Assembly: GCF_030244015.1 (NCBI RefSeq)
Contig: NZ_JASSYX010000002.1
Location: 868,001-932,000, forward strand
DNA: 64,000 nucleotides
Direction: 5' to 3'
Origin: Pedobacter ginsengisoli
Lineage (GTDB): Bacteria; Bacteroidota; Bacteroidia; Sphingobacteriales; Sphingobacteriaceae
In this document: in pieces, positions 1-64,000 of the stretch
How the letters are laid out: the number at the start of each line of letters is the position of its first letter
Numbering within the stretch: position 1 is the first letter of the stretch
Program-made: the position numbers and the translations under genes
The notes under the pieces: generated by a model
Databases searched by the model: none
Told to the model about the DNA's origin: nothing
Seen by the model: only the letters and a program-made list of their open reading frames with translations

Positions 1-188
1 TTTTCAATCTTATGGATATGGGCAATTGCATCATCAATACTGGAAGCAGGTACTATACCTGTCAATACAGCTACTTCTAAATCTGAGCGCAGCCTATAGA
101 TCTCAGGAGCGTCACTCAGGACCAGCCTTCTGAGTTTCAGGCGATCTGTTTCTAATACCGGGAATACGGAAAAATCAGGTGCTTTCAT
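1..188 (-). CDS. GNAT-family N-acetyltransferase, N-terminal fragment (runs off the window)
   Basis: The minus-strand frame starts with ATG at 186-188 and is open to the window edge, giving 62 residues that begin MKAPDFSVFPVLETDRLKLR. The ETDRLKLRRL segment followed by an acidic helix (SDAPEIYRLRSD) is the usual beginning of RimJ/RimL-type acetyltransferases, which move an acetyl group from acetyl-CoA to an amine. The acetyl-CoA binding motif lies outside the window, so the substrate cannot be judged. The ATG overlaps the TGA of the upstream ABM-domain gene (ATGA arrangement), which suggests translational coupling. Confidence 0.8.
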   Translation of the reverse strand, partial: MKAPDFSVFPVLETDRLKLRRLVLSDAPEIYRLRSDLEVAVLTGIVPASSIDDAIAHIHKIE

Positions 189-493
189 CTGGCTGGACTT
201 GATAATGGCACTTCAAGATAATGCTCTACTATTGGAAAAGGATCGTAATAATTGTGCAGCAGCGCCTTCCAATCTTTGTAAACGGCTGATTCCCTGAAAC
301 CAACTGTATGCGCTTCCATCGTTTCCCACTCAACCAGCAGTATGTATTTATGATCAACTTCAACACACTTTTGGAGGGTATGACGAATATAACCGTCAAT
401 GGAACTGATGTATTGACCAGCTACTTTAAAATCAGCCTCAAACTGATCAGCCAGGCCGGTTCTAATGTATAGGATAGCAACTTCTAATACCAT
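185..493 (-). CDS. ABM-domain (antibiotic biosynthesis monooxygenase-like) small protein
   Basis: A protein of about 102 residues starting MVLEVAILYIRTGLADQFEA. It has the ferredoxin-like ABM layout: a first strand (VLEVAILYI), a helix with GLADQFEADF, then HKYILLVEWETMEAHTVGF and a late FPIVEHYLEV strand. Members are small dimeric proteins that act as cofactor-free monooxygenases or haem/quinone-handling enzymes; the substrate here is unknown. The frame extends upstream to a TTG at 523, but the ATG at 491-493 gives the normal family start. It ends in a 4-bp overlap with the acetyltransferase, so the two are probably one transcript. A TAAGTTTG box lies just upstream on the same strand. Confidence 0.8.
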   Translation of the reverse strand: MVLEVAILYIRTGLADQFEADFKVAGQYISSIDGYIRHTLQKCVEVDHKYILLVEWETMEAHTVGFRESAVYKDWKALLHNYYDPFPIVEHYLEVPLSSPAR

Positions 494-511
494 AATCTCT
501 TTGCTTTTAGC

Positions 512-519
512 CAAACTTA
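512..519 (-). promoter_or_regulatory. Possible -7 box (TAAGTTTG) for the ABM/GNAT pair
   Basis: On the minus strand TAAGTTTG matches the Bacteroidota -7 consensus TAnnTTTG and lies about 18 bases before the chosen ATG at 493. No convincing TTG-type -33 element was found at the expected spacing, so this is a weak call. It sits between the end of the GAPDH gene and the ABM gene. Confidence 0.35.
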
Positions 520-541
520 GCAAAAAATGGCAGACTATTTA

Positions 542-1519
542 TTACAGTTTACTAACCAATTCAGCAATTCTGTTGGAAATACCTACCTCATTATCGTACC
601 ATGCCACAACTTTCACCATTTTACCAATGTTTTTGGTCATACTGCCATCCAGAATAGAGGAGTGGGTATTGCCAAGGATATCAGAAGAAACCAGCTGCTC
701 TTCGGTGTATTCCAGAATCCCTTTCAGCGAGTTTTCTGCATAGTGTTTAAACAAGTCATTCAATTCCTTTGCAGACACCTCTTTTTTAAGATTGATAGAA
801 AGGTCAACTATTGAAGCATCGATCACCGGGACACGGTAAGAATAGCCATCCATGATGCCTTTCAGATTAGGCAGGACATCTCCGATAGCTTTGGCAGCGC
901 CGGTTGTAGTCGGAATAATAGAATACGAGGCCGCACGGGCTCTGCGCAAATCTTTATGAGGCGCATCCTGCAGGTTTTGATCTGCTGTGAAGGCATGAAC
1001 AGTAACCATATAGCCGGATTCCACGCCAAATTCCTTGTCCAAAATATAAAGGATCGGCGCGATGCTTCCCGTGGTACAAGATGCGGTAGAATAGATCTGG
1101 TCGCCGCCAATCAGTTCGTCATTTACACCATGAACAATGGTTTTTACACCACCGGTTGCAGGTGCGGTGATCAGTACTTTTTTCGCGCCCGCATTGATGT
1201 GGGCCTGCGCAGCTGATTTATCGGTAAACCTGCCAGTAGATTCTACCACTGCGTCAATCTTCAACGCTTCCCAGGGCAGTTTGGCAGGGTCTTTTTCACT
1301 CAGTAACCGTATTTTCTTTCCATTTACAATGATGTTTTCACCATCTTCTAAAACTTCACCCGGAAAACGTCCATGGGCTGTATCGTATTTCAAAAGGTGG
1401 GTCAAAGTCTTGATGTCAGTCAGGTCATTGACTGCCACAACTTCTATTTCCGGTTTATTTTCTAAGGCGCGCAGCGTCATCCGGCCGATGCGGCCGAACC
1501 CATTAATTGCAATTTTCAT
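542..1519 (-). CDS. gap: Atypical type I glyceraldehyde-3-phosphate dehydrogenase
   Basis: 325 residues. The N-terminal NAD-binding motif is INGFGRIGR. The catalytic cysteine lies in STASCTTGSIAP near residue 147, and HAFTADQNLQDAPHKDLRRA carries the catalytic histidine and phosphate-binding region. The enzyme family oxidises glyceraldehyde-3-phosphate to 1,3-bisphosphoglycerate with NAD. Two normally near-invariant places differ: SCTTNC reads SCTTGS, losing the Asn and second Cys, and WYDNEWGYSNR reads WYDNEVGISNR. It is slightly shorter than the usual 330-336 residues. Together these suggest a diverged second GAPDH paralogue rather than the main glycolytic copy. It follows the GlxA/AraC regulator by 29 bases on the same strand, so the two are likely co-transcribed. 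Confidence 0.9.
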   Translation of the reverse strand: MKIAINGFGRIGRMTLRALENKPEIEVVAVNDLTDIKTLTHLLKYDTAHGRFPGEVLEDGENIIVNGKKIRLLSEKDPAKLPWEALKIDAVVESTGRFTDKSAAQAHINAGAKKVLITAPATGGVKTIVHGVNDELIGGDQIYSTASCTTGSIAPILYILDKEFGVESGYMVTVHAFTADQNLQDAPHKDLRRARAASYSIIPTTTGAAKAIGDVLPNLKGIMDGYSYRVPVIDASIVDLSINLKKEVSAKELNDLFKHYAENSLKGILEYTEEQLVSSDILGNTHSSILDGSMTKNIGKMVKVVAWYDNEVGISNRIAELVSKL

Positions 1520-1548
1520 ATCTGTTATTTTTAAATTTGAAATTTATG

Positions 1549-2580
1549 TCAGGTCATCACCTCTGTCAAAGAAGTTCTGAAAGCCCTCCGGTAGTCAGAC
1601 GGGGTGACCATTAAGTGACGTAAAAAAGTTCTTCTCATAGACACCAGGCCACCCAATCCACACCTTTCGGCAATCTGTTCCAGCGAAATATCAGTGTCTT
1701 CCAGGTATTTGCGAGCCGCTTCTACCCGTAGCTTCTCTATATACTTAGCGGGAGGAATGCCTGTCTGTTTGTGAAAAACCCTGGTAAAGTTTCTTAAGCT
1801 CATATTGACATGATCTGCTAACCGCATGATATCGAGTGGTTCATGCAGGTGTTCAATAATCCAGGGGCGCAGCTTCCCGGCAATATTATGGTGATCATAG
1901 ACGGGCAGTAAGTTGCCAAATTGGACCTGAAAGCCAGGTCTGTTGAGGTAAAACACCAGTCTTCTGGCTACCTGCATCGCTATTTCTTTACCATGATCTT
2001 CTTCTACAAGGGCCAGGGCCAGATCTATACCTGAAGACACACCACCCGATGTGTAAATCCTGCCGTCATTGATGTAAAACGGATTGGAATCTACCTGGAT
2101 CAGCGGATAGCTCTTCTGGAGCAGCTCGCTGCGGTCCCAGTGGGTGGTCGCACGCTTTCCATTTAACAACCCTGCTTTAGCGAGTGCAAAAGCGCCGGCG
2201 CAGATGGAGCCGACCCTGCGGATGTTTTGATCTCTTGCAGCCAGCCAGGTGTAAAACGCTGCATAGTCAGGATCCTCAAGGTTCTGAATGTTATTGCTCC
2301 CCGCAATTAATAATGTATCTATTGGCGCAGTGATTTCCATTACGCTGCGTGTGCAATTGATCTCGATTCCAACCGAGTTGGTCACCTGCTTATTAACGGT
2401 AGGCGAGACGACGAGAACCTCGTAGCCGGCAACACCCTCTTTGAGTTCAAGGATTTTATTGGCACTGTTAAACACATCGGCAGGCCCTGCAAAATCAAGC
2501 AGCATATGACCTGTCATTGCCACTATTACCACTTGTTTTTTTGTCTGAGCTTTGCTGATCGATAAATCTTCCTGATTCAT
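1549..2580 (-). CDS. GlxA/FtrA-family transcriptional regulator (DJ-1/PfpI domain plus AraC helix-turn-helix)
   Basis: 343 residues in two domains. Residues about 15-190 form a class I glutamine-amidotransferase-like DJ-1/PfpI domain with the nucleophile-elbow sequence GSICAGAFALAKAG and a following TTHWD. Residues about 235-335 are an AraC-type double helix-turn-helix (LADHVNMSLRNFTRVFHKQT, then AERCGLGGLVSMRRTFLRHL). The family uses the amidotransferase-like domain as a ligand sensor and binds DNA through the AraC domain. It lies directly upstream of the atypical GAPDH with 29 bases between them, so it may control that gene or an aldehyde/stress response; this is inference. No neighbouring metabolic operon identifies the ligand. 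Confidence 0.9.
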   Translation of the reverse strand: MNQEDLSISKAQTKKQVVIVAMTGHMLLDFAGPADVFNSANKILELKEGVAGYEVLVVSPTVNKQVTNSVGIEINCTRSVMEITAPIDTLLIAGSNNIQNLEDPDYAAFYTWLAARDQNIRRVGSICAGAFALAKAGLLNGKRATTHWDRSELLQKSYPLIQVDSNPFYINDGRIYTSGGVSSGIDLALALVEEDHGKEIAMQVARRLVFYLNRPGFQVQFGNLLPVYDHHNIAGKLRPWIIEHLHEPLDIMRLADHVNMSLRNFTRVFHKQTGIPPAKYIEKLRVEAARKYLEDTDISLEQIAERCGLGGLVSMRRTFLRHLMVTPSDYRRAFRTSLTEVMT

Positions 2581-2658
2581 AACTCAAATTTACGAAATAG
2601 AAAGATGGGCTCAAAGGACATAAATTATACAATTCAGGCCATAGTGATGAAGTTACTT

Positions 2659-3057
2659 TTATTCGAAGTCCTCTTTTGTAAATGTTTTTTCTATAATAAC
2701 ATGTTTGCCTTCCGCGTCGGATACAACAGTTGACGCCATACCGATCGTTATTCCCAAATAGTCTATAGTTACCCTGTAAGTGGAAGGCACATTAGCTGTC
2801 GTTGACATTTTTAAAGTGGTTTTATCACCAATCATCACCTCATCATAAGCAATGTAAATCTCAGATATGGGACTTCTGCTGATCTCATTTCCGTTTTTGA
2901 TACTCCGGTAAACGATCAGAGAACTCGCTCCGTTCGGGGTAAAGGTATAAGTCACTTTTCTTATGGTCCTGTCCGGCTTATCCTGTTTCTTTTTGCAGGC
3001 TGCAAATGACAGGATAAATAAAAGTACCAGGACTAGTTTTTTCGTTAATGTCTGCAT
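2659..3057 (-). CDS. Small predicted lipoprotein of unknown function
   Basis: 132 residues with a lipoprotein signal: KKLVLVLLFILSFAACKKKQ, where the Cys at about residue 21 would be lipidated. The mature part is beta-rich and charged (VTYTFTPNGASSLIVYRS, TYRVTIDYLGITIG) and probably a small beta-sandwich. No family was recognised. It lies alone between the GlxA-type gene and a small acidic gene, on the same strand. Many Bacteroidota lipoproteins of this size are surface or periplasmic proteins of unknown role. Confidence 0.7.
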   Translation of the reverse strand: MQTLTKKLVLVLLFILSFAACKKKQDKPDRTIRKVTYTFTPNGASSLIVYRSIKNGNEISRSPISEIYIAYDEVMIGDKTTLKMSTTANVPSTYRVTIDYLGITIGMASTVVSDAEGKHVIIEKTFTKEDFE

Positions 3058-3157
3058 ACAGAAGCGTTAATTGGTTTTATGCAATCTACTATTTTCTCTG
3101 CTACATCCAATAATCAAAATTAAACGAACATACCTTAAGTATAATTTTATACCCTGA

Positions 3158-3316
3158 TCATTGATCGTCGGGTCCGACCTCATTTCCTTCTTCGTCAATT
3201 TGCATGTGTTCGTCCCAATTTTGATTGGATGCCTGCTTTGACTGGCCGTTTGCATCTTTTTCTGTCGAATTTGCTGACTTTGCGACGTTTTGATCTTCTT
3301 CTGGAGTTTTCATCAT
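3158..3316 (-). CDS. Small acidic hydrophilic protein, 52 residues, unknown
   Basis: A minus-strand frame from the ATG at 3314-3316 (a second ATG follows directly) to a TGA at 3158-3160. It begins MMKTPEEDQNVAKSANSTEK and ends EEGNEVGPDDQ. The composition is very hydrophilic, rich in Glu, Asp, Gln, Asn and Ser, with no membrane segment, and looks like an intrinsically disordered small protein. It fills an otherwise empty gap between the MFS exporter and the lipoprotein. The other reading of this DNA, a 62-residue minus-strand frame rich in basic and Cys residues, looks less protein-like. Support is from composition and position only. Confidence 0.45.
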   Translation of the reverse strand: MMKTPEEDQNVAKSANSTEKDANGQSKQASNQNWDEHMQIDEEGNEVGPDDQ

Positions 3317-3431
3317 CTGGTTATTAAGGATACAACAACTCTTATTCTGAAATACAACAAATCAAAGTGAAATAAGTTCTTTATTGAAGAACCTGTTCTA
3401 TTACGGAAACTTAATACTGGTTTGTCCAGTT

Positions 3432-4610
3432 TTACCGTCGCTTGTCGCCATATACCAGCACCACACTGATCAGACCCGCTGCAAAAAAGCCGAATACCAG
3501 AATAAAGACCCCACCGACCAGAAAATGACTGATGACCGAGCCCAGCGCTGCGCCGATAAAAAAGAAAAAAGTTCCGTAGATAGCGGAAGCCATACCCGCC
3601 ATATTTCCCATTGGTTCCAGAGCCAGGGCACTGCTGTTTGGCTCAACAGCCAGGTTAATTGCCAGCAGCAGGGCAAGGCCGACAAAAAGAACCAGCATGT
3701 CAGGCGGGTCACCGGCAATGAGGGTAAACAGCAATAAAAGGCTGCTGATTATAGAATAAACGACGAGCAATCCCTTGATGCTCTGTCTGGCGCCGTACCT
3801 CGATGAAAGACGGGAATTCAGTAAGGAGCACAGTGACATCAGCAGTCCGATGCCGGCAAAGATCCAGGCAAACAGCTTCGGTTTACCATAAATTTCCCCT
3901 ATAATGTGTTCGGAACTTGCTACGTAAGAGCTCAGCGCAGTAAACAGGAGGGTCGCTACACTTGTATACCGCATAAAAATCCTGTTGCTGATCACTTTTC
4001 GGATGGCATTCCCAATACCTGACCAGTTAAGCGCACTGCGTCGGTCAGGGGGAAGGGACTCTTCCAGCCGGAGCGACCAGAAAAATACCAGAACAGCAAA
4101 AAGAGGGGGAGTCAGGAACACCATCTGCCAGGAGGAAACAGACATAATGGCGAGGCCCAAAAATGGCGCGAGGACTGGAGTAAACAGGAAAATTGTAAAT
4201 ATAAGCGACATGATCCGGGCCATCTGGTCGCCCACAAAACGGTCACGGACACCCGCGATGGTTGTCATAAAGACGGCTGAGGCTCCCATACCTGCTAAAA
4301 AACGCGCAGCAAGCATTAGTGACAGGTCAGGTGCAAAAGCAGCCCCGATTCCGCTGATAATGTAAAGCGGAAACCCGATACGAAGAATGGCCAGCCGGCC
4401 AAAACGATCGGACAGCGCGCCAAAAATGAGTTGCGCCACCTGCCCCATAAAAAAGAAAGAGATGATCTTTGAGGTTTCAGTAGACTCCGGACTCAGCCCG
4501 AGGTGGGCCCGGAGTTCGGCAAAAGCAGGAAGCATAATGTCAATGCCCAAAGCCGTCAGCATCATGGTGCAGGCAGACAGCGCAATGAATTCAGCAGGTT
4601 TCATCTTCAT
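3432..4610 (-). CDS. MFS multidrug exporter of the Bcr/CflA (DHA1) type
   Basis: 392 residues with about 12 hydrophobic segments, the usual size for DHA1 drug:H+ antiporters. The N-terminal helix reads FIALSACTMMLTALGIDIML, typical of Bcr/CflA proteins. Loop 2-3 has the MFS motif A region GALSDRFGRLAILRIG, and helix 5 carries the antiporter-type APFLG segment. The family exports small toxic compounds across the inner membrane using the proton gradient; the substrate is not predictable. The gene is monocistronic, with 121 bases before the convergent small acidic gene on the same strand and 124 bases after the sulfurtransferase. No regulator lies beside it. Confidence 0.88.
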   Translation of the reverse strand: MKMKPAEFIALSACTMMLTALGIDIMLPAFAELRAHLGLSPESTETSKIISFFFMGQVAQLIFGALSDRFGRLAILRIGFPLYIISGIGAAFAPDLSLMLAARFLAGMGASAVFMTTIAGVRDRFVGDQMARIMSLIFTIFLFTPVLAPFLGLAIMSVSSWQMVFLTPPLFAVLVFFWSLRLEESLPPDRRSALNWSGIGNAIRKVISNRIFMRYTSVATLLFTALSSYVASSEHIIGEIYGKPKLFAWIFAGIGLLMSLCSLLNSRLSSRYGARQSIKGLLVVYSIISSLLLLFTLIAGDPPDMLVLFVGLALLLAINLAVEPNSSALALEPMGNMAGMASAIYGTFFFFIGAALGSVISHFLVGGVFILVFGFFAAGLISVVLVYGDKRR

Positions 4611-4734
4611 GGATCGACCCGTTTATTTAATGGTTTCATAACAATGTTTGTTTTAACGTTACACAAAACTATTTATTTAAGTTAAACAGCAGGAGGTGTA
4701 AATTAGACTTTGTTACGGGCAGATTTGGACAAAA

Positions 4735-5559
4735 CTATAAATTATTTCTGCTCCATTCACTCCAGGAACCCACATACAACTTAGGGATCGGTAAACCAGC
4801 GTAATCCATAGCCAGTAGCGTATGGCAGGCTGTAATACCCGATCCGCAATGGACAATGACATTTTCAGGTTTAACACTTGCCAGTGCTTTTGTATATTTT
4901 TCCTTCAACACTTCCGGTTTTAGAAAAGTGCCGTCCGCTTCCAGATTCTCAGTATAGGGGATATTGATAGCGCCGGGAATGTGGCCTGCAATCAGATCAA
5001 TCGGCTCAGTTAACCCTGCAAAACGGTTGGCATCACGGACATCAATCACGACATGGCCTGCTGTTTTTGCCACATTTTCCACTTCTTTAATATCCGATAA
5101 TGGCAAAATCCAGTCACTAACCGGATATGGCGCAACATGCATTGGAGTTTCTACCGCTGAACTTGTCGGAAAGCCCGCCTTTACAGCAGCATCAAACCCG
5201 CCGTCTATGACCTGCACCTTTTCATGACCAACAGCTTTCAGCATCCACCAAAACCTTGCGGCTGCATTGCCACCCATTTTATCATCATAAACAATCACAT
5301 GACTGTCTTTGGAGATCCCGAATTTCTGCAGTATCCGCGCAAACTGTTCCGGAGCAGGTAAGGGGTGTCTTCCGCCGATGGCGAAATCCCCGATAGCTGC
5401 AAGATCTGTATTGACATCGGCAAAAAGGGCTCCTGTCAAATGGTTTTGATCGTACCTGGCTTTTGATCCGGCACTGGCATCGATCAGTACGATATCTTCA
5501 GTCTGGCTTAACTTAAGCAGATCTTCCGGTTTTATGATTGGTGATGGTTTTTTGCTCAT
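4735..5559 (-). CDS. sseA: Two-domain sulfurtransferase (3-mercaptopyruvate / thiosulfate sulfurtransferase)
   Basis: 274 residues with two rhodanese domains. The N-terminal inactive domain has VLIDASAGSKARYDQNHLTGA and GISKDSHVIVYDD; the C-terminal one has VVIDVRDANRFAG, GHIPGAINIPY and the active loop HCGSGITACHTL. The CGSGITA loop matches the CG[ST]GVT pattern of 3-mercaptopyruvate sulfurtransferases rather than the CRKGVT of thiosulfate rhodaneses. The enzyme carries sulfur on the active Cys to cyanide, thioredoxin or other acceptors in the cytoplasm. It is transcribed divergently from the SMUG2 gene with about 107 bases between them and appears to be a single-gene unit. Confidence 0.9.
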   Translation of the reverse strand: MSKKPSPIIKPEDLLKLSQTEDIVLIDASAGSKARYDQNHLTGALFADVNTDLAAIGDFAIGGRHPLPAPEQFARILQKFGISKDSHVIVYDDKMGGNAAARFWWMLKAVGHEKVQVIDGGFDAAVKAGFPTSSAVETPMHVAPYPVSDWILPLSDIKEVENVAKTAGHVVIDVRDANRFAGLTEPIDLIAGHIPGAINIPYTENLEADGTFLKPEVLKEKYTKALASVKPENVIVHCGSGITACHTLLAMDYAGLPIPKLYVGSWSEWSRNNL

Positions 5560-5666
5560 GATGTTTATTGCTTCGTCTGATCAAAGTTAAGCTTAAACCA
5601 TCAATCACCGTTAATTGTAACGGCAAAAAAACCAAACATTAATGGAAATATTTCTAACTTGAACCC

Positions 5667-6377
5667 ATGACATTTGCAGACAAGGCCATCCTTTTCAATA
5701 AGCAACTCAAGTACACCGGCGGGGCTTTGCCGCCTGGCATCCGGATCATGAACCCCTTTGAGGAGTTTGAACAGACTATGAAGATTGTGGAGACCTTTTA
5801 TCACAAATATTACAATGACAACAAACAGCGGCACCTCATCCTGGGTATCAATCCAAGCAGGTTGGGCGCAGGACTGACCGGTGTGCCCTTTACCGACCCA
5901 AAGCGGCTAATGAAAGAATGTGGCATTCCATATCAAGGCAGGATCACCCATGAACCCTCATCCGTGTTTATCTATGAAATGATCCAGGCCTACGGCGGCC
6001 CTGAAGCATTTTATAGAGACTTTTACATCAATTCGCCCAGTCCGCTGGGCTATACTTCAGTAGACCTCAACGGAAAAGAAAAGAATTACAATTACTACGA
6101 CAGCAAAGCACTGATCGACGCCGTTAAAGGTTTCATGCTGGAAAGCATTAACAAACTGATTTCCCTGGGAATAAATACCGATACATGCTTTTGTTTTGGA
6201 ACCGGCAAGAACGAGAAGTTTCTGGCTAAACTCAACGAAGAACACAGGTTTTTTAAAGAAATCATCGCACTGGAGCACCCCAGGTTCATCATGCAATACA
6301 AGAACAAGCAAAAAGAATTTTATATCGATAAATATCTTTCGGCATTTGACAGCGTTCACAATTCAGAAGTGATTTAA
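5667..6377 (+). CDS. SMUG2-type uracil-DNA glycosylase (DUF4918)
   Basis: 236 residues, with the family's water-activating loop GINPSRLGAGLTGVPFTDP near residues 58-76 and the C-terminal HPRF loop (ALEHPRFIMQY) that inserts into DNA. The SMUG2 branch of the uracil-glycosylase superfamily was characterised from Pedobacter heparinus and removes deaminated bases such as uracil from DNA; this protein has the same overall layout. A DUF488 gene follows after 19 bases in the same direction, so they probably share a transcript. The start ATG at 5667 is the first in frame and gives the expected N-terminus. Confidence 0.85.
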   Translation: MTFADKAILFNKQLKYTGGALPPGIRIMNPFEEFEQTMKIVETFYHKYYNDNKQRHLILGINPSRLGAGLTGVPFTDPKRLMKECGIPYQGRITHEPSSVFIYEMIQAYGGPEAFYRDFYINSPSPLGYTSVDLNGKEKNYNYYDSKALIDAVKGFMLESINKLISLGINTDTCFCFGTGKNEKFLAKLNEEHRFFKEIIALEHPRFIMQYKNKQKEFYIDKYLSAFDSVHNSEVI

Positions 6378-6396
6378 CTGTATTATTCAATTCATT

Positions 6397-6747
6397 ATGG
6401 AAATCAAGACAAAAAGGATTTATGCACCCGCCGCCGATTCAGATGGCTTTCGCATACTGGTTGACCGCCTGTGGCCGCGGGGAATAAAAAAGCAGGAAGC
6501 CCATATTGATTTGTGGCTTAAAGAAGTAGCACCATCAACCGAATTGAGAAAATGGTTCAATCACGAGCCTGAGAAGTGGGAGCAGTTCATGAAAAAATAC
6601 CGTGCAGAGTTAAAGGGGGCTGCTGCATTTGAAGAACTGACCACCCTGGCAGAAAAGCACAGGATCCTCACCTTACTATACGGAGCAAAAGACGAACAGC
6701 ATAACCAGGCGGCGGTATTGGAACAATTCTTAGTTAAAGGTATTTAG
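6397..6747 (+). CDS. DUF488 family protein
   Basis: 116 residues starting MEIKTKRIYAPAADSDGFRI. It has the DUF488 signature blocks: DGFRILVDRLWPRGIKK, then LWLKEVAPSTELRKWFNHEP and a late LTLLYGAKDEQHNQAAVL. The family is small and cytosolic and its activity is not established, although related members sit beside DNA-repair or stress genes. Here it lies 19 bases after the SMUG2 glycosylase, which is consistent with a shared transcript. The length is normal for the family. Confidence 0.88.
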   Translation: MEIKTKRIYAPAADSDGFRILVDRLWPRGIKKQEAHIDLWLKEVAPSTELRKWFNHEPEKWEQFMKKYRAELKGAAAFEELTTLAEKHRILTLLYGAKDEQHNQAAVLEQFLVKGI

Positions 6748-6804
6748 TAATGCTAATGCCGGCCAGCTCCGGCAAGTACCAGATTTTTAACACGGCAGCA
6801 CAAT

Positions 6805-7260
6805 TTAAGTCAGCTCTTTTTGGAAACAAACACTATTTTCAATACCGGCATATTGCCCGTAATTCGGAACAACCCGGTAACCCATTTTTTTATACAGCGC
6901 AATCGCTTCAGGCTGCCGGAGCCCGGTTTCTAAAACACAGGTACTAAAGCCACTTTCCCTGGCCCAGTCCTCAATCTCGGTCAAGACCCGGCTTGCAATG
7001 CTTTGACCACGCACAGCCTCAGGTACATACATTCTTTTGACTTCCGCACTACTATCGCTATAAGGTTTAAATGCGCCGCAACCTACAGGGTTCCTGTCAC
7101 GATAAGCAATAACCACATGCTTAATCAGGTCGATCTTGTTGAACTGAGCGTAAAAAGAATGATCAGCGCCATCCCTGTCAGCCAGTTCCCTGTCCAGCAA
7201 TTTCACCAGGTTTATAAAATCCTGGTTTTTTGAGTCGGTACGTACAAAAGAAAGCATCAT
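6805..7260 (-). CDS. GNAT-family N-acetyltransferase
   Basis: 151 residues. The acetyl-CoA binding region is VKRMYVPEAVRGQSIASRVL near residues 73-93, with the R-G-Q-S-I-A version of the Q/R-x-x-G-x-G/A loop, followed by ALYKKMGYRVVPNYGQYAG, the typical C-terminal GNAT motif B. The N-terminal part (FINLVKLLDRELADRDGADH) resembles the group that includes PhnO-like and amino-acid acetyltransferases. The substrate is unknown. Its start codon overlaps the stop of the DUF2461 gene (ATGA overlap), so the two are almost certainly co-transcribed and translationally coupled. It ends 58 bases from the convergent DUF488 gene. Confidence 0.88.
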   Translation of the reverse strand: MMLSFVRTDSKNQDFINLVKLLDRELADRDGADHSFYAQFNKIDLIKHVVIAYRDRNPVGCGAFKPYSDSSAEVKRMYVPEAVRGQSIASRVLTEIEDWARESGFSTCVLETGLRQPEAIALYKKMGYRVVPNYGQYAGIENSVCFQKELT

Positions 7261-7958
7261 AATTCTAATCCGTTACTATCCATGGTCAGTATTTCAGTCA
7301 TGTAATCAAAAAAAGGTTGCATATTCCGGAACGTTTCAGCTGCCACAGAAAGGAAATCTTCATTTAAAACCTCTTCGTCAGTAAATTTTCTGATCAGCAG
7401 GAACTGTTTATAGCGTAATAAGTCAATGGCACCATCATCGGCGGCAAAGCCTTTGGGCGTAGTTTTCAACTGCTCACCCCTTAATTCGCCAAAAGTGGAC
7501 ACAAAAGACCCGCTTTGCAATATCTCCCGCAAAGGCCCCGCATCAAAAGCGATGTTGTCCCTGATCAGTTTCAGGTCTTCCCTGGACGGCCCCCAGAAAC
7601 CGCCGCCCAGAAAACTGCCGTTCGGTTCAATATGAAAATAATAACCCCCTCTGCGGTACCTGGTGGCACGTTTGAAACTGCCGCTCCAATGGGTTTTATA
7701 TGGTGTCTTGTCTTTAGAGAAGCGTGTATCCCGATAGATCCGGTACAGGCTTTTTTTCCCGGACGGAGTTTCAATTACATCAGACTTGTTGAGTTCAGCA
7801 AGCAGTGCATCGGCAAATGCCTCAACTTTTTGCTGCTCTGTCTCAAATGCCAGTTTATTGGCATTGAACCAGTCCCTTTCATTATTACTCCCTAAGAGGT
7901 TTAAAAAATCCAGACTGGATTTATCGATACGGGCCGGTGCAATAGGGGGTGTTGTCAT
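7257..7958 (-). CDS. DUF2461 family protein (TIGR02453-like)
   Basis: 233 residues with the family blocks FLNLLGSNNERDWFNANKLA near residue 18, then SLYRIYRDTRFSKDKTPYKT and GGYYFHIEPNGSFLGGGFWG. DUF2461 proteins are common single-copy genes in Bacteroidota, cytosolic and without an assigned reaction. The length is typical. It is the first gene of a two-gene operon with the GNAT acetyltransferase, which it overlaps by 4 bases. Confidence 0.9.
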   Translation of the reverse strand: MTTPPIAPARIDKSSLDFLNLLGSNNERDWFNANKLAFETEQQKVEAFADALLAELNKSDVIETPSGKKSLYRIYRDTRFSKDKTPYKTHWSGSFKRATRYRRGGYYFHIEPNGSFLGGGFWGPSREDLKLIRDNIAFDAGPLREILQSGSFVSTFGELRGEQLKTTPKGFAADDGAIDLLRYKQFLLIRKFTDEEVLNEDFLSVAAETFRNMQPFFDYMTEILTMDSNGLEL

Positions 7959-8002
7959 ATTGCTTCAAATATAAGGCAGTTCATTTTATTTCTCCTTCGA
8001 AT

Positions 8003-8149
8003 TCAGATTTTTCCTTTAATCTTAACCCCTTCATCAATGCCGGGCATCCGCCAGCCCCGGGTTTTGGTGATGGCAGTAAAAAGCGCTTTAATGAAGGTTG
8101 AGTCCGGTTGCGCTGCACCGGAACGAGGCAAGATGACCAGGAACAGCAT
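8003..8149 (-). CDS. Possible small secreted peptide, 48 residues
   Basis: In the 291-base gap upstream of the DUF2461 gene a minus-strand frame runs from the ATG at 8147-8149 (or a TTG at 8165-8167) to a TGA at 8003-8005. It begins MLFLVILPRSGAAQPDSTFI, which looks like a short signal peptide with an Ala-x-Ala-type cut near AAQ, and continues with ITKTRGWRMPGIDEG. No family was recognised. It could be a remnant of a longer secreted gene or chance. Support is limited to the signal-peptide-like start and its position. Confidence 0.3.
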   Translation of the reverse strand: MLFLVILPRSGAAQPDSTFIKALFTAITKTRGWRMPGIDEGVKIKGKI

Positions 8150-8249
8150 CAGAAAAAGACTGTTCAACTTCTATTTTCTGATCATCAGCACCATACAAAT
8201 AGCGATATTAATCATAGAACTATTGATGCTGGCCAATAGCGCCTGCCGG

Positions 8250-8708
8250 CTATTTTTTCAGATACCCTTTTTCTCTGAGCCTCTTGATTACCTTTTCGCC
8301 GAGCGTTTTACCCCATACCTGCCCTGCAATCATGGATTCCTGAGTAATAACAGGTGTTTTCGACGCGTATTTCTTACCGACAGGGGTTTTATAAAACGCA
8401 ATCACACCCTTGATCTCTTCTTCAGTCAAATGTTTCTGATAAGCTGGCAGTATGAGGTCTACAACCTGATCAATAGCCACTTTGTTCATTTCCACGGTGA
8501 ATTCGTCCCAGAATGCTGCAGGAACAGAAGGCTGTTGTTGTTTGAACAAGGTAATCATCTGGCTAATGACACCTTTGTAAGTACCTTCCGCGCCCGAAAG
8601 CTGCATCAATTGCTTTAAAGAGCTTCTGTAAGACGCATTATTCTGAGCAAAGGAACAAGAACTTGCAATGATTATAAAAAGAGCAGTTAATAAGAGGTTT
8701 TTTTTCAT
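8250..8708 (-). CDS. DUF2059 domain secreted protein
   Basis: 152 residues with a signal peptide (LLLTALFIIIASSCSFAQ, cleavage expected after FAQ) and a DUF2059 domain covering most of the mature part. Typical family blocks are visible: YKGVISQMITLFKQQQPSVP, DLILPAYQKHLTEEEIKGVI and AFYKTPVGKKYASKTPVITQ. The family is periplasmic or exported and of unknown function. The Cys in SSCS might make it a lipoprotein, but the FAQ site fits better. It is a single gene, with about 150 bases to the divergent DinB gene. Confidence 0.85.
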   Translation of the reverse strand: MKKNLLLTALFIIIASSCSFAQNNASYRSSLKQLMQLSGAEGTYKGVISQMITLFKQQQPSVPAAFWDEFTVEMNKVAIDQVVDLILPAYQKHLTEEEIKGVIAFYKTPVGKKYASKTPVITQESMIAGQVWGKTLGEKVIKRLREKGYLKK

Positions 8709-8857
8709 ATCCTAATTTAAGGCTTTATTTCCAATCTGCACCCCTCAGCGAAAACTTTTTAAATTCTCGCGTTAAAAAAACACACTGCCATAGGGTTGTC
8801 AGCGGGCGTACTTTTCTTTGTGTCATTAAAACAATGTAACACTTAAAAGATCATACC

Positions 8858-9370
8858 ATGACAACAGCAATCACCAGCACCGAAACTCCATTATTTTTGT
8901 CAGCCCATCATCTCTTAGACCATTGGCAGGGCCACAGAAAACTGACCAGGAGAGTCATTGAAGCCTTTCCTGATGACAAATTCTTTGACCATACCTTAGG
9001 CGGCATGCGCTCCTTCGCCGACATGATGAAGGAGATCCTTGACATGTCCGCACCCGGTGTCAAAGGCATCGCCACAGGCGAATGGCCGGCCACCGACGGT
9101 TCCTGGAACCACAACGCGAAAGAAGTAGCCGCTTCCAAAAAGACTTTCCTCGAGTTATGGGACCGGGCTACCGACGAGATCAATGCCTACTGGCTGCTGA
9201 TTTCTGAAGACCGCTTCCAGGAAAGTGTACTGGCTTTTGGCCAATACGAAGGAACCGTTTACAATACCATACTTTATTTCATTGACAATGAGGTACATCA
9301 CCGTGCCCAGGGCACAGTTTACCTCCGTAGCTTGGGCATTGAGCCGCCTTCGTTCTGGAACAGGGATTAA
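8858..9370 (+). CDS. DinB-family protein
   Basis: 170 residues forming the four-helix DinB/YfiT-like fold. The metal-site histidines are recognisable at HHLLDHWQGHRK near residue 17, in the middle of the chain, and in DNEVHHRAQGTVYLRSLGIE near the C-terminus, which is the most typical family block. Members are small metal-binding proteins, some being thiol transferases (bacillithiol, mycothiol), with many of unknown reaction. The gene stands alone and is followed by a strong nested palindrome about 105 bases downstream. Confidence 0.85.
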   Translation: MTTAITSTETPLFLSAHHLLDHWQGHRKLTRRVIEAFPDDKFFDHTLGGMRSFADMMKEILDMSAPGVKGIATGEWPATDGSWNHNAKEVAASKKTFLELWDRATDEINAYWLLISEDRFQESVLAFGQYEGTVYNTILYFIDNEVHHRAQGTVYLRSLGIEPPSFWNRD

Positions 9371-9474
9371 TGAAACCACCGCTTTCTTTAAAAAGATGGG
9401 CGTCCGAAAAGGGAGATCGGCCGCCTGAGCATCGGCTGTACGAAAACTTTCCCCGGCAGGTACCCATATAAATC

Positions 9475-9553
9475 AGAGGCTGTCCGGCCTTTGATGTGAC
9501 CCCAAAAGTTGGACAAAAGCTTTTGGGGTCACATCACTTTTTGGACAGCCTCT
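9475..9553. repeat. Nested palindrome with IS-end-like core, probable terminator
   Basis: Outer arms AGAGGCTGTCC (9475-9485) and GGACAGCCTCT (9543-9553) enclose inner arms GATGTGACCCCAAAAG (9493-9508) and CTTTTGGGGTCACATC (9520-9535). A T-run follows directly on the plus strand, so it can serve as a terminator after the DinB gene. The inner sequence TGACCCCAAAAGTTGGACA looks like the terminal repeat of IS3-type elements, so a MITE-like or solo-end origin is possible. No transposase remnant is present. Confidence 0.6.
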
Positions 9554-9705
9554 TTTTCCGCGAAAAATGAATTGCCGCTGTGCCGAATTAATGCTAATTT
9601 AACGCCTTGTTAAAGACAAGAGGCTAGTATTGCCTGGATTTCTTTAGCAATATGCCCGGATTTCTCTACCAATATATTGTGACACAAACCACCCGATAGA
9701 TAGCC

Positions 9706-10647
9706 ATGACCAAACTGTTCATCCGTATAGCGGCAATACTTTTCTTCTCTTTTAGCGCATCAGCTCAGAAAACAATCCTGCTGACCGAACAAGCTCAGAA
9801 CAGACTCCTGATAGTAGAACAGCAATCCGGACAGACCATATGGGAATGGCTGCCACAGCAGTCCAATGTTGCTCCCGAACATTTCAGCTGGTTTAAGAAC
9901 ATCTCCGAGGCAAAACCCCTATTCAATAGAAAATACGTATTACTTACCGCATCAGGGGGGGCGGTTGCACTCGTACGGATCAGCGATAAAAAGACGATGT
10001 TCTATGCCAATGCAGGCAACAACCCGCATTCCGCTGAACTATTGCCCGATGGGAACATTGTCAGCGCTGCCAGTACCGGCAACGTAATGACCCTCTTCAA
10101 AGTAGATACTGCAAATGCATTGCATTCCGGCTACAGGAAAACATATTACCTCAAAGAAGGGCACAATGTGGTGTGGGATAAGAAAAGACAATTGCTGTGG
10201 GCCACCTCCGGCGACACACTAAAAGCATTCAGCTACAGCGGGAATTGCCTGAAACCGGAACTGACCGAAAAAGAGAAAATACTACTGCCCGGTCCGGAAG
10301 CGCACGATCTGTTCCCGGTATTCGGCAAAGACGAGCTCTGGTTTACCAATGTATCCGGCTTTTATAAGTTTAGCCTAAAGACCAAAACCTTCACAAAATT
10401 CCCCGCTAATGATGCGCGAAACATCAAAAGTGTTTCCTCCGGACCGGCAGGCTATCCGGTCATTGCCATGCGGCCAAAAGAGAAATGGTGGACAGATGAA
10501 GTGACTGATAATATGGGCAAAAGTCTTTATAAGCTCAAGGGCTTAAAGATCTATAAAGCACGCTGGTTTGTCGATAACCAGTTCAGCTATCCAAAAAAGC
10601 ATGTGTTTAATTTGTGTCAGCAGAAGGCCTATTTGAACACCCAGTAG
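9706..10647 (+). CDS. Secreted beta-propeller protein (DUF6528-like)
   Basis: 313 residues with a signal peptide (LFIRIAAILFFSFSASAQ, cut expected after SAQ). The mature protein consists of short beta-strand repeats of the WD/PQQ kind: ILLTEQAQNRLLIVEQQSG, NPHSAELLPDGNIVSAASTG, GHNVVWDKKRQLLWATSGDT and AHDLFPVFGKDELWFTNVSG. This arrangement is that of small Bacteroidota propellers grouped under DUF6528, with no enzyme known. It is probably periplasmic or surface exposed. Its last 19 bases overlap the 3' end of a convergent small membrane-protein gene. Confidence 0.7.
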   Translation: MTKLFIRIAAILFFSFSASAQKTILLTEQAQNRLLIVEQQSGQTIWEWLPQQSNVAPEHFSWFKNISEAKPLFNRKYVLLTASGGAVALVRISDKKTMFYANAGNNPHSAELLPDGNIVSAASTGNVMTLFKVDTANALHSGYRKTYYLKEGHNVVWDKKRQLLWATSGDTLKAFSYSGNCLKPELTEKEKILLPGPEAHDLFPVFGKDELWFTNVSGFYKFSLKTKTFTKFPANDARNIKSVSSGPAGYPVIAMRPKEKWWTDEVTDNMGKSLYKLKGLKIYKARWFVDNQFSYPKKHVFNLCQQKAYLNTQ

Positions 10648-10763
10648 CCCAGTGCCAGCCAGACCAGTCCTTTGACCAGGAAGAACATAAAGCCCCAAAA
10701 GCCAAGTTTCTTTAGCCATTTGAGCAAGGCAGTCTTTCTTTCAGAAGCAGGTTTTGTAGTCAT
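10629..10763 (-). CDS. Small single-pass membrane protein, 44 residues
   Basis: The frame runs from the ATG at 10761-10763 to a TAG at 10629-10631 and reads MTTKPASERKTALLKWLKKL followed by a hydrophobic segment (GFWGFMFFLVKGLVWLALGY) and WVFK. A basic N-terminus before one membrane helix fits a small inner-membrane protein with the N-terminus in the cytoplasm. Similar one-helix proteins with a G-x-x-F-F-L-x-K-G-L-x-W pattern occur widely in Bacteroidota, sometimes mislabelled as tRNA-synthetase related. It overlaps the convergent propeller gene by 19 bases. Confidence 0.65.
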   Translation of the reverse strand: MTTKPASERKTALLKWLKKLGFWGFMFFLVKGLVWLALGYWVFK

Positions 10764-10939
10764 ATGCAGCAATCTATATGATCCTGACACAAAAATAAAG
10801 GATTTAGAGATACGATCATCACGGATTTCAATTAATGCAAACGTTCCCCGGAATAAAAAAGTGTATGCCAGTCCGCAACAACCACCCTGCTTTCCCCAAA
10901 ATTCAGTGTCTGAATTTTAACTTAACCCCCTACAGAATT

Positions 10940-11656
10940 TTAATCATTGGACACCTTATCTGCACTCAGCTTCTTTATCGGCGTCAGCTCCACTTTCCTG
11001 AACTCCACTTCCGAACCCTCCGCCTGCAAAGCAATATGCCCGCTTCGCACCGTACAATTAAACCCATTATTGACAAACTTACCATTCACCCAAACAAATA
11101 CCTTATCCTCCAGACACTCCACAACCATTTTATTCCACTCGCCGACAGGATTTTCAACATCCTGCAGCAGGCGCTCAATTTTACGCAGCTTATCACCATT
11201 TATCCCCCAGCGGGCTTTATCACCCCGGCGCGCTTCCATATCCGGCACCTCAATATCCTCCTGAATGCACCAAAAATCTCCGGCATTGGTATGCTGAATC
11301 TGCACCTCAATAGACTTTGGAAACATATCATAAAGCGCCCTCGGCGTAGAAGCATGCACCAGCAGACCACAATTACCAGGAGTTCCCGCGAAGCGGTACT
11401 GCACCTCAATTCGATAGTTTTTATACACCTTATCGGTGATCAAATGACCGCCGGGCGTACCCAGACTCACCAGCAGACCATTGCGGACAATAAAAGGATT
11501 CCGCGCATTAGCATCCTTGTCCATCGCAGGAACATCGGCATGCCAGCCCCTGAGGTCCTTGCCATTAAACAAACTGCGCGGCTTCTGCGCAAAAGAACCA
11601 ACAGTACCGGCAAAGATCAGCCCGGTGATTACAAAAAAGGTAAAGGTTAGTTTCAT
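10940..11656 (-). CDS. Secreted DUF1080 (3-keto-disaccharide hydrolase-type) protein
   Basis: 238 residues with a signal peptide (FTFFVITGLIFAGTVGSFAQ) and one concanavalin-like DUF1080 domain. The typical start SLFNGKDLRGWHAD is followed by GHLITDKVYKNYRIEVQYRF, GNCGLLVHAS and EWNKMVVECLEDKVFVWVNG. The family is now described as 3-keto-disaccharide hydrolase for some members, but many are uncharacterised carbohydrate-binding or cleaving proteins. It is transcribed divergently from the Gfo/Idh/MocA oxidoreductase, about 164 bases apart. Such oxidoreductase and DUF1080 genes often work together in oxidative sugar breakdown; that link is inference here. Confidence 0.9.
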   Translation of the reverse strand: MKLTFTFFVITGLIFAGTVGSFAQKPRSLFNGKDLRGWHADVPAMDKDANARNPFIVRNGLLVSLGTPGGHLITDKVYKNYRIEVQYRFAGTPGNCGLLVHASTPRALYDMFPKSIEVQIQHTNAGDFWCIQEDIEVPDMEARRGDKARWGINGDKLRKIERLLQDVENPVGEWNKMVVECLEDKVFVWVNGKFVNNGFNCTVRSGHIALQAEGSEVEFRKVELTPIKKLSADKVSND

Positions 11657-11820
11657 ACAAATTTGTGGTTATCTGGTATCAAAAATGGTTTAGCAAATCA
11701 CTCGAAATGGTTTACCCACCAGTCAAAAATGGTTTAGCATACTAATATATAAAATCCAGATTGCTTCATGACATAAAATCCACTAGTTTAGCGCCGGTGT
11801 CATTTTAAAACCGCCAATTT

Positions 11821-12819
11821 ATGAGCGAAATCAAATGGGGGATCATCGGCTGCGGCGATGTGACCGAAATCAAAAGCGGACCGGCCTTTAACAAAGTGCC
11901 CAATTCATCGTTAGTCGCCGTGATGCGCAGGGACGCCGCCAGGGCGGAAGATTACGCGCGCAGACATGGCGTGCCCAAATGGTACAGCGACGCACAGCAG
12001 CTGATCGATGACCCTGAAGTCAATGCCATATACATCGCCACACCACCCCTCCAGCATGAAGAATACACCATAAAAGCACTCGCCGCGGGCAAGCCCGTTT
12101 ACGTAGAAAAACCCATGTCTCTGAACGCCGCTGCCGCGGAAAGAATGAAAGCCGCTTCGGAAAAATATGGGGTGAAACTCAGCGTGGCCCATTACCGCAG
12201 GGCACAGCCTATGTTTTTAAAGATCAGGCAATTATTGCGGGAAAAGGCCATTGGAGATGTGCGCTTCGTACAGCTGCAGATGCTGCAGCCACCCAATCCG
12301 GCACTCATCGCTGCTTCCGAAACCAACTGGCGTGTCGACCCGGCCATATCCGGGGGCGGGCTGTTTCATGACCTGGCCCCGCACCAGCTGGACCTGATGG
12401 TTTATTTCTTTGGAGAACCGGCTGCGCTGCCAAATTTTGATGGTGTGAGAACGGGGCAGGGTATAGCGCTGAACCAGTCCGGGACAAGTGCCGCCGATGA
12501 CCTGGTAACCGGACAGATCCTGTTCAAAGACGGAGTGGTTTTTAATGGAATGTGGTGTTTTTCTGTTGCTGAGCAGGATAAGACGGACCTTTGTGAAATT
12601 GTAGGAAGTCAGGGTAAAATACAGTTTTCTGTATTTGGCAGTACGGTTACTGTTGTTAAAAACGGAACAGCCAAGGAGCTGATTTTTGATCCGATCCCTC
12701 ATGTAGAGCAACCGATGATCGAACAGGTAACGGCGTATTTTTTAAACAAAGCAGAAAATCCCTGCTCCGCAGAACAAGCCATCCTTTCCATGCGGATTAT
12801 CGATCAGTTTACCAGTTAA
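11821..12819 (+). CDS. Gfo/Idh/MocA-family NAD(P)-dependent oxidoreductase
   Basis: 332 residues. The Rossmann motif is GIIGCGDVTEIKSGPAFNKV, followed by AIYIATPPLQHEEYTIKALA and the family signature GKPVYVEKPMSLNAAAAERM (EKP near residue 100). The C-terminal substrate domain carries the GGGLFHDLAPHQLDLMVYFF block with the D-x-x-x-H catalytic pair. These enzymes oxidise or reduce sugar and cyclitol hydroxyls with NAD(P) in the cytoplasm. No signal peptide is visible. It is divergent from the DUF1080 gene, and the pair may act on the same sugar. The next gene downstream, DUF6266, is separated by 228 bases with a tandem repeat. Confidence 0.9.
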   Translation: MSEIKWGIIGCGDVTEIKSGPAFNKVPNSSLVAVMRRDAARAEDYARRHGVPKWYSDAQQLIDDPEVNAIYIATPPLQHEEYTIKALAAGKPVYVEKPMSLNAAAAERMKAASEKYGVKLSVAHYRRAQPMFLKIRQLLREKAIGDVRFVQLQMLQPPNPALIAASETNWRVDPAISGGGLFHDLAPHQLDLMVYFFGEPAALPNFDGVRTGQGIALNQSGTSAADDLVTGQILFKDGVVFNGMWCFSVAEQDKTDLCEIVGSQGKIQFSVFGSTVTVVKNGTAKELIFDPIPHVEQPMIEQVTAYFLNKAENPCSAEQAILSMRIIDQFTS

Positions 12820-12869
12820 TCTGCTTTCGGTCTGCATAGTTTGTGTGTTTAATATCCGTTTAACTTTCT

Positions 12870-12931
12870 TTAAGTTTTGATTAAGGTTTGAGTAAGGGTT
12901 GCTTAAGGGTTGATTAAGGTACACCTTAACC
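12870..12931. repeat. Five tandem 11-bp repeats followed by a small palindrome, upstream of DUF6266 gene 1
   Basis: Copies at 12870-12880 (TTAAGTTTTGA), 12881-12891 (TTAAGGTTTGA), 12892-12902 (GTAAGGGTTGC), 12903-12913 (TTAAGGGTTGA) and 12914-12924 (TTAAGGTACAC). The last copy forms TTAAGGT-AC-ACCTTAA with the following bases. The 11-base period matches one helical turn, so all copies face the same side of the DNA, as in arrays of protein-binding sites. It lies 117 bases before the DUF6266 start and 50 bases after the oxidoreductase stop. No protein that would bind it can be named. Confidence 0.75.
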
Positions 12932-13047
12932 AATAGCTATTAAAACCATAAGTAAACGTTAAATAAAAAATGGAAAATATACCAATCATATGAAGACCAT
13001 ATCAAACACAATACCTACCTTGAGCCCGACTAACTGAATATAAAATT

Positions 13048-13686
13048 ATGGGCATATTAAAACACGGGCCGTTTGGCATGGCCACAGGCAAGATCCAGAA
13101 CATGGTCAGTTATGACCTGAACGGCAAAAATGTAATTCGCAGAATTGGACGAACCAGAAAGAAACCCACGGTCAGGCAACTGGCTGTTCGTCAGAAAATG
13201 GCCGTGGTGATTAGATTTTTAAAACACCTTGGGCCGCTTATTGAATTTGGGTTTAAAGCCCAGGCAGTAGCGGCCAGAAAGTCTGCGCACAATATGGCTA
13301 CTTCATACAACACAAAAAATGCCACTGTTGGCGAATATCCGGAAATTGTGATGGACTACAGCAAGGCAATGATCTCACAAGGCGATTTGATGCAACCCAT
13401 TGATCCACAGGTGGAGCTGTTGCAGGGAAAGCTAAGGTTTAGCTGGCAGAACCACCCGGACCTGAACTATACCAACAAAAAAGACCAGGTCATGATGCTG
13501 GCATATTTCCCGGAATCACATGACATCAGCGCAGATGTTTATGGTGCGCTCAGGACTGCCGGTGAGGATTTCCTGCCTATTGACAATAAGTTGCAGCAGG
13601 CGAGGATGGAGGTGTATATGGCCTTTGTCTCGAGTGACCGTGAAACCGCTTCTGATACCATTTACCTGGGTACGATCAATGGTTAA
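13048..13686 (+). CDS. DUF6266 family protein, paralogue 1
   Basis: 212 residues beginning MGILKHGPFGMATGKIQNMV, then GKNVIRRIGRTRKKPTVRQL and the conserved block NMATSYNTKNATVGEYPEIV; it ends YMAFVSSDRETASDTIYLGT. It has no signal peptide and is rich in Lys and Arg at the N-terminus. The same layout is found in two more genes near the right end of the window (62209-62850 and 63112-63747). DUF6266 is expanded in Pedobacter-type genomes and its function is unknown. The basic, glycine-containing N-terminus could bind nucleic acid or be structural; that is a guess. A helically phased tandem repeat lies upstream. Confidence 0.85.
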   Translation: MGILKHGPFGMATGKIQNMVSYDLNGKNVIRRIGRTRKKPTVRQLAVRQKMAVVIRFLKHLGPLIEFGFKAQAVAARKSAHNMATSYNTKNATVGEYPEIVMDYSKAMISQGDLMQPIDPQVELLQGKLRFSWQNHPDLNYTNKKDQVMMLAYFPESHDISADVYGALRTAGEDFLPIDNKLQQARMEVYMAFVSSDRETASDTIYLGTING

Positions 13687-13740
13687 AGATTATTTATTAG
13701 ATTAGTGTCTGGAACATTAACCTGCTTTAAATCTGAAATT

Positions 13741-14982
13741 ATGCTTCGGTACCGATCCTTTTTGTTTTATACCTTCCTGTTGCTGAGCCTGTTTGCCAGG
13801 GGACAGGGGCCAGGCACAAAATCCGCAGAAGCCCTTGCACACGCGCAGAATAAAGCAAATAAAGCGGTAAAACAGCTCAAATTTACAGTAGAAGAAGCGC
13901 CGGAATGGTCAGCCTTGTTTACACGGAACAGCGGCTGGTTTGGCGGGGACGGCATTTTCTCTATTCCGCTCAACGGCGTGGAAGCAAATGGTTCTGAATC
14001 CCCCAAAACACTTTTTATATTTTCCGACAGCATGATCGGGGAGATCAAAGACGGCAAACTGCAGCCGGGTTCTAAAATGATCCACAATTCTACTGCATTA
14101 CTGAAGGGCACTGAACCCCTTAAGGATCAGATGACTTTTTACTGGAAAAACATGGTTCAGGACAATGCAGAAACTGTATTCGTACCGAAAACCCCGCAAA
14201 CCGGCCCCACCGACTACTACTGGCTGGGCGATGGTTTTGTAAACCACGCGTTAAACAATTCGATATTTATCTTCGGCTACCGGGTAAAACAGGTGAGCGA
14301 TGGCACATTTGGATTTGAAGAAGTCGGAAATACACTGATAAAGATTGATGCGAAAGAAGACCAGCCTTATTCGGTTTATCAGCAGAAGGATAGCCCTTTT
14401 TATTTCAGTAAAATAGGTGCCAACGGGAAAGCTGCCGAAATGGGTTCATTCGGTGCGGGTATATTCGTGAATACTAGCAAAGCGGGCGCGCCAAAGGGCG
14501 ATAAATATGTTTATATCTATGGGGTAAGGGGCAAAGCCAAAAAATTGCTGGTCGCGCGGGTACTGCCCAAAGATTTTGAAGATTATACCAAGTGGATGTT
14601 CTGGGACGGCCTGAAATGGAATCCTGATATGCAGCAGGCTGCGCCGGTAACCGAGGGGGTGTCCAATGAACTGAGTGTGTCGGTCTTGCCGGACAACAGT
14701 TATGCGCTGGTTTTTCAGGAAGGCGGCATGGGCAGACACATTGCCATGCGCATCGGTAAGAGCCCTGCGGGGCCGTTCGGGCCGCCAATCCGGCTATGGG
14801 ACTGCACTGCCGCACTCACCAAAAAGTCGTATTTCCCGTACAATGCCAAAGCACATCCCAGCCTTTCAAAAAAAGGGGAACTGCTGATCAGTTACAACAT
14901 CAATTCCTTCGATTTCTTTAAAGATCTGGCGGTTGACCCGCAATTGTACAGGCCAAGGTTCATCCGGGTTAAATTTGAATAG
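13741..14982 (+). CDS. Secreted five-bladed-propeller protein (DUF4185/DUF5005-like)
   Basis: 413 residues from the ATG at 13741; a start 12 codons further upstream is possible but would spoil the signal peptide RYRSFLFYTFLLLSLFARGQ. Sequence blocks resemble DUF4185/DUF5005 glycosidase-like propellers: NSGWFGGDGIFSIPLNG, KTLFIFSDSMIGEI (a typical FSDS turn), DYYWLGDGFVNHALNNSIFI and the late YNAKAHPSLSKKGELLISYN. These proteins resemble GH43/GH68-type folds, but the activity is unproven. It is probably exported and sugar related. It lies 54 bases after DUF6266 paralogue 1 in the same direction and is convergent with the transglutaminase gene. Confidence 0.7.
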   Translation: MLRYRSFLFYTFLLLSLFARGQGPGTKSAEALAHAQNKANKAVKQLKFTVEEAPEWSALFTRNSGWFGGDGIFSIPLNGVEANGSESPKTLFIFSDSMIGEIKDGKLQPGSKMIHNSTALLKGTEPLKDQMTFYWKNMVQDNAETVFVPKTPQTGPTDYYWLGDGFVNHALNNSIFIFGYRVKQVSDGTFGFEEVGNTLIKIDAKEDQPYSVYQQKDSPFYFSKIGANGKAAEMGSFGAGIFVNTSKAGAPKGDKYVYIYGVRGKAKKLLVARVLPKDFEDYTKWMFWDGLKWNPDMQQAAPVTEGVSNELSVSVLPDNSYALVFQEGGMGRHIAMRIGKSPAGPFGPPIRLWDCTAALTKKSYFPYNAKAHPSLSKKGELLISYNINSFDFFKDLAVDPQLYRPRFIRVKFE

Positions 14983-15040
14983 TACACAGATGAACGTGTA
15001 GAATTGGCCGCTTGTAAACAGCTGCGCCAAATGCTGGTGA

Positions 15041-16039
15041 TCATTGCTGGATCTGCTGCTGCTGTTGTTGCTGCTGCTGCATGATGGCATCCATATAGCG
15101 CTGATAGCTGTTTTTATTGGGTGTGCTCGGGTTTGGTTTGCTGTAGTTGATCTCTTTAGGCTGGATGTAGCTGTCGGTTTCAAATGCATCGTCCTCATCA
15201 TGACCTACCGATACGGTAACCTCCATAACATGGCCGGAAGATCCTTTAAAGACGCCTTTTACCGGGGAGCAATCGCTGAAGTTTCTGCCTACCGCAAGCC
15301 GCACATGGTTTTCATTGGCGATGCAGTTGTTGGTCGGGTCCAGTCCCAGCCAGCCATATTCCGGGATATAGGCCTCGGCCCAGGCATGGGTAGCGCCTTC
15401 GCCGCGCATGCCGTCACGGTTTGGACAGATGTATCCGCTTACATACCGCGCCGGGATCTGGGTGAAGCGCAGCATGGTGGTCAGGATGTGTGCAAAATCC
15501 TGGCAAACCCCGGCTTTCAGCCCCAGTATTTCGCTTAGCGTAGAATCTACGGTGGTCACGCCTTTGATATAGGTAAATTCCCTGAAAACGTAATTACAGA
15601 ATTTAACGGCGGTTTTATAGGGGGTATCTTCGGTGTTTTTGAGGTTGCTGACGATTTTTTTCAGCGATTCGGCTTCGGGAAAGTACTCCTGTTTGAGGTA
15701 ATCGATATAGGGCACTTCATATTTGATATCGTCCAGGATCTGCCATTGCTCATTGACAAAGATGTCGTCCTGCGGCAGCGCTTTGGCATGGGTTTCTACA
15801 TAGATCTTTGAATAGATCTTGAGCTGGGTGTGGGGTTCTTTTTGTGTGAAAGTGCCGATTTCATTGCCATAGTAGTCGATAAAGATGTCTACATCCGGCG
15901 TGCCGGAAATGTTGAGGTCGTGTTTGATCACCTGCTGATAGTCGTCTTTGATGGGAAACAGGATGATCTGGTTGGCGCTGTCACGTACCGGTGATTCATA
16001 TCTGTAATTGGTGATGTGTTTGATCTTGAAAACAGGCAT
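15041..16039 (-). CDS. Transglutaminase-like protein of the ATP-grasp/alpha-E cluster
   Basis: 332 residues without a signal peptide. An N-terminal bacterial transglutaminase-like beta domain (FKIKHITNYRYESPVRDSAN) leads to a papain-like core with the catalytic Cys in LKAGVCQDFAHILTTMLRFT (about residue 180), His in GATHAWAEAYIPEYGWLGLD and Asp in the same block (LGLDPTNNC). This is the arrangement of the COG1305 protein that accompanies circularly permuted ATP-grasp and alpha-E proteins, predicted in comparative-genomics work to make or trim a peptide-like product. The C-terminus ends in nine Gln from CAG/CAA codons, then Ile-Gln-Gln. It is third in an operon-like set with 163 bases before it. 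Confidence 0.9.
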   Translation of the reverse strand: MPVFKIKHITNYRYESPVRDSANQIILFPIKDDYQQVIKHDLNISGTPDVDIFIDYYGNEIGTFTQKEPHTQLKIYSKIYVETHAKALPQDDIFVNEQWQILDDIKYEVPYIDYLKQEYFPEAESLKKIVSNLKNTEDTPYKTAVKFCNYVFREFTYIKGVTTVDSTLSEILGLKAGVCQDFAHILTTMLRFTQIPARYVSGYICPNRDGMRGEGATHAWAEAYIPEYGWLGLDPTNNCIANENHVRLAVGRNFSDCSPVKGVFKGSSGHVMEVTVSVGHDEDDAFETDSYIQPKEINYSKPNPSTPNKNSYQRYMDAIMQQQQQQQQQIQQ

Positions 16040-16152
16040 ATCTCTGTATTTATATATAGCTTTTGCTTTTTGGTCAGTTGATTTAAGGCAATATTGGATT
16101 TATTAATGGTAATTTAATATAAAAGGTCACATTTAATGGTGCTTATGGGATG

Positions 16153-16193
16153 CGGATTGATAAAATAAGGGGTTCGGATTGATAAAGTAAGGG
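16153..16193. repeat. Two 19-bp direct repeats upstream of the transglutaminase gene
   Basis: CGGATTGATAAAATAAGGG at 16153-16171 and CGGATTGATAAAGTAAGGG at 16175-16193 differ at one base and are offset by 22 bases, two helical turns. They fill the gap between the alpha-E stop and the transglutaminase start, the only sizeable gap in this gene set. A dimeric regulator site or an internal promoter is plausible. No factor is known. Confidence 0.6.
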
Positions 16194-16202
16194 CATGAAT
16201 TA

Positions 16203-17129
16203 CTAAAAATAGTATTCCTGCAGCAGGTTCCCGATCCCATAAAGGCCGTTCCTGATCTTGACCAAATAATTGTGCAGTCCTTCTTCCTTGATGGTGTACA
16301 CAGAGCTGTATGTGATGTAACTGTGCAGTTTGCCGATGTTGAACGAAAGGCTTTTATAATGCTCTATGTTCTTTTCGCTCTTCAGCCGTTCAAAATACCG
16401 CTGGATGTTGTGTACCCCGTATTTCGCGGAACGCGGAAAGTCCTGATTGAGCATGATCAGCTCCAGGACATTTTCATCACTGAAACCGCCTCTGTAAGAT
16501 TTCAGGTAAAGCTCATAGCCGCCCAGGGAAAGCAACAGGTGCTTCCAGTAGGAGGTGTCGGTGAGCAGGTCCGGATTGTCTGATACGGAAATGAACTTGA
16601 TGTCCAGGATGTCTATGGACTGGATGCTGCGCTCGAGGTATTTGCCGATGCTCATGAAACTGCGGATCTCACCGCGTTCCATGGTGCTGTCGGCGGTGCC
16701 GTAGTAGAGCATCACTTGTTTGATCAGGATATCCAGCGCGGTAATGGGGTCGTCTTTCTGGACGTACCAGAGCAGTTTGGGGTCTTTTACGGTATGGTAG
16801 TACTCGTTCAGGCATTGCCAGAGGTCAGTGGCGATGTGTTCCTGCACGCTTCTGGCATTTTCACGGGCCAGGGTGATGATGTTGATGATGGAATTGGGGT
16901 TGTCGCGGTTGAACAGCAGGTACTCTACTACTTTCCGGCTGTCGTTCTTCATGGAAGAAATTTCTTCTTCTTTTCCGCCGGAAGAGATGCGGATCACCGG
17001 ATCCCAGGTAAATTCGTGTATGGTGTCCTGTGAGGAGGCGTAGTTGATCTTCAGCATCCGGAGGATGCCGTCGCTGCGCTCTACGTACCTGCTCAGCCAA
17101 TATAAACTTGATGCTACTCTGCTTAACAT
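16203..17129 (-). CDS. Alpha-E domain-containing protein
   Basis: 308 residues, nearly all helical, beginning with the family hallmark MLSRVASSLYWLSRYVERSD. Further family blocks are RENARSVQEHIATDLWQCLN and FMSIGKYLERSIQSIDILDI (about residues 95-180). COG2307 alpha-E proteins nearly always accompany a circularly permuted ATP-grasp protein and a transglutaminase-like protein and are thought to work with the ATP-grasp enzyme; the reaction is unknown. The gene follows the ATP-grasp gene by 25 bases, so they are surely co-transcribed. The length is normal. Confidence 0.93.
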   Translation of the reverse strand: MLSRVASSLYWLSRYVERSDGILRMLKINYASSQDTIHEFTWDPVIRISSGGKEEEISSMKNDSRKVVEYLLFNRDNPNSIINIITLARENARSVQEHIATDLWQCLNEYYHTVKDPKLLWYVQKDDPITALDILIKQVMLYYGTADSTMERGEIRSFMSIGKYLERSIQSIDILDIKFISVSDNPDLLTDTSYWKHLLLSLGGYELYLKSYRGGFSDENVLELIMLNQDFPRSAKYGVHNIQRYFERLKSEKNIEHYKSLSFNIGKLHSYITYSSVYTIKEEGLHNYLVKIRNGLYGIGNLLQEYYF

Positions 17130-17154
17130 GTTGTGTTTCTTTGCTTGGTGTGGT

Positions 17155-18603
17155 TTAAGATGATAATACCCAGGTGTCTTTACTGCCGCCGCCCTGTGAG
17201 CTGTTGACCACGAGCGAGCCTTCTTTGAGCGCCACGCGGGTCAGCCCCCCGGGCACGATGGAGATGCCGTCGGGTCCGCAGAGCGCAAAGGGCCTCAGAT
17301 CGACCCGTCTGGGCTGCAATACTCCGTCCATATAACAGGGTGCGGTAGAGAGGCTTATGGTAGGCTGGGCGATGAAATTGCGCGGGTCTTTCAGTACTTC
17401 GATTTTGTAGTCGTCTATTTCCCGCTGATCTGCCGCGTGGCCCATCAGCATGCCGTAGCCGCCGCTGCCATTGGTCTTTTTGATGACCATCTTGTTGATG
17501 TTCTCAAATACGTATTCTTTTTCATCGGCATTGCCGAGGCTGTAAGTGGGCACGTTTTTGAGCAGGGGTTCTTCATTGAGGTAGTACCTGATCATTTCGG
17601 GCACGTATTTGTAGACGGCTTTGTCATCGGCCACGCCATTGCCTACGGCATTGATGATGGCTACGTTGCCCTTGCGGTAAGCGCTCATGAGGCCGGCTAC
17701 GCCGAGTACACTTTGGGGGTTGAACACCAGCGGGTCCAGGAAATCATCGTCTACACGCCTGTAAATGACGTCTACCTGCTGCAGTCCGGTGGTGGTCTTC
17801 ATAAATACTTTCTGGTCGCTGATGACCAGGTCACGCCCTTCTACCAGTTCTACGCCCATCAGCCTGGCCAGGGTAGTGTGTTCGTAGTAGGCTGAGTTGT
17901 ACATTCCCGGGCTCAGCAGTACGATGGTAGGGTTGGAGACCGCTCTGGGCGATAAGGCAAGCAGGTTTTTATAGAGGATGTTGGGGTATTCGGTTACGCT
18001 GCGCACTTTGCACTGGGGGATCAGGTCGGGGAACAGTCTTTTGGTGATCTCCCGGTTCTCCAGCATGTAGCTGACACCGGAAGGGGTTCTCAGGTTGTCT
18101 TCGAGCACATAAAAGGTGCCGTCGTAGTCGCGGATCAGGTCTATTCCGGCAATGTGGATGTAAATGTCATGCGGTACGTTTAAATTGTACATTTCCCGGA
18201 GAAAATGTGGACAGGAATAGATCAAAGATGCGGGAATTACCTTGTCTTTGATGATGAATTGTGTGCTGTATACGTCTTTTAAGAAAAGATTGAGTGCTTT
18301 CAGGCGTTGTTTGATGCCTTTTTCTATAAAAGACCACTCTGGTGAGGTGATTACCCGCGGAATAATGTCGAAAGGAAAGATTTTCTCGATTCCTTCGCCG
18401 CTATCGTAAACGGTAAAGGTAATTCCCTGGCTCATGAATAGTCTTTTGGCGAGTTCCTCCTTTTTATTGAGGTCATTTGCTGACTCTTTTTGCAGATAGG
18501 TGATGATTTTGTGGTACTGTTCTCTCAGATTGTCGTTGGAGATGTACATTTCATCCCATGTATTGGAGATATTTTGGTATTTACTCAGGTCGATTTCACT
18601 CAT
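17155..18603 (-). CDS. Circularly permuted type 2 ATP-grasp protein
   Basis: 482 residues matching COG2308. Blocks include GITFTVYDSGEGIEKIFPFD (about residue 55), IAGIDLIRDYDGTFYVLEDN, PSGVSYMLENREITKRLFP, VIYRRVDDDFLDPL and MVIKKTNGSGGYGMLMG, which holds the glycine-rich nucleotide loop. The family is related to glutathionylspermidine-synthase-like ligases and is predicted to form a peptide or amide bond with ATP. It heads the operon ATP-grasp, alpha-E, transglutaminase. No signal peptide is seen, so it acts in the cytoplasm. The natural product is not known. Confidence 0.94.
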   Translation of the reverse strand: MSEIDLSKYQNISNTWDEMYISNDNLREQYHKIITYLQKESANDLNKKEELAKRLFMSQGITFTVYDSGEGIEKIFPFDIIPRVITSPEWSFIEKGIKQRLKALNLFLKDVYSTQFIIKDKVIPASLIYSCPHFLREMYNLNVPHDIYIHIAGIDLIRDYDGTFYVLEDNLRTPSGVSYMLENREITKRLFPDLIPQCKVRSVTEYPNILYKNLLALSPRAVSNPTIVLLSPGMYNSAYYEHTTLARLMGVELVEGRDLVISDQKVFMKTTTGLQQVDVIYRRVDDDFLDPLVFNPQSVLGVAGLMSAYRKGNVAIINAVGNGVADDKAVYKYVPEMIRYYLNEEPLLKNVPTYSLGNADEKEYVFENINKMVIKKTNGSGGYGMLMGHAADQREIDDYKIEVLKDPRNFIAQPTISLSTAPCYMDGVLQPRRVDLRPFALCGPDGISIVPGGLTRVALKEGSLVVNSSQGGGSKDTWVLSS

Positions 18604-18881
18604 ATGTCACAAAATATGTCTAATAATAAGGTATTTTATTGTAATTTTTAAATAAATGGCGGTGATTTTATAGAAAATGGTGGTAATGATGGGATTAAGC
18701 TTCAGTTTTTATATTTTTTTGTAATGATTGTTAGTTTTTTGTGTTGCCGGGATCTAATATTAGGAGAAAAGACCTTTGCTTTAACTTTAATAACTATTTT
18801 GTGACAGGCACGAAAAGGTATAAGGTAGAGATTATTATCCAGCTTTTTTCTTTAAATTAGATACAACACAAATGTAATCTT

Positions 18882-19625
18882 ATGAATAAATATCTGTTTA
18901 TCGCCCTGGCTATGGCCATGGGCTTATCTGCCCGTGCGCAGATCTCCTTTCAGAAAGTCATCCGGGTGGGTGTAAAAGCAGGGATCACAGGTTCCGTTTT
19001 TACCAGGGATGTTGAACCTTTTGATCCGCATATTCCGGGGTATTACGAGAATTTCGACCGCTATGTTAACCTGAACGGTTATGGTGGCATCACCCTGGAT
19101 TATGATGTGACGGCTCGCATCAGTCTGGGTGCTGAGCTGCTGTATTCGGCAAAGGGAATGGCCTATTGGGAGGAAAATAACGGCGTAGTTTTCTATGATG
19201 AGGATGGAAATAGAGGTCAGGCACACAATGTTTTCTATTTTGATATCGATTATGTAGAGCTTCCCATCACCCTGAATGTGAGTGTGCTGCGACCTGAAGG
19301 TAAAGTCTGGCTCAAGGCATATGGCGGTATGGCCAGGGGGGCAGCGGTCTATAAAAAGACTAAAATCACTTATCCTGAGGTTGGGGGCTATGACCAGCCC
19401 GGCGATGCGGGAAAGAAAGAGCTTCAGTATGTGCGCACTTTCAATACCAGTGTCATCGGGGGGTTGAAGGTCGGTAGCAATAAGCGCAAATCCATCTTTC
19501 CATACGGGGATCTGAGGGGCAGTTATATGGTGCAGCCGGTATTCAACCGTAAAAAGGCGGATACCGGCGGTAACCTGGATACCCGGATGTTCAGCTTGTC
19601 GCTGGGCCTGGGTGTACAGTTTTAA
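18882..19625 (+). CDS. Outer-membrane beta-barrel protein (porin-family-like)
   Basis: 247 residues with a signal peptide (KYLFIALAMAMGLSARAQ, cut after RAQ) and alternating strands typical of eight-stranded barrels: VRVGVKAGITGSVF, YGGITLDYDVTARISLGAEL and LWLKAYGGMA-like segments. It ends with a strand terminating in Phe (MFSLSLGLGVQF), the C-terminal signature read by the BAM machinery. It is similar to the Bacteroidota 'outer membrane beta-barrel' domain. The ligand is unknown. The gene is transcribed divergently from the ATP-grasp gene with 278 bases between them, and the next gene, a secreted protein, follows in the same direction. Confidence 0.75.
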   Translation: MNKYLFIALAMAMGLSARAQISFQKVIRVGVKAGITGSVFTRDVEPFDPHIPGYYENFDRYVNLNGYGGITLDYDVTARISLGAELLYSAKGMAYWEENNGVVFYDEDGNRGQAHNVFYFDIDYVELPITLNVSVLRPEGKVWLKAYGGMARGAAVYKKTKITYPEVGGYDQPGDAGKKELQYVRTFNTSVIGGLKVGSNKRKSIFPYGDLRGSYMVQPVFNRKKADTGGNLDTRMFSLSLGLGVQF

Positions 19626-19660
19626 ATGCCACAAATAGCAGCCATCACCGGCTAAGACAA

Positions 19661-19688
19661 TTGGTGAAGTAATTTATTGTTATCTTTA
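19661..19688 (+). promoter_or_regulatory. Candidate promoter for the secreted-protein/antiporter gene set
   Basis: TTG (19661-19663), a 17-base spacer, then TATCTTTA (19681-19688), close to the Bacteroidota TTG-N17-23-TAnnTTTG pattern. The next start codon, a TTG at 19713, is 25 bases beyond the box. The last base of the -7 box is A instead of G, so this is a moderate call. Confidence 0.4.
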
Positions 19689-19712
19689 CGGTGAACACAT
19701 TTTACAGCACAT

Positions 19713-21128
19713 TTGAAACCGTTTCTTCTTTCCGTATTGATACTTGGCAGTCTTCACCTGGCTGCGCAGCATAAGGCTGCTCCTTCATACACGCCCGTGG
19801 TTAGTGCCGCTAAGCAGTTTGCACTAAAACCGGGAATGGACTTTCTTTCGTATTCAAACCCGCAGAATGACTTTATGCTCATCGGCCGGATGGAAAATAC
19901 AGAGAAGATCTATTCCCTTATAATGACGGACGATGCCGATGAAATTGTCACCGCCAGTAACATCAGGGTGGCTACCGAGGTCGGCGACAACCATTTTAAA
20001 CTGGCCGGACTTGCCCTGGCGGGCAGCAACCTGACTGCTTTTGTGGAAAGTCACAACAGGCAGACCGGCAGAAACGTGATGGCCATGCAGGCAGTGGATA
20101 AAAATGGGGGGCTCACTTCGGAAGGGATGCTGGTTGGGTATTTTGACTTTGTTAAGGCAGACCATCCCGGTTTATGGCATATTGCTTCTTCGCCTGATCA
20201 AAAAAAGATTGCACTGGTGGCCCAGTTGCCGTATGAGCCCAATAAGCCCGAACGGTTTAAGTATTTCTTCATGGATGAAAACCTGACCATGACGCATACG
20301 GGTGAATTTTCTGTTGACAATGAACATGCTAAGGTCGCAGGGTATCAGGGTTTGCCGGTTACCGGCTTTTTAGTTTCTGACAAGGGAGAGCTGTATCTGA
20401 TTGCAGCGGGATCTGCGGAAAATCATCATTTTCCGTATGTCTATAAGGGTACGGTGGGTTCTGATCAATGCGTTACGGTGCCTGTTGGCGCAATGGGCGG
20501 AGACGATGAATGCGGGAGTTACCGGGCAACGGTGAAGCCCTCCGGTGATCTCATCATTGCGGGATATTTTCAGAAAAAAGGCGGTACTGACGGTATGGCT
20601 GCATTGACTTCAGGCAGCTGGAATTTCAGCAGTTCGGAGCAGGGGATTAAATCTAACGCATTTGGGGCACCGGTGCCGGCGCTTACCGCCGATCAGCTGC
20701 TGACGGCTAAGGATACCTATTATTTAGTGGGCTGTTCGCGGGCAGGTATCCATGTTTCGGGGTTCAATGCTGCAGGCGGGAAGAAGTTTGAGGTTCCGGT
20801 GGCACGTGATCTGATGGCCGGTATGGCGATGCATGATCATTCCGGTGGTAAAGCTAAGCCGGAAGAGGGCATAGCCTCCGGGGTATTGGATGGCAGGCTT
20901 TGCCTCATTTATAATGATCTGTCAGCGAAATATAAAGCAGGCGGGACCGGGCTGGCCGTAGTCGGCTTGTCTGTGAACCATGACGGACTGGTGAGTGCTC
21001 CTGCCGTTTACGACCGGCTGACCACGGAAAATACGATGCTGCTTCCCCGTTTTTTTAGTGCAAGCGCTGATCACATCCGGGTGCTGGCTTCGGCTGAAAA
21101 TAGAATAAAAGTCATTACTTTCCACTAA
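19713..21128 (+). CDS. Secreted protein of unknown function with TTG start
   Basis: 471 residues. No ATG lies near the expected start; the frame begins with TTG at 19713 and gives a good signal peptide (KPFLLSVLILGSLHLAAQ). The rest is made of beta-rich segments such as PGMDFLSYSNPQNDFMLIGR, LAGLALAGSNLTAFVESHN and YVYKGTVGSDQCVTVPVGA, which may be a beta-propeller, but no family was recognised. It begins a tightly packed run: the lipoprotein gene follows after 4 bases and the antiporter after another 3. The membership suggests an envelope function. Confidence 0.7.
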   Translation: MKPFLLSVLILGSLHLAAQHKAAPSYTPVVSAAKQFALKPGMDFLSYSNPQNDFMLIGRMENTEKIYSLIMTDDADEIVTASNIRVATEVGDNHFKLAGLALAGSNLTAFVESHNRQTGRNVMAMQAVDKNGGLTSEGMLVGYFDFVKADHPGLWHIASSPDQKKIALVAQLPYEPNKPERFKYFFMDENLTMTHTGEFSVDNEHAKVAGYQGLPVTGFLVSDKGELYLIAAGSAENHHFPYVYKGTVGSDQCVTVPVGAMGGDDECGSYRATVKPSGDLIIAGYFQKKGGTDGMAALTSGSWNFSSSEQGIKSNAFGAPVPALTADQLLTAKDTYYLVGCSRAGIHVSGFNAAGGKKFEVPVARDLMAGMAMHDHSGGKAKPEEGIASGVLDGRLCLIYNDLSAKYKAGGTGLAVVGLSVNHDGLVSAPAVYDRLTTENTMLLPRFFSASADHIRVLASAENRIKVITFH

Positions 21129-21132
21129 TTCC

Positions 21133-21570
21133 ATGAAAGGTATCCGATTTTTGTGTGCTGGCCTGGTTTTATCAATTGCTACAAGTCTGGTTGGCTGTGA
21201 TACCAGCGATTCAGATCACAAAACGAGAAAGATGTGGTACCGGGCAATTCATAAAACGGATACTGCGGTGTTTAAGGTGAATGTAACCGACGGGCAGTTT
21301 AAAGGCCTTTATGAGATCAATTATGGTGGTGAGTACAGGGATTCGGGTGAGGTGAGCGGATATGTGAAAGGAGATACACTGCTGGGCAATTATCTGTACC
21401 AGCGCGTGGGTATTCCTCAGCTGCACCGGATTCCGATAGCTTTGTTAAAAAGAGGCGACAAACTGATCATGGGAGTGGGGTCTATGGAGATTTATCTGGA
21501 GAGGACTTATTTCAAACCCAGGGTGCCGATTGATTATCAGAATGTAAAGTTTATATTTGAAAAACTCTAG
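21133..21570 (+). CDS. Small predicted lipoprotein, unknown
   Basis: 145 residues with a lipoprotein signal peptide ending in TSLVGC (Cys at about residue 22). The mature part has a short beta-barrel-like pattern: FKVNVTDGQFKGLYEINYGG, DSGEVSGYVKGDTLLGNYLY and a late PIDYQNVKFIFEKL. No family was recognised. It sits 4 bases after the secreted protein and 3 bases before the antiporter gene, so all three are probably one transcript. Confidence 0.75.
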   Translation: MKGIRFLCAGLVLSIATSLVGCDTSDSDHKTRKMWYRAIHKTDTAVFKVNVTDGQFKGLYEINYGGEYRDSGEVSGYVKGDTLLGNYLYQRVGIPQLHRIPIALLKRGDKLIMGVGSMEIYLERTYFKPRVPIDYQNVKFIFEKL

Positions 21571-21573
21571 TCT

Positions 21574-23190
21574 ATGCACCATCTGGTGATCCAATGCATC
21601 TGTCTGCTTTTTATTATCATTTTCGTGGTCATGCTGGCGCAGCGGATCAAGGTGGCTTATCCGATATTGCTGGTTCTTGTGGGCCTGCCTTTGGGTTTTG
21701 TTCCTTTTTTGCGCGGCATTGAGATACAGCCGGAGCTGATCTTTGTGATCATTCTGCCGCCGCTGCTGTATGAGGCTGCGTGGAACACGTCCTGGAAAGA
21801 TTTTTGGAAGTGGCGGCGGGTGATCAGCAGTTTCGCTTTCCCTGTTGTGATCCTTACTTCCTGCGTGGTAGCTTTTGTTTCTTCCAGTCTGATTCCGGGA
21901 TTTACTTTGGCGGCTGGCTTTTTGCTGGGTGGTATTGTTTCGCCACCGGATGCGGTATCGGCAAGTGCCATTCTTAAAAATATAAAAGTGCCAAGGCGCT
22001 TTATCAGTATAGTTGAAGGGGAAAGTTTGCTCAATGATGCTTCCAGTTTGGTGGTTTTCCGTTTTGCACTGGCGGCTGTGCTGACCGGCAGTTTTGTTTT
22101 CCGCGAAGCGGCGACCGATTTTGTCGTCGTCATTGTGATGGGGATTGTGACAGGTATTGCTGTGGCCCTCGTTTTTTATGCCATTCACCGCTGGCTCCCG
22201 ACTTCTACCAATATTGATGTGGTGCTGACATTTGTTACGCCTTATGTCATGTATATGCTGGCGGAGGAATTTCTTTTTTCGGGGGTACTTGCCGTGGTCA
22301 GCGGCGGGCTCTTTCTTTCTGCCCGAAGGCATGAATTCCTGTCTCACCGGAGCCGGTTGCAGGGTGTTAATGTATGGGAGGCGGTCGCTTTTGTCCTCAA
22401 TGGCTTTGTGTTCATTCTGATTGGTCTGGAATTTCCGGTGATCATCAAAAACCTGGGCCCGGAGGGCTTTGCACCTGCACTTCGATACAGTCTGATCATT
22501 ACCGGGGTACTGATCGTGACGAGACTTGCCAGTACTATGGGTGCCATTGTGGTGACCAGGTTCATGGCTAACTTCATCACTGTCGCGGACCGGAATCCGG
22601 GTTGGAAAGCACCGATCCTGTTTGGCTGGACTGGTATGCGGGGGGTGGTTTCGCTGGCGGCTGCGCTAAGTATCCCGCTGAGCATGAATTCTGGCATACC
22701 GTTTCCCAATCGGGACCTGATCCTGTTCATTACTTTCACAGTAATCCTGGTGACGCTGGTTTTACAGGGGCTAACGCTTCCTTTGGTGGTGAAATGGGTC
22801 AATATGCCTGATCCGGATCTTACCATCACTTATGAACAACAGCAGCAACTGATGCGGAAGAAGATATCGCATCTGTCCCTCAGGATCCTCAATGAAGAGT
22901 ATGCAGAGCATACGGTGAAAAACGATATGATTAAGGCGCTTAAGCTGCGCTACACTGCCGATATAGAATTGCTCAAAGACTGGGAACATGAGGATAATGG
23001 TGTGAAGGCAACTGAATACTATAAAGACTACCGGGAGATCATGGCCCGCCTGCTTAAAGAACAGCGTGCTTTGCTGCATGACCTGAATAAGAAAGAAAGC
23101 ATCAGTGATGTCCTGGTGAAGCATCAGCTGGAACTCCTGGACCTGGAGGAGGAGAAACTGCGCCAGTATTTTGAGCTGGGAAAAGAATAA
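21574..23190 (+). CDS. CPA1-type Na+/H+ antiporter
   Basis: 538 residues with 11-12 membrane helices in the first 410 residues and a charged cytoplasmic tail. The CPA1 signatures are GGIVSPPDAVSASAILK near residue 125 and VEGESLLNDASSLVVFRFAL near 148, with the acidic pair in the ND dyad (LLNDAS) that carries the ions. A later WTGMRGVVSLAAALSIP block near residue 355 is characteristic of the NhaP/YjcE group. It exchanges Na+ (or K+) for H+ across the inner membrane. The tail from about 425 is rich in Lys, Glu and Leu and probably helical. It ends the three-gene run that begins at 19713. Confidence 0.93.
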   Translation: MHHLVIQCICLLFIIIFVVMLAQRIKVAYPILLVLVGLPLGFVPFLRGIEIQPELIFVIILPPLLYEAAWNTSWKDFWKWRRVISSFAFPVVILTSCVVAFVSSSLIPGFTLAAGFLLGGIVSPPDAVSASAILKNIKVPRRFISIVEGESLLNDASSLVVFRFALAAVLTGSFVFREAATDFVVVIVMGIVTGIAVALVFYAIHRWLPTSTNIDVVLTFVTPYVMYMLAEEFLFSGVLAVVSGGLFLSARRHEFLSHRSRLQGVNVWEAVAFVLNGFVFILIGLEFPVIIKNLGPEGFAPALRYSLIITGVLIVTRLASTMGAIVVTRFMANFITVADRNPGWKAPILFGWTGMRGVVSLAAALSIPLSMNSGIPFPNRDLILFITFTVILVTLVLQGLTLPLVVKWVNMPDPDLTITYEQQQQLMRKKISHLSLRILNEEYAEHTVKNDMIKALKLRYTADIELLKDWEHEDNGVKATEYYKDYREIMARLLKEQRALLHDLNKKESISDVLVKHQLELLDLEEEKLRQYFELGKE

Positions 23191-23343
23191 TGTGGTGACC
23201 GGCCGGTCCGCTGTCCGAATCCGCACAGCTGATGTTCGTTTATGTACAGCCGGAAGCCGCTTATAACGGTTTGAATGGTTGCGGATTGAGTTTCAGGCTT
23301 TGGCACATGCCTTGAAACTTCAGTGGCTAAATAGATATACTTT

Positions 23344-25710
23344 ATGCTCAGACATCACTTGCTGCTGGTATTCCGGAACTTTAAAAGGCATAAAAGCTCT
23401 TTTTTCATTAACCTGATAGGGCTTACTGCCGGGCTGTCCTGTGCTTTGCTGATTTACCTGTGGGTGAGTGATGAAATGCAGGTTGATCAGTTTCATAGCA
23501 AGCGGCTTTACCAGGTGATGATGAATGAGCACCTTGGAGATGGAATCAATACCAAGGACGGAACCCCGGGGCCGCTCGCTGAGGCGATGGCTCAAGAGAT
23601 GCCGGAAGTGGAACTGGCGGTTATGGTTTCTCCGGGTTTCTGGCTTGGACAGAGTAAGGTCTCTACCGGCAATAGGAAGGCAATTATGGCTGCAGGTAAG
23701 TTTGCAGGACCGGATTTTTTTAAGGCGTTCTCTTTTCCGCTGGTTTACGGAAACAAGGAAAATATACTTTCAGGGCAAAAAACTGTGGCCATTTCAGAAG
23801 GGCTTGCTGTTAAACTGTTTCATACTACAGATGTGGTGGGCAAACGAATGATGTGGAGCAATACTGAAATGGAGGCTGAAAACCATGCGCTGATCAGTGG
23901 GGTTTTTAAGAATGTTCCTTCAAATTCATCAGAACAGTTTGATTTCCTGGTGTCTCAGGATGTGCTGATGGCTAGCGGAGACTATCGTAAATGGGGCAAT
24001 TATGGGCCAAATACATTTGTGGTGTTGAAAAAGGGAGAGGATCCTGAGTTGTTTAATAAAAAGATCAGGAAATATTTGGAGACTAAGGATGTTGACAACT
24101 ATAACTTGTTCATCAGGCCTTATGCGGATGCCTATCTTTATAATAATTTCAAGAATGGTGTTTTAAATGGCGGCAGAATAGATTATGTAAACCTGTTTAC
24201 GGTCATTGCCATTTTTATACTGGTCATTGCCTGTATCAACTTTATGAACCTGAGTACCGCAAGGGCTTCCAGAAGATTGAAGGAAGTTGGGGTCAAGAAG
24301 GTGATGGGGGCGTCCAGAAAAATGCTGATCGTCCAGTACCTCACTGAATCGCTGATGATGAGTTTTGCGGCATTGTTTATATCATTGCTGGCTGTAGAAT
24401 TGCTGCTTCCGCAGTTCAATAACATTACGGGAAAGCAGTTGTCCCTTCATTTTGACCCTGCACTTTTTACTGCGCTTTTATTGATCACCATACTGACAGG
24501 AATCATCTCGGGGAGCTATCCGGCTTTATACCTGTCGGGAATGAAGCCTTCAACTGCATTGAAAGGAAAACTTATCCTTTCTGCCGGCGCTCTGTGGACC
24601 CGTCAGGGACTGGTGGTTTTTCAATTTGCGGTATCGGTAATTCTTATCGTAGCGGTAATGATCATTTATAAGCAGGTAGAATACATCCAGACTACAAATC
24701 AGGGTTTCAATAAGGACAATGTGGTGTATTTTGAGACCGGCGGGAAATTTAAGAACAACGCTGATTTTGCGATTGAGCGCATTAAAAAAATACCGGGTGT
24801 ATTGAATGTATCGAGTATAGACCGGGAATTGCTTGGTGACCTGAGTTATACGACCGGTGATTTTAACTGGGAGGGAAGAAACCGAAAAGAAGTGATCAGG
24901 TTTCAGCGGGCTGATGTCAATGCAGGCCTTATCGAGACGCTGGGTATTGAAATGGCGCAGGGCAGGAGTTTTTCAAAGGAGTTTAGCGCTGACACGGCCA
25001 GGATCATTGTCAATGAGGCGGGAGCTGCCGCGATGCGGATTAAAAATCCGGTAGGGAAGATATTCACACTCTGGGGCGTGGATATGCAGATTATTGGTGT
25101 AGTGAAAGACTTTCATTTTGAATCCCTGCATCAACCGGTGAAACCTATGTTCATCAGGTATAAACCCGCATATACCAACAGGATCATGGTCAGGGTCGCG
25201 GCCGGAAAGATGAAAGAAACACTGGATGCGCTCAGGCAGTTCCATGCGGAGTTCAATCCGATGTCTGAATTTGACTTTAAATTTCTTGATCAGGATTTTC
25301 AGGCGCAGTATGTTGCTGAAAACAGGGTGGCGGTATTGTCCCGTTATTTTGCCATTCTGGCTGTTGTTATTTCGTGTCTGGGACTGTTTGGGCTGGCTTC
25401 CTTCACAGCGGAGAAACGGTTTAAAGAGATCGGCATCAGGAAGATCCTGGGTGCTACTGAACTCAATGTGATGTATATCTTATCCAAAGATTTTATCAAA
25501 CCCGTGTTGCTGGCTATTCTGATCGCGCTTCCCCTGGGTTATGTGTTCGGGAAGAACTGGCTTGGAGGCTATGCTTACAGCATTGACCTGAAGCTTTGGT
25601 TTTTTGTCGCCGCCGGATTTTTGACAGTACTCATCTCCATCGTTACGGTTGTGTTCCAGGCTTATAAAGCGGCGAAAGTAAGCCCGATACAGTCGATTAA
25701 GACAGAATAG
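23344..25710 (+). CDS. ABC transporter permease, MacB/FtsX type (orphan)
   Basis: 788 residues with the Bacteroidota two-FtsX-domain layout: an N-terminal helix (INLIGLTAGLSCALLIYLWV), a periplasmic MacB-like domain, the first FtsX block (FMNLSTARASRRLKEVGVKK VMG near residues 300-325), a second periplasmic domain, then a second FtsX block (CLGLFGLASFTAEKRFKEIG, about residue 675) and the final PIQSIKTE. These permeases pair with a MacB-type ATPase, which is not encoded in this stretch, and work in export or mechanotransmission across the envelope rather than classical transport. There is no close partner gene. A GTCATGCTGA-type palindrome follows. Confidence 0.92.
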   Translation: MLRHHLLLVFRNFKRHKSSFFINLIGLTAGLSCALLIYLWVSDEMQVDQFHSKRLYQVMMNEHLGDGINTKDGTPGPLAEAMAQEMPEVELAVMVSPGFWLGQSKVSTGNRKAIMAAGKFAGPDFFKAFSFPLVYGNKENILSGQKTVAISEGLAVKLFHTTDVVGKRMMWSNTEMEAENHALISGVFKNVPSNSSEQFDFLVSQDVLMASGDYRKWGNYGPNTFVVLKKGEDPELFNKKIRKYLETKDVDNYNLFIRPYADAYLYNNFKNGVLNGGRIDYVNLFTVIAIFILVIACINFMNLSTARASRRLKEVGVKKVMGASRKMLIVQYLTESLMMSFAALFISLLAVELLLPQFNNITGKQLSLHFDPALFTALLLITILTGIISGSYPALYLSGMKPSTALKGKLILSAGALWTRQGLVVFQFAVSVILIVAVMIIYKQVEYIQTTNQGFNKDNVVYFETGGKFKNNADFAIERIKKIPGVLNVSSIDRELLGDLSYTTGDFNWEGRNRKEVIRFQRADVNAGLIETLGIEMAQGRSFSKEFSADTARIIVNEAGAAAMRIKNPVGKIFTLWGVDMQIIGVVKDFHFESLHQPVKPMFIRYKPAYTNRIMVRVAAGKMKETLDALRQFHAEFNPMSEFDFKFLDQDFQAQYVAENRVAVLSRYFAILAVVISCLGLFGLASFTAEKRFKEIGIRKILGATELNVMYILSKDFIKPVLLAILIALPLGYVFGKNWLGGYAYSIDLKLWFFVAAGFLTVLISIVTVVFQAYKAAKVSPIQSIKTE

Positions 25711-25743
25711 CTGCTTGACTTATTGAGGCTGTCAAACCCGCTG

Positions 25744-25792
25744 GTCATGCTGAAATGAATTTGCTTCGCAGCTTCTTCGAGGTCAGCATGAC
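25744..25792. repeat. GTCATGCTGA / TCAGCATGAC palindromic repeat
   Basis: GTCATGCTGA at 25744-25753 and TCAGCATGAC at 25783-25792 form a 10-bp inverted repeat around a 29-base loop in the 244-base gap between the permease and sigma factor A. The same arms occur at 46440-46522, and related CGTCATCCTGA repeats occur inside the FecR gene at 53300-54541. It is probably a dispersed palindrome family of this genome. Confidence 0.7.
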
Positions 25793-25875
25793 GAAATGTG
25801 CAGGGTCAAACAGTATAGAGATCGTTTATTGAAGGCCTGTAACTTACAGATGCAGGCTAAATATTGGATAAATTA

Positions 25876-25883
25876 TATCTTTG
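25876..25883 (+). promoter_or_regulatory. Possible -7 box (TATCTTTG) for sigma factor A
   Basis: TATCTTTG matches TAnnTTTG exactly and lies 72 bases before the sigma factor start. No clear TTG element is present at the expected distance upstream. A promoter is expected in this gap because the gene begins a three-gene locus. Confidence 0.35.
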
Positions 25884-25954
25884 AATAAGTAGTTGCCCGG
25901 TTCCGGGTGTCTTAAGATAACAGGTTATTCAAAAATACGGCATCACATCGACCA

Positions 25955-26578
25955 ATGGCTGAAGGGGAAACAGAGTTAAAAGAGTTATTTAAAGTAATCT
26001 CCCTCGGCGATAAAAGGGCCTTTGATTCACTTTTTAAGAATTACTATGTGCTGCTCATCAGGTTCGCCTCGTCGTACCTCAGACAAGAAGAAGATGCTGA
26101 TGAGGTGGTTTCGGACCTATTTGTAAAGTTATGGCTGAAGCGGGTGGAACTCGATAAAATAGTCAATCCCAAAGTATACCTGTATGTGTCTGTGAAAAAT
26201 GCGTGTTTAAATGTCATCAGGAATACAAGTAGAAACAAATTCAATTTGCTGGACGGGAGCCCGGATGAGCAGCAGGCTGCTCCGGTCTATTGTTCGCCCC
26301 AAACGATTATGGAGGATAAACAGCTGCAGGCCAAACTGGACCAGGCAGTTTCGGCCTTACCCGAACAGCGCAGGCTTATTTTTACAATGGTTAAACTGGA
26401 TGGGCTGAAATGCAGGGAGGTAGCGGAGATCCTGAATTTATCGGTACGAACGGTAGAGGGACAGGTCTTTAAGGCGGTCAGGACATTGGCGGATGAACTG
26501 ACTGGTTATCTGGGATATAATCCTGCGACCGCTGCAAAGCATAAACTAAACGTAAATCTGCTTTACTTTTTATTTTAA
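25955..26578 (+). CDS. ECF RNA polymerase sigma factor (locus A)
   Basis: 207 residues. Region 2 (about residues 22-90) includes DSLFKNYYVLLIRFASSYLR and DADEVVSDLFVKLWLKR; region 4 (about 130-185) includes ALPEQRRLIFTMVKLDGLKC and REVAEILNLSVRTVEGQVFK. It is of the FecI-like Bacteroidota type that redirects RNA polymerase to uptake genes when freed by its FecR partner. The C-terminal tail after residue 185 is longer than in loci B and C and ends LLYFLF. The FecR gene follows after 56 bases, and the receptor 5 bases later, making a compact signalling unit. Confidence 0.92.
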   Translation: MAEGETELKELFKVISLGDKRAFDSLFKNYYVLLIRFASSYLRQEEDADEVVSDLFVKLWLKRVELDKIVNPKVYLYVSVKNACLNVIRNTSRNKFNLLDGSPDEQQAAPVYCSPQTIMEDKQLQAKLDQAVSALPEQRRLIFTMVKLDGLKCREVAEILNLSVRTVEGQVFKAVRTLADELTGYLGYNPATAAKHKLNVNLLYFLF

Positions 26579-26634
26579 ACGGCCATAGGTAGTTCTGCTG
26601 CGGCTGTTGTCCTTTAGGTATTAACATAGAAATC

Positions 26635-27660
26635 ATGAAGAGGGATGCTTTTTTAAAATTATTGACCCGTAAGCTCAATGCCGGTCTTTCGCCTTCAGAA
26701 TCACGGGAATTTTATGATGCGGTAAATTCCAATGCGGAGTTTCGGCGGCTTGATGAAGAACTGACGAAATATTTTAAGGTCAATAATGCGCTTGCTTCCG
26801 GCATTGGTAATGAGTATAATTTAGATGACAAGCTTCAGCTGATCTGGAAATCAATTGATGCACATGAAGATAAGTTTGCAAATTTGAAGGTCAGTCATTT
26901 TAACAGATATGCTCGTGTACTGAAGATAGCTGCCGTTGTTTTTATTTTGTTGGCCGGAGGACTTATGTTCTTTAAATATCAAAGGGAAGAACCGCAGGAA
27001 AATACCATATTGGTCAATTCGGGAAATCAAAAAGTATTCATGACGCTTGAAGACGGAACCAAAGTCTGGCTAAACCGGCAGTCTTCTGTTACTTATAATG
27101 AAGATTTTGGTAAGGTAAGCCGAAAAATCTCGCTGAAGGGTGAAGCTTTTTTTGATGTGGCCAGGAATCCGGGCCTGCCTTTGTCAATTGATGCAGGCCG
27201 GATTAACATTAATGTTAAGGGTACGGCTTTTAATGTGAAGGCTTATGGACAGACGAAAAATATAGAAATAGCACTTATAAGAGGGCTCGTAGAGCTGACT
27301 GATCATCAGGAAAAGATAAAAAGCATCGTGCTTAAGCCCAATGAGAAGTTTGTTTTTATACCGGGAAACGGTCTGGGTCAGGAGCAATATCAAGTCCTGA
27401 AAATGAATGGGGAACTGAAAAATACTGATGTTAAATGGACGCAGGATACTTTGGTGTTTAAAAAGGAAAAACTGAAAGATCTTGCGCTGCACCTGGAGGT
27501 CAGGTACAATGTAAAGATAGAAATCCAGAACGAACAGCTGAAAGATAAGCGGTTCAGCGGATTGTTCAGGTCGGAGCCGCTCAGAGACGCGCTTGAAGCT
27601 TTAAAGCTTTCCTATCCATTGGATTATCAGATCACCGATCAAAAAGTCATTATAAAATAG
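26635..27660 (+). CDS. FecR-family anti-sigma factor (locus A)
   Basis: 341 residues. A cytoplasmic sigma-binding N-terminus (about residues 1-95) is followed by one membrane helix (ARVLKIAAVVFILLAGGLMFF, near 100-118), the periplasmic FecR domain (TLEDGTKVWLNRQSSVTYNE, ISLKGEAFFDVARNPGLP, VKGTAFNVKAYGQTKNIEIA) and the DUF4974 C-terminal domain that contacts the receptor (RFSGLFRSEPLRDALEALKL). The protein holds the sigma factor until the receptor signals. The length is normal. It is paired with the sigma factor upstream and the STN receptor, whose start is only 5 bases downstream. Confidence 0.92.
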   Translation: MKRDAFLKLLTRKLNAGLSPSESREFYDAVNSNAEFRRLDEELTKYFKVNNALASGIGNEYNLDDKLQLIWKSIDAHEDKFANLKVSHFNRYARVLKIAAVVFILLAGGLMFFKYQREEPQENTILVNSGNQKVFMTLEDGTKVWLNRQSSVTYNEDFGKVSRKISLKGEAFFDVARNPGLPLSIDAGRININVKGTAFNVKAYGQTKNIEIALIRGLVELTDHQEKIKSIVLKPNEKFVFIPGNGLGQEQYQVLKMNGELKNTDVKWTQDTLVFKKEKLKDLALHLEVRYNVKIEIQNEQLKDKRFSGLFRSEPLRDALEALKLSYPLDYQITDQKVIIK

Positions 27661-27665
27661 GCCAG

Positions 27666-30314
27666 ATGAACTATAGAGTATTAAGTGCTATTTTACTGGC
27701 AATATTTGTTTCGTTATCGGCGATAGCGCAAAACAAACGCATTTCAATCGGGGTAAAGGCACAGCCCATTAAAAAAGTACTGCAGCAGATCCAGGATGCA
27801 AGCGGATACAGTATTGTTTATAGTGATGATGTAGTTGCTGATTCTATCTATGTGAGTATAGATGCGAAACAGAAATCTGTTGCTGAAATATTGAATGAAA
27901 CACTTCCTGATAAAAGGCTTTTTTATAAAATGATTTCTGAAAACCTGATTGTTATCGGTGGCAGGACATTGCGTGCAGCTGACCGGAAAAGCGCGGGTTC
28001 TGTTTTGGTACAGGGCCGGCTGACGGACGAGTCAGATAAGCCGGTATCATTTGCGTCGATCGGACTATTAAAAGACAAGACTTACCTGAGCGGGAGCACA
28101 AGTGATGAAAACGGTTATTTCCAGGTTAGTTATGCCTTTGAAAATGCTGTCGGGTATGAAATCAGAGTGTCGGGCCTTGGTTATAAGGAGCTGAGCGTCC
28201 CGTTTGTCTATCCGGATACTTCGGCTTTAAAGCACCTGGTTATGAAACAGGAGGAACGGACATTGGCTACTGTAAATGTCACTGCCACACGGCCGGCAAT
28301 AGAGCGTAAGGCAGACAGGTTCATTGTAAATGTTGAGGGCAGTTCGCTGGCCAATGGATTTAACGGACTGGAAGTTTTGCAGAAATCGCCGGGCGTATGG
28401 GTGGGCAGCGACGGTTCGATCACTTTAAAAGGAAACCAGTCTGTTATGGTGATGATCAATGATGTAGTGCAGCGCATGTCATCCGGCGATCTGGCGGAGT
28501 TTCTCCGTAATCTCCGCTCTGAGGATATCAGCAAGATTGAGATCATTTCCAATCCTCCCTCAGAGTTTGAAGCGGCGGGGTCTGGCGGGATCATTCATAT
28601 TGTCCTGAAGAAATCCCGGCAGGATGGCCTGATCGGTTCTGTATCAGTACAATACCGGCAGCAGGAAAAACAGCCTGCTTATGGTACCAACATGTCACTC
28701 AATTACAAATACAAAAGTCTTTATCTTTTTGGAAGCCTTTCTCTCGGTAAGGAGAAGAGTGATTATATAGCCACTAATGACATTACCTATCCGGACCAGA
28801 GCTTTTATTCGAGCCATACCACCAGGTTCAATGACAATTCCAGGGAGTTTTACAGGCTTGGTGTGGCTTATGACCTGTCAAAAAACCAGTCGCTGACTTT
28901 GCAGACGATAGAGACAGAAGGGGAACTCAACCAATATTTTGATACAGAAATTGATTTTACCAGGAGCAGCCGGCCTTTGACGGGATCTGCCAGGTCGGAG
29001 TGGTTCAGGAAACCGTATCAGGGGAGCACGACTTTGAATTATGTTCTTAAACTGGATAGCCTGGGGTCTGGTTTAAAGGTTATTGGTGATTATGTCCGGA
29101 ATACAAAGACTGAACTCAATGATTTTTATTCCCGGTATACGGTTTCTGAAAAGAATTCAACCTTTCGCAATAACACGCCGAATAGCACTAATCTGTACAG
29201 TGTGCAGACCGATTTTACAAAAGTGCTTCCCCGTGATCTTGAATTTAAGGCGGGGCTCAAATTTGTTTCTACTGAACGTGACAACGAGGTGCTGAACGAG
29301 GACCTCATTGGAACAGAGTGGGTTGTGAATAAGCAGCTGAGCAACCATTTTATCTACTCGGAATATCTTTCTATGGCATATGCTTCGATCAATAAGATAA
29401 AGGGGAAAACGAATATCAAATTGGGACTTAGGGCAGAACAGACACGTATGAACGGTGAATCCATTACTTCCGGGGAGCGGTTCAGCAGAAATTATATTGG
29501 ATTATTTCCCTCACTTTTTATCACGCAGCAGCTGGATGAGGAGAAGAAGAACTCCCTTTATTTCAGTTATTCCCGCAGGCTGCAGCGCCCTTCTTTTGCA
29601 GACCTGAACCCTTACAGGCTGCAGTTTGACAACTACCTGACCCAGCTTGGAAATCCGGACCTGCTGCCTGAATATACCCACAAAATAGAATTGGGAAGCT
29701 TGTTCTGGAAGGGGTTTTCTGCAGAAATCTATTATTCACTCACTACCGATAAAATTGCGCAGCTGGCAAGCCCTGTTTCGGATAATATCATTGAGTACCA
29801 GACCCGGAACTTCAGCAACAGCTATGAGTATGGTTTTTCGGTGGATGCGCCTGTTAAGGTCAATGCCTGGTGGACGGTGCGCAACGGGCTGGCTTTGTAC
29901 AATCTTGCGTACCGGCTGGATACTTTCAGGATCAGGCAAACGAGTTTGTATTTAAGGTCTGCGCACGATTTCAGTTTTAAAGGTCTTTTTGATATCGATG
30001 TTTCTCTGGATTATACTTCGCCATATGTCACTGCCAATACCCATCACGCAGACCGTTTTATAACGGATATTGGTATGTCTAAAAGACTGCTCAGCAAAAC
30101 CCTTCAGCTGCGTCTGTATGCCAGCGATGTGTTTAATACATTCAGGGAAAAGAATTATACTACTTATAACAGCACGCGTATCGACTTTTATCAGAAGCGG
30201 CCGACCCGAACATTCAGCCTGACAGTGAGTTATAGCTTTAGTTCCGGTAAGAAATTCAGCAACAAGAAAATCGAGCTGAGTAACGAGGAAGAAAAACGCA
30301 GGTTAGGGAACTAA
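27666..30314 (+). CDS. STN-domain TonB-dependent receptor, outer membrane beta-barrel family (locus A)
   Basis: 882 residues. After the signal peptide (YRVLSAILLAIFVSLSAIAQ) comes an STN secretin/TonB signalling domain (about 25-100, ISIGVKAQPIKKVLQQIQDA), then a carboxypeptidase-like regulatory domain (about 115-200), a plug (NGFNGLEVLQKSPGVWVGSD, IEIISNPPSEFEAAGSGGII) and a barrel of the OMP_b-brl_3 type. The STN domain passes the signal to FecR. Unlike loci B and C it is not SusC-like and has no SusD, so it probably handles a small substrate such as a siderophore, metal complex or peptide; that is inference. The final FSLTVSYSFSSGKKFSNKKI region is followed by a hydrophilic tail. Confidence 0.92.
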   Translation: MNYRVLSAILLAIFVSLSAIAQNKRISIGVKAQPIKKVLQQIQDASGYSIVYSDDVVADSIYVSIDAKQKSVAEILNETLPDKRLFYKMISENLIVIGGRTLRAADRKSAGSVLVQGRLTDESDKPVSFASIGLLKDKTYLSGSTSDENGYFQVSYAFENAVGYEIRVSGLGYKELSVPFVYPDTSALKHLVMKQEERTLATVNVTATRPAIERKADRFIVNVEGSSLANGFNGLEVLQKSPGVWVGSDGSITLKGNQSVMVMINDVVQRMSSGDLAEFLRNLRSEDISKIEIISNPPSEFEAAGSGGIIHIVLKKSRQDGLIGSVSVQYRQQEKQPAYGTNMSLNYKYKSLYLFGSLSLGKEKSDYIATNDITYPDQSFYSSHTTRFNDNSREFYRLGVAYDLSKNQSLTLQTIETEGELNQYFDTEIDFTRSSRPLTGSARSEWFRKPYQGSTTLNYVLKLDSLGSGLKVIGDYVRNTKTELNDFYSRYTVSEKNSTFRNNTPNSTNLYSVQTDFTKVLPRDLEFKAGLKFVSTERDNEVLNEDLIGTEWVVNKQLSNHFIYSEYLSMAYASINKIKGKTNIKLGLRAEQTRMNGESITSGERFSRNYIGLFPSLFITQQLDEEKKNSLYFSYSRRLQRPSFADLNPYRLQFDNYLTQLGNPDLLPEYTHKIELGSLFWKGFSAEIYYSLTTDKIAQLASPVSDNIIEYQTRNFSNSYEYGFSVDAPVKVNAWWTVRNGLALYNLAYRLDTFRIRQTSLYLRSAHDFSFKGLFDIDVSLDYTSPYVTANTHHADRFITDIGMSKRLLSKTLQLRLYASDVFNTFREKNYTTYNSTRIDFYQKRPTRTFSLTVSYSFSSGKKFSNKKIELSNEEEKRRLGN

Positions 30315-30465
30315 GTGACTTTCTGCTTCTGCGATCAGGGCAGCCGGAGTCGGTTGTTCTGCAACTGGAAAGGCCTGATCAGCATGGTTTTGAGAATCCG
30401 AAGTATTCAAACAATCTTTTAATTGAGTCCGCAAAAGGTTATGTTTGTATATATCAATAAACTGC

Positions 30466-30756
30466 ATGGATTTGGACAAAGAGGAATTTAAAAGAACGAT
30501 ACAGAATGGTGAAATTCCAGTGGGATTGCCTTTATTTATACAGGCTTTGTGGCATGATGGAAAAGGAAACTGGGCAAGGGCGCATTCGCTGATCGATCAT
30601 CTTGATGACGCGCAGTCTGCCCACGTACATGCTTATCTGCACCGTAAGGAAGGTGACATCTGGAATGCCGATTACTGGTATCGCCGGGCCGGCAGGAAAA
30701 GACCTGACAACACGCTGGAAGCAGAATGGGAAGATCTGCTTTCCTTATATCTCTGA
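30466..30756 (+). CDS. Small conserved protein with a HAYLHRxEGD...YWYRRA block, linked to the 5-oxoprolinase genes
   Basis: 96 residues from the ATG at 30466; an upstream TTG in frame would add a poor N-terminus. The protein is almost wholly helical with the blocks LPLFIQALWHDGKGNWARAH and HVHAYLHRKEGDIWNADYWY. These recall a tetratricopeptide-like helix pair, and the same signature is known from hypothetical proteins in several phyla. Its role is unknown. It ends 4 bases before pxpB and is on the same strand, so it is co-transcribed and likely related to 5-oxoproline metabolism or transport. Confidence 0.75.
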   Translation: MDLDKEEFKRTIQNGEIPVGLPLFIQALWHDGKGNWARAHSLIDHLDDAQSAHVHAYLHRKEGDIWNADYWYRRAGRKRPDNTLEAEWEDLLSLYL

Positions 30757-30760
30757 GCCC

Positions 30761-31447
30761 ATGAATAAAATCTATCCCCTGGGAGATTCGGCTATAGTGC
30801 TGGAATTCGGACAGGAAATCAGCGAAGAAACGCATCAGCTAATTCATACGGTATGTTTGTTTTTGGATGAATACTCATTTGAAGGCTTTATTGAATATGT
30901 GCCCGCATTCACCACGGTAACCATTTTTTATGATCCGCTGGTTTCAGATTATCAGGCAACAGAATCTCTGCTACAGGAGATGCTGGAGGAGATCGCGGAG
31001 ACGGGAGCTGAGGAAGATACTGCTGTCACTGTAGAAATTCCGGTTTTGTATGGCGGACCTGATCTTTCATTTGTGGCCGCACATGCTGGTTTGACAGAGG
31101 AAGAAGTGATCAATTTGCATACTTCAGGTGAATACCTGGTGCATATGATCGGATTTGCGCCGGGCTTTCCCTACCTGGGTGGACTGAATGAAAAGATCGC
31201 TGTACCGCGGAAGCAAACACCACGCAACAGTGTGCCTGCCGGGTCGGTGGGCATCGCAGGCCAGCAAACAGGGATATATTCCATAGAGACACCCGGAGGC
31301 TGGCAGATCATCGGGCAGACGCCCTTGGACCTGTTTGATGCGGAACGTGAACAGCCTTCATTGCTCAGAGCGGGAAATAAGGTTCGTTTTGTAGCGATTG
31401 ACGCGCTGGAGTTTCAAATGCTGAAAGGAGAAGTTGATGGGTATTAA
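30761..31447 (+). CDS. pxpB: 5-oxoprolinase subunit PxpB (KipI family)
   Basis: 228 residues from the ATG at 30761; longer in-frame extensions lie in the previous gene. It begins NKIYPLGDSAIVLEFGQEIS, then EYVPAFTTVTIFYDPLVSDY and the signature GFAPGFPYLGGLNEKIAVPRK (about residues 130-150), ending with the GWQIIGQTPLDLFDAER block. PxpB, PxpC and PxpA together hydrolyse 5-oxoproline to glutamate with ATP, in the cytoplasm; PxpB carries part of the ATP-using step with PxpC. Its end overlaps the start of pxpC by 11 bases. The gene order B, C, A with the small helical protein in front is a complete operon. Confidence 0.93.
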   Translation: MNKIYPLGDSAIVLEFGQEISEETHQLIHTVCLFLDEYSFEGFIEYVPAFTTVTIFYDPLVSDYQATESLLQEMLEEIAETGAEEDTAVTVEIPVLYGGPDLSFVAAHAGLTEEEVINLHTSGEYLVHMIGFAPGFPYLGGLNEKIAVPRKQTPRNSVPAGSVGIAGQQTGIYSIETPGGWQIIGQTPLDLFDAEREQPSLLRAGNKVRFVAIDALEFQMLKGEVDGY

Positions 31448-32393
31448 GATCATAAAAGCGGGTTTACAAACAACCGTACAGGATCTCGGAAGAACCGGAT
31501 ACAGGAAAGATGGCATCATTGTAAGCGGCGCTATGGATACCCTTGCCTTGCAGATAGGAAATTTACTGCTGGGAAATGAAATGGGCGAGGCAGGTTTGGA
31601 ATGCACACTGCCGGGCCCTAAAATATTGTTTGAGACTGCCCAGCTGGTTGCACTGACCGGTGGGGACATGAGCCCTCTTGTAGATGGGCTGACTGTAAAG
31701 ATGTGGAGGCCCGTGTATGTGAAAAAAGGTTCGGTTTTGAGCTTTGGCGCTGCGGTACAAGGTTGCAGAACCTACCTTACTGTATTTGGTGGTTTTAAGC
31801 TGCATGCAGTATTGGGCAGCTATTCTACCTTTTTAAAGGCTGGGTTTGGCGGTTATAAGGGGCAGGCATTAAAAAATGAAGATACATTGTCTTTTAACAG
31901 GATCTATAAGGGTACTGAAAAGCTGTTCAACTGGTCGCTCGACCTGAAACTTTATCCTGAACTTGATGGTGAAATGATCAGGGTATTAAAAGGGCCTGAA
32001 TATCATTTGTTTACGGAGCAAAGTCTGGCCTTGCTGGAGGAGGAAAAATACCAGATCACTAATGACGCGGACCGGATGGGCTATAGACTGCAGGGCGCCG
32101 CGCTGCGAATGACCGAAGCCAAAGAAATGCTTTCATCGGCTGTTTGTTTTGGAACGGTACAGGTCACTCCGGACGGCTCAGCAATCATTTTAATGGCAGA
32201 TCATCAAACAACAGGGGGCTATCCGCGTGTTTTACAGGTAATCACTGCTGATCTGACCAGGCTGGCGCAAATGAAAAGCGGACAACAGATCCGGTTCAGA
32301 TTGGTTACTTTAGCAGAAGCCAGAGCGGCTTTGCTGCTTAGGGAAAAGCAGATTAAACAATTGAAGCAGGCAATAACATTTAAATACATATAG
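31437..32393 (+). CDS. pxpC: 5-oxoprolinase subunit PxpC (KipA/biotin-dependent carboxylase-like)
   Basis: 318 residues from the ATG at 31437. It starts GIKIIKAGLQTTVQDLGRTG, which is the family hallmark, and later has NLLLGNEMGEAGLECTLPGP, YLTVFGGFKLHAVLGSYST and the C-terminal TTGGYPRVLQVITADLTRLA block. In allophanate- and urea-carboxylase-like proteins the same fold binds the substrate; in bacteria the PxpABC complex cleaves 5-oxoproline. It overlaps pxpB by 11 bases and ends 3 bases before pxpA, indicating tight co-expression. Confidence 0.93.
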   Translation: MGIKIIKAGLQTTVQDLGRTGYRKDGIIVSGAMDTLALQIGNLLLGNEMGEAGLECTLPGPKILFETAQLVALTGGDMSPLVDGLTVKMWRPVYVKKGSVLSFGAAVQGCRTYLTVFGGFKLHAVLGSYSTFLKAGFGGYKGQALKNEDTLSFNRIYKGTEKLFNWSLDLKLYPELDGEMIRVLKGPEYHLFTEQSLALLEEEKYQITNDADRMGYRLQGAALRMTEAKEMLSSAVCFGTVQVTPDGSAIILMADHQTTGGYPRVLQVITADLTRLAQMKSGQQIRFRLVTLAEARAALLLREKQIKQLKQAITFKYI

Positions 32394-32396
32394 ATC

Positions 32397-33182
32397 ATGG
32401 GAAATACAGCAGCTACTGTCGATCTGAATTGTGACATGGGTGAAAGTTTTGGGGTTTATACGATTGGCAGCGATGAGGCCATTTTCCCTTACGTTACATC
32501 AGCCAATATCGCCTGCGGATTTCATGCGGGTGATGCCGCTGTAATGAAGAAAACGGTCCGGCTGGCCTTAAAATATGGTGTGGCAATAGGTGCACATCCC
32601 GGATTACCTGATCTCCAGGGTTTTGGCAGAAGAACGATGGCGATCAGTGCGGAGGAGGCTTATGATATGATGGTCTACCAGATCGGAGCGCTTTATGCTT
32701 TCGCAAAATCTGAAGGGGGATCTTTAAATCATGTGAAACCTCATGGAGCACTCTACAATATGGCAGCTGAAAATGCCGGTCTTGCAGAGGCCATCGCAGA
32801 AGCGGTTTATAAAGTGGATCCGCTGTTAATTTTGTACGGGTTGTCGGGCAGTGAGCTGATAAATGCAGGATCCAAAATTGGTTTAAAAGTAGCCAACGAA
32901 GTATTTGCCGACAGGAGCTACCAGGATAATGGCAAACTGACATCACGTAACCTGGCCAATGCGCTGATCACTGATGAAGATCTTGCGGTTGCGCGATCGC
33001 TCCGGATGGTGAGGGAAGGGCTGGTCACCACGGTGAATGGTTCTGAAATAGCGAAGCAGGCTGATACCATATGCCTGCATGGTGATGGAAAGCATGCGGT
33101 GGAATTTGCCGCCAGGCTTCATACGGTGTTTAAAGAAGCGAATATAGGATTGAAAGCATTGTCTCATCATATGCCTCAATGA
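32397..33182 (+). CDS. pxpA: 5-oxoprolinase subunit PxpA (LamB/YcsF family)
   Basis: 261 residues. The N-terminal [20 protein letters not shown], then [20 protein letters not shown] and [20 protein letters not shown] are the invariant blocks of the YcsF family; a late [19 protein letters not shown] completes it. PxpA is the TIM-barrel subunit that works with PxpB and PxpC to open the 5-oxoproline ring. No transporter is attached to this operon. A bidirectional terminator follows 50 bases downstream. Confidence 0.95.
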
Positions 33183-33232
33183 AGAAAACCATAAACCGGG
33201 GTTGCCTGGTTTGGGTAGATTTTATATATAGA

Positions 33233-33266
33233 AGAGCCTGCCATTACATTCAATAAGGCAGGCTCT
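33233..33266. terminator. Bidirectional rho-independent terminator
   Basis: AGAGCCTGCC (33233-33242) and GGCAGGCTCT (33257-33266) form a 10-bp stem with a 14-base loop, followed by a T-rich stretch on the plus strand and an A-rich one on the other side. It separates pxpA from the convergent secreted gene at 33279-33668. Confidence 0.85.
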
Positions 33267-33278
33267 TTATCTTTAATT

Positions 33279-33668
33279 TTATCCTCTTGGCCTGATGATA
33301 CGTTCAATACCAGGGTCTCTTCTTTCACTTCTGTATTGATAGCGCGATCTGTCTCTCCTGTCATCGCGGTGACGGTAGTGGTGTTTCGGAGCACCGTAGT
33401 ATTTTACTTTATGGCCTTTGTAACGTTTGTAGTGTCTTGGTGCGCTGTAATAAACCGGCGCCGGACGGTAATGTCTGCGTACTGAAACATAGCGCGGGGC
33501 CGGGGCATAATACCGTGTAACAACCGGCCTGTATGCTACTTCCTCGTAATATACCGGGGCCCATCTTGGCTGGGAACCGATACTGACATTGATACTGACC
33601 TGGGCGTGTGCTGTTGTTGCTATTGCTGATGCGAATCCGAGCATCGCCAATAAAATTAATCTTTTCAT
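33279..33668 (-). CDS. Small secreted Tyr/Arg/His-rich protein
   Basis: 129 residues with a signal peptide (ILLAMLGFASAIATTAHAQ) and a low-complexity mature chain rich in Tyr, Arg, Pro and His: RYYAPAPRYVSVRRHYRPAP, PRHYKRYKGHKVKYYGAPKH and HRDDRRDRSRYQYRSERRD. The N-terminal VSINVSIGSQPRWAPVYYEE is like other Bacteroidota exported proteins of this composition. The function is unknown; it may be a cell-envelope basic protein or bind metal. It ends beside the bidirectional terminator and starts about 154 bases from the divergent gatB. Confidence 0.8.
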   Translation of the reverse strand: MKRLILLAMLGFASAIATTAHAQVSINVSIGSQPRWAPVYYEEVAYRPVVTRYYAPAPRYVSVRRHYRPAPVYYSAPRHYKRYKGHKVKYYGAPKHHYRHRDDRRDRSRYQYRSERRDPGIERIIRPRG

Positions 33669-33822
33669 AGAATTAACGGTTTTAGTGTTTGTGTGTTGTA
33701 ATATTAATTTTCAAAACTTGTGCCACAAGTATAATTATGGCTACAATCATGTGTTAATAACGCATAAATGGTTATGTTTGTATCCTTGAATCAACTTTAG
33801 TAAGTAACATTATTGCCTATAA

Positions 33823-35295
33823 ATGAGTACGAAGACAGCAGTTTCTGCATCAGCATATGAATTGGTATCTGGTTTGGAAATCCACGTACAGTTAAATACA
33901 AAATCAAAAATATTCTCGGCAGACAGTGCTGCATTTGGTGCGAAACCCAATGAGCATATTTCTGCAGTCTCACTGGCTTTGCCGGGCGCACTGCCTAAGT
34001 TGAACAAAGAAGTCGTCGCCAAGGCTGTTCGTATGGGCCTGGCACTGAATTGCACTATAAATCAGGTCAATTACTTTGACAGAAAGAATTATTTCTATGC
34101 AGATCTTCCAAAAGGGTACCAGATCACGCAGGACAATAAGCCGATCTGCCAGAATGGTTTTCTGAACGTAACGCTGAGCAATGGTGAAGAAAAGCGTATC
34201 GGCATCAACCGGATCCATTTGGAAGAGGATGCCGGTAAGAGCCTGCACGATCAGGATGACCTGTACTCCTATGTTGATCTGAACAGGGCAGGAGTGCCTT
34301 TGATTGAGATTGTTACCGAACCTGATATCCGCAGTTCTGAAGAAGCGTCGGCTTTGCTGACTGAAATGAGAAAGCTCGTTCGCTTTCTGGATGTGAGTGA
34401 CGGCAATATGGAGGAGGGCAGTTTGCGCTGCGATGCCAACATATCTATCCGTAAAAAGGGTACACTGGAATATGGCACCCGCTGTGAGGTGAAAAATCTG
34501 AACTCGATCAGAAACGTACGCAGGGCAATGGACTTTGAATTTGGCAGACAGCAGGAAGTTCTGGAAAATGGCGGAAAGATTGTGCAAAGCACATTGAACT
34601 TTGATGCCGAACAGGGCACAACATCGCCCATGAGAAGTAAAGAGGAAGCAAATGATTACCGCTACTTTCCCGATCCCGACCTGGCGCCTGTACACATCTC
34701 CGATGAATGGCTGGCACAGCTGAAATTTGATATGCCTGCGTTGCCCGCTGAGATCTGTAAACAACTGGTGCATGATTATGATGTAAATGTTGCAGATGCT
34801 ACATTAATTGCTGAAGACCATGATCTGCTGGCCTTTTTTACAGCGGCTTTGCTGAATGTAAATAATCCCAAAAGCCTGGTAAACTGGCTGACGGGCGCGG
34901 TGAGGGCTTTGCTGAATGAACGAAACATAACGATCGCAGAATTTAAAGTAAGCCCCGGACAGCTTGCAGATGTGATCAACCTGGTGGATGATAAAATGTT
35001 GACCCAGCAGATCGCATTACAACAATTGCTGCCCGCTTTATTGAGCCAAAAAGATACTGAACCTGTGGATGTACAGCAGCTTGCAGCAGATTTAAACCTG
35101 CTGATCGTGGACAATGGCGACGAACTCGTTAAATTTGTAGAGGAAGTGTTGTCCAGATATGAACAGCAGGCGCTGGCTTATAAAAAAGGAAAAAAAGGAG
35201 TGCTGGGCCTTTTTGTCGGCGAAGTCATGAAACTGGCAAAAGGGAAAGCCAATCCCCAGAAAATAAATGAATTGGTACAAGAGAAATTAAAATAA
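33823..35295 (+). CDS. gatB: Aspartyl/glutamyl-tRNA amidotransferase subunit B
   Basis: 490 residues. It starts with the GatB hallmark (LVSGLEIHVQLNTKSKIFSA), then LALPGALPKLNKEVVAKAVR and FYADLPKGYQITQDNKPIC. The central HLEEDAGKSLHD and YVDLNRAGVPLIEIVTEPDI belong to the catalytic cradle, and the C-terminal part (about 340-490) is the helical plus YqeY-like tRNA-binding tail. GatB uses ATP to activate Glu or Asp misloaded on tRNA-Gln or tRNA-Asn and amidates it with ammonia delivered by GatA in the GatCAB complex. gatA and gatC are not here. The next gene begins 22 bases later, so they may be co-transcribed. Confidence 0.95.
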   Translation: MSTKTAVSASAYELVSGLEIHVQLNTKSKIFSADSAAFGAKPNEHISAVSLALPGALPKLNKEVVAKAVRMGLALNCTINQVNYFDRKNYFYADLPKGYQITQDNKPICQNGFLNVTLSNGEEKRIGINRIHLEEDAGKSLHDQDDLYSYVDLNRAGVPLIEIVTEPDIRSSEEASALLTEMRKLVRFLDVSDGNMEEGSLRCDANISIRKKGTLEYGTRCEVKNLNSIRNVRRAMDFEFGRQQEVLENGGKIVQSTLNFDAEQGTTSPMRSKEEANDYRYFPDPDLAPVHISDEWLAQLKFDMPALPAEICKQLVHDYDVNVADATLIAEDHDLLAFFTAALLNVNNPKSLVNWLTGAVRALLNERNITIAEFKVSPGQLADVINLVDDKMLTQQIALQQLLPALLSQKDTEPVDVQQLAADLNLLIVDNGDELVKFVEEVLSRYEQQALAYKKGKKGVLGLFVGEVMKLAKGKANPQKINELVQEKLK

Positions 35296-35317
35296 GAATA
35301 AGAAATAAACAAGCGTT

Positions 35318-36427
35318 ATGAAGAGATTAGTCTATGTGTTGATAATGATCAGCGTTGCTTTTGCATCATGTAAAGACAAAAGTAAATTTGTGATCAGCGG
35401 AGAATTTAAAAATGCCGAGCCGAAAAGCAAAGTTTATCTGTACGCTGTACAGCAAAACAACCAGTCGCCGCTTGATTCTACAGTTTTCTCAGAAAAAGGA
35501 GAGTTTAAATTTAGCCACAGTACTGAAGGTGTGGAGTTCTTCAAGATTGCTGCGGGCCATAGCGAATATGTGATCATTGCGGAAAATGGAGATGGCGTTA
35601 AGATCAGTGCTGATCTTACTGATAAAATGCTGACATACAACATTTCAGGGGGGAAGGAAGCTGATAAACTGCAGGAATTAAATACCTCAAAAAATGCTTA
35701 TTTAGGCAGAATGGCGGCCATACAGGCCCAATTTGATGAAGCCGTGTCGAAGCAGCCTGACCAGCGCGAAACGATCATGCAGCAGATTGCTCCTAAATAC
35801 AACGCAGAGTTGGCGGGACTAAATGCTGCGGTGCTTAAGTTTGCCAATGAAAATACAGAATCACTGGCCGGTTTTTACGCCATAAATATGCTGAACCCGG
35901 CTGAATATGAAAAGGAGATGGTTGCTTTCGCAGGAAAGATCAGCGGAGACCTGAAAAAAAACAAGACCGTAACTGAGTTTGTTGACAAGATGGCCAGCCT
36001 GCAAACGGTACAGGTAGGGCATCCGGCTCCGGATTTTACGGTTCCGGGATTGAATGGACAATCTGTAAAGCGGGATGATTTTAAAGGAAAGTATGTATTG
36101 ATCGATTTTTGGGCTTCCTGGTGTGCACCTTGCAGACAGGAAAATCCAAATGTGGTCAAAGCCTACAATGCCTATAAGGACAAGAATTTTACCATACTTG
36201 GTGTCTCACTGGATAAAGATGCGACAGCCTGGAAAAAGGCTATTGCTGAAGATCAGCTGACCTGGAACCATGCAGGAGAACTGAAGGATTTCGAAGGAGA
36301 TATGGTCAGAAAGTATCATATCGAAGCCATTCCAAGTAATTTTCTGCTTGACCCTAATGGTATGATCGTAGCTAAAAATCTTAGGGGTGAGGACCTTGAA
36401 GCTTTCTTAAGTAAAACTTTACGCTAA
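35318..36427 (+). CDS. DUF4369-TlpA thioredoxin-like lipoprotein
   Basis: 369 residues. A lipoprotein signal (LVYVLIMISVAFASCKDKSK, Cys at about 19) is followed by a DUF4369 beta domain (about 20-130: FVISGEFKNAEPKSKVYLYA), a helical linker and a TlpA/AhpC-type thioredoxin domain from about 235 with the CxxC motif in FWASWCAPCRQENP and the later cis-Pro region HIEAIPSNFLLDPNG. In Bacteroidota such proteins sit in the envelope and reduce or form disulfides, often for cytochrome maturation or stress. The gene follows gatB by 22 bases. Confidence 0.92.
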   Translation: MKRLVYVLIMISVAFASCKDKSKFVISGEFKNAEPKSKVYLYAVQQNNQSPLDSTVFSEKGEFKFSHSTEGVEFFKIAAGHSEYVIIAENGDGVKISADLTDKMLTYNISGGKEADKLQELNTSKNAYLGRMAAIQAQFDEAVSKQPDQRETIMQQIAPKYNAELAGLNAAVLKFANENTESLAGFYAINMLNPAEYEKEMVAFAGKISGDLKKNKTVTEFVDKMASLQTVQVGHPAPDFTVPGLNGQSVKRDDFKGKYVLIDFWASWCAPCRQENPNVVKAYNAYKDKNFTILGVSLDKDATAWKKAIAEDQLTWNHAGELKDFEGDMVRKYHIEAIPSNFLLDPNGMIVAKNLRGEDLEAFLSKTLR

Positions 36428-36532
36428 GCCTAAATTCATGTTAATATATAAGTAGGTATTAACAATTTGTTAACATGTGTTTAACGCTATATTATAATTG
36501 ATTACCTATTTTCGTAACAAATAATTAAAGCT

Positions 36533-37222
36533 ATGAGCGCTGTAAAACAAAAGATACTGATTGTAGATGATGAACCGGATATTTTAGAGTTAATTGAATA
36601 TAACCTAAAGAAAGAAGGGTATCAGGTTTTTCTTGCCAATAATGGACAGGAAGGGATCACAGTTGCTAAGAAAGTTCATCCTGATTTAATCATCCTGGAT
36701 ATCATGATGCCCAAAATGGACGGGATAGAGGCTTGTCGCCTAATGAGGGCAATTCCTGAGTTTAAAAGCACGTTCATGGTGTTTTTGACGGCAAGGAGCG
36801 AAGAGTATTCTGAAATAGCCGGGTTTAATGTAGGTGCTGATGATTATATAGCTAAGCCTATAAAGCCACGGGCACTTGTCAGCAGGATCAATGCCATATT
36901 GAGAAGAAATTCCAGTACTGATGAAGTTTCTGATAATAAAGTGGAAATTGGCGACCTGGTGATCGACAGGGAAGCTTACCTGGTTTATCAGGACGGTAAA
37001 AAGGTTGTTCTCGCTAAAAAAGAATTTGAATTGTTATACCTGCTGGCTTCGAAACCGGGAAAAGTGTATACCAGGGAATCTATCTTAAAGAACATTTGGG
37101 AGGATTCAGTCGTAGTGACCAATCGTACTATTGATGTGCACATCCGCAAACTCCGTGAAAAACTGGGAGAAACTTATGTGGCTACCGTAAAGGGTGTGGG
37201 CTATAAATTCGAACTTTCGTAA
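36533..37222 (+). CDS. OmpR/PhoB-type response regulator (orphan here)
   Basis: 229 residues. The receiver domain has the acidic pair in LIVDDEPDILELIEYNLKKE, the phosphorylated Asp in DLIILDIMMPKMDGIEACRL (about residue 56), the Thr/Ser switch in VFLTARSEEYSEIAG and Lys in DDYIAKPIKPRALVSR. The winged helix (about 135-225) reads LAKKEFELLYLLASKPGKVY and TIDVHIRKLREKLGETYVAT. This is a typical two-component output regulator. No histidine kinase gene lies beside it, so its partner is elsewhere. It is followed by a pseudouridine-synthase gene in the same direction. Confidence 0.94.
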   Translation: MSAVKQKILIVDDEPDILELIEYNLKKEGYQVFLANNGQEGITVAKKVHPDLIILDIMMPKMDGIEACRLMRAIPEFKSTFMVFLTARSEEYSEIAGFNVGADDYIAKPIKPRALVSRINAILRRNSSTDEVSDNKVEIGDLVIDREAYLVYQDGKKVVLAKKEFELLYLLASKPGKVYTRESILKNIWEDSVVVTNRTIDVHIRKLREKLGETYVATVKGVGYKFELS

Positions 37223-37253
37223 CCTCATATATGGGCTCACGGTAATTTATTTG

Positions 37254-37261
37254 TATTTTTG
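37254..37261 (+). promoter_or_regulatory. Candidate -7 box (TATTTTTG) for the RluA-type gene
   Basis: TATTTTTG fits TAnnTTTG and lies 22 bases before the GTG start of the pseudouridine synthase at 37283. A TTTG lies close by, but the -33 spacing is not convincing. The short leader fits a promoter here rather than readthrough alone. Confidence 0.4.
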
Positions 37262-37282
37262 CGCTTTACGTAAAATTACCGA

Positions 37283-38005
37283 GTGAAATATCCTTCCTTT
37301 AAAGACCTGATCCTTTTCGAAAACGATGACTATATCGTTGTAAACAAGCCTCCTTTTGTAGCCTCTCTGGATGAGCGCGGTGGTTCCGGTGAAGTAAATA
37401 TTCTGCGCCTGGCCAAACAATATGCCGACGATGCGCAGGTAGCACACCGTCTGGATAAGGAGACCTCCGGTGCCATGATCATCGCCAAAACGCCTGAAGC
37501 TTATCGTCATGTATCCATACAATTTGAAAAGCGCAGGGTCAACAAGGTTTATCATGCTGTCGTGGACGGACAATTCGTTTTCAAGGACCTGTTTATTGAC
37601 CTTCCAATTCTCAATGACGGCAATAAAAGTGTAACGATAGACAGAAAAGAAGGTAAACGTGCGGAAACTTATTTCAATACCCTAAAGAATTACAGACATT
37701 ATACTTTGATGGAATGTAAGCCTGTAACCGGCCGCATGCACCAGATCAGGATTCACCTCGCCACCCAGCGCGCCGCTATCGTCGGCGATCACATGTATAA
37801 AGGCAAGCCAGTGTTTCTTTCCGGTATAAAGAAAGGCTACCGTATTGCCAAAGACGATGAAGAACAGCCCATCATGAAGCGGTTTGCCCTGCATGCCAGG
37901 TTCGTTACTTTCAAAGGCCTGGATGATAAAGACATATTCATCGACGCACCATATCCAAAAGACTTTGCCACGCTGATCAAGCTGCTGGATAAGTTTGACG
38001 CTTAA
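37283..38005 (+). CDS. RluA-family RNA pseudouridine synthase
   Basis: 240 residues with a GTG start. The catalytic motif is HRLDKETSGAMIIAKTPEAY (the Asp in HRLDKETSG is the nucleophile, about residue 58), with NKVYHAVVDGQFVFKDLFID and the RMHQIRIHLATQRAAIVGD block that closes the active site. It converts uridine to pseudouridine in rRNA or tRNA. Without an S4 domain it is closer to the RluA/TruC-like short type; the target site is unknown. It begins 61 bases after the response-regulator gene. A large perfect-armed palindrome starts at its stop codon. Confidence 0.92.
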   Translation: MKYPSFKDLILFENDDYIVVNKPPFVASLDERGGSGEVNILRLAKQYADDAQVAHRLDKETSGAMIIAKTPEAYRHVSIQFEKRRVNKVYHAVVDGQFVFKDLFIDLPILNDGNKSVTIDRKEGKRAETYFNTLKNYRHYTLMECKPVTGRMHQIRIHLATQRAAIVGDHMYKGKPVFLSGIKKGYRIAKDDEEQPIMKRFALHARFVTFKGLDDKDIFIDAPYPKDFATLIKLLDKFDA

Positions 38006-38031
38006 CGCAAACGGTTGCGCAACGTTTGCGT
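38005..38031. promoter_or_regulatory. Palindrome with LacI-type operator halves in front of locus B
   Basis: ACGCAAACG (38005-38013) and CGTTTGCGT (38023-38031) are perfect inverted repeats around GTTGCGCAA, itself containing the palindrome TTGCGCAA. The sub-sequences CGCAAACGGTTGCG and CGCAACGTTTGCG resemble LacI-family operators with a central CG. No T-run follows, which makes a simple terminator less likely. It lies between the RluA-type stop and sigma factor B, about 130 bases before that gene. Confidence 0.5.
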
Positions 38032-38160
38032 ATGAACTGTGTACTATTATTTAATAGTTTTACTTTAAGCACAAAAACCCGAATTGAGAATATTTAATAG
38101 ACATTTGAACTGCTGATCGGGGGGTCGGCAGATTTAATCACTGTTGCTGATAACAATTAA

Positions 38161-38727
38161 ATGTTTGAGATGAGTACACTTTTATACACCGATGATGAAG
38201 ACGTCCTGATTTCATTTCAGCAGGGAGATGACAGTGCATATGAAATCATTTATGACAGATACTGGGCACTTCTTTATCGCCATGCAAGAAAGATGCTTCA
38301 GAATGATGAAGAAGCAAAAGATGTGGTACAGGAGGTATTCATGGTGTTGTGGACCAAATTAAGCACCTCAGGTATCACTCAGCCACTTGCGGCATTCCTC
38401 TATACAGCTACCCGCAATAAGGTGCTGGATTATATTAAACATTCCAAAGTGAAAGCCAAATACCTTGCAAGTCTGCAGCATGAAATGGAAAGTCAGCTTC
38501 AGCCCCCTGATGGCCTGGTACGTGAGCGGCAACTAGCCCGGCAAATTGAATCCGAAATCCAGTTCCTGCCTCCTAAAATGCGGGAGATCTTTGTGATGAG
38601 CCGCAGGGAATATAAATCCTATAAAGAGATTTCGGAATACCTTCAGATATCAGATAAAACGGTCAAAAAGCAAGTGAGCAATGCCCTGCACATTCTCAAA
38701 GCAAGACTGGGAGCATTTTTATTTTAA
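38161..38727 (+). CDS. ECF RNA polymerase sigma factor (locus B)
   Basis: 188 residues (a second ATG lies at 38170). Region 2 reads YEIIYDRYWALLYRHARKML followed by DEEAKDVVQEVFMVLWTK, and region 4 QFLPPKMREIFVMSRREYKS with EISEYLQISDKTVKKQVSNA. It belongs to the FecI-like group used for SusCD systems in Bacteroidota. The FecR gene follows after 79 bases and the SusC gene follows that, so this factor likely controls its own uptake locus. The upstream palindrome suggests a further layer of regulation. Confidence 0.93.
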   Translation: MFEMSTLLYTDDEDVLISFQQGDDSAYEIIYDRYWALLYRHARKMLQNDEEAKDVVQEVFMVLWTKLSTSGITQPLAAFLYTATRNKVLDYIKHSKVKAKYLASLQHEMESQLQPPDGLVRERQLARQIESEIQFLPPKMREIFVMSRREYKSYKEISEYLQISDKTVKKQVSNALHILKARLGAFLF

Positions 38728-38806
38728 TTTTATTCAATTTCATCTACTCCCTGGGCTAAGCTAAGTCGTTATACCCATAATTAAGCCTAAAAAGGGCTCA
38801 TATAAA

Positions 38807-39994
38807 ATGGAAGACTTTAACGCTGCGCAGGAAGAACTGCTTGATAAATATAAAAAAGGGATCTGTACACCTCAGGAGAAGGCTGCTGTAGAAAACTGGT
38901 ACAATCAGCAGTCGGAAATGACCTCAGATGATCTTGATGAACCCGACTATGACCAAACCCGAAAAGAAATATGGACTGCGCTCCAGTCCAGGAGAATTAA
39001 GGCGCTAAACGAAAACAAAGACAAATCAGTTATCGGGTTAAAAAGACATTATCTAAGTATTGCCGCCTCTCTCCTTATTGTCGTGGCAGCCGGATTGTTC
39101 TTCCTGATGTATAAAAGACAGGAGCAGCCTCTCAAAACAAGTGAACAGGCCAGCATAGCCAGGCCTGGCGGAAATAAGGCATACCTAACACTGTCCAACG
39201 GAAAACGGATCGTCTTAAATGATACCCTGAGCGGTACACTGGCCGTTCATGCCGGTGTAAAGATCACCAAAACCGCGAACGGACAGATTGCCTGTGAAGT
39301 GATTCCGGGAAAAGCAGGTGACCCGCTCAAATACAATACACTTGAAGCTCCTAAAGGCGGGCAATACCAGATCACACTCGTAGACGGAACCAAAATCTGG
39401 TTAAATGCTGCTTCAGTTCTAAGATATCCGTCTCAATTTGCGGGAAAGGAAAGAAAGGTAGAACTCACAGGGGAAGCCTATTTCGAAGTGGCTAAGTCCA
39501 AAACCAAGTCTTTTGTGGTTGTTTCCAAACAGCAGGAAGTACAAGTCCTTGGTACCCATTTTAACATCAATGCTTATGAGGACGAAGCGGGTATTAAGAC
39601 CACTCTTGTTGAAGGCAGTGTTAAGATAACCGCTTCCTCCTCCTCTCAAAAACGCGAAGCAGCGATGGAACTGGATGATGTAATTCTAAAACCGGGTCAG
39701 CAATCAACTGTAAAAGACAACAGAATCAACATTAAAGAGGTTGATACAGAAGAAGCCATCGCCTGGAAAAACGGCTATTTTACCTTTGAAAATGATAATC
39801 TGGAAATGATCATGCGTAAGCTGGAGCGCTGGTACGACGTAGAAGTCACCTACACAGGCCGGATCAGCAATAAAGTAAAAGTAATGGGTTCCATTTCCAG
39901 AAATACTGAATTGCCCGAACTGCTGAAAATGCTCGAAAGCACTGATAAATTCAAATTTAAAACAGAAGGAAGGAGGATCACTGTTATGCTGTAA
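38807..39994 (+). CDS. FecR-family anti-sigma factor (locus B)
   Basis: 395 residues. The cytoplasmic part (about 1-80) ends at a membrane helix near 84-102 (HYLSIAASLLIVVAAGLFFL), then come the periplasmic FecR domain (TLVDGTKIWLNAASVLRYPS, VELTGEAYFEVAKSKTKSFV, VQVLGTHFNINAYEDEAGIK) and a DUF4974 domain at the C-terminus (NLEMIMRKLERWYDVEVTYT). It is a standard SusCD-linked anti-sigma factor. Compared with its counterpart in locus C (413 residues), it lacks the three palindrome-encoded insertions. It is followed by an intergenic hairpin and then susC. Confidence 0.93.
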   Translation: MEDFNAAQEELLDKYKKGICTPQEKAAVENWYNQQSEMTSDDLDEPDYDQTRKEIWTALQSRRIKALNENKDKSVIGLKRHYLSIAASLLIVVAAGLFFLMYKRQEQPLKTSEQASIARPGGNKAYLTLSNGKRIVLNDTLSGTLAVHAGVKITKTANGQIACEVIPGKAGDPLKYNTLEAPKGGQYQITLVDGTKIWLNAASVLRYPSQFAGKERKVELTGEAYFEVAKSKTKSFVVVSKQQEVQVLGTHFNINAYEDEAGIKTTLVEGSVKITASSSSQKREAAMELDDVILKPGQQSTVKDNRINIKEVDTEEAIAWKNGYFTFENDNLEMIMRKLERWYDVEVTYTGRISNKVKVMGSISRNTELPELLKMLESTDKFKFKTEGRRITVML

Positions 39995-40043
39995 ACTCTA
40001 CTTACCGGTATCTAAAGTATGGCCCGGGAAGCCTTGCTAAAGA

Positions 40044-40069
40044 ACCAGGAGTGTTCGCGCACCCCTGGT
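40044..40069 (+). promoter_or_regulatory. Intergenic hairpin between fecR and susC (locus B)
   Basis: ACCAGG (40044-40049) pairs with CCTGGT (40064-40069), and GTG (40051-40053) with CAC (40060-40062), with the loop TTCGCG between. The 190-base gap between the anti-sigma gene and the SusC start has no other feature. A similar hairpin occupies the same position in locus C (54649-54678). Attenuation or mRNA stability is a possible role. There is no T-run, so full termination is unlikely. Confidence 0.55.
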
Positions 40070-40184
40070 CAAAGAAGTTTGGATTACCTATCAAAATTTT
40101 GAATCAACAAAACCAATTAATCGAACCTGAATACCAAAGCGTTTGCAGCGCAATGGTAATCAACAACCAAACCAATTCAAATGT

Positions 40185-43100
40185 ATGAAAATTTATCTCT
40201 CTGATTCGTATGGGGCTTTCTGTATGAATAAGAAAATCTTATTAATCATGAAGTTGACAGTTATTTTAATCATATCAGCGCTGCTACAGGTAAATGCTGC
40301 CAGTTTAGCGCAGAATAAGATTACGCTCAATGTAAAGAATGAATCGCTGGACAAAGTGCTAAAGTCCATCAGAAAACAGACTGGATATAACATCATTATC
40401 ATATCGACCAATATGGATAATGCAAAACCTGTTCATGTAAATTTAAAGGAGGCAAGCCTCCAAACTGCACTCAACAGCGTGCTGACCAACACTGGATTGA
40501 CCTATGCCATAGATGGTAAATCCATAGTGGTCAAGGAAATTAAGGACAATCCTGTAACCGCAAAGCCGCAACAGGCCCTCAGGTTTATGAAGGTATCCGG
40601 TGTGGTAAAAGATGAGCTGGCTATGCCCATACCTGGAGTAAGCGTGAAGGTGACTGGTGAACAGCGCAATGCAGTTACGAACGGCAATGGTAAGTACACC
40701 ATTGAAGTCGAGCCTACTGACTCACTCGAATTTAGCTATGTAGGTTATAAAAAGCAGGTCATCCCGGTGCGAAATAGGGTAGACATTAATGTCATACTTG
40801 TGCCAGACGAAGGCAGTCTTGATGAGGTAGCCATCGTAGGGTTTGGTAAACAAAAGAAAGCGAGTCTGGTGGGTGCACAGGTCACCATAAGGCCGGAGGA
40901 ATTAAAACTTCCCGTAAGGGACCTGACATCCGCAATAGCCGGCCGCCTGGCAGGGGTTGTGGCCTATCAGCGAGGAGGTGCACCAGGTTCAGATGCTGCA
41001 GATATATTTATCCGCGGCATAGGAACATTTTCTTCCAGTCCGCAAACGCCGCTATTGGTGGTAGATGGGGTGCCGGACAGGTCTATCAATAACATAGATC
41101 CTGAGGACATTGAAAGTTTCACTGTACTAAAGGACGCGTCTGCAACAGCGGTATATGGTACCAGAGGTGCAAACGGGGTAATCATCATCATTACCAAACA
41201 AGGCAAATCAGGAAAGCCCACAATCAATGCGGAAATCAATCAGGGCACCAGTAAATTCACTGAGCTTCCCAAGTTCCTGGACGGACCGTCATTCATGACT
41301 TTGTACAATGAGGGACTTACCATGCGTGGCAGGACGCCACTGTATACCGAAGAGCGGATTGCAAAGCATATTTCCGGCGAGGATCCGGACATTTATCCAA
41401 ATGTAGACTGGTATGGTACATTGTTCAATAAATATGGAAATAACAACCGTGCTACTTTAAATGTGCGGGGTGGTTCAGACAATGCGACTTATTATATTTC
41501 TGCCGGTTATTATGGCGAGGTGGGGATGTTCAAGCGCGATGAGGTTCAGTCCTACAATTCCACACTTAAAATGGATAGGTTCAGTTTTACCAGTAATGTA
41601 GGCGTAAACATCACCAAAACTACCAAGCTGGATCTTGGTGTTAACGGCTTTATCACTAACATTAACCAGCCTGGTTATGGTGTAAATGAGCTTTTTGCAC
41701 TTGCTACCAGCTCTGCTCCGCACATCATCCCTACCCGTTACTCCAACGGGCAATGGCCGCAGTTGCCTGGTACACTTCCCAGTCCGCTGATGGCGCTTAC
41801 ACAGTCGGGCGTAACGACAACCTACAACAATACCGTCCGCTCCAACCTGAAAGTTGCTCAGGAGCTGAATATGATTACCAAGGGTCTGAATTTCTCCGCA
41901 TTGTTTGCATTTGACGTAAACGTAAACAACAACCTGAACCGTACCAGAACTGTGCAGACCTATTTTGGCAATACCAGGGATACAGAAGGAAATCTGATCA
42001 CTGCCATCAGTACTGCAGGTACCAATGATCTTGGCTATGGTTATACCAGGTATGGTGACAGGCGTTTTTACAGTGAAGCAGCATTAAACTATTCCAGGAA
42101 ATTTGGTGATCATGACGTGTCCGGACTTGCTTTATTCAATCAGTCGGATTACAGCGATGCAACAGCGCGTGTGACCAGTTATAAAGGTGCTATTCCATAC
42201 CGTCAGCGTAATTTTGTTGGCCGTGCTACTTACGGCTACAAAGACCGTTATTTTGTAGAAGGAAACTTCTCCTACTCGGGATCTGACAACTTCGTCCCAA
42301 GCAAGCGTTATGGACTTTTCCCGTCTATAGGGGCGGGCTGGATTGTGTCCAAAGAATCCTTCTTTGAGCCGGTTAAAGATGTAATTTCTCATTTTAAACT
42401 TCGTTACACCTACGGTGTATCCGGAAATTCGTCAAATAATATAAACACCCCTGACCTTAGGTTTTTGTACCTGACCACTATCGGAACCGGATATGGTTAT
42501 ACATTTGGTGAACCGGGATCCACAAGAAGCTACGATGGATACGGTGAAAGCCGCATCGGAGGTGATGTTAAATGGGAAAGCTCTTACAGGCAAAATCTTG
42601 GTATAGAACTTAATTTCCTTAAAGACGACCTGCAGTTTATTATTGAGTTATTTAAGGAAAGGCGTGAAGGAATTCTTTTGCCGAACTATGTAATCCCTTA
42701 CAATTCAGGATTTACCGTTGGTAATATTCCGTATAACAATATTGGTAAGACCCGGAACAAAGGTATAGATGCTACCATGAATTATACCAAAAATTTTGGC
42801 GATCAAAGCTTTTTCAGCTTCAGGGGAACATTCAATTATAATAAAAACTTAGCGGTATTTGACGGTTTGCCGCCATGGCGATATGATTATCTGAACCGCA
42901 TTGGTCAGCCGATCAGCCAGCGCTTTGGTTATATAGCCACCGGTCTGTTCCAGACCCAGGAAGAAGTAGACAATGCAGCCGTTCAATCCGGTGATGTACG
43001 TCCGGGAGATATCCGGTACAAAGATCTGAACGGCGATGGTGTGATCAATTCCAATGACCAGACGGGTATAGGCTATGGGGCTGTACCGCGTATCGTATAT

Positions 43101-43580
43101 GGCCTCAATTTTGGTGGTGGCTACAAGAAATTTGACATCAGTTTGTTCTTTCAGGGAGCAGCGCTGGTGGATTTCAACTACGCAGGGGGTTTTGGGACTA
43201 CGCCATTTTCTCAGGGCCCGTCTTACGGCAATATGTACACCTCTGTTAATGACCGCTGGACGCCTGATAATCCGAATCCAAGGCCATTCTATCCGCGTCT
43301 TTCCACCAATCAGGACATCACTACCAACTACTATACCAGCACCTGGTGGGTACAGCGCGCCGATTATATCCGTTTAAAAAGTGCGGAACTGGGTTACAAC
43401 TTTGACAATAAGTTCCTGTCCAAAGTGGCCATTAAACGCCTCAGGATATTTGCCAACGGTACCAACCTGCTGACTTTCTCTAAATGGAAATTGTGGGATC
43501 CTGAACTGGGAGATGGCCGTGGAGCTTCTTATCCAAACATCACCACATACAATATGGGTTTACGCGCTAACTTTCAATAA
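40185..43580 (+). CDS. SusC/RagA-family TonB-linked receptor with STN domain (locus B)
   Basis: 1131 residues from the ATG at 40185 (a TTG in frame lies further upstream). The signal peptide (LLIMKLTVILIISALLQVNA, cut near AAS/LAQ) is followed by an STN domain (about 45-110, LNVKNESLDKVLKSIRKQTG), a carboxypeptidase-regulatory-like domain (about 130-210), a plug (IAGRLAGVVAYQRGGAPGSD, SFTVLKDASATAVYGTRGAN) and a long barrel. It makes a lidded outer-membrane importer with the SusD protein downstream and signals to FecR. The cargo is unknown. The next gene starts 8 bases after the stop. Confidence 0.94.
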   Translation: MKIYLSDSYGAFCMNKKILLIMKLTVILIISALLQVNAASLAQNKITLNVKNESLDKVLKSIRKQTGYNIIIISTNMDNAKPVHVNLKEASLQTALNSVLTNTGLTYAIDGKSIVVKEIKDNPVTAKPQQALRFMKVSGVVKDELAMPIPGVSVKVTGEQRNAVTNGNGKYTIEVEPTDSLEFSYVGYKKQVIPVRNRVDINVILVPDEGSLDEVAIVGFGKQKKASLVGAQVTIRPEELKLPVRDLTSAIAGRLAGVVAYQRGGAPGSDAADIFIRGIGTFSSSPQTPLLVVDGVPDRSINNIDPEDIESFTVLKDASATAVYGTRGANGVIIIITKQGKSGKPTINAEINQGTSKFTELPKFLDGPSFMTLYNEGLTMRGRTPLYTEERIAKHISGEDPDIYPNVDWYGTLFNKYGNNNRATLNVRGGSDNATYYISAGYYGEVGMFKRDEVQSYNSTLKMDRFSFTSNVGVNITKTTKLDLGVNGFITNINQPGYGVNELFALATSSAPHIIPTRYSNGQWPQLPGTLPSPLMALTQSGVTTTYNNTVRSNLKVAQELNMITKGLNFSALFAFDVNVNNNLNRTRTVQTYFGNTRDTEGNLITAISTAGTNDLGYGYTRYGDRRFYSEAALNYSRKFGDHDVSGLALFNQSDYSDATARVTSYKGAIPYRQRNFVGRATYGYKDRYFVEGNFSYSGSDNFVPSKRYGLFPSIGAGWIVSKESFFEPVKDVISHFKLRYTYGVSGNSSNNINTPDLRFLYLTTIGTGYGYTFGEPGSTRSYDGYGESRIGGDVKWESSYRQNLGIELNFLKDDLQFIIELFKERREGILLPNYVIPYNSGFTVGNIPYNNIGKTRNKGIDATMNYTKNFGDQSFFSFRGTFNYNKNLAVFDGLPPWRYDYLNRIGQPISQRFGYIATGLFQTQEEVDNAAVQSGDVRPGDIRYKDLNGDGVINSNDQTGIGYGAVPRIVYGLNFGGGYKKFDISLFFQGAALVDFNYAGGFGTTPFSQGPSYGNMYTSVNDRWTPDNPNPRPFYPRLSTNQDITTNYYTSTWWVQRADYIRLKSAELGYNFDNKFLSKVAIKRLRIFANGTNLLTFSKWKLWDPELGDGRGASYPNITTYNMGLRANFQ

Positions 43581-43588
43581 AATAAACC

Positions 43589-45430
43589 ATGAAGACGAAC
43601 AAAATATATCATAACATACTGGCAATTGCATTTTGTTTAGCGATGCTGCTGCCTGCGGGATGTAAAAAAGGTTTTTTTGATACCGTTCCGGACAACATTA
43701 CCAAGGTAGAAGATATTTTTGCCAACAGGGGGCAAACTGAAAACTGGCTGGCAGGATTATACAGCATGGTTCCTGATCCCTGGAACCTGGATAATTTCGG
43801 ATACATATTTCTCACCACCACCGATGAAGGTGATGCTTCGAACTGGAACACACCTGCGCTGGTGAGCGGGGCCATGTCGCCCAGCACTACACCTACAAAA
43901 TTTGCAGCCTATTATGAGCGCATCCGTGCGGCGACTATCTTTTTGGAAAGAATAGATGGCAACCAGGAGATTCTGGCCTTGGTAAATGGTCCGGAACTGA
44001 TCAAACAATATAAAGGTGAGGCCCGCTTCTTAAGAGCATATTATTACTGGCTCATGATGAAAGAAGTTGGTCCGGTTGTGATCATGCCACTAAAATCAAT
44101 GGCTCCTGAAGATGACTTCCAGATTCCCAGAAGTTCATGGGACGAAAGCGTTGCGTTCGTATTGAGTGAAATCGCTGCAGCCAAAGCAGATCTGCCGCTG
44201 AACAATTTTGCTGTAGGCAGTTCCACTGATCTGGACATTGCACAGACCGGACGGATCAATAAGATCATCGCCACAGCTGTAGAATCTCAGATCTTGTTGT
44301 ACCATGCCAGTCCATTGTACAATGGAAATTCAGAATTCTCTGATTTTAAGAACCTTGACGGTAAAGTATTGTTAAATCCAACTTACGATGCCACCCGATG
44401 GAAGAAAGCAGCAGATGCATCCAAAGCAGCAATTGATTTAGCAGAATCGCAAAACAAAGCCCTGTACAAGGTTAATGATGCAGACCCTTTTCGTGCAGCT
44501 TTCCTGTCATCCCGAAACCTTTACTGGGACGGATGGAAAACAGAGGGTATCTGGTTACGAACCGCCAGTGCGACCAGCGGATGGGAAATTCGAATTGCGC
44601 CGCGTTCTACACAAGGAACAGCATACAATGGAATAGGTGTGGTACAAAGCCTGGTAGATGATTTCAGGATGAGCGATGGCATGGCCATTACAGGCCACCC
44701 GGATTACAACGAAAATACATACAACAAACCAGCTACTCCATATTACGTAGCTGGTACGAATACGATGTACACCAACAGAGAAGCACGCTTTTATGCAGAC
44801 ATTACTTTCAACGGCTCGGTTAGTCCGGCGGTAGCAAAGACCGGTACCAACAACTCCAGGGTTGAGTTTTTCAATACCGGAACTTCAGGAAAAGCAGGGG
44901 CACCCCGTGACTGGCCCAAAACGGGATATGTTGTGCGAAAAAACCTGCACCCGACTTACAGTGTCAGCCCTGCGGTCAACGTTACCCGACCGGCCATGGT
45001 AATCAGACTTGCGGAATTGTATTTAAATTATGCAGAAGCATTAAATGAAGCAGAACCAGGCAATGCCGATGTATTAAAATATTTAAATGCAGTACGCAAC
45101 AGGGGAGGACTTCCGTCCCTGAACTCTGGTTCACAGGACGATTTGCGCAAAGAAATACGCCTGGAAAGACGTATTGAACTTTGTTTCGAGATGGGTAACC
45201 GCTATTTTGACGTGCGCCGCTGGAAAATTGCCGATAAACCAGGATCCAATCAGGGGGGTGCATTTTATGGAATGAACATGGATGCTGGTACTTCACTTTC
45301 AGATCCTGCATATCATAAAAGAACTGCAGCCATCAACAGGGCACAATGGCAAAGACGCTACTACTTCATGCCTTATGGTCAGAACGAAGCTGACAGAAAT
45401 AAAGTAATGGTTCAGTTTCCGGGGTATTAA
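43589..45430 (+). CDS. SusD/RagB-family surface lipoprotein (locus B)
   Basis: 613 residues with a lipoprotein signal peptide ending in LLPAGCKKG. Helical repeats typical of SusD include RGQTENWLAGLYSMVPDPWN, ELIKQYKGEARFLRAYYYWL (about residues 134-155) and the C-terminal LAELYLNYAEALNEAEPGNA and EIRLERRIELCFEMGNRYFD. SusD proteins sit on the SusC barrel and bind the substrate at the cell surface. The pair here starts 8 bases apart. The size is larger than average, suggesting inserted surface loops. The following lipoprotein completes the locus. Confidence 0.95.
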   Translation: MKTNKIYHNILAIAFCLAMLLPAGCKKGFFDTVPDNITKVEDIFANRGQTENWLAGLYSMVPDPWNLDNFGYIFLTTTDEGDASNWNTPALVSGAMSPSTTPTKFAAYYERIRAATIFLERIDGNQEILALVNGPELIKQYKGEARFLRAYYYWLMMKEVGPVVIMPLKSMAPEDDFQIPRSSWDESVAFVLSEIAAAKADLPLNNFAVGSSTDLDIAQTGRINKIIATAVESQILLYHASPLYNGNSEFSDFKNLDGKVLLNPTYDATRWKKAADASKAAIDLAESQNKALYKVNDADPFRAAFLSSRNLYWDGWKTEGIWLRTASATSGWEIRIAPRSTQGTAYNGIGVVQSLVDDFRMSDGMAITGHPDYNENTYNKPATPYYVAGTNTMYTNREARFYADITFNGSVSPAVAKTGTNNSRVEFFNTGTSGKAGAPRDWPKTGYVVRKNLHPTYSVSPAVNVTRPAMVIRLAELYLNYAEALNEAEPGNADVLKYLNAVRNRGGLPSLNSGSQDDLRKEIRLERRIELCFEMGNRYFDVRRWKIADKPGSNQGGAFYGMNMDAGTSLSDPAYHKRTAAINRAQWQRRYYFMPYGQNEADRNKVMVQFPGY

Positions 45431-45448
45431 TCATTTATAAATATTTAT

Positions 45449-46405
45449 ATGAACATCATAAAACATAACCTGCTCCTTCTTTTCGCAATTGTATCGTTCA
45501 CTGCCTGTGAAAGGAATACTTCCTACGAAAAGGAAACTGATTCCAAAGAAGGGGCGCAGATCTTTATTGCAAAAGCCAACAGAGGGATTCAGAATTTAAC
45601 CATATTTCCTTATGCCGATACCGCACGTACTTTTACTTTTGGCGCGGGGATAGGTGCACTGGGGTATCCGGCCAACAATATCAACATCAAACTGGCCATA
45701 GATCATAAGGCGCTCGATAGTTTAAATGCGATCAGGGTAAATTCTGCGCTCGATCCGTATGAACTTTTTCCGGCCGATTCTTATGAAATCGACAAACTGA
45801 ACCTGGTGATCCCTAAGGGGGGGATGTCATCTGATTTGGTATCAGTTAAGTACCACTCTACAAAATTTAATGCGGAAAAGAGTTATCTGCTACCGCTGAG
45901 CATTACAGAGGCATCTGGTTACGCACTCAATCCGACAGCAAAAACGATCTTTATTGTTGCACCGAAACTGGAAGAAATGCCGGCACCGACTGCAGGATGG
46001 GTGGCCTCGGCCTCAACCGAACAGCCTACCGGTGAGAATACCGGACTCGCTTCAGCAGTGTTGGATGGCAACCTATCAACGATCTGGCATTCGAGATATA
46101 CCGCGCCACGCAGCAGCTTTCCGCACTGGCTAAGTTTCGATATGCAGACACCGATCTATGTCACGAAGATAGCTATGGCACCAAGGCAGAATAATGCCAA
46201 CGGATTTACCAAATTTAAACTTGAGGGTTCGCTGGATGGGACTACCTGGTTTTCACTGGGTGATAACCTCGAGTTCAATCCCGGTTTGCTGAGTTATCAG
46301 GAATACCCGATCACCCGGCAATTTTTAAAGAACATCAGGATCACTATGCTTGAAGGCAAGCAGGATCTAACGTTCCTTGCTGAGTTTGTAGTTTATAAAT
46401 ACTAA
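45449..46405 (+). CDS. Surface lipoprotein with DUF1735 and discoidin (F5/8 type C) domains (locus B)
   Basis: 318 residues. A lipoprotein signal (LLLLFAIVSFTACERNTSYE) is followed by a DUF1735/BT_3987-like beta domain (about 30-165: FTFGAGIGALGYPANNINIK) and a C-terminal discoidin-like domain from about 185 (VLDGNLSTIWHSRYTAPRSS, HWLSFDMQTPIYVTKIAMAP, FKLEGSLDGTTWFSLGDN). Such SusE-position proteins bind glycans at the surface and support the SusCD importer. It is 18 bases after SusD. A repeat hairpin and a clear terminator follow, ending the locus. Confidence 0.9.
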   Translation: MNIIKHNLLLLFAIVSFTACERNTSYEKETDSKEGAQIFIAKANRGIQNLTIFPYADTARTFTFGAGIGALGYPANNINIKLAIDHKALDSLNAIRVNSALDPYELFPADSYEIDKLNLVIPKGGMSSDLVSVKYHSTKFNAEKSYLLPLSITEASGYALNPTAKTIFIVAPKLEEMPAPTAGWVASASTEQPTGENTGLASAVLDGNLSTIWHSRYTAPRSSFPHWLSFDMQTPIYVTKIAMAPRQNNANGFTKFKLEGSLDGTTWFSLGDNLEFNPGLLSYQEYPITRQFLKNIRITMLEGKQDLTFLAEFVVYKY

Positions 46406-46439
46406 GAGGCTATAGTACTAAGAGACTATCTGGTTCGCT

Positions 46440-46522
46440 CGTCATGCTGATTTATTTCAGCATCCTGGCCTTGCAGGATGTTACTTTCTATTCCGGGATA
46501 CTGAAATAAATTCAGCATGACG
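46440..46522. repeat. GTCATGCTGA-type long palindrome after locus B
   Basis: CGTCATGCTGA at 46440-46450 and TTTATTTCAG up to 46460 pair with CTGAAATAAA (46501-46510) and TTCAGCATGACG (46511-46522), an imperfect stem of about 20 bp with a 40-base centre. Its outer arms are the same as in the element at 25744-25792. It sits between the last gene of locus B and the terminator. Confidence 0.75.
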
Positions 46523-46535
46523 TGAGGTTATAAAA

Positions 46536-46562
46536 AAAGCTCCCCGGTAATCGGGGAGCTTT
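46536..46562. terminator. Bidirectional rho-independent terminator
   Basis: AAAGCTCCCCG (46536-46546) and CGGGGAGCTTT (46552-46562) give an 11-bp stem with the loop GTAAT, with A and T runs on either side. It ends locus B on the plus strand and the NtrC-type gene (stop at 46591) on the minus strand. Confidence 0.9.
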
Positions 46563-46590
46563 TCATTTACAGGCCAGTAGAAGGTTGTAG

Positions 46591-48003
46591 TTAATCCGCA
46601 ACCCTTTTCAGACCAAATTTCTCTATTTTGCTATACAAGTGACTGCGCTGAATATCGATGTCATCTGCAGTTTTAGACACATTCCAGTTGTTCTTCTCCA
46701 GTTTAAACTTGATGAACTCCTTTTCCGCATAATCCTTATAATCCTGGAAATTGCTGAATTTTTCATAATTGAAAGCACCGCCGCTTCCGTTGCTGTTTGC
46801 AGGTGCATGGTTGCTTCCATTAGCCGCACCAATATTGGTGCCACCGCCCGGATTTGCAAATGCACTTACATCATGCTCAGTAATGGTTTTGTCACTCAGA
46901 ATGATCAAACGCTCGATCATATTGTGCAGTTCCCGCACATTACCTGTCCAGGGCAGGTTCTGCAGTGCAGCTATCGCACCTTCACTGATCTTTTTAACAG
47001 GCATACCATATTCCTTGCAGATGTCTTCCAAAAAGTTTTGCGCGATCTCCGGGATATCTTCAGTACGCTCCGTTAACGGGGGTACGTGGATGTTGATCAC
47101 ATTCAGACGGTGGTAAAGGTCCATCCGGAAGTTGCCTTCCTCAATCTCCTTCATCAGGTCTTTGTTGGTAGCCGCAAGCACCCTCACATTTACCTCCAGT
47201 TCTTTCTCGCCACCCACACGGGTAATTTTATGTTCCTGTAAAGCTCTAAGTACCTTTGCCTGTGCTGAAAGGCTCATGTCTCCGATCTCATCCAGGAAAA
47301 GCGTACCACCATTTGCCAGTTCAAACTTACCGATACGCTGTTTAACAGCTGAAGTGAATGAGCCTTTCTCGTGTCCGAAAAGTTCACTTTCAATCAATTC
47401 GGAAGGAATGGCCGCACAATTTACCTCTATAAGCGGGCTGTCCGCACGGTTAGATTTTTCATGTACCCAACGGGCTACCAGCTCTTTACCGCTTCCGTTT
47501 GCACCGGTGATCAGTACACGGGCCTCAGTAGGGGCTACACGTTCTATAGTTTCTTTGATCTTGTTGATGTTATCAGACGAACCCAGGATATCCCTTGTCT
47601 TGCTGACCTTACGTTTCAGTACCTTGGTTTCAGTAACCAAAGTGCCCCTGTCCAGCGCATTTCTAACCGTGATCAACAGCCTGTTCAGGTCAGGTGGCTT
47701 GGAGATAAAGTCAAATGCACCTTTCTTACTGGCTTCTATCGCGGTTTCAACCGTGCCATGGCCCGATATCATAATGAAAGGAAGATCAGGACTATAGGCA
47801 AGTGCCTGTTCCAGCACCTCCATACCATCCATCTTGCTCATTTTGATGTCGCAAAGAACGAGGTCGTATTTCTTTTTCTTTATGAGATCAAGTCCGTCTA
47901 CACCATTGTCAATATCGTCAACTTCGTAATTTTCATATTCTAAGATCTCACGTAATGTGCTTCTTATCGCCCGCTCATCATCAATTATTAACAGTTTCGC
48001 CAT
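46591..48003 (-). CDS. NtrC-family sigma-54-type response regulator with altered GAFTGA loop
   Basis: 470 residues. The receiver domain (about 1-120) has LLIIDDERAIRSTLREILEY and the phosphorylated Asp in DLVLCDIKMSKMDGMEVLEQ. The AAA+ domain (about 140-385) has Walker A ITGANGSGKELVARWVHEKS, GHEKGSFTSAVKQRIGKFEL, Walker B GGTLFLDEIGD and the arginine-finger region; a Fis-type helix-turn-helix ends the chain (NNWNVSKTADDIDIQRSHLY). The loop that contacts sigma-54 normally reads GAFTGA and here reads GSFTSA, so sigma-54 activation cannot be taken for granted. No kinase gene is adjacent. The gene lies upstream of rnpB on the same strand side. Confidence 0.92.
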   Translation of the reverse strand: MAKLLIIDDERAIRSTLREILEYENYEVDDIDNGVDGLDLIKKKKYDLVLCDIKMSKMDGMEVLEQALAYSPDLPFIMISGHGTVETAIEASKKGAFDFISKPPDLNRLLITVRNALDRGTLVTETKVLKRKVSKTRDILGSSDNINKIKETIERVAPTEARVLITGANGSGKELVARWVHEKSNRADSPLIEVNCAAIPSELIESELFGHEKGSFTSAVKQRIGKFELANGGTLFLDEIGDMSLSAQAKVLRALQEHKITRVGGEKELEVNVRVLAATNKDLMKEIEEGNFRMDLYHRLNVINIHVPPLTERTEDIPEIAQNFLEDICKEYGMPVKKISEGAIAALQNLPWTGNVRELHNMIERLIILSDKTITEHDVSAFANPGGGTNIGAANGSNHAPANSNGSGGAFNYEKFSNFQDYKDYAEKEFIKFKLEKNNWNVSKTADDIDIQRSHLYSKIEKFGLKRVAD

Positions 48004-48079
48004 GTGGTGTGTTAAAATTTTATTATCCGTATGCTAATATATTACTTTTATCAGTAATGCATTATAAAATCAAAAAAAT

Positions 48080-48467
48080 GCAAGCCTGTAAGCCGGGTTC
48101 TGTTCCCAATAAATCGGGATTCTATCATTAATCCAGTATAAATGTTGCCATTTATCTCTAACGACCTACCCACTAACATCGGGCGAGCAGCCCTACATGC
48201 GTTAGCCTATTTGGTCTTTCAACTCCCGGGGTTTACCAGTCTTGCCATCACTGGCAAAAATCGTGAGCTCTTACCTCACGTTTTCAACCTTACCTGTGTC
48301 AATGGCTTAGCCTTGCGGCATCGGCCAAATCCCATCGGCGGTGTGCTTTCTGCGGCACTTTCCGTATCTCGATTTTACATCGGGACCCTTCCCGTTAGGA
48401 AGCGGGATGCTCTGTGTTGCCCGGACTTTCCTCTCCGAAACGAGTTCGCAGCGATAGAACAGCTTGC
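48080..48467 (-). ncRNA. rnpB: RNase P RNA, bacterial type A
   Basis: The catalytic RNA that trims the 5' leader of tRNA precursors. On the minus strand the 5' end near 48467 begins GCAAGC and soon contains GAGGAAAGTCCGGGC, the conserved core that forms P4; the 3' end near 48080 reads ACAGAACCCGGCTTACAGG then CTTGC, which pairs with the start to make P1. The length of about 388 nt and the internal stem-rich sequence are normal. It lies between the NtrC-type gene and a threefold repeat that begins about 20 bases upstream of its 5' end. Ends are estimated from pairing and may be off by a few bases. Confidence 0.93.
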
Positions 48468-48486
48468 ATTTTTGCTGTAAAGATAC

Positions 48487-48900
48487 AAAAAAAGGTATTC
48501 TTCTCTAAGGCTGGACCTTTTACTCTGAAAAAGAGCAAAAATCCTATGCCTTTTCGAAGAACAACCTTTTTTTGTTATTGGGCGCAAAAACTGGGAGAAT
48601 AAAAAGGAAAGAAGGACAAAAAAAAATGTATTCTTCTCTAAGGCTGGACCTTTTGCTCTGAAAAAGAGCAAAAATCCTATGCCTTTTCGAAGAACAACCT
48701 TTTTTTGTTATTGGGCGCAAAAACTGGGAGAATAAAAAGGAAAGAAGGACAAAAAAAGGTATTCTTCTCTAAGGCTGGACCTTTTACTCTGAAAAAGAGC
48801 AAAAATCCTATGCCTTTTCGAAGAACAACCTTTTTTTGTTATTGGGCGCAAAAACTGGGGGAATAAAAAGGAAAGAAGGACAAAAACTGGGAGAATAAAA
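48487..48900. repeat. Three tandem ~132-bp repeats, each with a long imperfect hairpin, next to rnpB
   Basis: Units begin near 48487, 48618 and 48751 (spacing about 131-133), and a partial fourth copy (AAAACTGGGAGAATAAAA) ends near 48900. Each unit has an 87-bp imperfect hairpin: AAAAAAAGGT pairs with ACCTTTTTTT, TTCTTC with GAAGAA, AAGGC with GCCTT, GGA with TCC, TTTT with AAAA and CTCT with AGAG, closed by a GAAAA loop. In the second unit the arm reads TTTTGCTCT and pairs perfectly with AGAGCAAAA, while units 1 and 3 have a mismatch. A 45-base spacer follows each hairpin. No protein-coding frame is supported. Confidence 0.85.
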
Positions 48901-48918
48901 TCGGGTAAAAAAATCCTT

Positions 48919-49593
48919 TTATTTCGTAATGTACAGCCGTTTAGAGTTCCCTGTAATGGATTTTATTCTGCCAAAGTACTTTTCATCGTCAAGCTTATTG
49001 TAATAGCTGACCTTTACATTACCTATTGATTTTACCTTTCCCTGGGGCTCATTAATGTCAAAAGCATTGTAGTATTTAATGTCGATGTCGCCGATTGATT
49101 TTAAGGTGCCGGCCTTATCGTGGATGTCAAAACTGTTATTATAAGCAATTTTGATGCTTCCTATTGACTTCAGCCTGCCTTTAATGTCGTGGATATCATA
49201 GCTGTCATTGTAGTCAAATTTTATGCTTCCTATGGATTGGATCTTACCCTCCTTGTCCTTGTCTGAACTGTCAAAATACGTTATTGGCTGGTTGGCAATA
49301 GAAGTTGGATTGCCTTCAGTATTATAAAAACGATCATAAGAGGGGCCGTTATCATTATCATTGCCCGAATCACTTCCGTCAACCTGATCTACATAAAAAA
49401 TTTTTCCCTCCGGCCCCAGGCCAATGATGATTTTTGAATTTAATATCAATTCGATAGACCTGAGACCCTGTATTTTATCTGAAACCCTGAAATGCGCTGC
49501 TGTGATGTTTTGTGCATTGGTCTGTGATGCTACAATGAGCATCAGTAATGTAACCAGTAGGTGTCTGCAATTAAGATAGATAGATCGGCTCAT
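48919..49593 (-). CDS. Secreted protein with a 23-residue repeat
   Basis: 224 residues. A signal peptide (HLLVTLLMLIVASQTNAQ) is followed by an Asp/Gly-rich segment (about 75-105) and then four repeats of 23 residues starting near 115: GKIQSIGSIKFDYNDSYDIH, GRLKSIGSIKIAYNNSFDIH, GTLKSIGDIDIKYYNAFDIN and GKVKSIGNVKVSYYNKLDDE, plus a partial GRIKSITGN. The period and the regular G-[KR]-[ILV]-x-S-I-G start suggest a beta-solenoid or stacked hairpins. No family was recognised. It ends at the repeat array beside rnpB and is divergent from the Uma2 gene. Confidence 0.8.
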   Translation of the reverse strand: MSRSIYLNCRHLLVTLLMLIVASQTNAQNITAAHFRVSDKIQGLRSIELILNSKIIIGLGPEGKIFYVDQVDGSDSGNDNDNGPSYDRFYNTEGNPTSIANQPITYFDSSDKDKEGKIQSIGSIKFDYNDSYDIHDIKGRLKSIGSIKIAYNNSFDIHDKAGTLKSIGDIDIKYYNAFDINEPQGKVKSIGNVKVSYYNKLDDEKYFGRIKSITGNSKRLYITK

Positions 49594-49740
49594 TGGTTCT
49601 TTTTTTATAGATGGTTACAAATTCTTGATATTTACCCCAAAACAAAGTTTTTTTTTAATGCGATTGTCGGTTTACATTTGTCAGGTTCTCTGGTGCTTTG
49701 GTTTGGTCATATTTGCGTGTTTAATGAATTTACAAATTTT

Positions 49741-50418
49741 ATGGATATGAAGGTGGATAATGATAAAGAAAAAGAAAAGGGCCCACAGGCTCCGTCAAAG
49801 CCCTACGATACCGAACGGATCATTACGACCGTCAACGACATTGACTTTTCAGGTACGTATTCCTACGCTAACTATTTAAACTGGCACATACAGGAGCGTT
49901 TTGAGCTGATCAAAGGAAAGATCTTTAAAATGACTGCGCCTTCTACAAAACATCAAAGGTTTACCGGACGGATATTTTTGGAATTGGGCAATTTTCTGAA
50001 AGGGATGAAATGCGAGGCTTTTATTGCTCCGTTCGATGTGCGCTTTCCTTACAAATCCAAAGACGATGTTGATGTAACTACCGTGCTCCAGCCAGATGTT
50101 TGTGTAGTATGTGATCCAGGGAAAATCGACAGTAGAGGCTGTCTGGGTGCGCCCGATATCGTTGTTGAAGTTCTGTCTCCGGGAAATAACAGGAAAGAAC
50201 TGGACAATAAATACAAAGTCTATGAAGAGTTTGGTGTGCGTGAGTACTGGATAATTCATCCTTCAGAACGGACCTTGATTCAATATGTGCTCAATGACGA
50301 AGGAACATTCGTTGCTGGAAGACCATATGCCGGAGGAAATGAACTGGTGTCGGACTTGCTGCCCGGTTTCAGGCTGAACATTGATGAACTGTTTATGAAT
50401 TGTGATGATGAAGATTAG
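49741..50418 (+). CDS. Uma2 (DUF820) family PD-(D/E)XK nuclease-like protein
   Basis: 225 residues from the ATG at 49741; the open frame reaches back to 49561, but that part would overlap the neighbour and looks non-coding. Typical DUF820 blocks are LNWHIQERFELIKGKIFKMT, APSTKHQRFTGRIFLELGNF, QPDVCVVCDPGKIDSRGCLG, PDIVVEVLSPGNNRKELDNK and YEEFGVREYWIIHPSERTLI. The D-x-V and E-V-L-S-P sites with a later Lys are those of the restriction-nuclease fold. Members are widespread in cyanobacteria and in some Bacteroidota; a nucleic-acid target is not proven. A short low-complexity Lys/Glu segment starts the chain. Confidence 0.9.
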   Translation: MDMKVDNDKEKEKGPQAPSKPYDTERIITTVNDIDFSGTYSYANYLNWHIQERFELIKGKIFKMTAPSTKHQRFTGRIFLELGNFLKGMKCEAFIAPFDVRFPYKSKDDVDVTTVLQPDVCVVCDPGKIDSRGCLGAPDIVVEVLSPGNNRKELDNKYKVYEEFGVREYWIIHPSERTLIQYVLNDEGTFVAGRPYAGGNELVSDLLPGFRLNIDELFMNCDDED

Positions 50419-50439
50419 GCTAACGTTCTGAAGATCAAG

Positions 50440-50877
50440 TTAATCTGCTAAATAAGCATCAATGCTCCATTTGTAAAGCGGAACGGTAGCCAGCAGGAGG
50501 CTGGCAGCGCTGACCGCAAAAACGGAATAATTGAATGGCGCCCTGTATCCGGCGAAAAACAACATGGATAATGCAAAGGCGAGTGTCAGTGCAAAACTCC
50601 CGATGGCGGCTAATTTTGTTTTATAGCCGATGATCAGCAAAATCCCAAACAAGATTTCTCCAATGGTAGCCAGCGCGCCCATGACTTCGGCTGTTCCAGC
50701 ATTGAGGTATGGGAGCAAACTATTGGTATAAACAACAAAATTGTGCCAGTTGCCCCAGCCGACATTCGGCTCTCCCGGGGCACCCAACAGCCCAAACCTG
50801 TCCAGTACAGGCAGGATAAAGCCGATTCCAAGTGACAATCTCAAGAATAACTGAGGTATTGCGGATGCATTCATCAT
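50440..50877 (-). CDS. DoxX-family membrane protein
   Basis: 145 residues with four membrane helices, starting PQLFLRLSLGIGFILPVLDR and including NAGTAEVMGALATIGEILFG near residue 60, the DoxX-like E-x-x-x-G pattern, and two more helices. DoxX proteins are inner-membrane proteins linked to redox and thiol stress, with no settled reaction. The gene is convergent with the Uma2 gene (21 bases between their stops). The length is normal for the family. Confidence 0.85.
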   Translation of the reverse strand: MMNASAIPQLFLRLSLGIGFILPVLDRFGLLGAPGEPNVGWGNWHNFVVYTNSLLPYLNAGTAEVMGALATIGEILFGILLIIGYKTKLAAIGSFALTLAFALSMLFFAGYRAPFNYSVFAVSAASLLLATVPLYKWSIDAYLAD

Positions 50878-51098
50878 ATTTGTACATTTTTGATAAATGT
50901 AGATATTCAGTTGCTGACTAATGTTGAAATATTGTATTTATTTATTTGTCGCTTTCAATTCCTTTTCGCCTGGTATCATCCTGTATATTACAGGGATGTC
51001 TTATGTTAACAAATGATTACCATCTTGTTAAAACCGCAATTGTCTGTTTAATTGGGTATTATAAACTTATTTTTATAAAACAATTAATTTTATTGACC

Positions 51099-51257
51099 AT
51101 GGAAATGAACTATTTAATTGTGGCTGCTGTATTACTGCTGGTGATCATTTTGATAATCTGGATGATTCGCAGGAATCAGAAAGACAAAAAGAAATTTGAA
51201 AAAGAGATTATCAATTCTGAATTAAAGCCTGAATCACATAAAGAGGATAAAGTTTGA
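51099..51257 (+). CDS. Small single-pass membrane protein, 52 residues
   Basis: From the ATG at 51099 the frame reads MEMNYLIVAAVLLLVIILII, then a basic stretch (RRNQKDKKKFEKEI) and a hydrophilic tail (ELKPESHKEDKV). One membrane helix with the charged tail in the cytoplasm is expected. The frame is open further upstream, but those 51 codons look non-coding. Similar one-helix proteins with a Lys-rich tail are common in Sphingobacteriaceae. The role is unknown. A convergent terminator follows. Confidence 0.7.
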   Translation: MEMNYLIVAAVLLLVIILIIWMIRRNQKDKKKFEKEIINSELKPESHKEDKV

Positions 51258-51314
51258 TTCTGAACAGGAGTGCTCTTTATGTGGCTGATGGTTATTAAAC
51301 CAAGTCTTAAAAAC

Positions 51315-51359
51315 CGAAGCTGTTCAAAGGAATTGTATTACATCCCCTGAACAGCTTCG
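51315..51359. terminator. Hairpin between convergent genes
   Basis: CGAAGCTGTTCA (51315-51326) and TGAACAGCTTCG (51348-51359) form a perfect 12-bp stem. It lies between the small membrane protein and the PhyH-type gene, which converge here. An A-run precedes it and a short T stretch follows, so it can serve both strands. Confidence 0.75.
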
Positions 51360-51370
51360 TTTATAAAGGT

Positions 51371-52171
51371 TTATGAATTAAGGCCAAGCCTGATTGCGGC
51401 TTCCACAGGACAATATTGTTCCTTGCCTTCTATTTCAAAATCACTTCTGAGCAGCAACGGGGGTTGGGCCAGAAAACGGGGTTCTGTTCCCTGGTGCCGT
51501 TGTGCCCTGTGCACCAGAAAAGGATGGCAGAGGTATACTGTCCCTGCCTTTCCGGTGGCGTATATTTCTTTTTTTACTGGCAATTCAGCCGCTTTCTCAG
51601 CGAGATCAGGCAGCTTTTCTGCTAATTCCATAAATGACAGCCCGGCATCTCCTGCAGGCTTTAACAGCCTTGCGACGTCGAGATGCGATCCCTTTAAGAT
51701 TATTGTAGGGGCATCCAGTTCAGTGACATCGGAAAACAGAAAAAGCATCAGCAAGGCCCGGCCTTTTGATTTTATGTTGATACGTGCGCCGAAATAGTCA
51801 TTTGGATCGGCTCCGGCAAAACCGGCATCTACATGCCAGCCGGTATCTCCTGAATCAACCCCAGAGGGGAAGCGGACTGGAAAAGCACCCATGCTCATGC
51901 AGGGAATCCATTTGCATGTACCCGCAAGCTGATCGAATGCCCCTTGAAGGACTGTTGTATTGGCGGCTTTGGTGAATGGTTCCTGTGTATACATACCCAG
52001 CCAGACCACGGGCTGTGTCCAGGTGCTGCTGTCATTGGGGTCTGCAGGAATGTCTTTCCACAGAATATTTCTTGCTTCGCTGGCAAGTTCCGTAGAAAAG
52101 GCATTGTCAATGCGGACGAAGCCGTCCGTAATAAAGGATTGTATTTGTTCCTGATTTAAGATTTCGTTCAT
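51371..52171 (-). CDS. Phytanoyl-CoA dioxygenase (PhyH) family protein
   Basis: 266 residues. It begins EQIQSFITDGFVRIDNAFST, the usual PhyH start, and has the iron ligands His-x-Asp in DTGWHVDAGFAGADPNDY (about residue 115) and the distal His in YLCHPFLVHRAQRHQGTEPR (about 218), with an Arg that binds 2-oxoglutarate in the same stretch. Such enzymes hydroxylate small substrates using Fe(II), 2-oxoglutarate and oxygen; the substrate here cannot be named. No biosynthetic genes are beside it. It is a single gene. Confidence 0.88.
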   Translation of the reverse strand: MNEILNQEQIQSFITDGFVRIDNAFSTELASEARNILWKDIPADPNDSSTWTQPVVWLGMYTQEPFTKAANTTVLQGAFDQLAGTCKWIPCMSMGAFPVRFPSGVDSGDTGWHVDAGFAGADPNDYFGARINIKSKGRALLMLFLFSDVTELDAPTIILKGSHLDVARLLKPAGDAGLSFMELAEKLPDLAEKAAELPVKKEIYATGKAGTVYLCHPFLVHRAQRHQGTEPRFLAQPPLLLRSDFEIEGKEQYCPVEAAIRLGLNS

Positions 52172-52637
52172 AATGATTAATATAAATGTTCAGACAATAG
52201 ATAGTTTATTGCCCTGGCGGGCAGTAAATCAAAATACTGATGGTCAGAAGACCGGGGAAATTTATATTAAAGCATTAATGTCATTCTCATTGTGCAAATA
52301 TATTGATTAATCATATTTATGATTAGGCTTTGTGAATTTTTATATAAGACTTTCTGCGGGAATGTGTCATGACTCTCTTCGGACAACAAGGGAACTGCTA
52401 CGCATCTGCGAAGCATCTGCTTAGGGGTTGGTTCGCTTGTGGGGCGACCAAAGCCCTAAGGAGGAGTTAGAAAGCTTCTTCATAGATGTGACGTTGAGCA
52501 GGGAGAGAACTTATATTGATTTTAGCAGACAGCGGTAGCGGATATGATTATTTTGTTTGGTGGTTAACGTTGCTGTTGAAATATTATATAAGTTTGTTTG
52601 ATTTTAACTAAATTAGTTCAAGGGAAAACTTAACATC
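52172..52637. other. Gene-free interval with a 41-base hairpin and a promoter
   Basis: This 466-base gap lies between the PhyH-type gene and sigma factor C. It holds a hairpin at 52420-52460 (CTTAGGG pairs with CCCTAAG; GGTTCGC with GCGACC) and a promoter-like site at 52570-52596. The stretch from about 52380 to 52460 is richer in G and C than its surroundings and also has the near repeats GCATCTGCG and GCATCTGCT. No coding frame, tRNA or known RNA family was recognised. A small RNA or repeat remnant is possible. Confidence 0.5.
52570..52596 (+). promoter_or_regulatory. Candidate promoter for locus C
   Basis: TTG at 52570-52572, a 16-base spacer and TAAGTTTG at 52589-52596, a full match to TAnnTTTG. 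The sigma factor start lies 41 bases beyond. The spacer is one base shorter than usual, so the confidence is moderate. Confidence 0.45.
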
Positions 52638-53204
52638 ATGGCTGCTTATAGTGCATATTCTGATCAGGAACTGACTGTTTTGTTAAAGCAGGGCGATCAA
52701 TACGCTTATGCCGAGATCTATGGCCGCTATGTTAAAGGACTGGTTCGTTTTGCAGAAACTAAATTGTATAGCCTTGAAGACGCACGTGACCTGATCCAGG
52801 ATGTTTTTGTGGGATTGTGGAGTGATCGGGATTCACTCGAAATAAATGAAAGCCTAAAGTCGTACCTGTTTGGGATCGTACGTTTTCAAATCATCAACAG
52901 AATAAGGAAAAATATCGTCCGTGAAGATTATGCAGCAAAGCTAAGGGCGCTTTCGCCAGCTTACGTATCACTGGAAGAAGAATTGGAATTAAAAGAACTG
53001 GAAAGCAACATCAAAGCCAAATTGAGTGAACTGCCTGAAAAAACGCAGGCTATTTTTCAGAAAAGCAGGGAACAGCACCTCAGTATTAAGGAAATTGCCG
53101 AAGAACTCAACTTATCGGAGCAGACAGTAAAAAACCAGATCAGTATAGCCTTAAAGTACCTTAAGAAGTCTTTTTCTGCTTTCTTTTTTACCATCTTCTG
53201 GTAG
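52638..53204 (+). CDS. ECF RNA polymerase sigma factor (locus C)
   Basis: 188 residues. Region 2 reads YAEIYGRYVKGLVRFAETKL with DARDLIQDVFVGLWSDRD, and region 4 LSELPEKTQAIFQKSREQHL with EIAEELNLSEQTVKNQISIA. It is a FecI-like factor of the SusCD-linked type. It is similar in size and layout to the factor of locus B and heads sigma, FecR, SusC, SusD and TlpA. The C-terminal LKKSFSAFFFTIFW tail is hydrophobic. A plausible promoter lies 41 bases before the start. Confidence 0.93.
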   Translation: MAAYSAYSDQELTVLLKQGDQYAYAEIYGRYVKGLVRFAETKLYSLEDARDLIQDVFVGLWSDRDSLEINESLKSYLFGIVRFQIINRIRKNIVREDYAAKLRALSPAYVSLEEELELKELESNIKAKLSELPEKTQAIFQKSREQHLSIKEIAEELNLSEQTVKNQISIALKYLKKSFSAFFFTIFW

Positions 53205-53299
53205 GTTTTGGCGCTGATGTTATATTCCTGTTAAAAAAACATTAAAAAATTTCGGTACTATTTGTTCTGTCAAACTACTACCGTATTAGAAAGCAAAAA

Positions 53300-54541
53300 A
53301 TGAGTACAAAGCACATCATAGAACTATTGGCCCGATATGAAAAGGGAGAATGCACAGAGGCAGAAAAAGCATTGGTTGAACAGTGGTTTGAGGCGCATGG
53401 TGCTGCTGATTCCAGCTTTGAGCAGATGGATAGTGATGAACAGCAAAAATGGGTAGCCGCTTTATTTAAGGATATCAATCAACAAAATGAAATTAAAGCA
53501 ATTCCACCTGTAAAACGTTTATGGCCACGTATCGCGGTAGCCGCTGCCGCGGTGGCCGTAATGACTTTGGGAGTGTGGCTTTACTATGCATCATCTATAA
53601 ACGGTCGTCATCCTGACGCAGGTCAGGACCCCGGAAGCGCACAGTATGCCAACGACATAGCACCAGGTAAGAATGGTGCGACGATTACTTTGGGTAATGG
53701 AAGGGTGATCCAATTGAGCGATGCGAAGAGCGGGGTTGTAGTTGGAAATGGAAAGATATTCTATTCGTCATTGCGAGGAGGGGATCCTTCGCTTCGCTCA
53801 GGACAGGCTGCGCAACCCCATGATGAGATTGCTTCGATTCCTCGCAATGACGGGGTGGGAGAGAATAGCATGATGCTAACAGCGAGCACCACCCGCGGGC
53901 AGACGTATCAGTTTACTTTACCAGATGGTACGAAGGTCTGGCTCAACGCAGATTCAAAAATATCGTTCCCTTCACAATTTTCTGGAAGAGAACGCAAAAT
54001 ATTGTTAGAAGGTGAGGCTTATTTTGAAGTGTCAAAAGATAAAGCACATCCTTTCATTGTACAAAGCGATGGGCAGCAGGTGACTGTACTTGGTACGCAT
54101 TTTAACATTAATGCTTACCGGGGCGAAGGCAATATTAAAACGACTTTGCTGGAAGGTTCAGTACGTTTAACTAACCACTCTGCAGTAAACGGTCGTCATC
54201 CTGAACTTGTTTTAGGACCCCGCACCAGTGAAATACTACTTAAACCCAACCAGCAAGCCACAAACACCGGCGCTGCTATAAAAGTAGAAGCCGTAAACGC
54301 AGCCGATGCTATAGCCTGGAAAAGCGGCAGGTTTGCCTTTAACAGAGCCAGCCTGGAAGCTGTATTGCACGAAATGAGCAGATGGTATAACGTAGACGTT
54401 AAATACCCTGATGGCATACCTGATGAACAGTTTACGGGGAACATAAACCGGAACAATACCCTGGCCCAGGCGCTTGATATATTGAAGTTTATGAAAGTGA
54501 AATTTGAAATACAGGGCCGCACCATAGTTGTAAAGAAATAA
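53300..54541 (+). CDS. FecR-family anti-sigma factor carrying three palindrome-encoded insertions (locus C)
   Basis: 413 residues: cytoplasmic part, membrane helix near 75-95 (IAVAAAAVAVMTLGVWLYYA), FecR domain (TLPDGTKVWLNADSKISFPS, ILLEGEAYFEVSKDKAHPFI, VTVLGTHFNINAYRGEGNIK) and DUF4974 domain (SLEAVLHEMSRWYNVDVKYP). Three stretches have no match in the locus B protein and come from repeat DNA read in frame: INGRHPDAGQDPG near residues 100-112, a segment near 156-185 containing SSLRGGDPSLRSGQAAQPHD and SIPRNDGV, and VNGRHPELVLGPR near 296-308. All fall in linkers and the frame stays open, so the protein is probably functional. Confidence 0.92.
   Translation: MSTKHIIELLARYEKGECTEAEKALVEQWFEAHGAADSSFEQMDSDEQQKWVAALFKDINQQNEIKAIPPVKRLWPRIAVAAAAVAVMTLGVWLYYASSINGRHPDAGQDPGSAQYANDIAPGKNGATITLGNGRVIQLSDAKSGVVVGNGKIFYSSLRGGDPSLRSGQAAQPHDEIASIPRNDGVGENSMMLTASTTRGQTYQFTLPDGTKVWLNADSKISFPSQFSGRERKILLEGEAYFEVSKDKAHPFIVQSDGQQVTVLGTHFNINAYRGEGNIKTTLLEGSVRLTNHSAVNGRHPELVLGPRTSEILLKPNQQATNTGAAIKVEAVNAADAIAWKSGRFAFNRASLEAVLHEMSRWYNVDVKYPDGIPDEQFTGNINRNNTLAQALDILKFMKVKFEIQGRTIVVKK
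53599..53634 (+). repeat. In-frame repeat copy 1 inside fecR (locus C)
   Basis: TAAACGGTCGTCATCCTGA is followed by a perfect 7-bp inverted repeat (TCCTGAC, loop GCAG, GTCAGGA) and then CCCCGG. The first 19 bases recur exactly at 54187-54222. It encodes an Asn-Gly-Arg-His-Pro-containing insertion just after the membrane helix. Confidence 0.75.
53766..53852 (+). repeat. In-frame long palindrome (CGTCATTGCGAGGA arms) inside fecR (locus C)
   Basis: CGTCATTGCGAGGA (53766-53779) and TCCTCGCAATGACG (53839-53852) are perfect 14-bp inverted arms enclosing 59 bases. The 87-bp element keeps the reading frame and contributes about 29 residues to the periplasmic region before the FecR domain. Elements with these arms are known as dispersed intergenic repeats in several bacteria; here one lies in a gene. 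Confidence 0.85.
54187..54222 (+). repeat. In-frame repeat copy 2 inside fecR (locus C)
   Basis: It shares TAAACGGTCGTCATCCTGA and then GGACCCCG with the copy at 53599-53634; the middle has drifted (ACTTGTTTTA instead of CGCAGGTCA). It encodes Val-Asn-Gly-Arg-His-Pro-Glu and lies between the FecR domain and the DUF4974 domain. Confidence 0.7.
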
Positions 54542-54648
54542 AAAAGACATCATCCCTTTAACTAACCATATAAACCAAAAACTAACCCAAAAATGAGAAC
54601 AGAAAAACGAATATAAAGGAATGATGAACAGGGGGCTTTAAATAAGAA

Positions 54649-54678
54649 GCCGGATAGTAGTTCGAAGTACCATCCGGC
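54649..54678 (+). promoter_or_regulatory. Intergenic hairpin between fecR and susC (locus C)
   Basis: GCCGGAT (54649-54655) pairs with ATCCGGC (54672-54678), and GTA with TAC inside, around GTTCGAAG. It occupies the same position as the hairpin at 40044-40069 in locus B, although the sequences differ. The 231-base gap also has a tiny frame near 54592 (ATGAGAACAGAAAAACGA then a stop), too short to count as a gene. Confidence 0.6.
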
Positions 54679-54772
54679 GGTCGATTGAGCTAACCTTTCC
54701 CTAAGGCCTAAGCCGACAGGGATAAAAACAATTGCTAGAACAATATTTTATCAACTCAACCAAAGTAAAGTT

Positions 54773-57700
54773 ATGCATTTATTTGCTCATAACCCAGGTG
54801 TACGTTTATTGCGTATACCGTCTAAACTGCTGTTAATAATGAGGCTAACCACTTTCATTTTAATGATTGCCCTGGCCCAGGTAAGTGCCAGAGGATTCGG
54901 ACAGAAAATAACCCTGAATGAAATTAACGCGCCTATTGAAAAAATTCTACAATCTATAAAAAGCCAATCCGACTATGGTTTTATTTACAATGTAAAAGAC
55001 CTGAACAACCACAAAGTAACACTTAAACTTAAGGATGCTACCATTGAAGAAGCCGTAAAAAGCCTGACCAAGGACTTACAGCTGAGCTACAAAATTGTAA
55101 ACAAAGATATTGTGTTGACCCGCGAAGAGCCTTCCCTACTGGACAAACTTTTCAACGTCATTTCGAACCTCGTGAGAGATCTAACCGTGCGCGGGGTAGT
55201 AAAAGATCAGGATGGGAAACCACTTCCAAACGCAAGTATCCGGGTAAAAGGGAAAAGTGCTGTCATCAATACTAACCAAAACGGGGAGTTTGAAATCAGG
55301 AATGTGGCAGAAGATGCTGTGCTGTTAGTTGGCTATGTAGGTTATAAAACTTTGGAGATACCGGTTAGGGGGGCGGTGATTCCATTGGAGATTAAGCTGG
55401 AAATGCAAACAGGGGAACTGGAAGAAGTTAATGTAACTTATAACACTGGATACCAGACCTTGCCGAAAGAAAGAGCAACAGGATCTTTTACAATAATCGA
55501 CAATAAAACATTAAACCAACAGATAGGTTTAAATATCTTGAAAAGACTGGATGGGGTAACCAATGGTGTGTTATTTAATACAAACCGAGGTAATTCTAAT
55601 CCCCAAAATCAAACGAAAATATCAATTAGGGGCTTAAGTACAATAAATGGGCCTTTAGATCCACTGATTGTTCTGGATAATTTTATCTATGAAGGAGATA
55701 TCAATAACATCAACCCTAATGATATAGAAAATATTACGGTTTTAAAAGATGCAGCGGCTGCCTCAATATGGGGTGCAAGGGCAGGTAATGGTGTAATTGT
55801 AATTACCACAAAAAAAGGCAGGTTCAGTCAGAAAACCAGGATTGATTTTAATACAAATGTTTTAATAACTGAACGACCGGACTTGTTTTCGGTTCCCCAA
55901 ATGCAAGTTAAAGATTATATAGAAATGGAAGAATTTCTATTTAACAAAGGATATTTTAATAACCAGATCAATGGAAATAATTACAGGTCCCTCATTCCAT
56001 CTGTAGAAATCTTTTTAAAGAGAAGAAATGGTCTGATTTCTAAATTAGATTCTGCCAATCAAATTGATGTTTTAAAACAAATAGATACCAGAAAAGAATA
56101 CAATAAAAGCTTTACACGCAATGAAATTGCGCAGCAATATTCATTAGCTATCAGGGGTGGCAGTGAAAAGAACGCTTATACCGCTTCAGTGAATTATGAT
56201 AAGAATCGAAATTATTTAAATGCGGATTATGAAAAGATCAATTTGAGTGTAAACAATACTTATAAGCCAACTAAAAAGCTTGAGGTAAATTTATCCCTTT
56301 ACTATACCAATAGCGAAGGTAAGAGCGGTGCACCAGATTTTCAGATATTGCAAACTATAGCTTCAAGAAATGTTTCCTATTTAAAATTCGAAGATGAGGG
56401 AGGCAGTTCGCTACCGGTTACCAATTTATACCGCAACGCCTATTTAGACACCGCTGGGGCGGGAAAGCTATTGAATTGGAGATATTATCCTTTGGATGAT
56501 TACAAGCATAATTATCAAACTGCCAAAATAAATGAGATGATAGGAAATATTGGTTTAACCTATACCATCTTTAAACCTTTCAGTGTTTCAGTAAAATATC
56601 AATATCAGCGCCAAGACACCAAAGGTGAAGGTTTGGCTGACGAAGAAAGTTTTTATACCAGAAATAATATAAATCTGTTTAGTCAGCTAAACCGAACAAC
56701 AGGCATAGTCAAATATAATGTACCCATGGGTGGAATATTAGCGTTGTCCAATTCGGTGTTAAGTGCACACAATATTAGGGGACAGGCAAATTTAAATCAA
56801 AACTGGAAAAACCATGCTATCTATGGAATTATAGGCGCCGAAATACGTGAAATGGAGAATACGGGAAATAGTTCAACAATTTATGGGTATAAAGGCTTAC
56901 CATTGATTTATACAAATGTTGACTACATAAATACTTACAGAACATTTGTGGATGGCAGTTTTCAATCAGTACCTGGTGGCCCCAGTCTATCCAGCGGCAC
57001 TAACCGATTTGTTTCCTTATTCTCTAATTTCTCTTATGTACTCCTAGATAAATATACAGTATCCGCAAGTGCCAGAAAAGATGGTTCAAATATTCTTGGC
57101 GTAAACACCAATGACAAATGGAAACCTTTATGGTCTGCAGGTTTGAGTTGGGATATTACCAAAGAAAAATTTTACAAACTAAATTGGCTACCCACCTTTA
57201 AAATAAGAACCACTTTAGGAAGCAGCGGAAATGTAGATTTGAGCCGGTCTGCTTTGCCGATTTCATTTAACATCTCTCCTTCGGCTAACTCCGCATTTCC
57301 GAGTACAAGGATAACCACTTTAAACAACCCCGAGCTGCGATGGGAGCAATCGAAACAATTCAATTTTGGATTTGATTTTGCTTTAAAAAATGCGATAATT
57401 TCTGGCGGTGTAGAATTTTATATAAAAAAGGGGACAGACTTATATGGGCCTACTCCTTTTGATTATACCGCTTGGGGCGGAGGCAAGGAAATCACAAAAA
57501 ATGTTGCCAACATGAAAGGACATGGAATAGATGCCATCATAAAAAGTGTTAACATGAATCGTTCACTTAGATGGGAAACAACGTTCCTACTTAACTATAA
57601 CAATAGTAAAACAACTGCTTATTTTATTTCAAGTGCGCAAACAGGTACAAGCTTATTTGGTGCTGGCAGGGCAATTTCACCAGTTATTGGTAAACCACTT

Positions 57701-58336
57701 TATGCAATTGCGGCCTATAAATGGGCAGGCTTGGATATTGAAGGTAATCCTCAGGGATTTTTAAATGGAGAAAAAAGTAAAAATTATATGGCTCTGGCAG
57801 CCGAAATATCAAAAAATGGGATTGCCAGTGAAAGCGCTGTTTTTATCGGTTCCACCGTTCCGGTAACTTTTGGCTCAATAGGCAACAGTTTTTCATGGAA
57901 AGGTGTATTTATGGACTTTAATATTGTGTATAAATTTGGCTACTATTTTAAACGACCTGCTTTGCAGTACAGCGCACTTGCAGAGATGGGTGCCGGTCAT
58001 ATAGATTATGAATCCAGATGGTTAAAGCCAGGAGATGAAACTAGAACAAATATCCCTTCGTTTCAATATCCGATAGATAGCCGCCGGGATGCTTTCTACG
58101 CAGCGTCGGAAATCAATGTGCTAAAGGCCGATCACATCAGATTGCAATTTGTAAATGTCGGTTATACATTTAGCAGACCCACAAAAAGAGAGCTTTTTAG
58201 TCAGCTACAAGCGTATGTCAACATTTCCAATATAGGAATATTATGGCGTTCCAACAAAGATAATCTGGATCCGGACTACCCTGGTTTAACTGTACCATCA
58301 AAAGGATTTGCAATAGGCTTGAAGGGTAACTTCTAA
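54773..58336 (+). CDS. SusC/RagA-family TonB-linked receptor with STN domain (locus C)
   Basis: 1187 residues. The signal peptide (LLLIMRLTTFILMIALAQVSA) is followed by an STN domain (about 48-118, INAPIEKILQSIKSQSDYGF), a carboxypeptidase-regulatory-like domain (about 140-215), a plug (NILKRLDGVTNGVLFNTNRG, NITVLKDAAAASIWGARAGN) and the barrel, ending KGFAIGLKGNF. As in locus B it should form a lidded importer with SusD and signal through FecR. From here to about 61108 the DNA becomes more A+T-rich than in the rest of the window. The next gene begins 13 bases after the stop. Confidence 0.94.
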   Translation: MHLFAHNPGVRLLRIPSKLLLIMRLTTFILMIALAQVSARGFGQKITLNEINAPIEKILQSIKSQSDYGFIYNVKDLNNHKVTLKLKDATIEEAVKSLTKDLQLSYKIVNKDIVLTREEPSLLDKLFNVISNLVRDLTVRGVVKDQDGKPLPNASIRVKGKSAVINTNQNGEFEIRNVAEDAVLLVGYVGYKTLEIPVRGAVIPLEIKLEMQTGELEEVNVTYNTGYQTLPKERATGSFTIIDNKTLNQQIGLNILKRLDGVTNGVLFNTNRGNSNPQNQTKISIRGLSTINGPLDPLIVLDNFIYEGDINNINPNDIENITVLKDAAAASIWGARAGNGVIVITTKKGRFSQKTRIDFNTNVLITERPDLFSVPQMQVKDYIEMEEFLFNKGYFNNQINGNNYRSLIPSVEIFLKRRNGLISKLDSANQIDVLKQIDTRKEYNKSFTRNEIAQQYSLAIRGGSEKNAYTASVNYDKNRNYLNADYEKINLSVNNTYKPTKKLEVNLSLYYTNSEGKSGAPDFQILQTIASRNVSYLKFEDEGGSSLPVTNLYRNAYLDTAGAGKLLNWRYYPLDDYKHNYQTAKINEMIGNIGLTYTIFKPFSVSVKYQYQRQDTKGEGLADEESFYTRNNINLFSQLNRTTGIVKYNVPMGGILALSNSVLSAHNIRGQANLNQNWKNHAIYGIIGAEIREMENTGNSSTIYGYKGLPLIYTNVDYINTYRTFVDGSFQSVPGGPSLSSGTNRFVSLFSNFSYVLLDKYTVSASARKDGSNILGVNTNDKWKPLWSAGLSWDITKEKFYKLNWLPTFKIRTTLGSSGNVDLSRSALPISFNISPSANSAFPSTRITTLNNPELRWEQSKQFNFGFDFALKNAIISGGVEFYIKKGTDLYGPTPFDYTAWGGGKEITKNVANMKGHGIDAIIKSVNMNRSLRWETTFLLNYNNSKTTAYFISSAQTGTSLFGAGRAISPVIGKPLYAIAAYKWAGLDIEGNPQGFLNGEKSKNYMALAAEISKNGIASESAVFIGSTVPVTFGSIGNSFSWKGVFMDFNIVYKFGYYFKRPALQYSALAEMGAGHIDYESRWLKPGDETRTNIPSFQYPIDSRRDAFYAASEINVLKADHIRLQFVNVGYTFSRPTKRELFSQLQAYVNISNIGILWRSNKDNLDPDYPGLTVPSKGFAIGLKGNF

Positions 58337-58349
58337 TTGCTTTAGGATT

Positions 58350-59786
58350 ATGAAAATAAATTTTAATAATGTGGTTATGATATTAAAAAACGACTTTATG
58401 AAACTTAACAACTATTACTCCCTGCCAAAAATATTCCAGATCTTTTTATTTTCTTTTCTTGTAACTATCTGCTGCTCTTGTAAAAAGTACCTGGATAAAA
58501 CACCGAATGATAAACTTTCTGTTCCTTCTTCACTGGAAGATTTGCAGCGTTTGATGGACGATGCAGTTAGCATGAATAATGCAACTGTAAATATGGGCGA
58601 GGCATCTTCAGATGACTATTTTTGGACAAATGATATGTATGATGCTTTGGATTTGATAGACCGGCATGCTTATACCTGGATATATGACGATTATAATTTT
58701 GGTAGTGATTGGTCCTATTCCTACCTGCCCGTTTTCAATTCAAACTTTTGCATTGAAAGTATTCAAAAAATTCAAAAGACAGGATTAAATAAAACCATGT
58801 GGGACAATGTGATAGGCTCAGCATTATTTTTTAGGGCTTATCATTTTTATAATCTTGCTGGGGTTTATGGAAAAGCATACGATGTGAATTCTTATGAAAA
58901 AGATTTAGGCATTGTATTGAGGTTAAATTCTGATTTTAATATCCCTTCTTTAAGAGCATCTATTAAAGACACGTATGCCCAGATTATTAAGGATGCGGAA
59001 GAGTCTATAGGATATTTGCCAGAACAACCTCAGCATGCGCTACGCCCCTCAAAACCGGCTGCGTACGGACTGCTTGCGCGCTGTTACCTTTCCATGCGCT
59101 TATACGATGATGCCTATAAATATGCCGACCTCTGCCTTAAACTTAAAAGTAGTTTGATAAATTTTAATGGAGATCCGGACATCAGCATTAATGCAAATGC
59201 CCCCTTTACAAAGTTCAATAAAGAAACCATTTTCTATACAAACACCTCAGGCTTCAGAAAGCTTTATGCCGCAACGTTTGCATTGGCAGACACAAATTTA
59301 TATGTGTCTTTTAAACCTGGTGACTTAAGGAAAGCGGCTTACTTTGCACCTTCTGGTAAGTATTTTAAGTTTAAAGGTAACTATACAGGCAGTGCAAGCC
59401 TTTATTTTTCAGGAATAGCGGTTGATGAAATGCTGCTGATACGAGCGGAGTGTGCAGCAAGGGCGGGAAAGTTGACCGAAGCTATGGCTGACCTAAATTT
59501 GCTTTTAATATCCAGATGGGATAAAAATACACTATATGTGCCAGTATCAGCAGGTAATGCCAAAGAGGCAACAGACATTATTCTGGCAGAAAGAAGAAAG
59601 GAATTGCTCTTTAGATCCATCAGATGGACGGATATTAAACGATTGAATAAGGAAAATTATAATATTATCCCCAAAAGAGTAGTAAAGGGAACAGCATATA
59701 CGCTTGAACCTAATGAAGGAAGATATGCTATGCCTTTGCCTAAAGATATAATTGATATAACCGGTATGCCCCAAAATCAGTATTAA
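58350..59786 (+). CDS. SusD/RagB-family surface lipoprotein (locus C)
   Basis: 478 residues from the ATG at 58350, or 462 from the ATG at 58398, which gives a better lipoprotein signal (NYYSLPKIFQIFLFSFLVTI ending CCSCKKYLD). SusD helical blocks include ASSDDYFWTNDMYDALDLID, IGSALFFRAYHFYNLAGVYG, YGLLARCYLSMRLYDDAYKY and the C-terminal AERRKELLFRSIRWTDIKRL. It acts with the SusC protein upstream to capture a substrate at the surface. The length is somewhat shorter than that of the locus B protein. The TlpA-type gene follows after 11 bases, so all three are one operon. Confidence 0.93.
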   Translation: MKINFNNVVMILKNDFMKLNNYYSLPKIFQIFLFSFLVTICCSCKKYLDKTPNDKLSVPSSLEDLQRLMDDAVSMNNATVNMGEASSDDYFWTNDMYDALDLIDRHAYTWIYDDYNFGSDWSYSYLPVFNSNFCIESIQKIQKTGLNKTMWDNVIGSALFFRAYHFYNLAGVYGKAYDVNSYEKDLGIVLRLNSDFNIPSLRASIKDTYAQIIKDAEESIGYLPEQPQHALRPSKPAAYGLLARCYLSMRLYDDAYKYADLCLKLKSSLINFNGDPDISINANAPFTKFNKETIFYTNTSGFRKLYAATFALADTNLYVSFKPGDLRKAAYFAPSGKYFKFKGNYTGSASLYFSGIAVDEMLLIRAECAARAGKLTEAMADLNLLLISRWDKNTLYVPVSAGNAKEATDIILAERRKELLFRSIRWTDIKRLNKENYNIIPKRVVKGTAYTLEPNEGRYAMPLPKDIIDITGMPQNQY

Positions 59787-59797
59787 ACCTCAGTCAT

Positions 59798-61108
59798 ATG
59801 TTTACGAACAGCTATAAAAAAATTGTGTTATACATAATTATAATTGGCACGACAATGCACAGCCAGGGGCAGGTAATAATGCCCAAAAAAGCAGCAAATA
59901 TAAGCTATGCTCCATTGCATGTTGGTGATACTTTACCCGATATCATTTTTAAAGATTTAACCAATTATCCTTTGAAAAACCCTCCCGCCGCTCATTTCAA
60001 GGGTAAAATCATGATCCTTGATTTCTGGTCTACTTACTGTAGCAATTGTATAGAAGGTTTTTCAAAAATGGAAGCATTACAGCAAGAGTTTACTGGCAAA
60101 ATGCAAATTATCCTTATCAATTCAATAGAGACAAAAGAAGTTATCGAAACCAGGATGCAAAAAATGAAAAAATACATGCCAAATGTAGGTCTATCTGCTT
60201 TGCCAGCTGTAAATGGGGATGCAAACTGGAGGTTCCTATTTCCGCATCGTTCGGTTCCGCAACATGTTTGGATAGATATCAAAGGAAAGGTGGTGGCGAT
60301 TACAGATGACAAAGCGGCTACCAGTTTAAATGTTAAAAAATTGCTTGAGGAAGGAAAAATTAATTTGCCATTGAAAGATGATCTGCTGAATAAGGAAGTG
60401 AAACAAATCGGGCTATTATTACCCGTTGATGCTACACTTCCAGATATATATTATAGTTGTTTTATGCGCTATTCCAGACGTATTGGCAATTTACCATCTA
60501 GTCCTTACGATAGAAGTAAAGATGGCATGGCAAGTAGATATACATTTATCAATAGCATATCTGGTTTGTATAAAACAGCCTTTTCCAAGGTAAATGCTGC
60601 TTCGGGTATTCCAATCCGAATGATATTTGAGGGAATTGATGTCAGTAAATATCAATTGCCTTTAGACCAATCTAAAGTTAATGAGTGGGGAGAAAAATAT
60701 GGTTACGTATATGAACTTCGGGTTCCGGTTGAACAAGAAAGCAACTGGCAGGAAATTATGCAGGAGGACCTCAATCAATATTTTGGAAGATTACAAAGAA
60801 TTAACGGAAGAATTGAAAAACGGCGGTTCCAAAGCTTGGTACTAATAAAAAAAGCAAATCTTACTTTAAAGAAAAGGGGGATGGCCTTTAAGAGGATATT
60901 AGGACAATTACGAAATCTTGAAAATATGTCGGTTAATCGCCCTTTTATTGATGAATCTGGCATTACAGGGTTTGTTGATTTTGAACTAAAGGGTGACCTA
61001 AGCAATTTAGAAAATATCAAACATCAATTATTACCGAATGGCCTGGATATTATAGAAGCTGAACGGACAGTTGATGTATTGGTAATCAGAAATAAAAATC
61101 AATACTAA
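59798..61108 (+). CDS. TlpA-type thioredoxin with a DUF3738-like C-terminal part (locus C)
   Basis: 436 residues with an N-terminal signal (YKKIVLYIIIIGTTMHSQGQ). A TlpA/AhpC-type thioredoxin domain (about 40-185) has the CxxC site in FWSTYCSNCIEGFSKMEALQ and the later PQHVWIDIKGKVVAITDDKA. The C-terminal half from about 215 resembles DUF3738/TIGR03435: its end reads RPFIDESGITGFVDFELKG with NGLDIIEAERTVDVLVIRN, as in that family. Thus it looks like a fusion of a redox module and an outer-envelope domain, encoded with SusCD. Possible use: reducing or maintaining disulfides of an imported peptide or of the receptor; this is inference. Confidence 0.8.
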   Translation: MFTNSYKKIVLYIIIIGTTMHSQGQVIMPKKAANISYAPLHVGDTLPDIIFKDLTNYPLKNPPAAHFKGKIMILDFWSTYCSNCIEGFSKMEALQQEFTGKMQIILINSIETKEVIETRMQKMKKYMPNVGLSALPAVNGDANWRFLFPHRSVPQHVWIDIKGKVVAITDDKAATSLNVKKLLEEGKINLPLKDDLLNKEVKQIGLLLPVDATLPDIYYSCFMRYSRRIGNLPSSPYDRSKDGMASRYTFINSISGLYKTAFSKVNAASGIPIRMIFEGIDVSKYQLPLDQSKVNEWGEKYGYVYELRVPVEQESNWQEIMQEDLNQYFGRLQRINGRIEKRRFQSLVLIKKANLTLKKRGMAFKRILGQLRNLENMSVNRPFIDESGITGFVDFELKGDLSNLENIKHQLLPNGLDIIEAERTVDVLVIRNKNQY

Positions 61109-61127
61109 TTTAGGTGAGTTAATAAGC

Positions 61128-61147
61128 CAGGCCGCGGATGCGGCCTG
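61128..61147 (+). terminator. Rho-independent terminator after locus C
   Basis: CAGGCCGC (61128-61135) and GCGGCCTG (61140-61147) form an 8-bp GC-rich stem with the loop GGAT, followed by CTTTGTTTA. It lies about 20 bases after the TlpA-type stop and ends the locus. Confidence 0.75.
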
Positions 61148-61422
61148 CTTTGTTTATGTTGATGCCCCTCTTAATTCTCCTACAGCTCGGAAAATTGAGA
61201 TGCACTTTTAACAGAATTACCAGGATTCCCTTTTTAAATCTATAAAATAATTTTTCCTATAAAAAGACCATAGTTTACCGCTCTACAGCTGCTCAAAGAT
61301 AGGTTTTAACAGGTAAAGGCTTAACAATACACAGGCAGGGCATAGGTACACCACGCCTTGTCATTGTTTGTTATGTCAATTTTTTTATGTCAACCGAATT
61401 ATAAACTAAATAATGAACGATT
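61148..61422. other. Gene-free interval with TTATGTCAA direct repeats
   Basis: With the terminator this forms a 314-base gap between locus C and the small HTH-like gene. Near its end TTATGTCAA occurs twice (61371-61379 and 61385-61393), 14 bases apart and about 30 bases before the ATG at 61423. These could be a regulator site for that gene. No coding frame or RNA structure was recognised elsewhere in the interval. Confidence 0.4.
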
Positions 61423-61629
61423 ATGGAAGTACTTTACATGGAAGTAAAAGCCCTGCAGGGAATGTTACAAATCTGCCCCTCAACGGCCAAAAAGAAGATT
61501 GCAAAAGTCAGGAAGGCCCTTGGCATTCCGAAATACGAAAAAGTAACGGTCGAGGAGTATTGCAAAGAGCATAGATTGAACTACGATACGGTGCAAAAAT
61601 TATTGCAGGAAGGTATGAAAAGAAAGTAA
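61423..61629 (+). CDS. Small helix-turn-helix-like protein, 68 residues
   Basis: The frame starts MEVLYMEVKALQGMLQICPS; a second ATG at 61438 is also possible. The region ALQGMLQICPSTAKKKIAKV followed by RKALGIPKYEKVTVEEYCKE looks like a short helix-turn-helix or excisionase-like DNA-binding fold, ending HRLNYDTVQKLLQEGMKRK. It has no signal peptide and is basic. No named family was recognised. It comes first in the run of genes up to the DUF6266 paralogues, which makes it a candidate regulator of them. The link is inference from position only. Confidence 0.65.
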   Translation: MEVLYMEVKALQGMLQICPSTAKKKIAKVRKALGIPKYEKVTVEEYCKEHRLNYDTVQKLLQEGMKRK

Positions 61630-61687
61630 TAAGGTTTAACGATGTCTGTAGAGGTAGCGATAATTAGGAGGGGTTTACCTGTTGCCT

Positions 61688-61695
61688 TACTTTTG
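61688..61695 (+). promoter_or_regulatory. Possible -7 box (TACTTTTG) for the unknown gene at 61719
   Basis: TACTTTTG matches TAnnTTTG and lies 23 bases before the ATG at 61719. No good -33 element is visible, so the call is weak. The gene would otherwise depend on readthrough from the HTH-like gene. Confidence 0.35.
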
Positions 61696-61718
61696 ATTCA
61701 TCAACCAACCTATTTGAT

Positions 61719-62093
61719 ATGAACAGCTCTTTAACAATTAGTATTTACAGGCGGGCAGGACGGCAGGCTTCGCTGGTTTTTAGAAGGGGAAATAAGGTTT
61801 TGTACCGGATCACGACCGTTGAGCATGCCCAGGCTGTGGTAAGGGTTTTTGGTGGTTATGAAGCTGATCTGAAGAAAAATGAGGCTGAGCCTGAGTTTGT
61901 GTTTGAGATTTTATGCCCCAGGAAGAGGAATAGGGCCGTGGAAATAGGATTGGATGGTGGCCGGGCTCATTTGTATGTGTATGAGCTGGTGAGTGGGGAG
62001 CTTTCTCCTTGTTTTAGATGGAATGGAAGCAGGGATGAGTTGTTTGAGGCTTTAGGCCAGCTTTCGCTTATGGCGTTTATAAACAGGTATTGA
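61719..62093 (+). CDS. Hypothetical protein, 124 residues, next to DUF6266 genes
   Basis: It begins MNSSLTISIYRRAGRQASLV and has FRRGNKVLYRITTVEHAQAV, then FVFEILCPRKRNRAVEIGLD, ending ALGQLSLMAFINRY. It is a compact cytosolic alpha/beta protein without signal or membrane segment and with many Arg residues. No family was recognised. It lies between the HTH-like gene and DUF6266 paralogue 2, in the same direction, with 115 bases to the latter. The region is unlike the preceding locus in base use (more G+T-rich). Confidence 0.6.
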   Translation: MNSSLTISIYRRAGRQASLVFRRGNKVLYRITTVEHAQAVVRVFGGYEADLKKNEAEPEFVFEILCPRKRNRAVEIGLDGGRAHLYVYELVSGELSPCFRWNGSRDELFEALGQLSLMAFINRY

Positions 62094-62208
62094 GATTTTG
62101 GTTTTTCGCCTTTTTGGTAAGGCATCCCTGGCTTGTCCCTGACTCAGGAATCGGGACGGTCTGAATAGCGCAGGGTAAAGCAGTGTTTTACAATTTAATT
62201 TTATGTTT

Positions 62209-62850
62209 ATGGGACGTTTAACTGGTGGTCCTTACTACTTTTTGATAGGCAGGACCGGTAACAACGTTGGGCGGGTAAGAAACGGCAAAAATACGTTTTC
62301 TATGCGTCCGCATCCTAGCAGTAAACCGCCTACCGAGGCGCAGCTTGCTGTGCGTTTTCCTCTGGGTATGTTTGCAGCCTGGCTGAGCTGGATTTCGCCT
62401 GTCATCGAGACTGGATTTCAGGACTATGATGAAGGTGAGTCGGCTATGAATGCTGCGGTGGGGTACAACATTAAAAACGCCGTTACCGGCGTGTATCCGA
62501 TGCAGGCCATTGACTATCCAAAAGTGCTGCTGAGCAGGGGAAAGGTAAGTGGTCCGAGTAGTCCTGTTATGGCGACTACTGTGGATGCGCAGCTGGACAT
62601 TACCTGGTCTGATGTGATCGAGAGTACGATTGGCTTGCCGACAGACATGGCAACTTTTGTGGTGTACAATCCGTCAAGGGGTGCTTTTGCGGTGAGGTCT
62701 GGTGTGGTAGCGAGGTCTGCTGAGAGCTATGACATCTCGCTGCCATCTGCCTGGAGCACGGAGAATGTGCATGTGTACATGATCTTTGTGGAGGTTGAGG
62801 GCAAGGCTGTAAGTACGAGTGCTTATCTGGGCGCTACGGTAGTGCAGTAG
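62209..62850 (+). CDS. DUF6266 family protein, paralogue 2
   Basis: 213 residues from the ATG at 62209 (MGRLTGGPYYFLIGRTGNNV); an ATG two codons earlier at 62203 is also possible, but the shorter one aligns with the other copies. It keeps the family's KPPTEAQLAVRFPLG, NAAVGYNIKNAVTGVYPMQA and the end VYMIFVEVEGKAVSTSAYLG. It is the most diverged of the three copies, with a different middle part (ESTIGLPTDMATFVVYNPSR) and a less basic N-terminus. It is separated from paralogue 3 by 261 bases holding two long hairpins. The function is unknown. Confidence 0.85.
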   Translation: MGRLTGGPYYFLIGRTGNNVGRVRNGKNTFSMRPHPSSKPPTEAQLAVRFPLGMFAAWLSWISPVIETGFQDYDEGESAMNAAVGYNIKNAVTGVYPMQAIDYPKVLLSRGKVSGPSSPVMATTVDAQLDITWSDVIESTIGLPTDMATFVVYNPSRGAFAVRSGVVARSAESYDISLPSAWSTENVHVYMIFVEVEGKAVSTSAYLGATVVQ

Positions 62851-62852
62851 TT

Positions 62853-62935
62853 AAAAATGGTGGTCTCCTCCAGGGCTCGGTTTTCAAGGCGCGAAAAGCG
62901 CATGAAAACAATGCCCATCGGAGTCACCATTTTTT
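62853..62935. repeat. Long imperfect hairpin 1 between DUF6266 genes
   Basis: AAAAATGGTG (62853-62862) pairs with CACCATTTTT (62926-62935); further paired steps are CTCC/GGAG, GGGC/GCCC, GTTTTCA (62880-62886)/TGAAAAC (62903-62909) and GCGC/GCGC around the loop GAAAA (62893-62897). This 83-bp structure starts 3 bases after the stop of paralogue 2, so it may serve as a terminator, but its length and regular pairing exceed that need. Confidence 0.8.
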
Positions 62936-62973
62936 ATGGGAAAACAGGGCGGTTAAAAGGTATGCGCCTGGAA

Positions 62974-63066
62974 CAAAATGTGGGTGTCTGTGACCGGGCA
63001 TCAGCGCCCTTTGTGCCCCTTCAGGCACCTAAGGGATGCAAACCGGGAGCAGATTCCCACATTTTG
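62974..63066. repeat. Long imperfect hairpin 2 between DUF6266 genes
   Basis: CAAAATGTGGG (62974-62984) pairs with CCCACATTTTG (63056-63066); inner steps are TCTG/CAGA, CCGG/CCGG, GCAT/ATGC, CCCTT/AAGGG and GTGCC (63013-63017)/GGCAC (63024-63028) around the loop CCTTCA. The 93-bp element ends 45 bases before the ATG of paralogue 3 and is separated from hairpin 1 by 38 bases. Confidence 0.8.
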
Positions 63067-63111
63067 TTAGATAAGAAAACAATTGTTAATTAAATTTTGA
63101 AAGAAGATATC

Positions 63112-63747
63112 ATGGGAATTATGAAGAACGGCCCTCATGGGCCGGTATATGGCAGAGTCGGCAATCTGGTAACGTATAGGGTACTGAACAAGGATGTGGT
63201 AAGGATGGTGGGTGAGAATAATAAGCCGCCTAGTTTGGAACAGCTGGCCTGCAGGCAGCGAATGGCTGTGGTGGTTGCTTTTCTGCGTCCGCTGACTGAT
63301 TTTATTAATATTGGTTTTGCACTGAAGGCCAGAGCTGCGAATAAGTATCCTTATAATATGGCAGTGTCATATAATGTAAAGCATGCTTTGGCTGGGGTGT
63401 ATCCTGATGTGGTAATGGATTATGCTAAGGTGATGGTGGCAAACGGGAATTTGTCTGTGGCTGTCAATGCAGGGGTATTATTGGCAGATGAAGGGTTACG
63501 TTTTAGTTGGGATGCCGGTAGTGATATGGGTATTGCGGAGCAAAGGCAAAGGGTGATGATGCTGGCCTGCTTTCCGTTATTGCAAAAGGTGATGTGCTTT
63601 ATTGGTGGTGCTGAGCGGGTTGCGGGAACGGATGTGCTGTATTTGCCGAATGATTTAAGGGCTGCGTACATGGAGATTTACATTTCTTTTATCAGTGTAG
63701 GTAACAATGAAGTTGCAGACAGTGTTTACCTGGGCAGGCTGCACTAG
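63112..63747 (+). CDS. DUF6266 family protein, paralogue 3
   Basis: 211 residues from the ATG at 63112, which aligns with paralogue 1 (an in-frame TTG lies 15 bases earlier). The start MGIMKNGPHGPVYGRVGNLV, the blocks NKPPSLEQLACRQRMAVVVA and NMAVSYNVKHALAGVYPDVV, and the end YISFISVGNNEVADSVYLGR match paralogue 1 closely. No signal peptide or membrane segment is seen. It lies behind the two long hairpins and ends 52 bases before the GH92 gene. The function is unknown. Confidence 0.87.
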   Translation: MGIMKNGPHGPVYGRVGNLVTYRVLNKDVVRMVGENNKPPSLEQLACRQRMAVVVAFLRPLTDFINIGFALKARAANKYPYNMAVSYNVKHALAGVYPDVVMDYAKVMVANGNLSVAVNAGVLLADEGLRFSWDAGSDMGIAEQRQRVMMLACFPLLQKVMCFIGGAERVAGTDVLYLPNDLRAAYMEIYISFISVGNNEVADSVYLGRLH

Positions 63748-63799
63748 GTTATCTGCTCAATTTTCCTATTTTTACCCAACCACACAAACGTTTAGGAAA

Positions 63800-64000
63800 A
63801 TGAGAAACCACATCAAACCTGTTTTAGGCTTCGCTTTAATGGCATTGCTTGTATCCAATGCAGCGAAAAGCCAAACCACCGGCAACAACAAGTATGTAAA
63901 CACTTTTATAGGAACCTATCCGCTTACTGATCCTAAAATACTGGGTTATGAGCTGCCAAAAGGCTGGAGGTCATGGGCGGGATTGACATTCCCGGGAAGC
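63800..64000 (+). CDS. GH92-family glycosidase, N-terminal fragment (runs off the window)
   Basis: The ATG at 63800-63802 opens a frame to the window end (67 residues). A signal peptide (VLGFALMALLVSNAAKSQ) is followed by NNKYVNTFIGTYPLTDPKIL and WRSWAGLTFPGS. The VNTFIGT and the following G-x-TFPG are the usual opening of GH92 exo-alpha-mannosidases, which act in the periplasm or on the surface of Bacteroidota on alpha-mannosides. The catalytic region is outside the window, so activity cannot be confirmed. Confidence 0.75.
   Translation, partial: MRNHIKPVLGFALMALLVSNAAKSQTTGNNKYVNTFIGTYPLTDPKILGYELPKGWRSWAGLTFPGS

Follow-up and report, generated by a model that had tools for sequence, protein, structure and literature searches.

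How can a gene coding for an anti-sigma factor carry three palindromic repeats within its coding sequence, all of them read in frame, and which agent might have placed them there? This question is raised by a FecR-type gene found in a window of 64,000 nucleotides, i.e., the whole stretch of DNA that was analysed, which spans positions 868001-932000 of contig C2 in a 4.83-Mb Pedobacter genome (seven contigs).

Three palindromes within one FecR gene

The gene belongs to a cluster that also includes an ECF sigma factor, a TonB-dependent receptor and a SusD-like protein (Table 1). From gene order, the sigma factor is presumed to be the partner of the FecR protein, and the four genes together would form a unit for cell-surface signalling that is linked to a nutrient receptor. 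Two Pfam domains are recognized in the FecR protein, namely FecR at residues 195-289 and FecR_C, which we take to be the former DUF4974, at residues 344-411.

Table 1. Genes and palindromic elements in the window (positions are those of the window, its first letter being 1)
Feature	Position	Strand	Evidence and remarks
Undecorated FecR paralogue L109 ("locus B"), internal comparison	38834..39985	+	no element found; G000:C2:906834-907985
ECF sigma factor gene, 188 aa	52638..53204	+	Pfam Sigma70_r2, Sigma70_r4_2, Sigma70_ECF
FecR-type anti-sigma gene, 413 aa, intact frame	53300..54541	+	Pfam FecR and FecR_C
Site 1, B-type CGTC palindrome, read RHPDAGQDP, directly past the membrane helix	53606..53632	+	score; hairpin, stem 7 bp, loop 4 nt
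Site 2, A-type head-to-head element, 87 bp, perfect 14-nt inverted arms	53766..53852	+	repeat search, folding, alignment
Inner segment GGATCCTTCGCTTCGCTCAGGACAGG within the site-2 element, also in paralogue L090	53782..53807	+	
Site 3, B-type CGTC palindrome, read RHPELVLG, in the linker between FecR and FecR_C	54194..54220	+	hairpin, stem 7 bp, loop 5 nt
TonB-dependent receptor with STN domain, SusC-like	54773..58336	+	Pfam STN, CarbopepD_reg_2, Plug
SusD-like gene	58350..59786	+	Pfam SusD-like_3, SusD_RagB

An earlier, sequence-only reading of this DNA had described an 87-bp element with perfect 14-nt inverted arms, and the same element was found by repeat search at site 2, where it is translated as SLRGG...EIASIPRND and lies on the N-terminal side of the FecR domain. 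Folded as single-stranded DNA, it is predicted to reach -19 kcal/mol (z = -3.06), and 2 of 200 shuffled sequences fold equally well. The second repeat, TAAACGGTCGTCATCCTGA, for which two copies sharing 19 bases had been reported, occurs at 53598-53616 and at 54186-54204 with 19/19 identity, its starts having been placed one base late in that reading; each copy starts a hairpin of the form CGTCATCCTGAA...TTCAGGAT. The palindrome at site 1 scores 21, against 9.7 for the 99% point of codon-shuffled controls. As had been stated, the open frame runs uninterrupted through all three palindromes, which lie in linkers between domains, and the "locus B" FecR gene holds none of the three. Rfam gave no match in the region 52000-56000 of the window.

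In the AlphaFold model of the protein (alignment of 29 relatives), the mean pLDDT is 79.8 and the FecR and FecR_C blocks reach 89-96, and values below 50 are restricted to a few short segments. Those at residues 102-104 and 106-115 map to site 1, the one at 159-169 to site 2, and those at 296-300 and 303-307 to site 3; outside the insert sites, only residues 35-37 and 63-71 fall this low. These values point weakly to flexible linkers, because residues that are absent from the aligned relatives score low anyway.

Dispersal of the palindromes and their kinship with known repeats

The arm of the site-2 element, GTCATTGCGAGGA, whose absence elsewhere in the genome would have spoken against the earlier reading, is found at 76 places of the genome within one mismatch, compared to 3 for the backwards pattern. 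These places form 45 clusters (44 fetched outside the window plus the window copy), from which six lone arms in ordinary genes (L065, L066, L078, L087, L098, L101) and the doubtful cluster L072 were left out, giving 38 element loci. Sorted by eye, 30 of them are intergenic, including L064 and L069 despite overlapping open frames of 237 and 135 aa, one lies in the CHAP-domain gene L089, whose Pfam match is barely above the cut-off, and seven lie in FecR paralogues. Head-to-head pairs with both arms within one mismatch occur at 25 of the 38 loci. Thus, 7 of the 8 intragenic A elements are in FecR genes, which make up about 0.4% of the genome, paralogues not being independent of each other.

The B consensus, allowing at most three mismatches, is found at nine places in the genome and at none in the control: four are in FecR genes, four are the ends of two nuclease elements discussed below, and one is elsewhere. 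A third type, marked by AGAGATCTCTTGAATAG, occurs at 12 places (control, 1), with four of them in three FecR genes. The A, B and E/F palindromes all begin with CGTC; the B consensus has a stem of 8 bp, a loop of 5 nt and a tail of 3 nt, with 7-bp stems in the window copies, and the A palindrome has a stem of 5 bp and a loop of 10 nt. Inspection by eye of the flanks of the A elements revealed no target-site duplication, and no common target sequence at the points of insertion was seen in this way.

In principle, the inserts might be ordinary ancestral protein sequence, or the palindromes might have formed by chance, and the length of FecR linkers is indeed variable in the alignment of 29 relatives. 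Against this, the same DNA is present in 30 loci read as intergenic, none of the 29 FecR relatives that were aligned, which come from the 80 loci of named genomes, has the site-2 insert, contrary to the possibility raised earlier that all orthologues share these residues, and the codon-shuffled controls speak against chance. The probability left to this explanation is close to nil: a chance origin is ruled against because of the genome-wide repetition, by which the explanation as a whole is refuted.

The repeats resemble CGTC-tagged REPs, which, in the available portion of a survey by Di Nocera et al. 2013 (PMC3733652), are described as having a CGTC tag, a stem of 8-9 bp, a loop of 4-5 nt and a 3-bp tail, and as being arranged in head-to-head pairs, dispersed, mostly intergenic with some intragenic copies, and distributed in five phyla, Bacteroidetes among them. 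The tag, the hairpin, the head-to-head pairs, the dispersal, the prevalence of intergenic copies and the existence of some intragenic ones are common to the Pedobacter repeats, and the B consensus fits the stem of 8 bp, loop of 5 nt and tail of 3 nt published there exactly. They differ in that type A has a stem of only 5 bp, and in that the Pedobacter insertions are concentrated in one paralogous regulator family, whereas in that portion of the survey intragenic CGTC REPs are found in diverse hosts, notably genes of DNA synthesis and repair (PMC3733652). We class the Pedobacter repeats as CGTC-tagged REPs, those in the FecR genes being intragenic, and regard A as a divergent member. The comparison with the palindromic elements of Rickettsia, drawn in the sequence-only reading, proves apt as far as it rests on the same partial description, in which RPE-6 of R. 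conorii is CGTC-1 and RPE-4 is CGTC-4 (PMC3733652); RPE-4 and RPE-6 are likewise palindromes read in frame inside genes, even though the phylum and the host genes are others.

Recurrence and probable exchange in the FecR family

The earlier reading covered one gene, and the pattern recurs across FecR genes both here and in four other Pedobacter genomes. The FecR profile has 17 matches in the genome under study, with no stop inside those listed, and 13 were read. In-frame palindromes well over the codon-shuffled threshold are present in 10 of the 13, accepted elements being absent in L106, L109 and L110; matches that barely exceeded the threshold and fell in ordinary FecR sequence were not counted (LSDAK, for example, in four genes including L106). 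Three positions are common in the alignment, i.e., past the membrane helix, ahead of the FecR domain, and in the linker that joins FecR to FecR_C, and extra ones occur directly before the helix in L090 (and, by eye, in L099) and inside the FecR domain in L090. The type varies by linker across the paralogues, site 2 holding A, F or none and site 3 holding B, F or A.

Among the comparison genomes (G001-G035, all of the genus Pedobacter), the same types occur in the same linkers of FecR genes in G002 (L297, L298), G022 (4 of the 16 FecR genes read, out of 19 matches), G026 (L320) and G032 (L032, L300), and the sole B-type place found in G026 is inside a FecR gene. The best FecR matches of other relatives are, by eye, mostly without such an insert. 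In a scan of 80 named FecR loci, 23 gave no ORF by motif, and the 57 that were scored include L157, with six palindrome-like matches, and eleven loci with one or two. The genomes G007, G017 and G020 are rich in REPs, and the FecR genes read there are undecorated (0/11, 0/5 and 0/3, respectively, a single weak match in L308 being taken as chance); these 0 of 19 genes rule out that the decoration is a simple effect of REP load, and they also count against the insertion account proposed below.

Regarding the similarity between paralogues, pairwise DNA comparison of the 11 FecR genes that make up the decorated clade, L106 being one of them, gives mean identities of 0.40 for the N-terminal block, 0.78 for the middle block (which precedes site 2), 0.69 for the FecR domain and 0.54 for the C-terminal block. 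L073 and L091 are 91-98% identical around their common site-2 element and less so on both sides of it, and the window FecR gene matches L090 with 100% identity across one 45-nt window in the common inner segment. On these figures the decorated block looks as if it had been exchanged among paralogues by ectopic recombination or conversion, and tighter constraint on the middle block would account for some of the identity pattern. Some insertions predate the block exchange, because they are common to paralogues inside blocks that look exchanged.

The latter pattern brings forward an alternative in which one or a few old insertions in FecR genes were spread by duplication and conversion, new insertion being rare and FecR no preferred target. 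It has in its favour that paralogues resemble each other far more in the middle block than at the ends, and that L073 and L091 have a near-identical site-2 element with identity falling on both sides. Nevertheless, one and the same linker holds different types depending on the paralogue, and in other species these linkers of different FecR genes hold either B or A, so we hold this alternative possible in a tentative way, below an even chance.

Another alternative attributes the persistence of the inserts to a function, be it tether length, a protease-sensitive loop, or recombination sites that shuffle FecR domains. When plus-oriented, B copies in FecR genes yield peptides of the RHPE type, and A copies yield SLRG...TKQS or EIAS...PRND peptides; the B palindrome is also open in a second frame. 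A functional role would fit the use of the hydrophilic RHPE-type frame despite the second one, the concentration of insertions in one regulator family, and the coincidence of the decorated with the exchanged block. On the other hand, the inserts vary freely in length and sequence among paralogues, L106, L109, L110 and FecR genes of other species do without them, and tolerance together with frame filtering accounts for the same facts. Retention for a function seems unlikely to us, and the FecR frame may have been filtered for hydrophilic peptides or may reflect copies of common descent, both being possible.

The dispersal of the palindromes, their in-frame position, their recurrence in the same linkers, their absence from aligned relatives and the block-wise similarity can be read from the DNA itself, and the account that we propose for them is one of insertion. 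CGTC-tagged REP palindromes of types A and B would have multiplied in this Pedobacter genome, and copies would have landed in flexible FecR linkers that tolerate extra hydrophilic residues. This tolerance, we infer, would let frame-preserving copies survive, and the same linkers of many paralogues would have been struck repeatedly by different palindrome types. The decorated middle block would then have been copied among paralogues, with ectopic recombination as the inferred route of sharing. The earlier interpretation is supported in part: its reading of the repeats as mobile in-frame palindromes is well supported, and the insertions may be recent and may lengthen a periplasmic tether.

GIY-YIG nuclease genes bounded by CGTC palindromes

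As for the agent that moves these repeats, the available portion of the survey reports no RAYT or other IS200 transposase flanked by CGTC units, and its authors suggest that CGTC REPtrons may have disappeared (PMC3733652). The search for Y1_Tnp (PF01797) in the Pedobacter genome under study gave 0 matches at E<=0.001, the control being positive in 5 of 14 genomes, on which ground a Y1 transposase was rejected as the mover.

The same genome has two 98-aa GIY-YIG genes that are bounded by inverted B palindromes (C1:1487515-1487924 and C3:65016-65425) and that precede two FecR genes by 139 and 155 bp, along with a third GIY-YIG gene bounded by an E-type palindrome; the E/F-type protein has 99 aa. 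Perfect inverted ends of 26-30 nt bound L204 (type B), L215 (type A, from G020) and L237 of the genome under study, where they are of the CGTCATCTCGACC type. Residues Y8, Y19, G21, R29, H33, E67 and N86, presumably the catalytic ones of the GIY-YIG fold, are invariant in 15 sequences (PF01541, E 6e-17). Compared with homing and other stand-alone proteins of Pfam PF01541, these have the full domain and its invariant core residues, and differ in consisting of the domain only (about 98 aa) and in having CGTC palindromes on both sides. Terminal inverted repeats common to an enzyme-coding element and to short copies recall insertion sequences and MITEs: type B is shared by the two GIY-YIG copies and the FecR copies of the genome under study, and type A by the L215 nuclease and 70 A places in G020, with a Sphingobium site described below as a further case.

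A PF01541 profile search across 37 genomes returned stand-alone and UvrC/DnaQ-type genes, and the 300 bp on each side were compared for 62 distinct stand-alone genes and 20 UvrC/DnaQ-type controls, having dropped L200 and L223 (short flanks), duplicates, and long proteins missed by the seed profile. An inverted-repeat score of at least 13 is reached by 20 of 20 RGG-type genes, 10 of 42 other stand-alone genes and 0 of 20 controls; for mismatched flank pairs (n = 490), whose scores are raised by shared families, the 95% point is 12, the 99% point 20 and the maximum 29. CGTCA upstream combined with TGACG downstream is found in 18/20, 2/42 and 0/20, respectively, with a Fisher P of 6e-14 that is indicative only, the RGG subfamily having been defined after the flanks were seen. 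The tags are also found reversed, with TGACG upstream and CGTCA downstream, in 14/20, 2/42 and 0/20; many RGG genes thus lie amid several palindromes, with outer ends that are not always clear. Some RGG genes contain stop codons (G004, G011, G020).

On a tree of 20 RGG nucleases, 19 of which could be labelled by our rule, palindrome type changes three times for four types, which is the minimum, compared to a mean of 10.1 after shuffling, and 0 of 200 shuffles go as low as three; E and H are starred clades, with weaker support for A (83/79) and B (83/86). A palindromes are present in 16 of 23 Pedobacter genomes, and an RGG nuclease (E<1e-25) in 12 of these 16 and in none of the other seven (Fisher P 0.0013, a value that includes the effect of shared ancestry). 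No RGG nuclease accompanies the A palindromes of G007, G010 and G021 or the B palindromes of G002, and G015 has only a piece of one at a contig edge. The search of the genome under study found no A-type nuclease, though A is the commonest palindrome among the types sought.

We propose that the mover may be a GIY-YIG nuclease, small and stand-alone, whose gene forms part of an autonomous element composed of a CGTC palindrome, the nuclease gene and an inverted CGTC palindrome. The enzyme would nick or cut matching palindromes, which would thereby be copied to new places, and the common head-to-head REP pairs would be non-autonomous derivatives of the element that arose by internal deletion and are mobilized in trans. 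Such a "CGTC REPtron" would resemble the REPtrons made of RAYT and GTAG REPs in having a short gene between genome-dispersed REPs, with the REP type here following the enzyme tree, and would differ in that the gene codes for a GIY-YIG nuclease and not for a Y1 tyrosine transposase. We judge the chances of this proposal to be about even; the frequency of the reversed tags near RGG genes lowers them slightly.

GIY-YIG nucleases are typical homing enzymes. The genes could accordingly be passengers, i.e., homing-type nucleases that recognise existing CGTC REPs and settle among them, the REPs being spread by some other means. In an excerpt of PMC1525189, other REPs are described as targets for insertion sequences, which makes such settling conceivable, as do the genomes with A or B palindromes and no RGG nuclease and the many RGG genes that lie amid several palindromes in both orientations. 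Even so, the palindrome type tracks the nuclease tree without extra change, as expected for a nuclease with its own ends, and the perfect inverted ends of L204, L215 and L237 count against the passenger view as well. We find the passenger alternative rather doubtful.

Beyond Pedobacter, a B-type nuclease match exists in 79 of 198 Bacteroidota genomes, the one under study included, and of 30 such loci, two of which were already counted in the flank comparison, 11 reach the inverted-repeat threshold. A stricter hairpin test is passed by 11 of 44 loci, plasmid records included, and by 0 of 440 shuffles; only 6 of the 20 genes of the RGG set pass it, hence it misses many and does not give a rate. 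Across Bacteroidota, the support for the link between nuclease and palindrome is weaker. A plasmid collection has 33 records with a nuclease match, and 14 were read: hairpins on both sides pass the test in six records, from Shinella, Rhizobium, Sphingobium, Azospirillum, Neorhizobium and Neisseria gonorrhoeae. The palindrome at the Neisseria nuclease looks to us like dRS3. In the survey portion cited above, dRS3 is CGTC-1 (PMC3733652).

At one Sphingobium site, which is flanked by fnrL and the gene for a response regulator, seven records match the whole query including the nuclease region, and four have no nuclease there: L366 and L367 carry a solo palindrome of the same type, and L368 and L369 other sequence. 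This contrast of gene-bearing and solo forms at one site weighs to some extent against the passenger alternative, yet the solo palindrome fits internal deletion as well as solo insertion, in either direction. The corresponding comparisons in Shinella and Sinorhizobium were too diverged or rearranged to place the ends of the element.

GIY-YIG genes do not appear in the available parts of the main text of RepRanger (PMC12306157) and of the Bradyrhizobium REP paper (PMC5082802), and among the titles listed in our search of openly accessible journal papers, none linked them with repetitive extragenic palindromes. We consider the insertion account as a whole probable, with the mover as its weakest step. 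In its widest form, which in our estimate could go either way, GIY-YIG nucleases would be the missing movers of CGTC REPs in Bacteroidota, Alphaproteobacteria and Neisseria, with REPs as their deleted copies, and would drive change in coding sequences, here in a re-decorated anti-sigma family.

Of the new leads in this work, the GIY-YIG element matters most. It makes the question of the CGTC REP mover testable through one small gene, a nuclease that co-evolves with, and is bounded by, the same palindromes; if the proposal is true, a REP population can be driven by a nuclease that is not a known transposase. For Pedobacter, the FecR pattern would be that of repeats repeatedly rewriting the linkers of a regulator family encoded beside nutrient receptors, with paralogues trading the decorated block, and the decorated paralogues would provide a natural series on how much linker change an anti-sigma factor tolerates.

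Nuclease elements upstream of FecR genes

The two B-type nuclease elements of Pedobacter ginsengisoli, in which inverted B palindromes bound a stand-alone GIY-YIG gene of 98 amino acids, lie within a larger common sequence (loci L073 and L090). This larger sequence has its own inverted ends, which in L090 read CTTGTGAATTTTCTTTTTTAATGGCACAC, and both nuclease elements are positioned just upstream of genes for FecR, the anti-sigma factor. Each locus is one element nested in another.

Coordinates of elements, repeats and host genes
Feature	Location	Strand	Details
B-type nuclease element (L073)	G000:C1:1487515-1487924
B-type nuclease element (L090)	G000:C3:65016-65425
Tandem repeat	window 48485-48886		three copies, spacings 133 and 131 nt, 98-99% identity
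Inverted repeat	window 9475-9553		34-nt arms, 82% complementary, 11 nt between arms
A palindromes, evenly spaced, other Pedobacter genome (G016)	G016:C3:517995-518654		five palindromes, spacing exactly 159 bases
CHAP-domain gene	L089 1459-2190	minus	in-frame A-type palindrome before the domain
FecR gene, Pedobacter sp. MC2016-24	L111 3001-4185		additional GGDPGLRRDERKG stretch in linker between FecR and FecR_C domains

GIY-YIG loci outside Bacteroidota

On the Azospirillum lipoferum plasmid AZO_p3 (L356), sufB and sufC flank a GIY-YIG gene with CGTC palindromes. By eye, a sufC-like gene also adjoins the GIY-YIG locus of Shinella sp. PSBB067 (L364). The record of a further locus (L358, NZ_CP119142.1) is a Neisseria gonorrhoeae replicon which, at 2.17 Mb, is chromosome-sized; it is classed as a plasmid in the collection.

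Palindromes in a possible array and in host genes

The regular spacing of the A palindromes in G016 suggests a tandem array with the REP inside the repeat unit. The CHAP-domain gene is the only non-FecR host gene that was accepted; a second repeat-like stretch was noticed by eye further along it. Regarding FecR genes in other Pedobacter, the additional stretch in strain MC2016-24 is possibly another palindrome type, and the FecR frame of Pedobacter panaciterrae strain O48 (L157), with six palindrome-like matches (GTCATCTCGA and relatives) at approximately codons 270-311, is probably another FecR gene decorated with in-frame palindromes.
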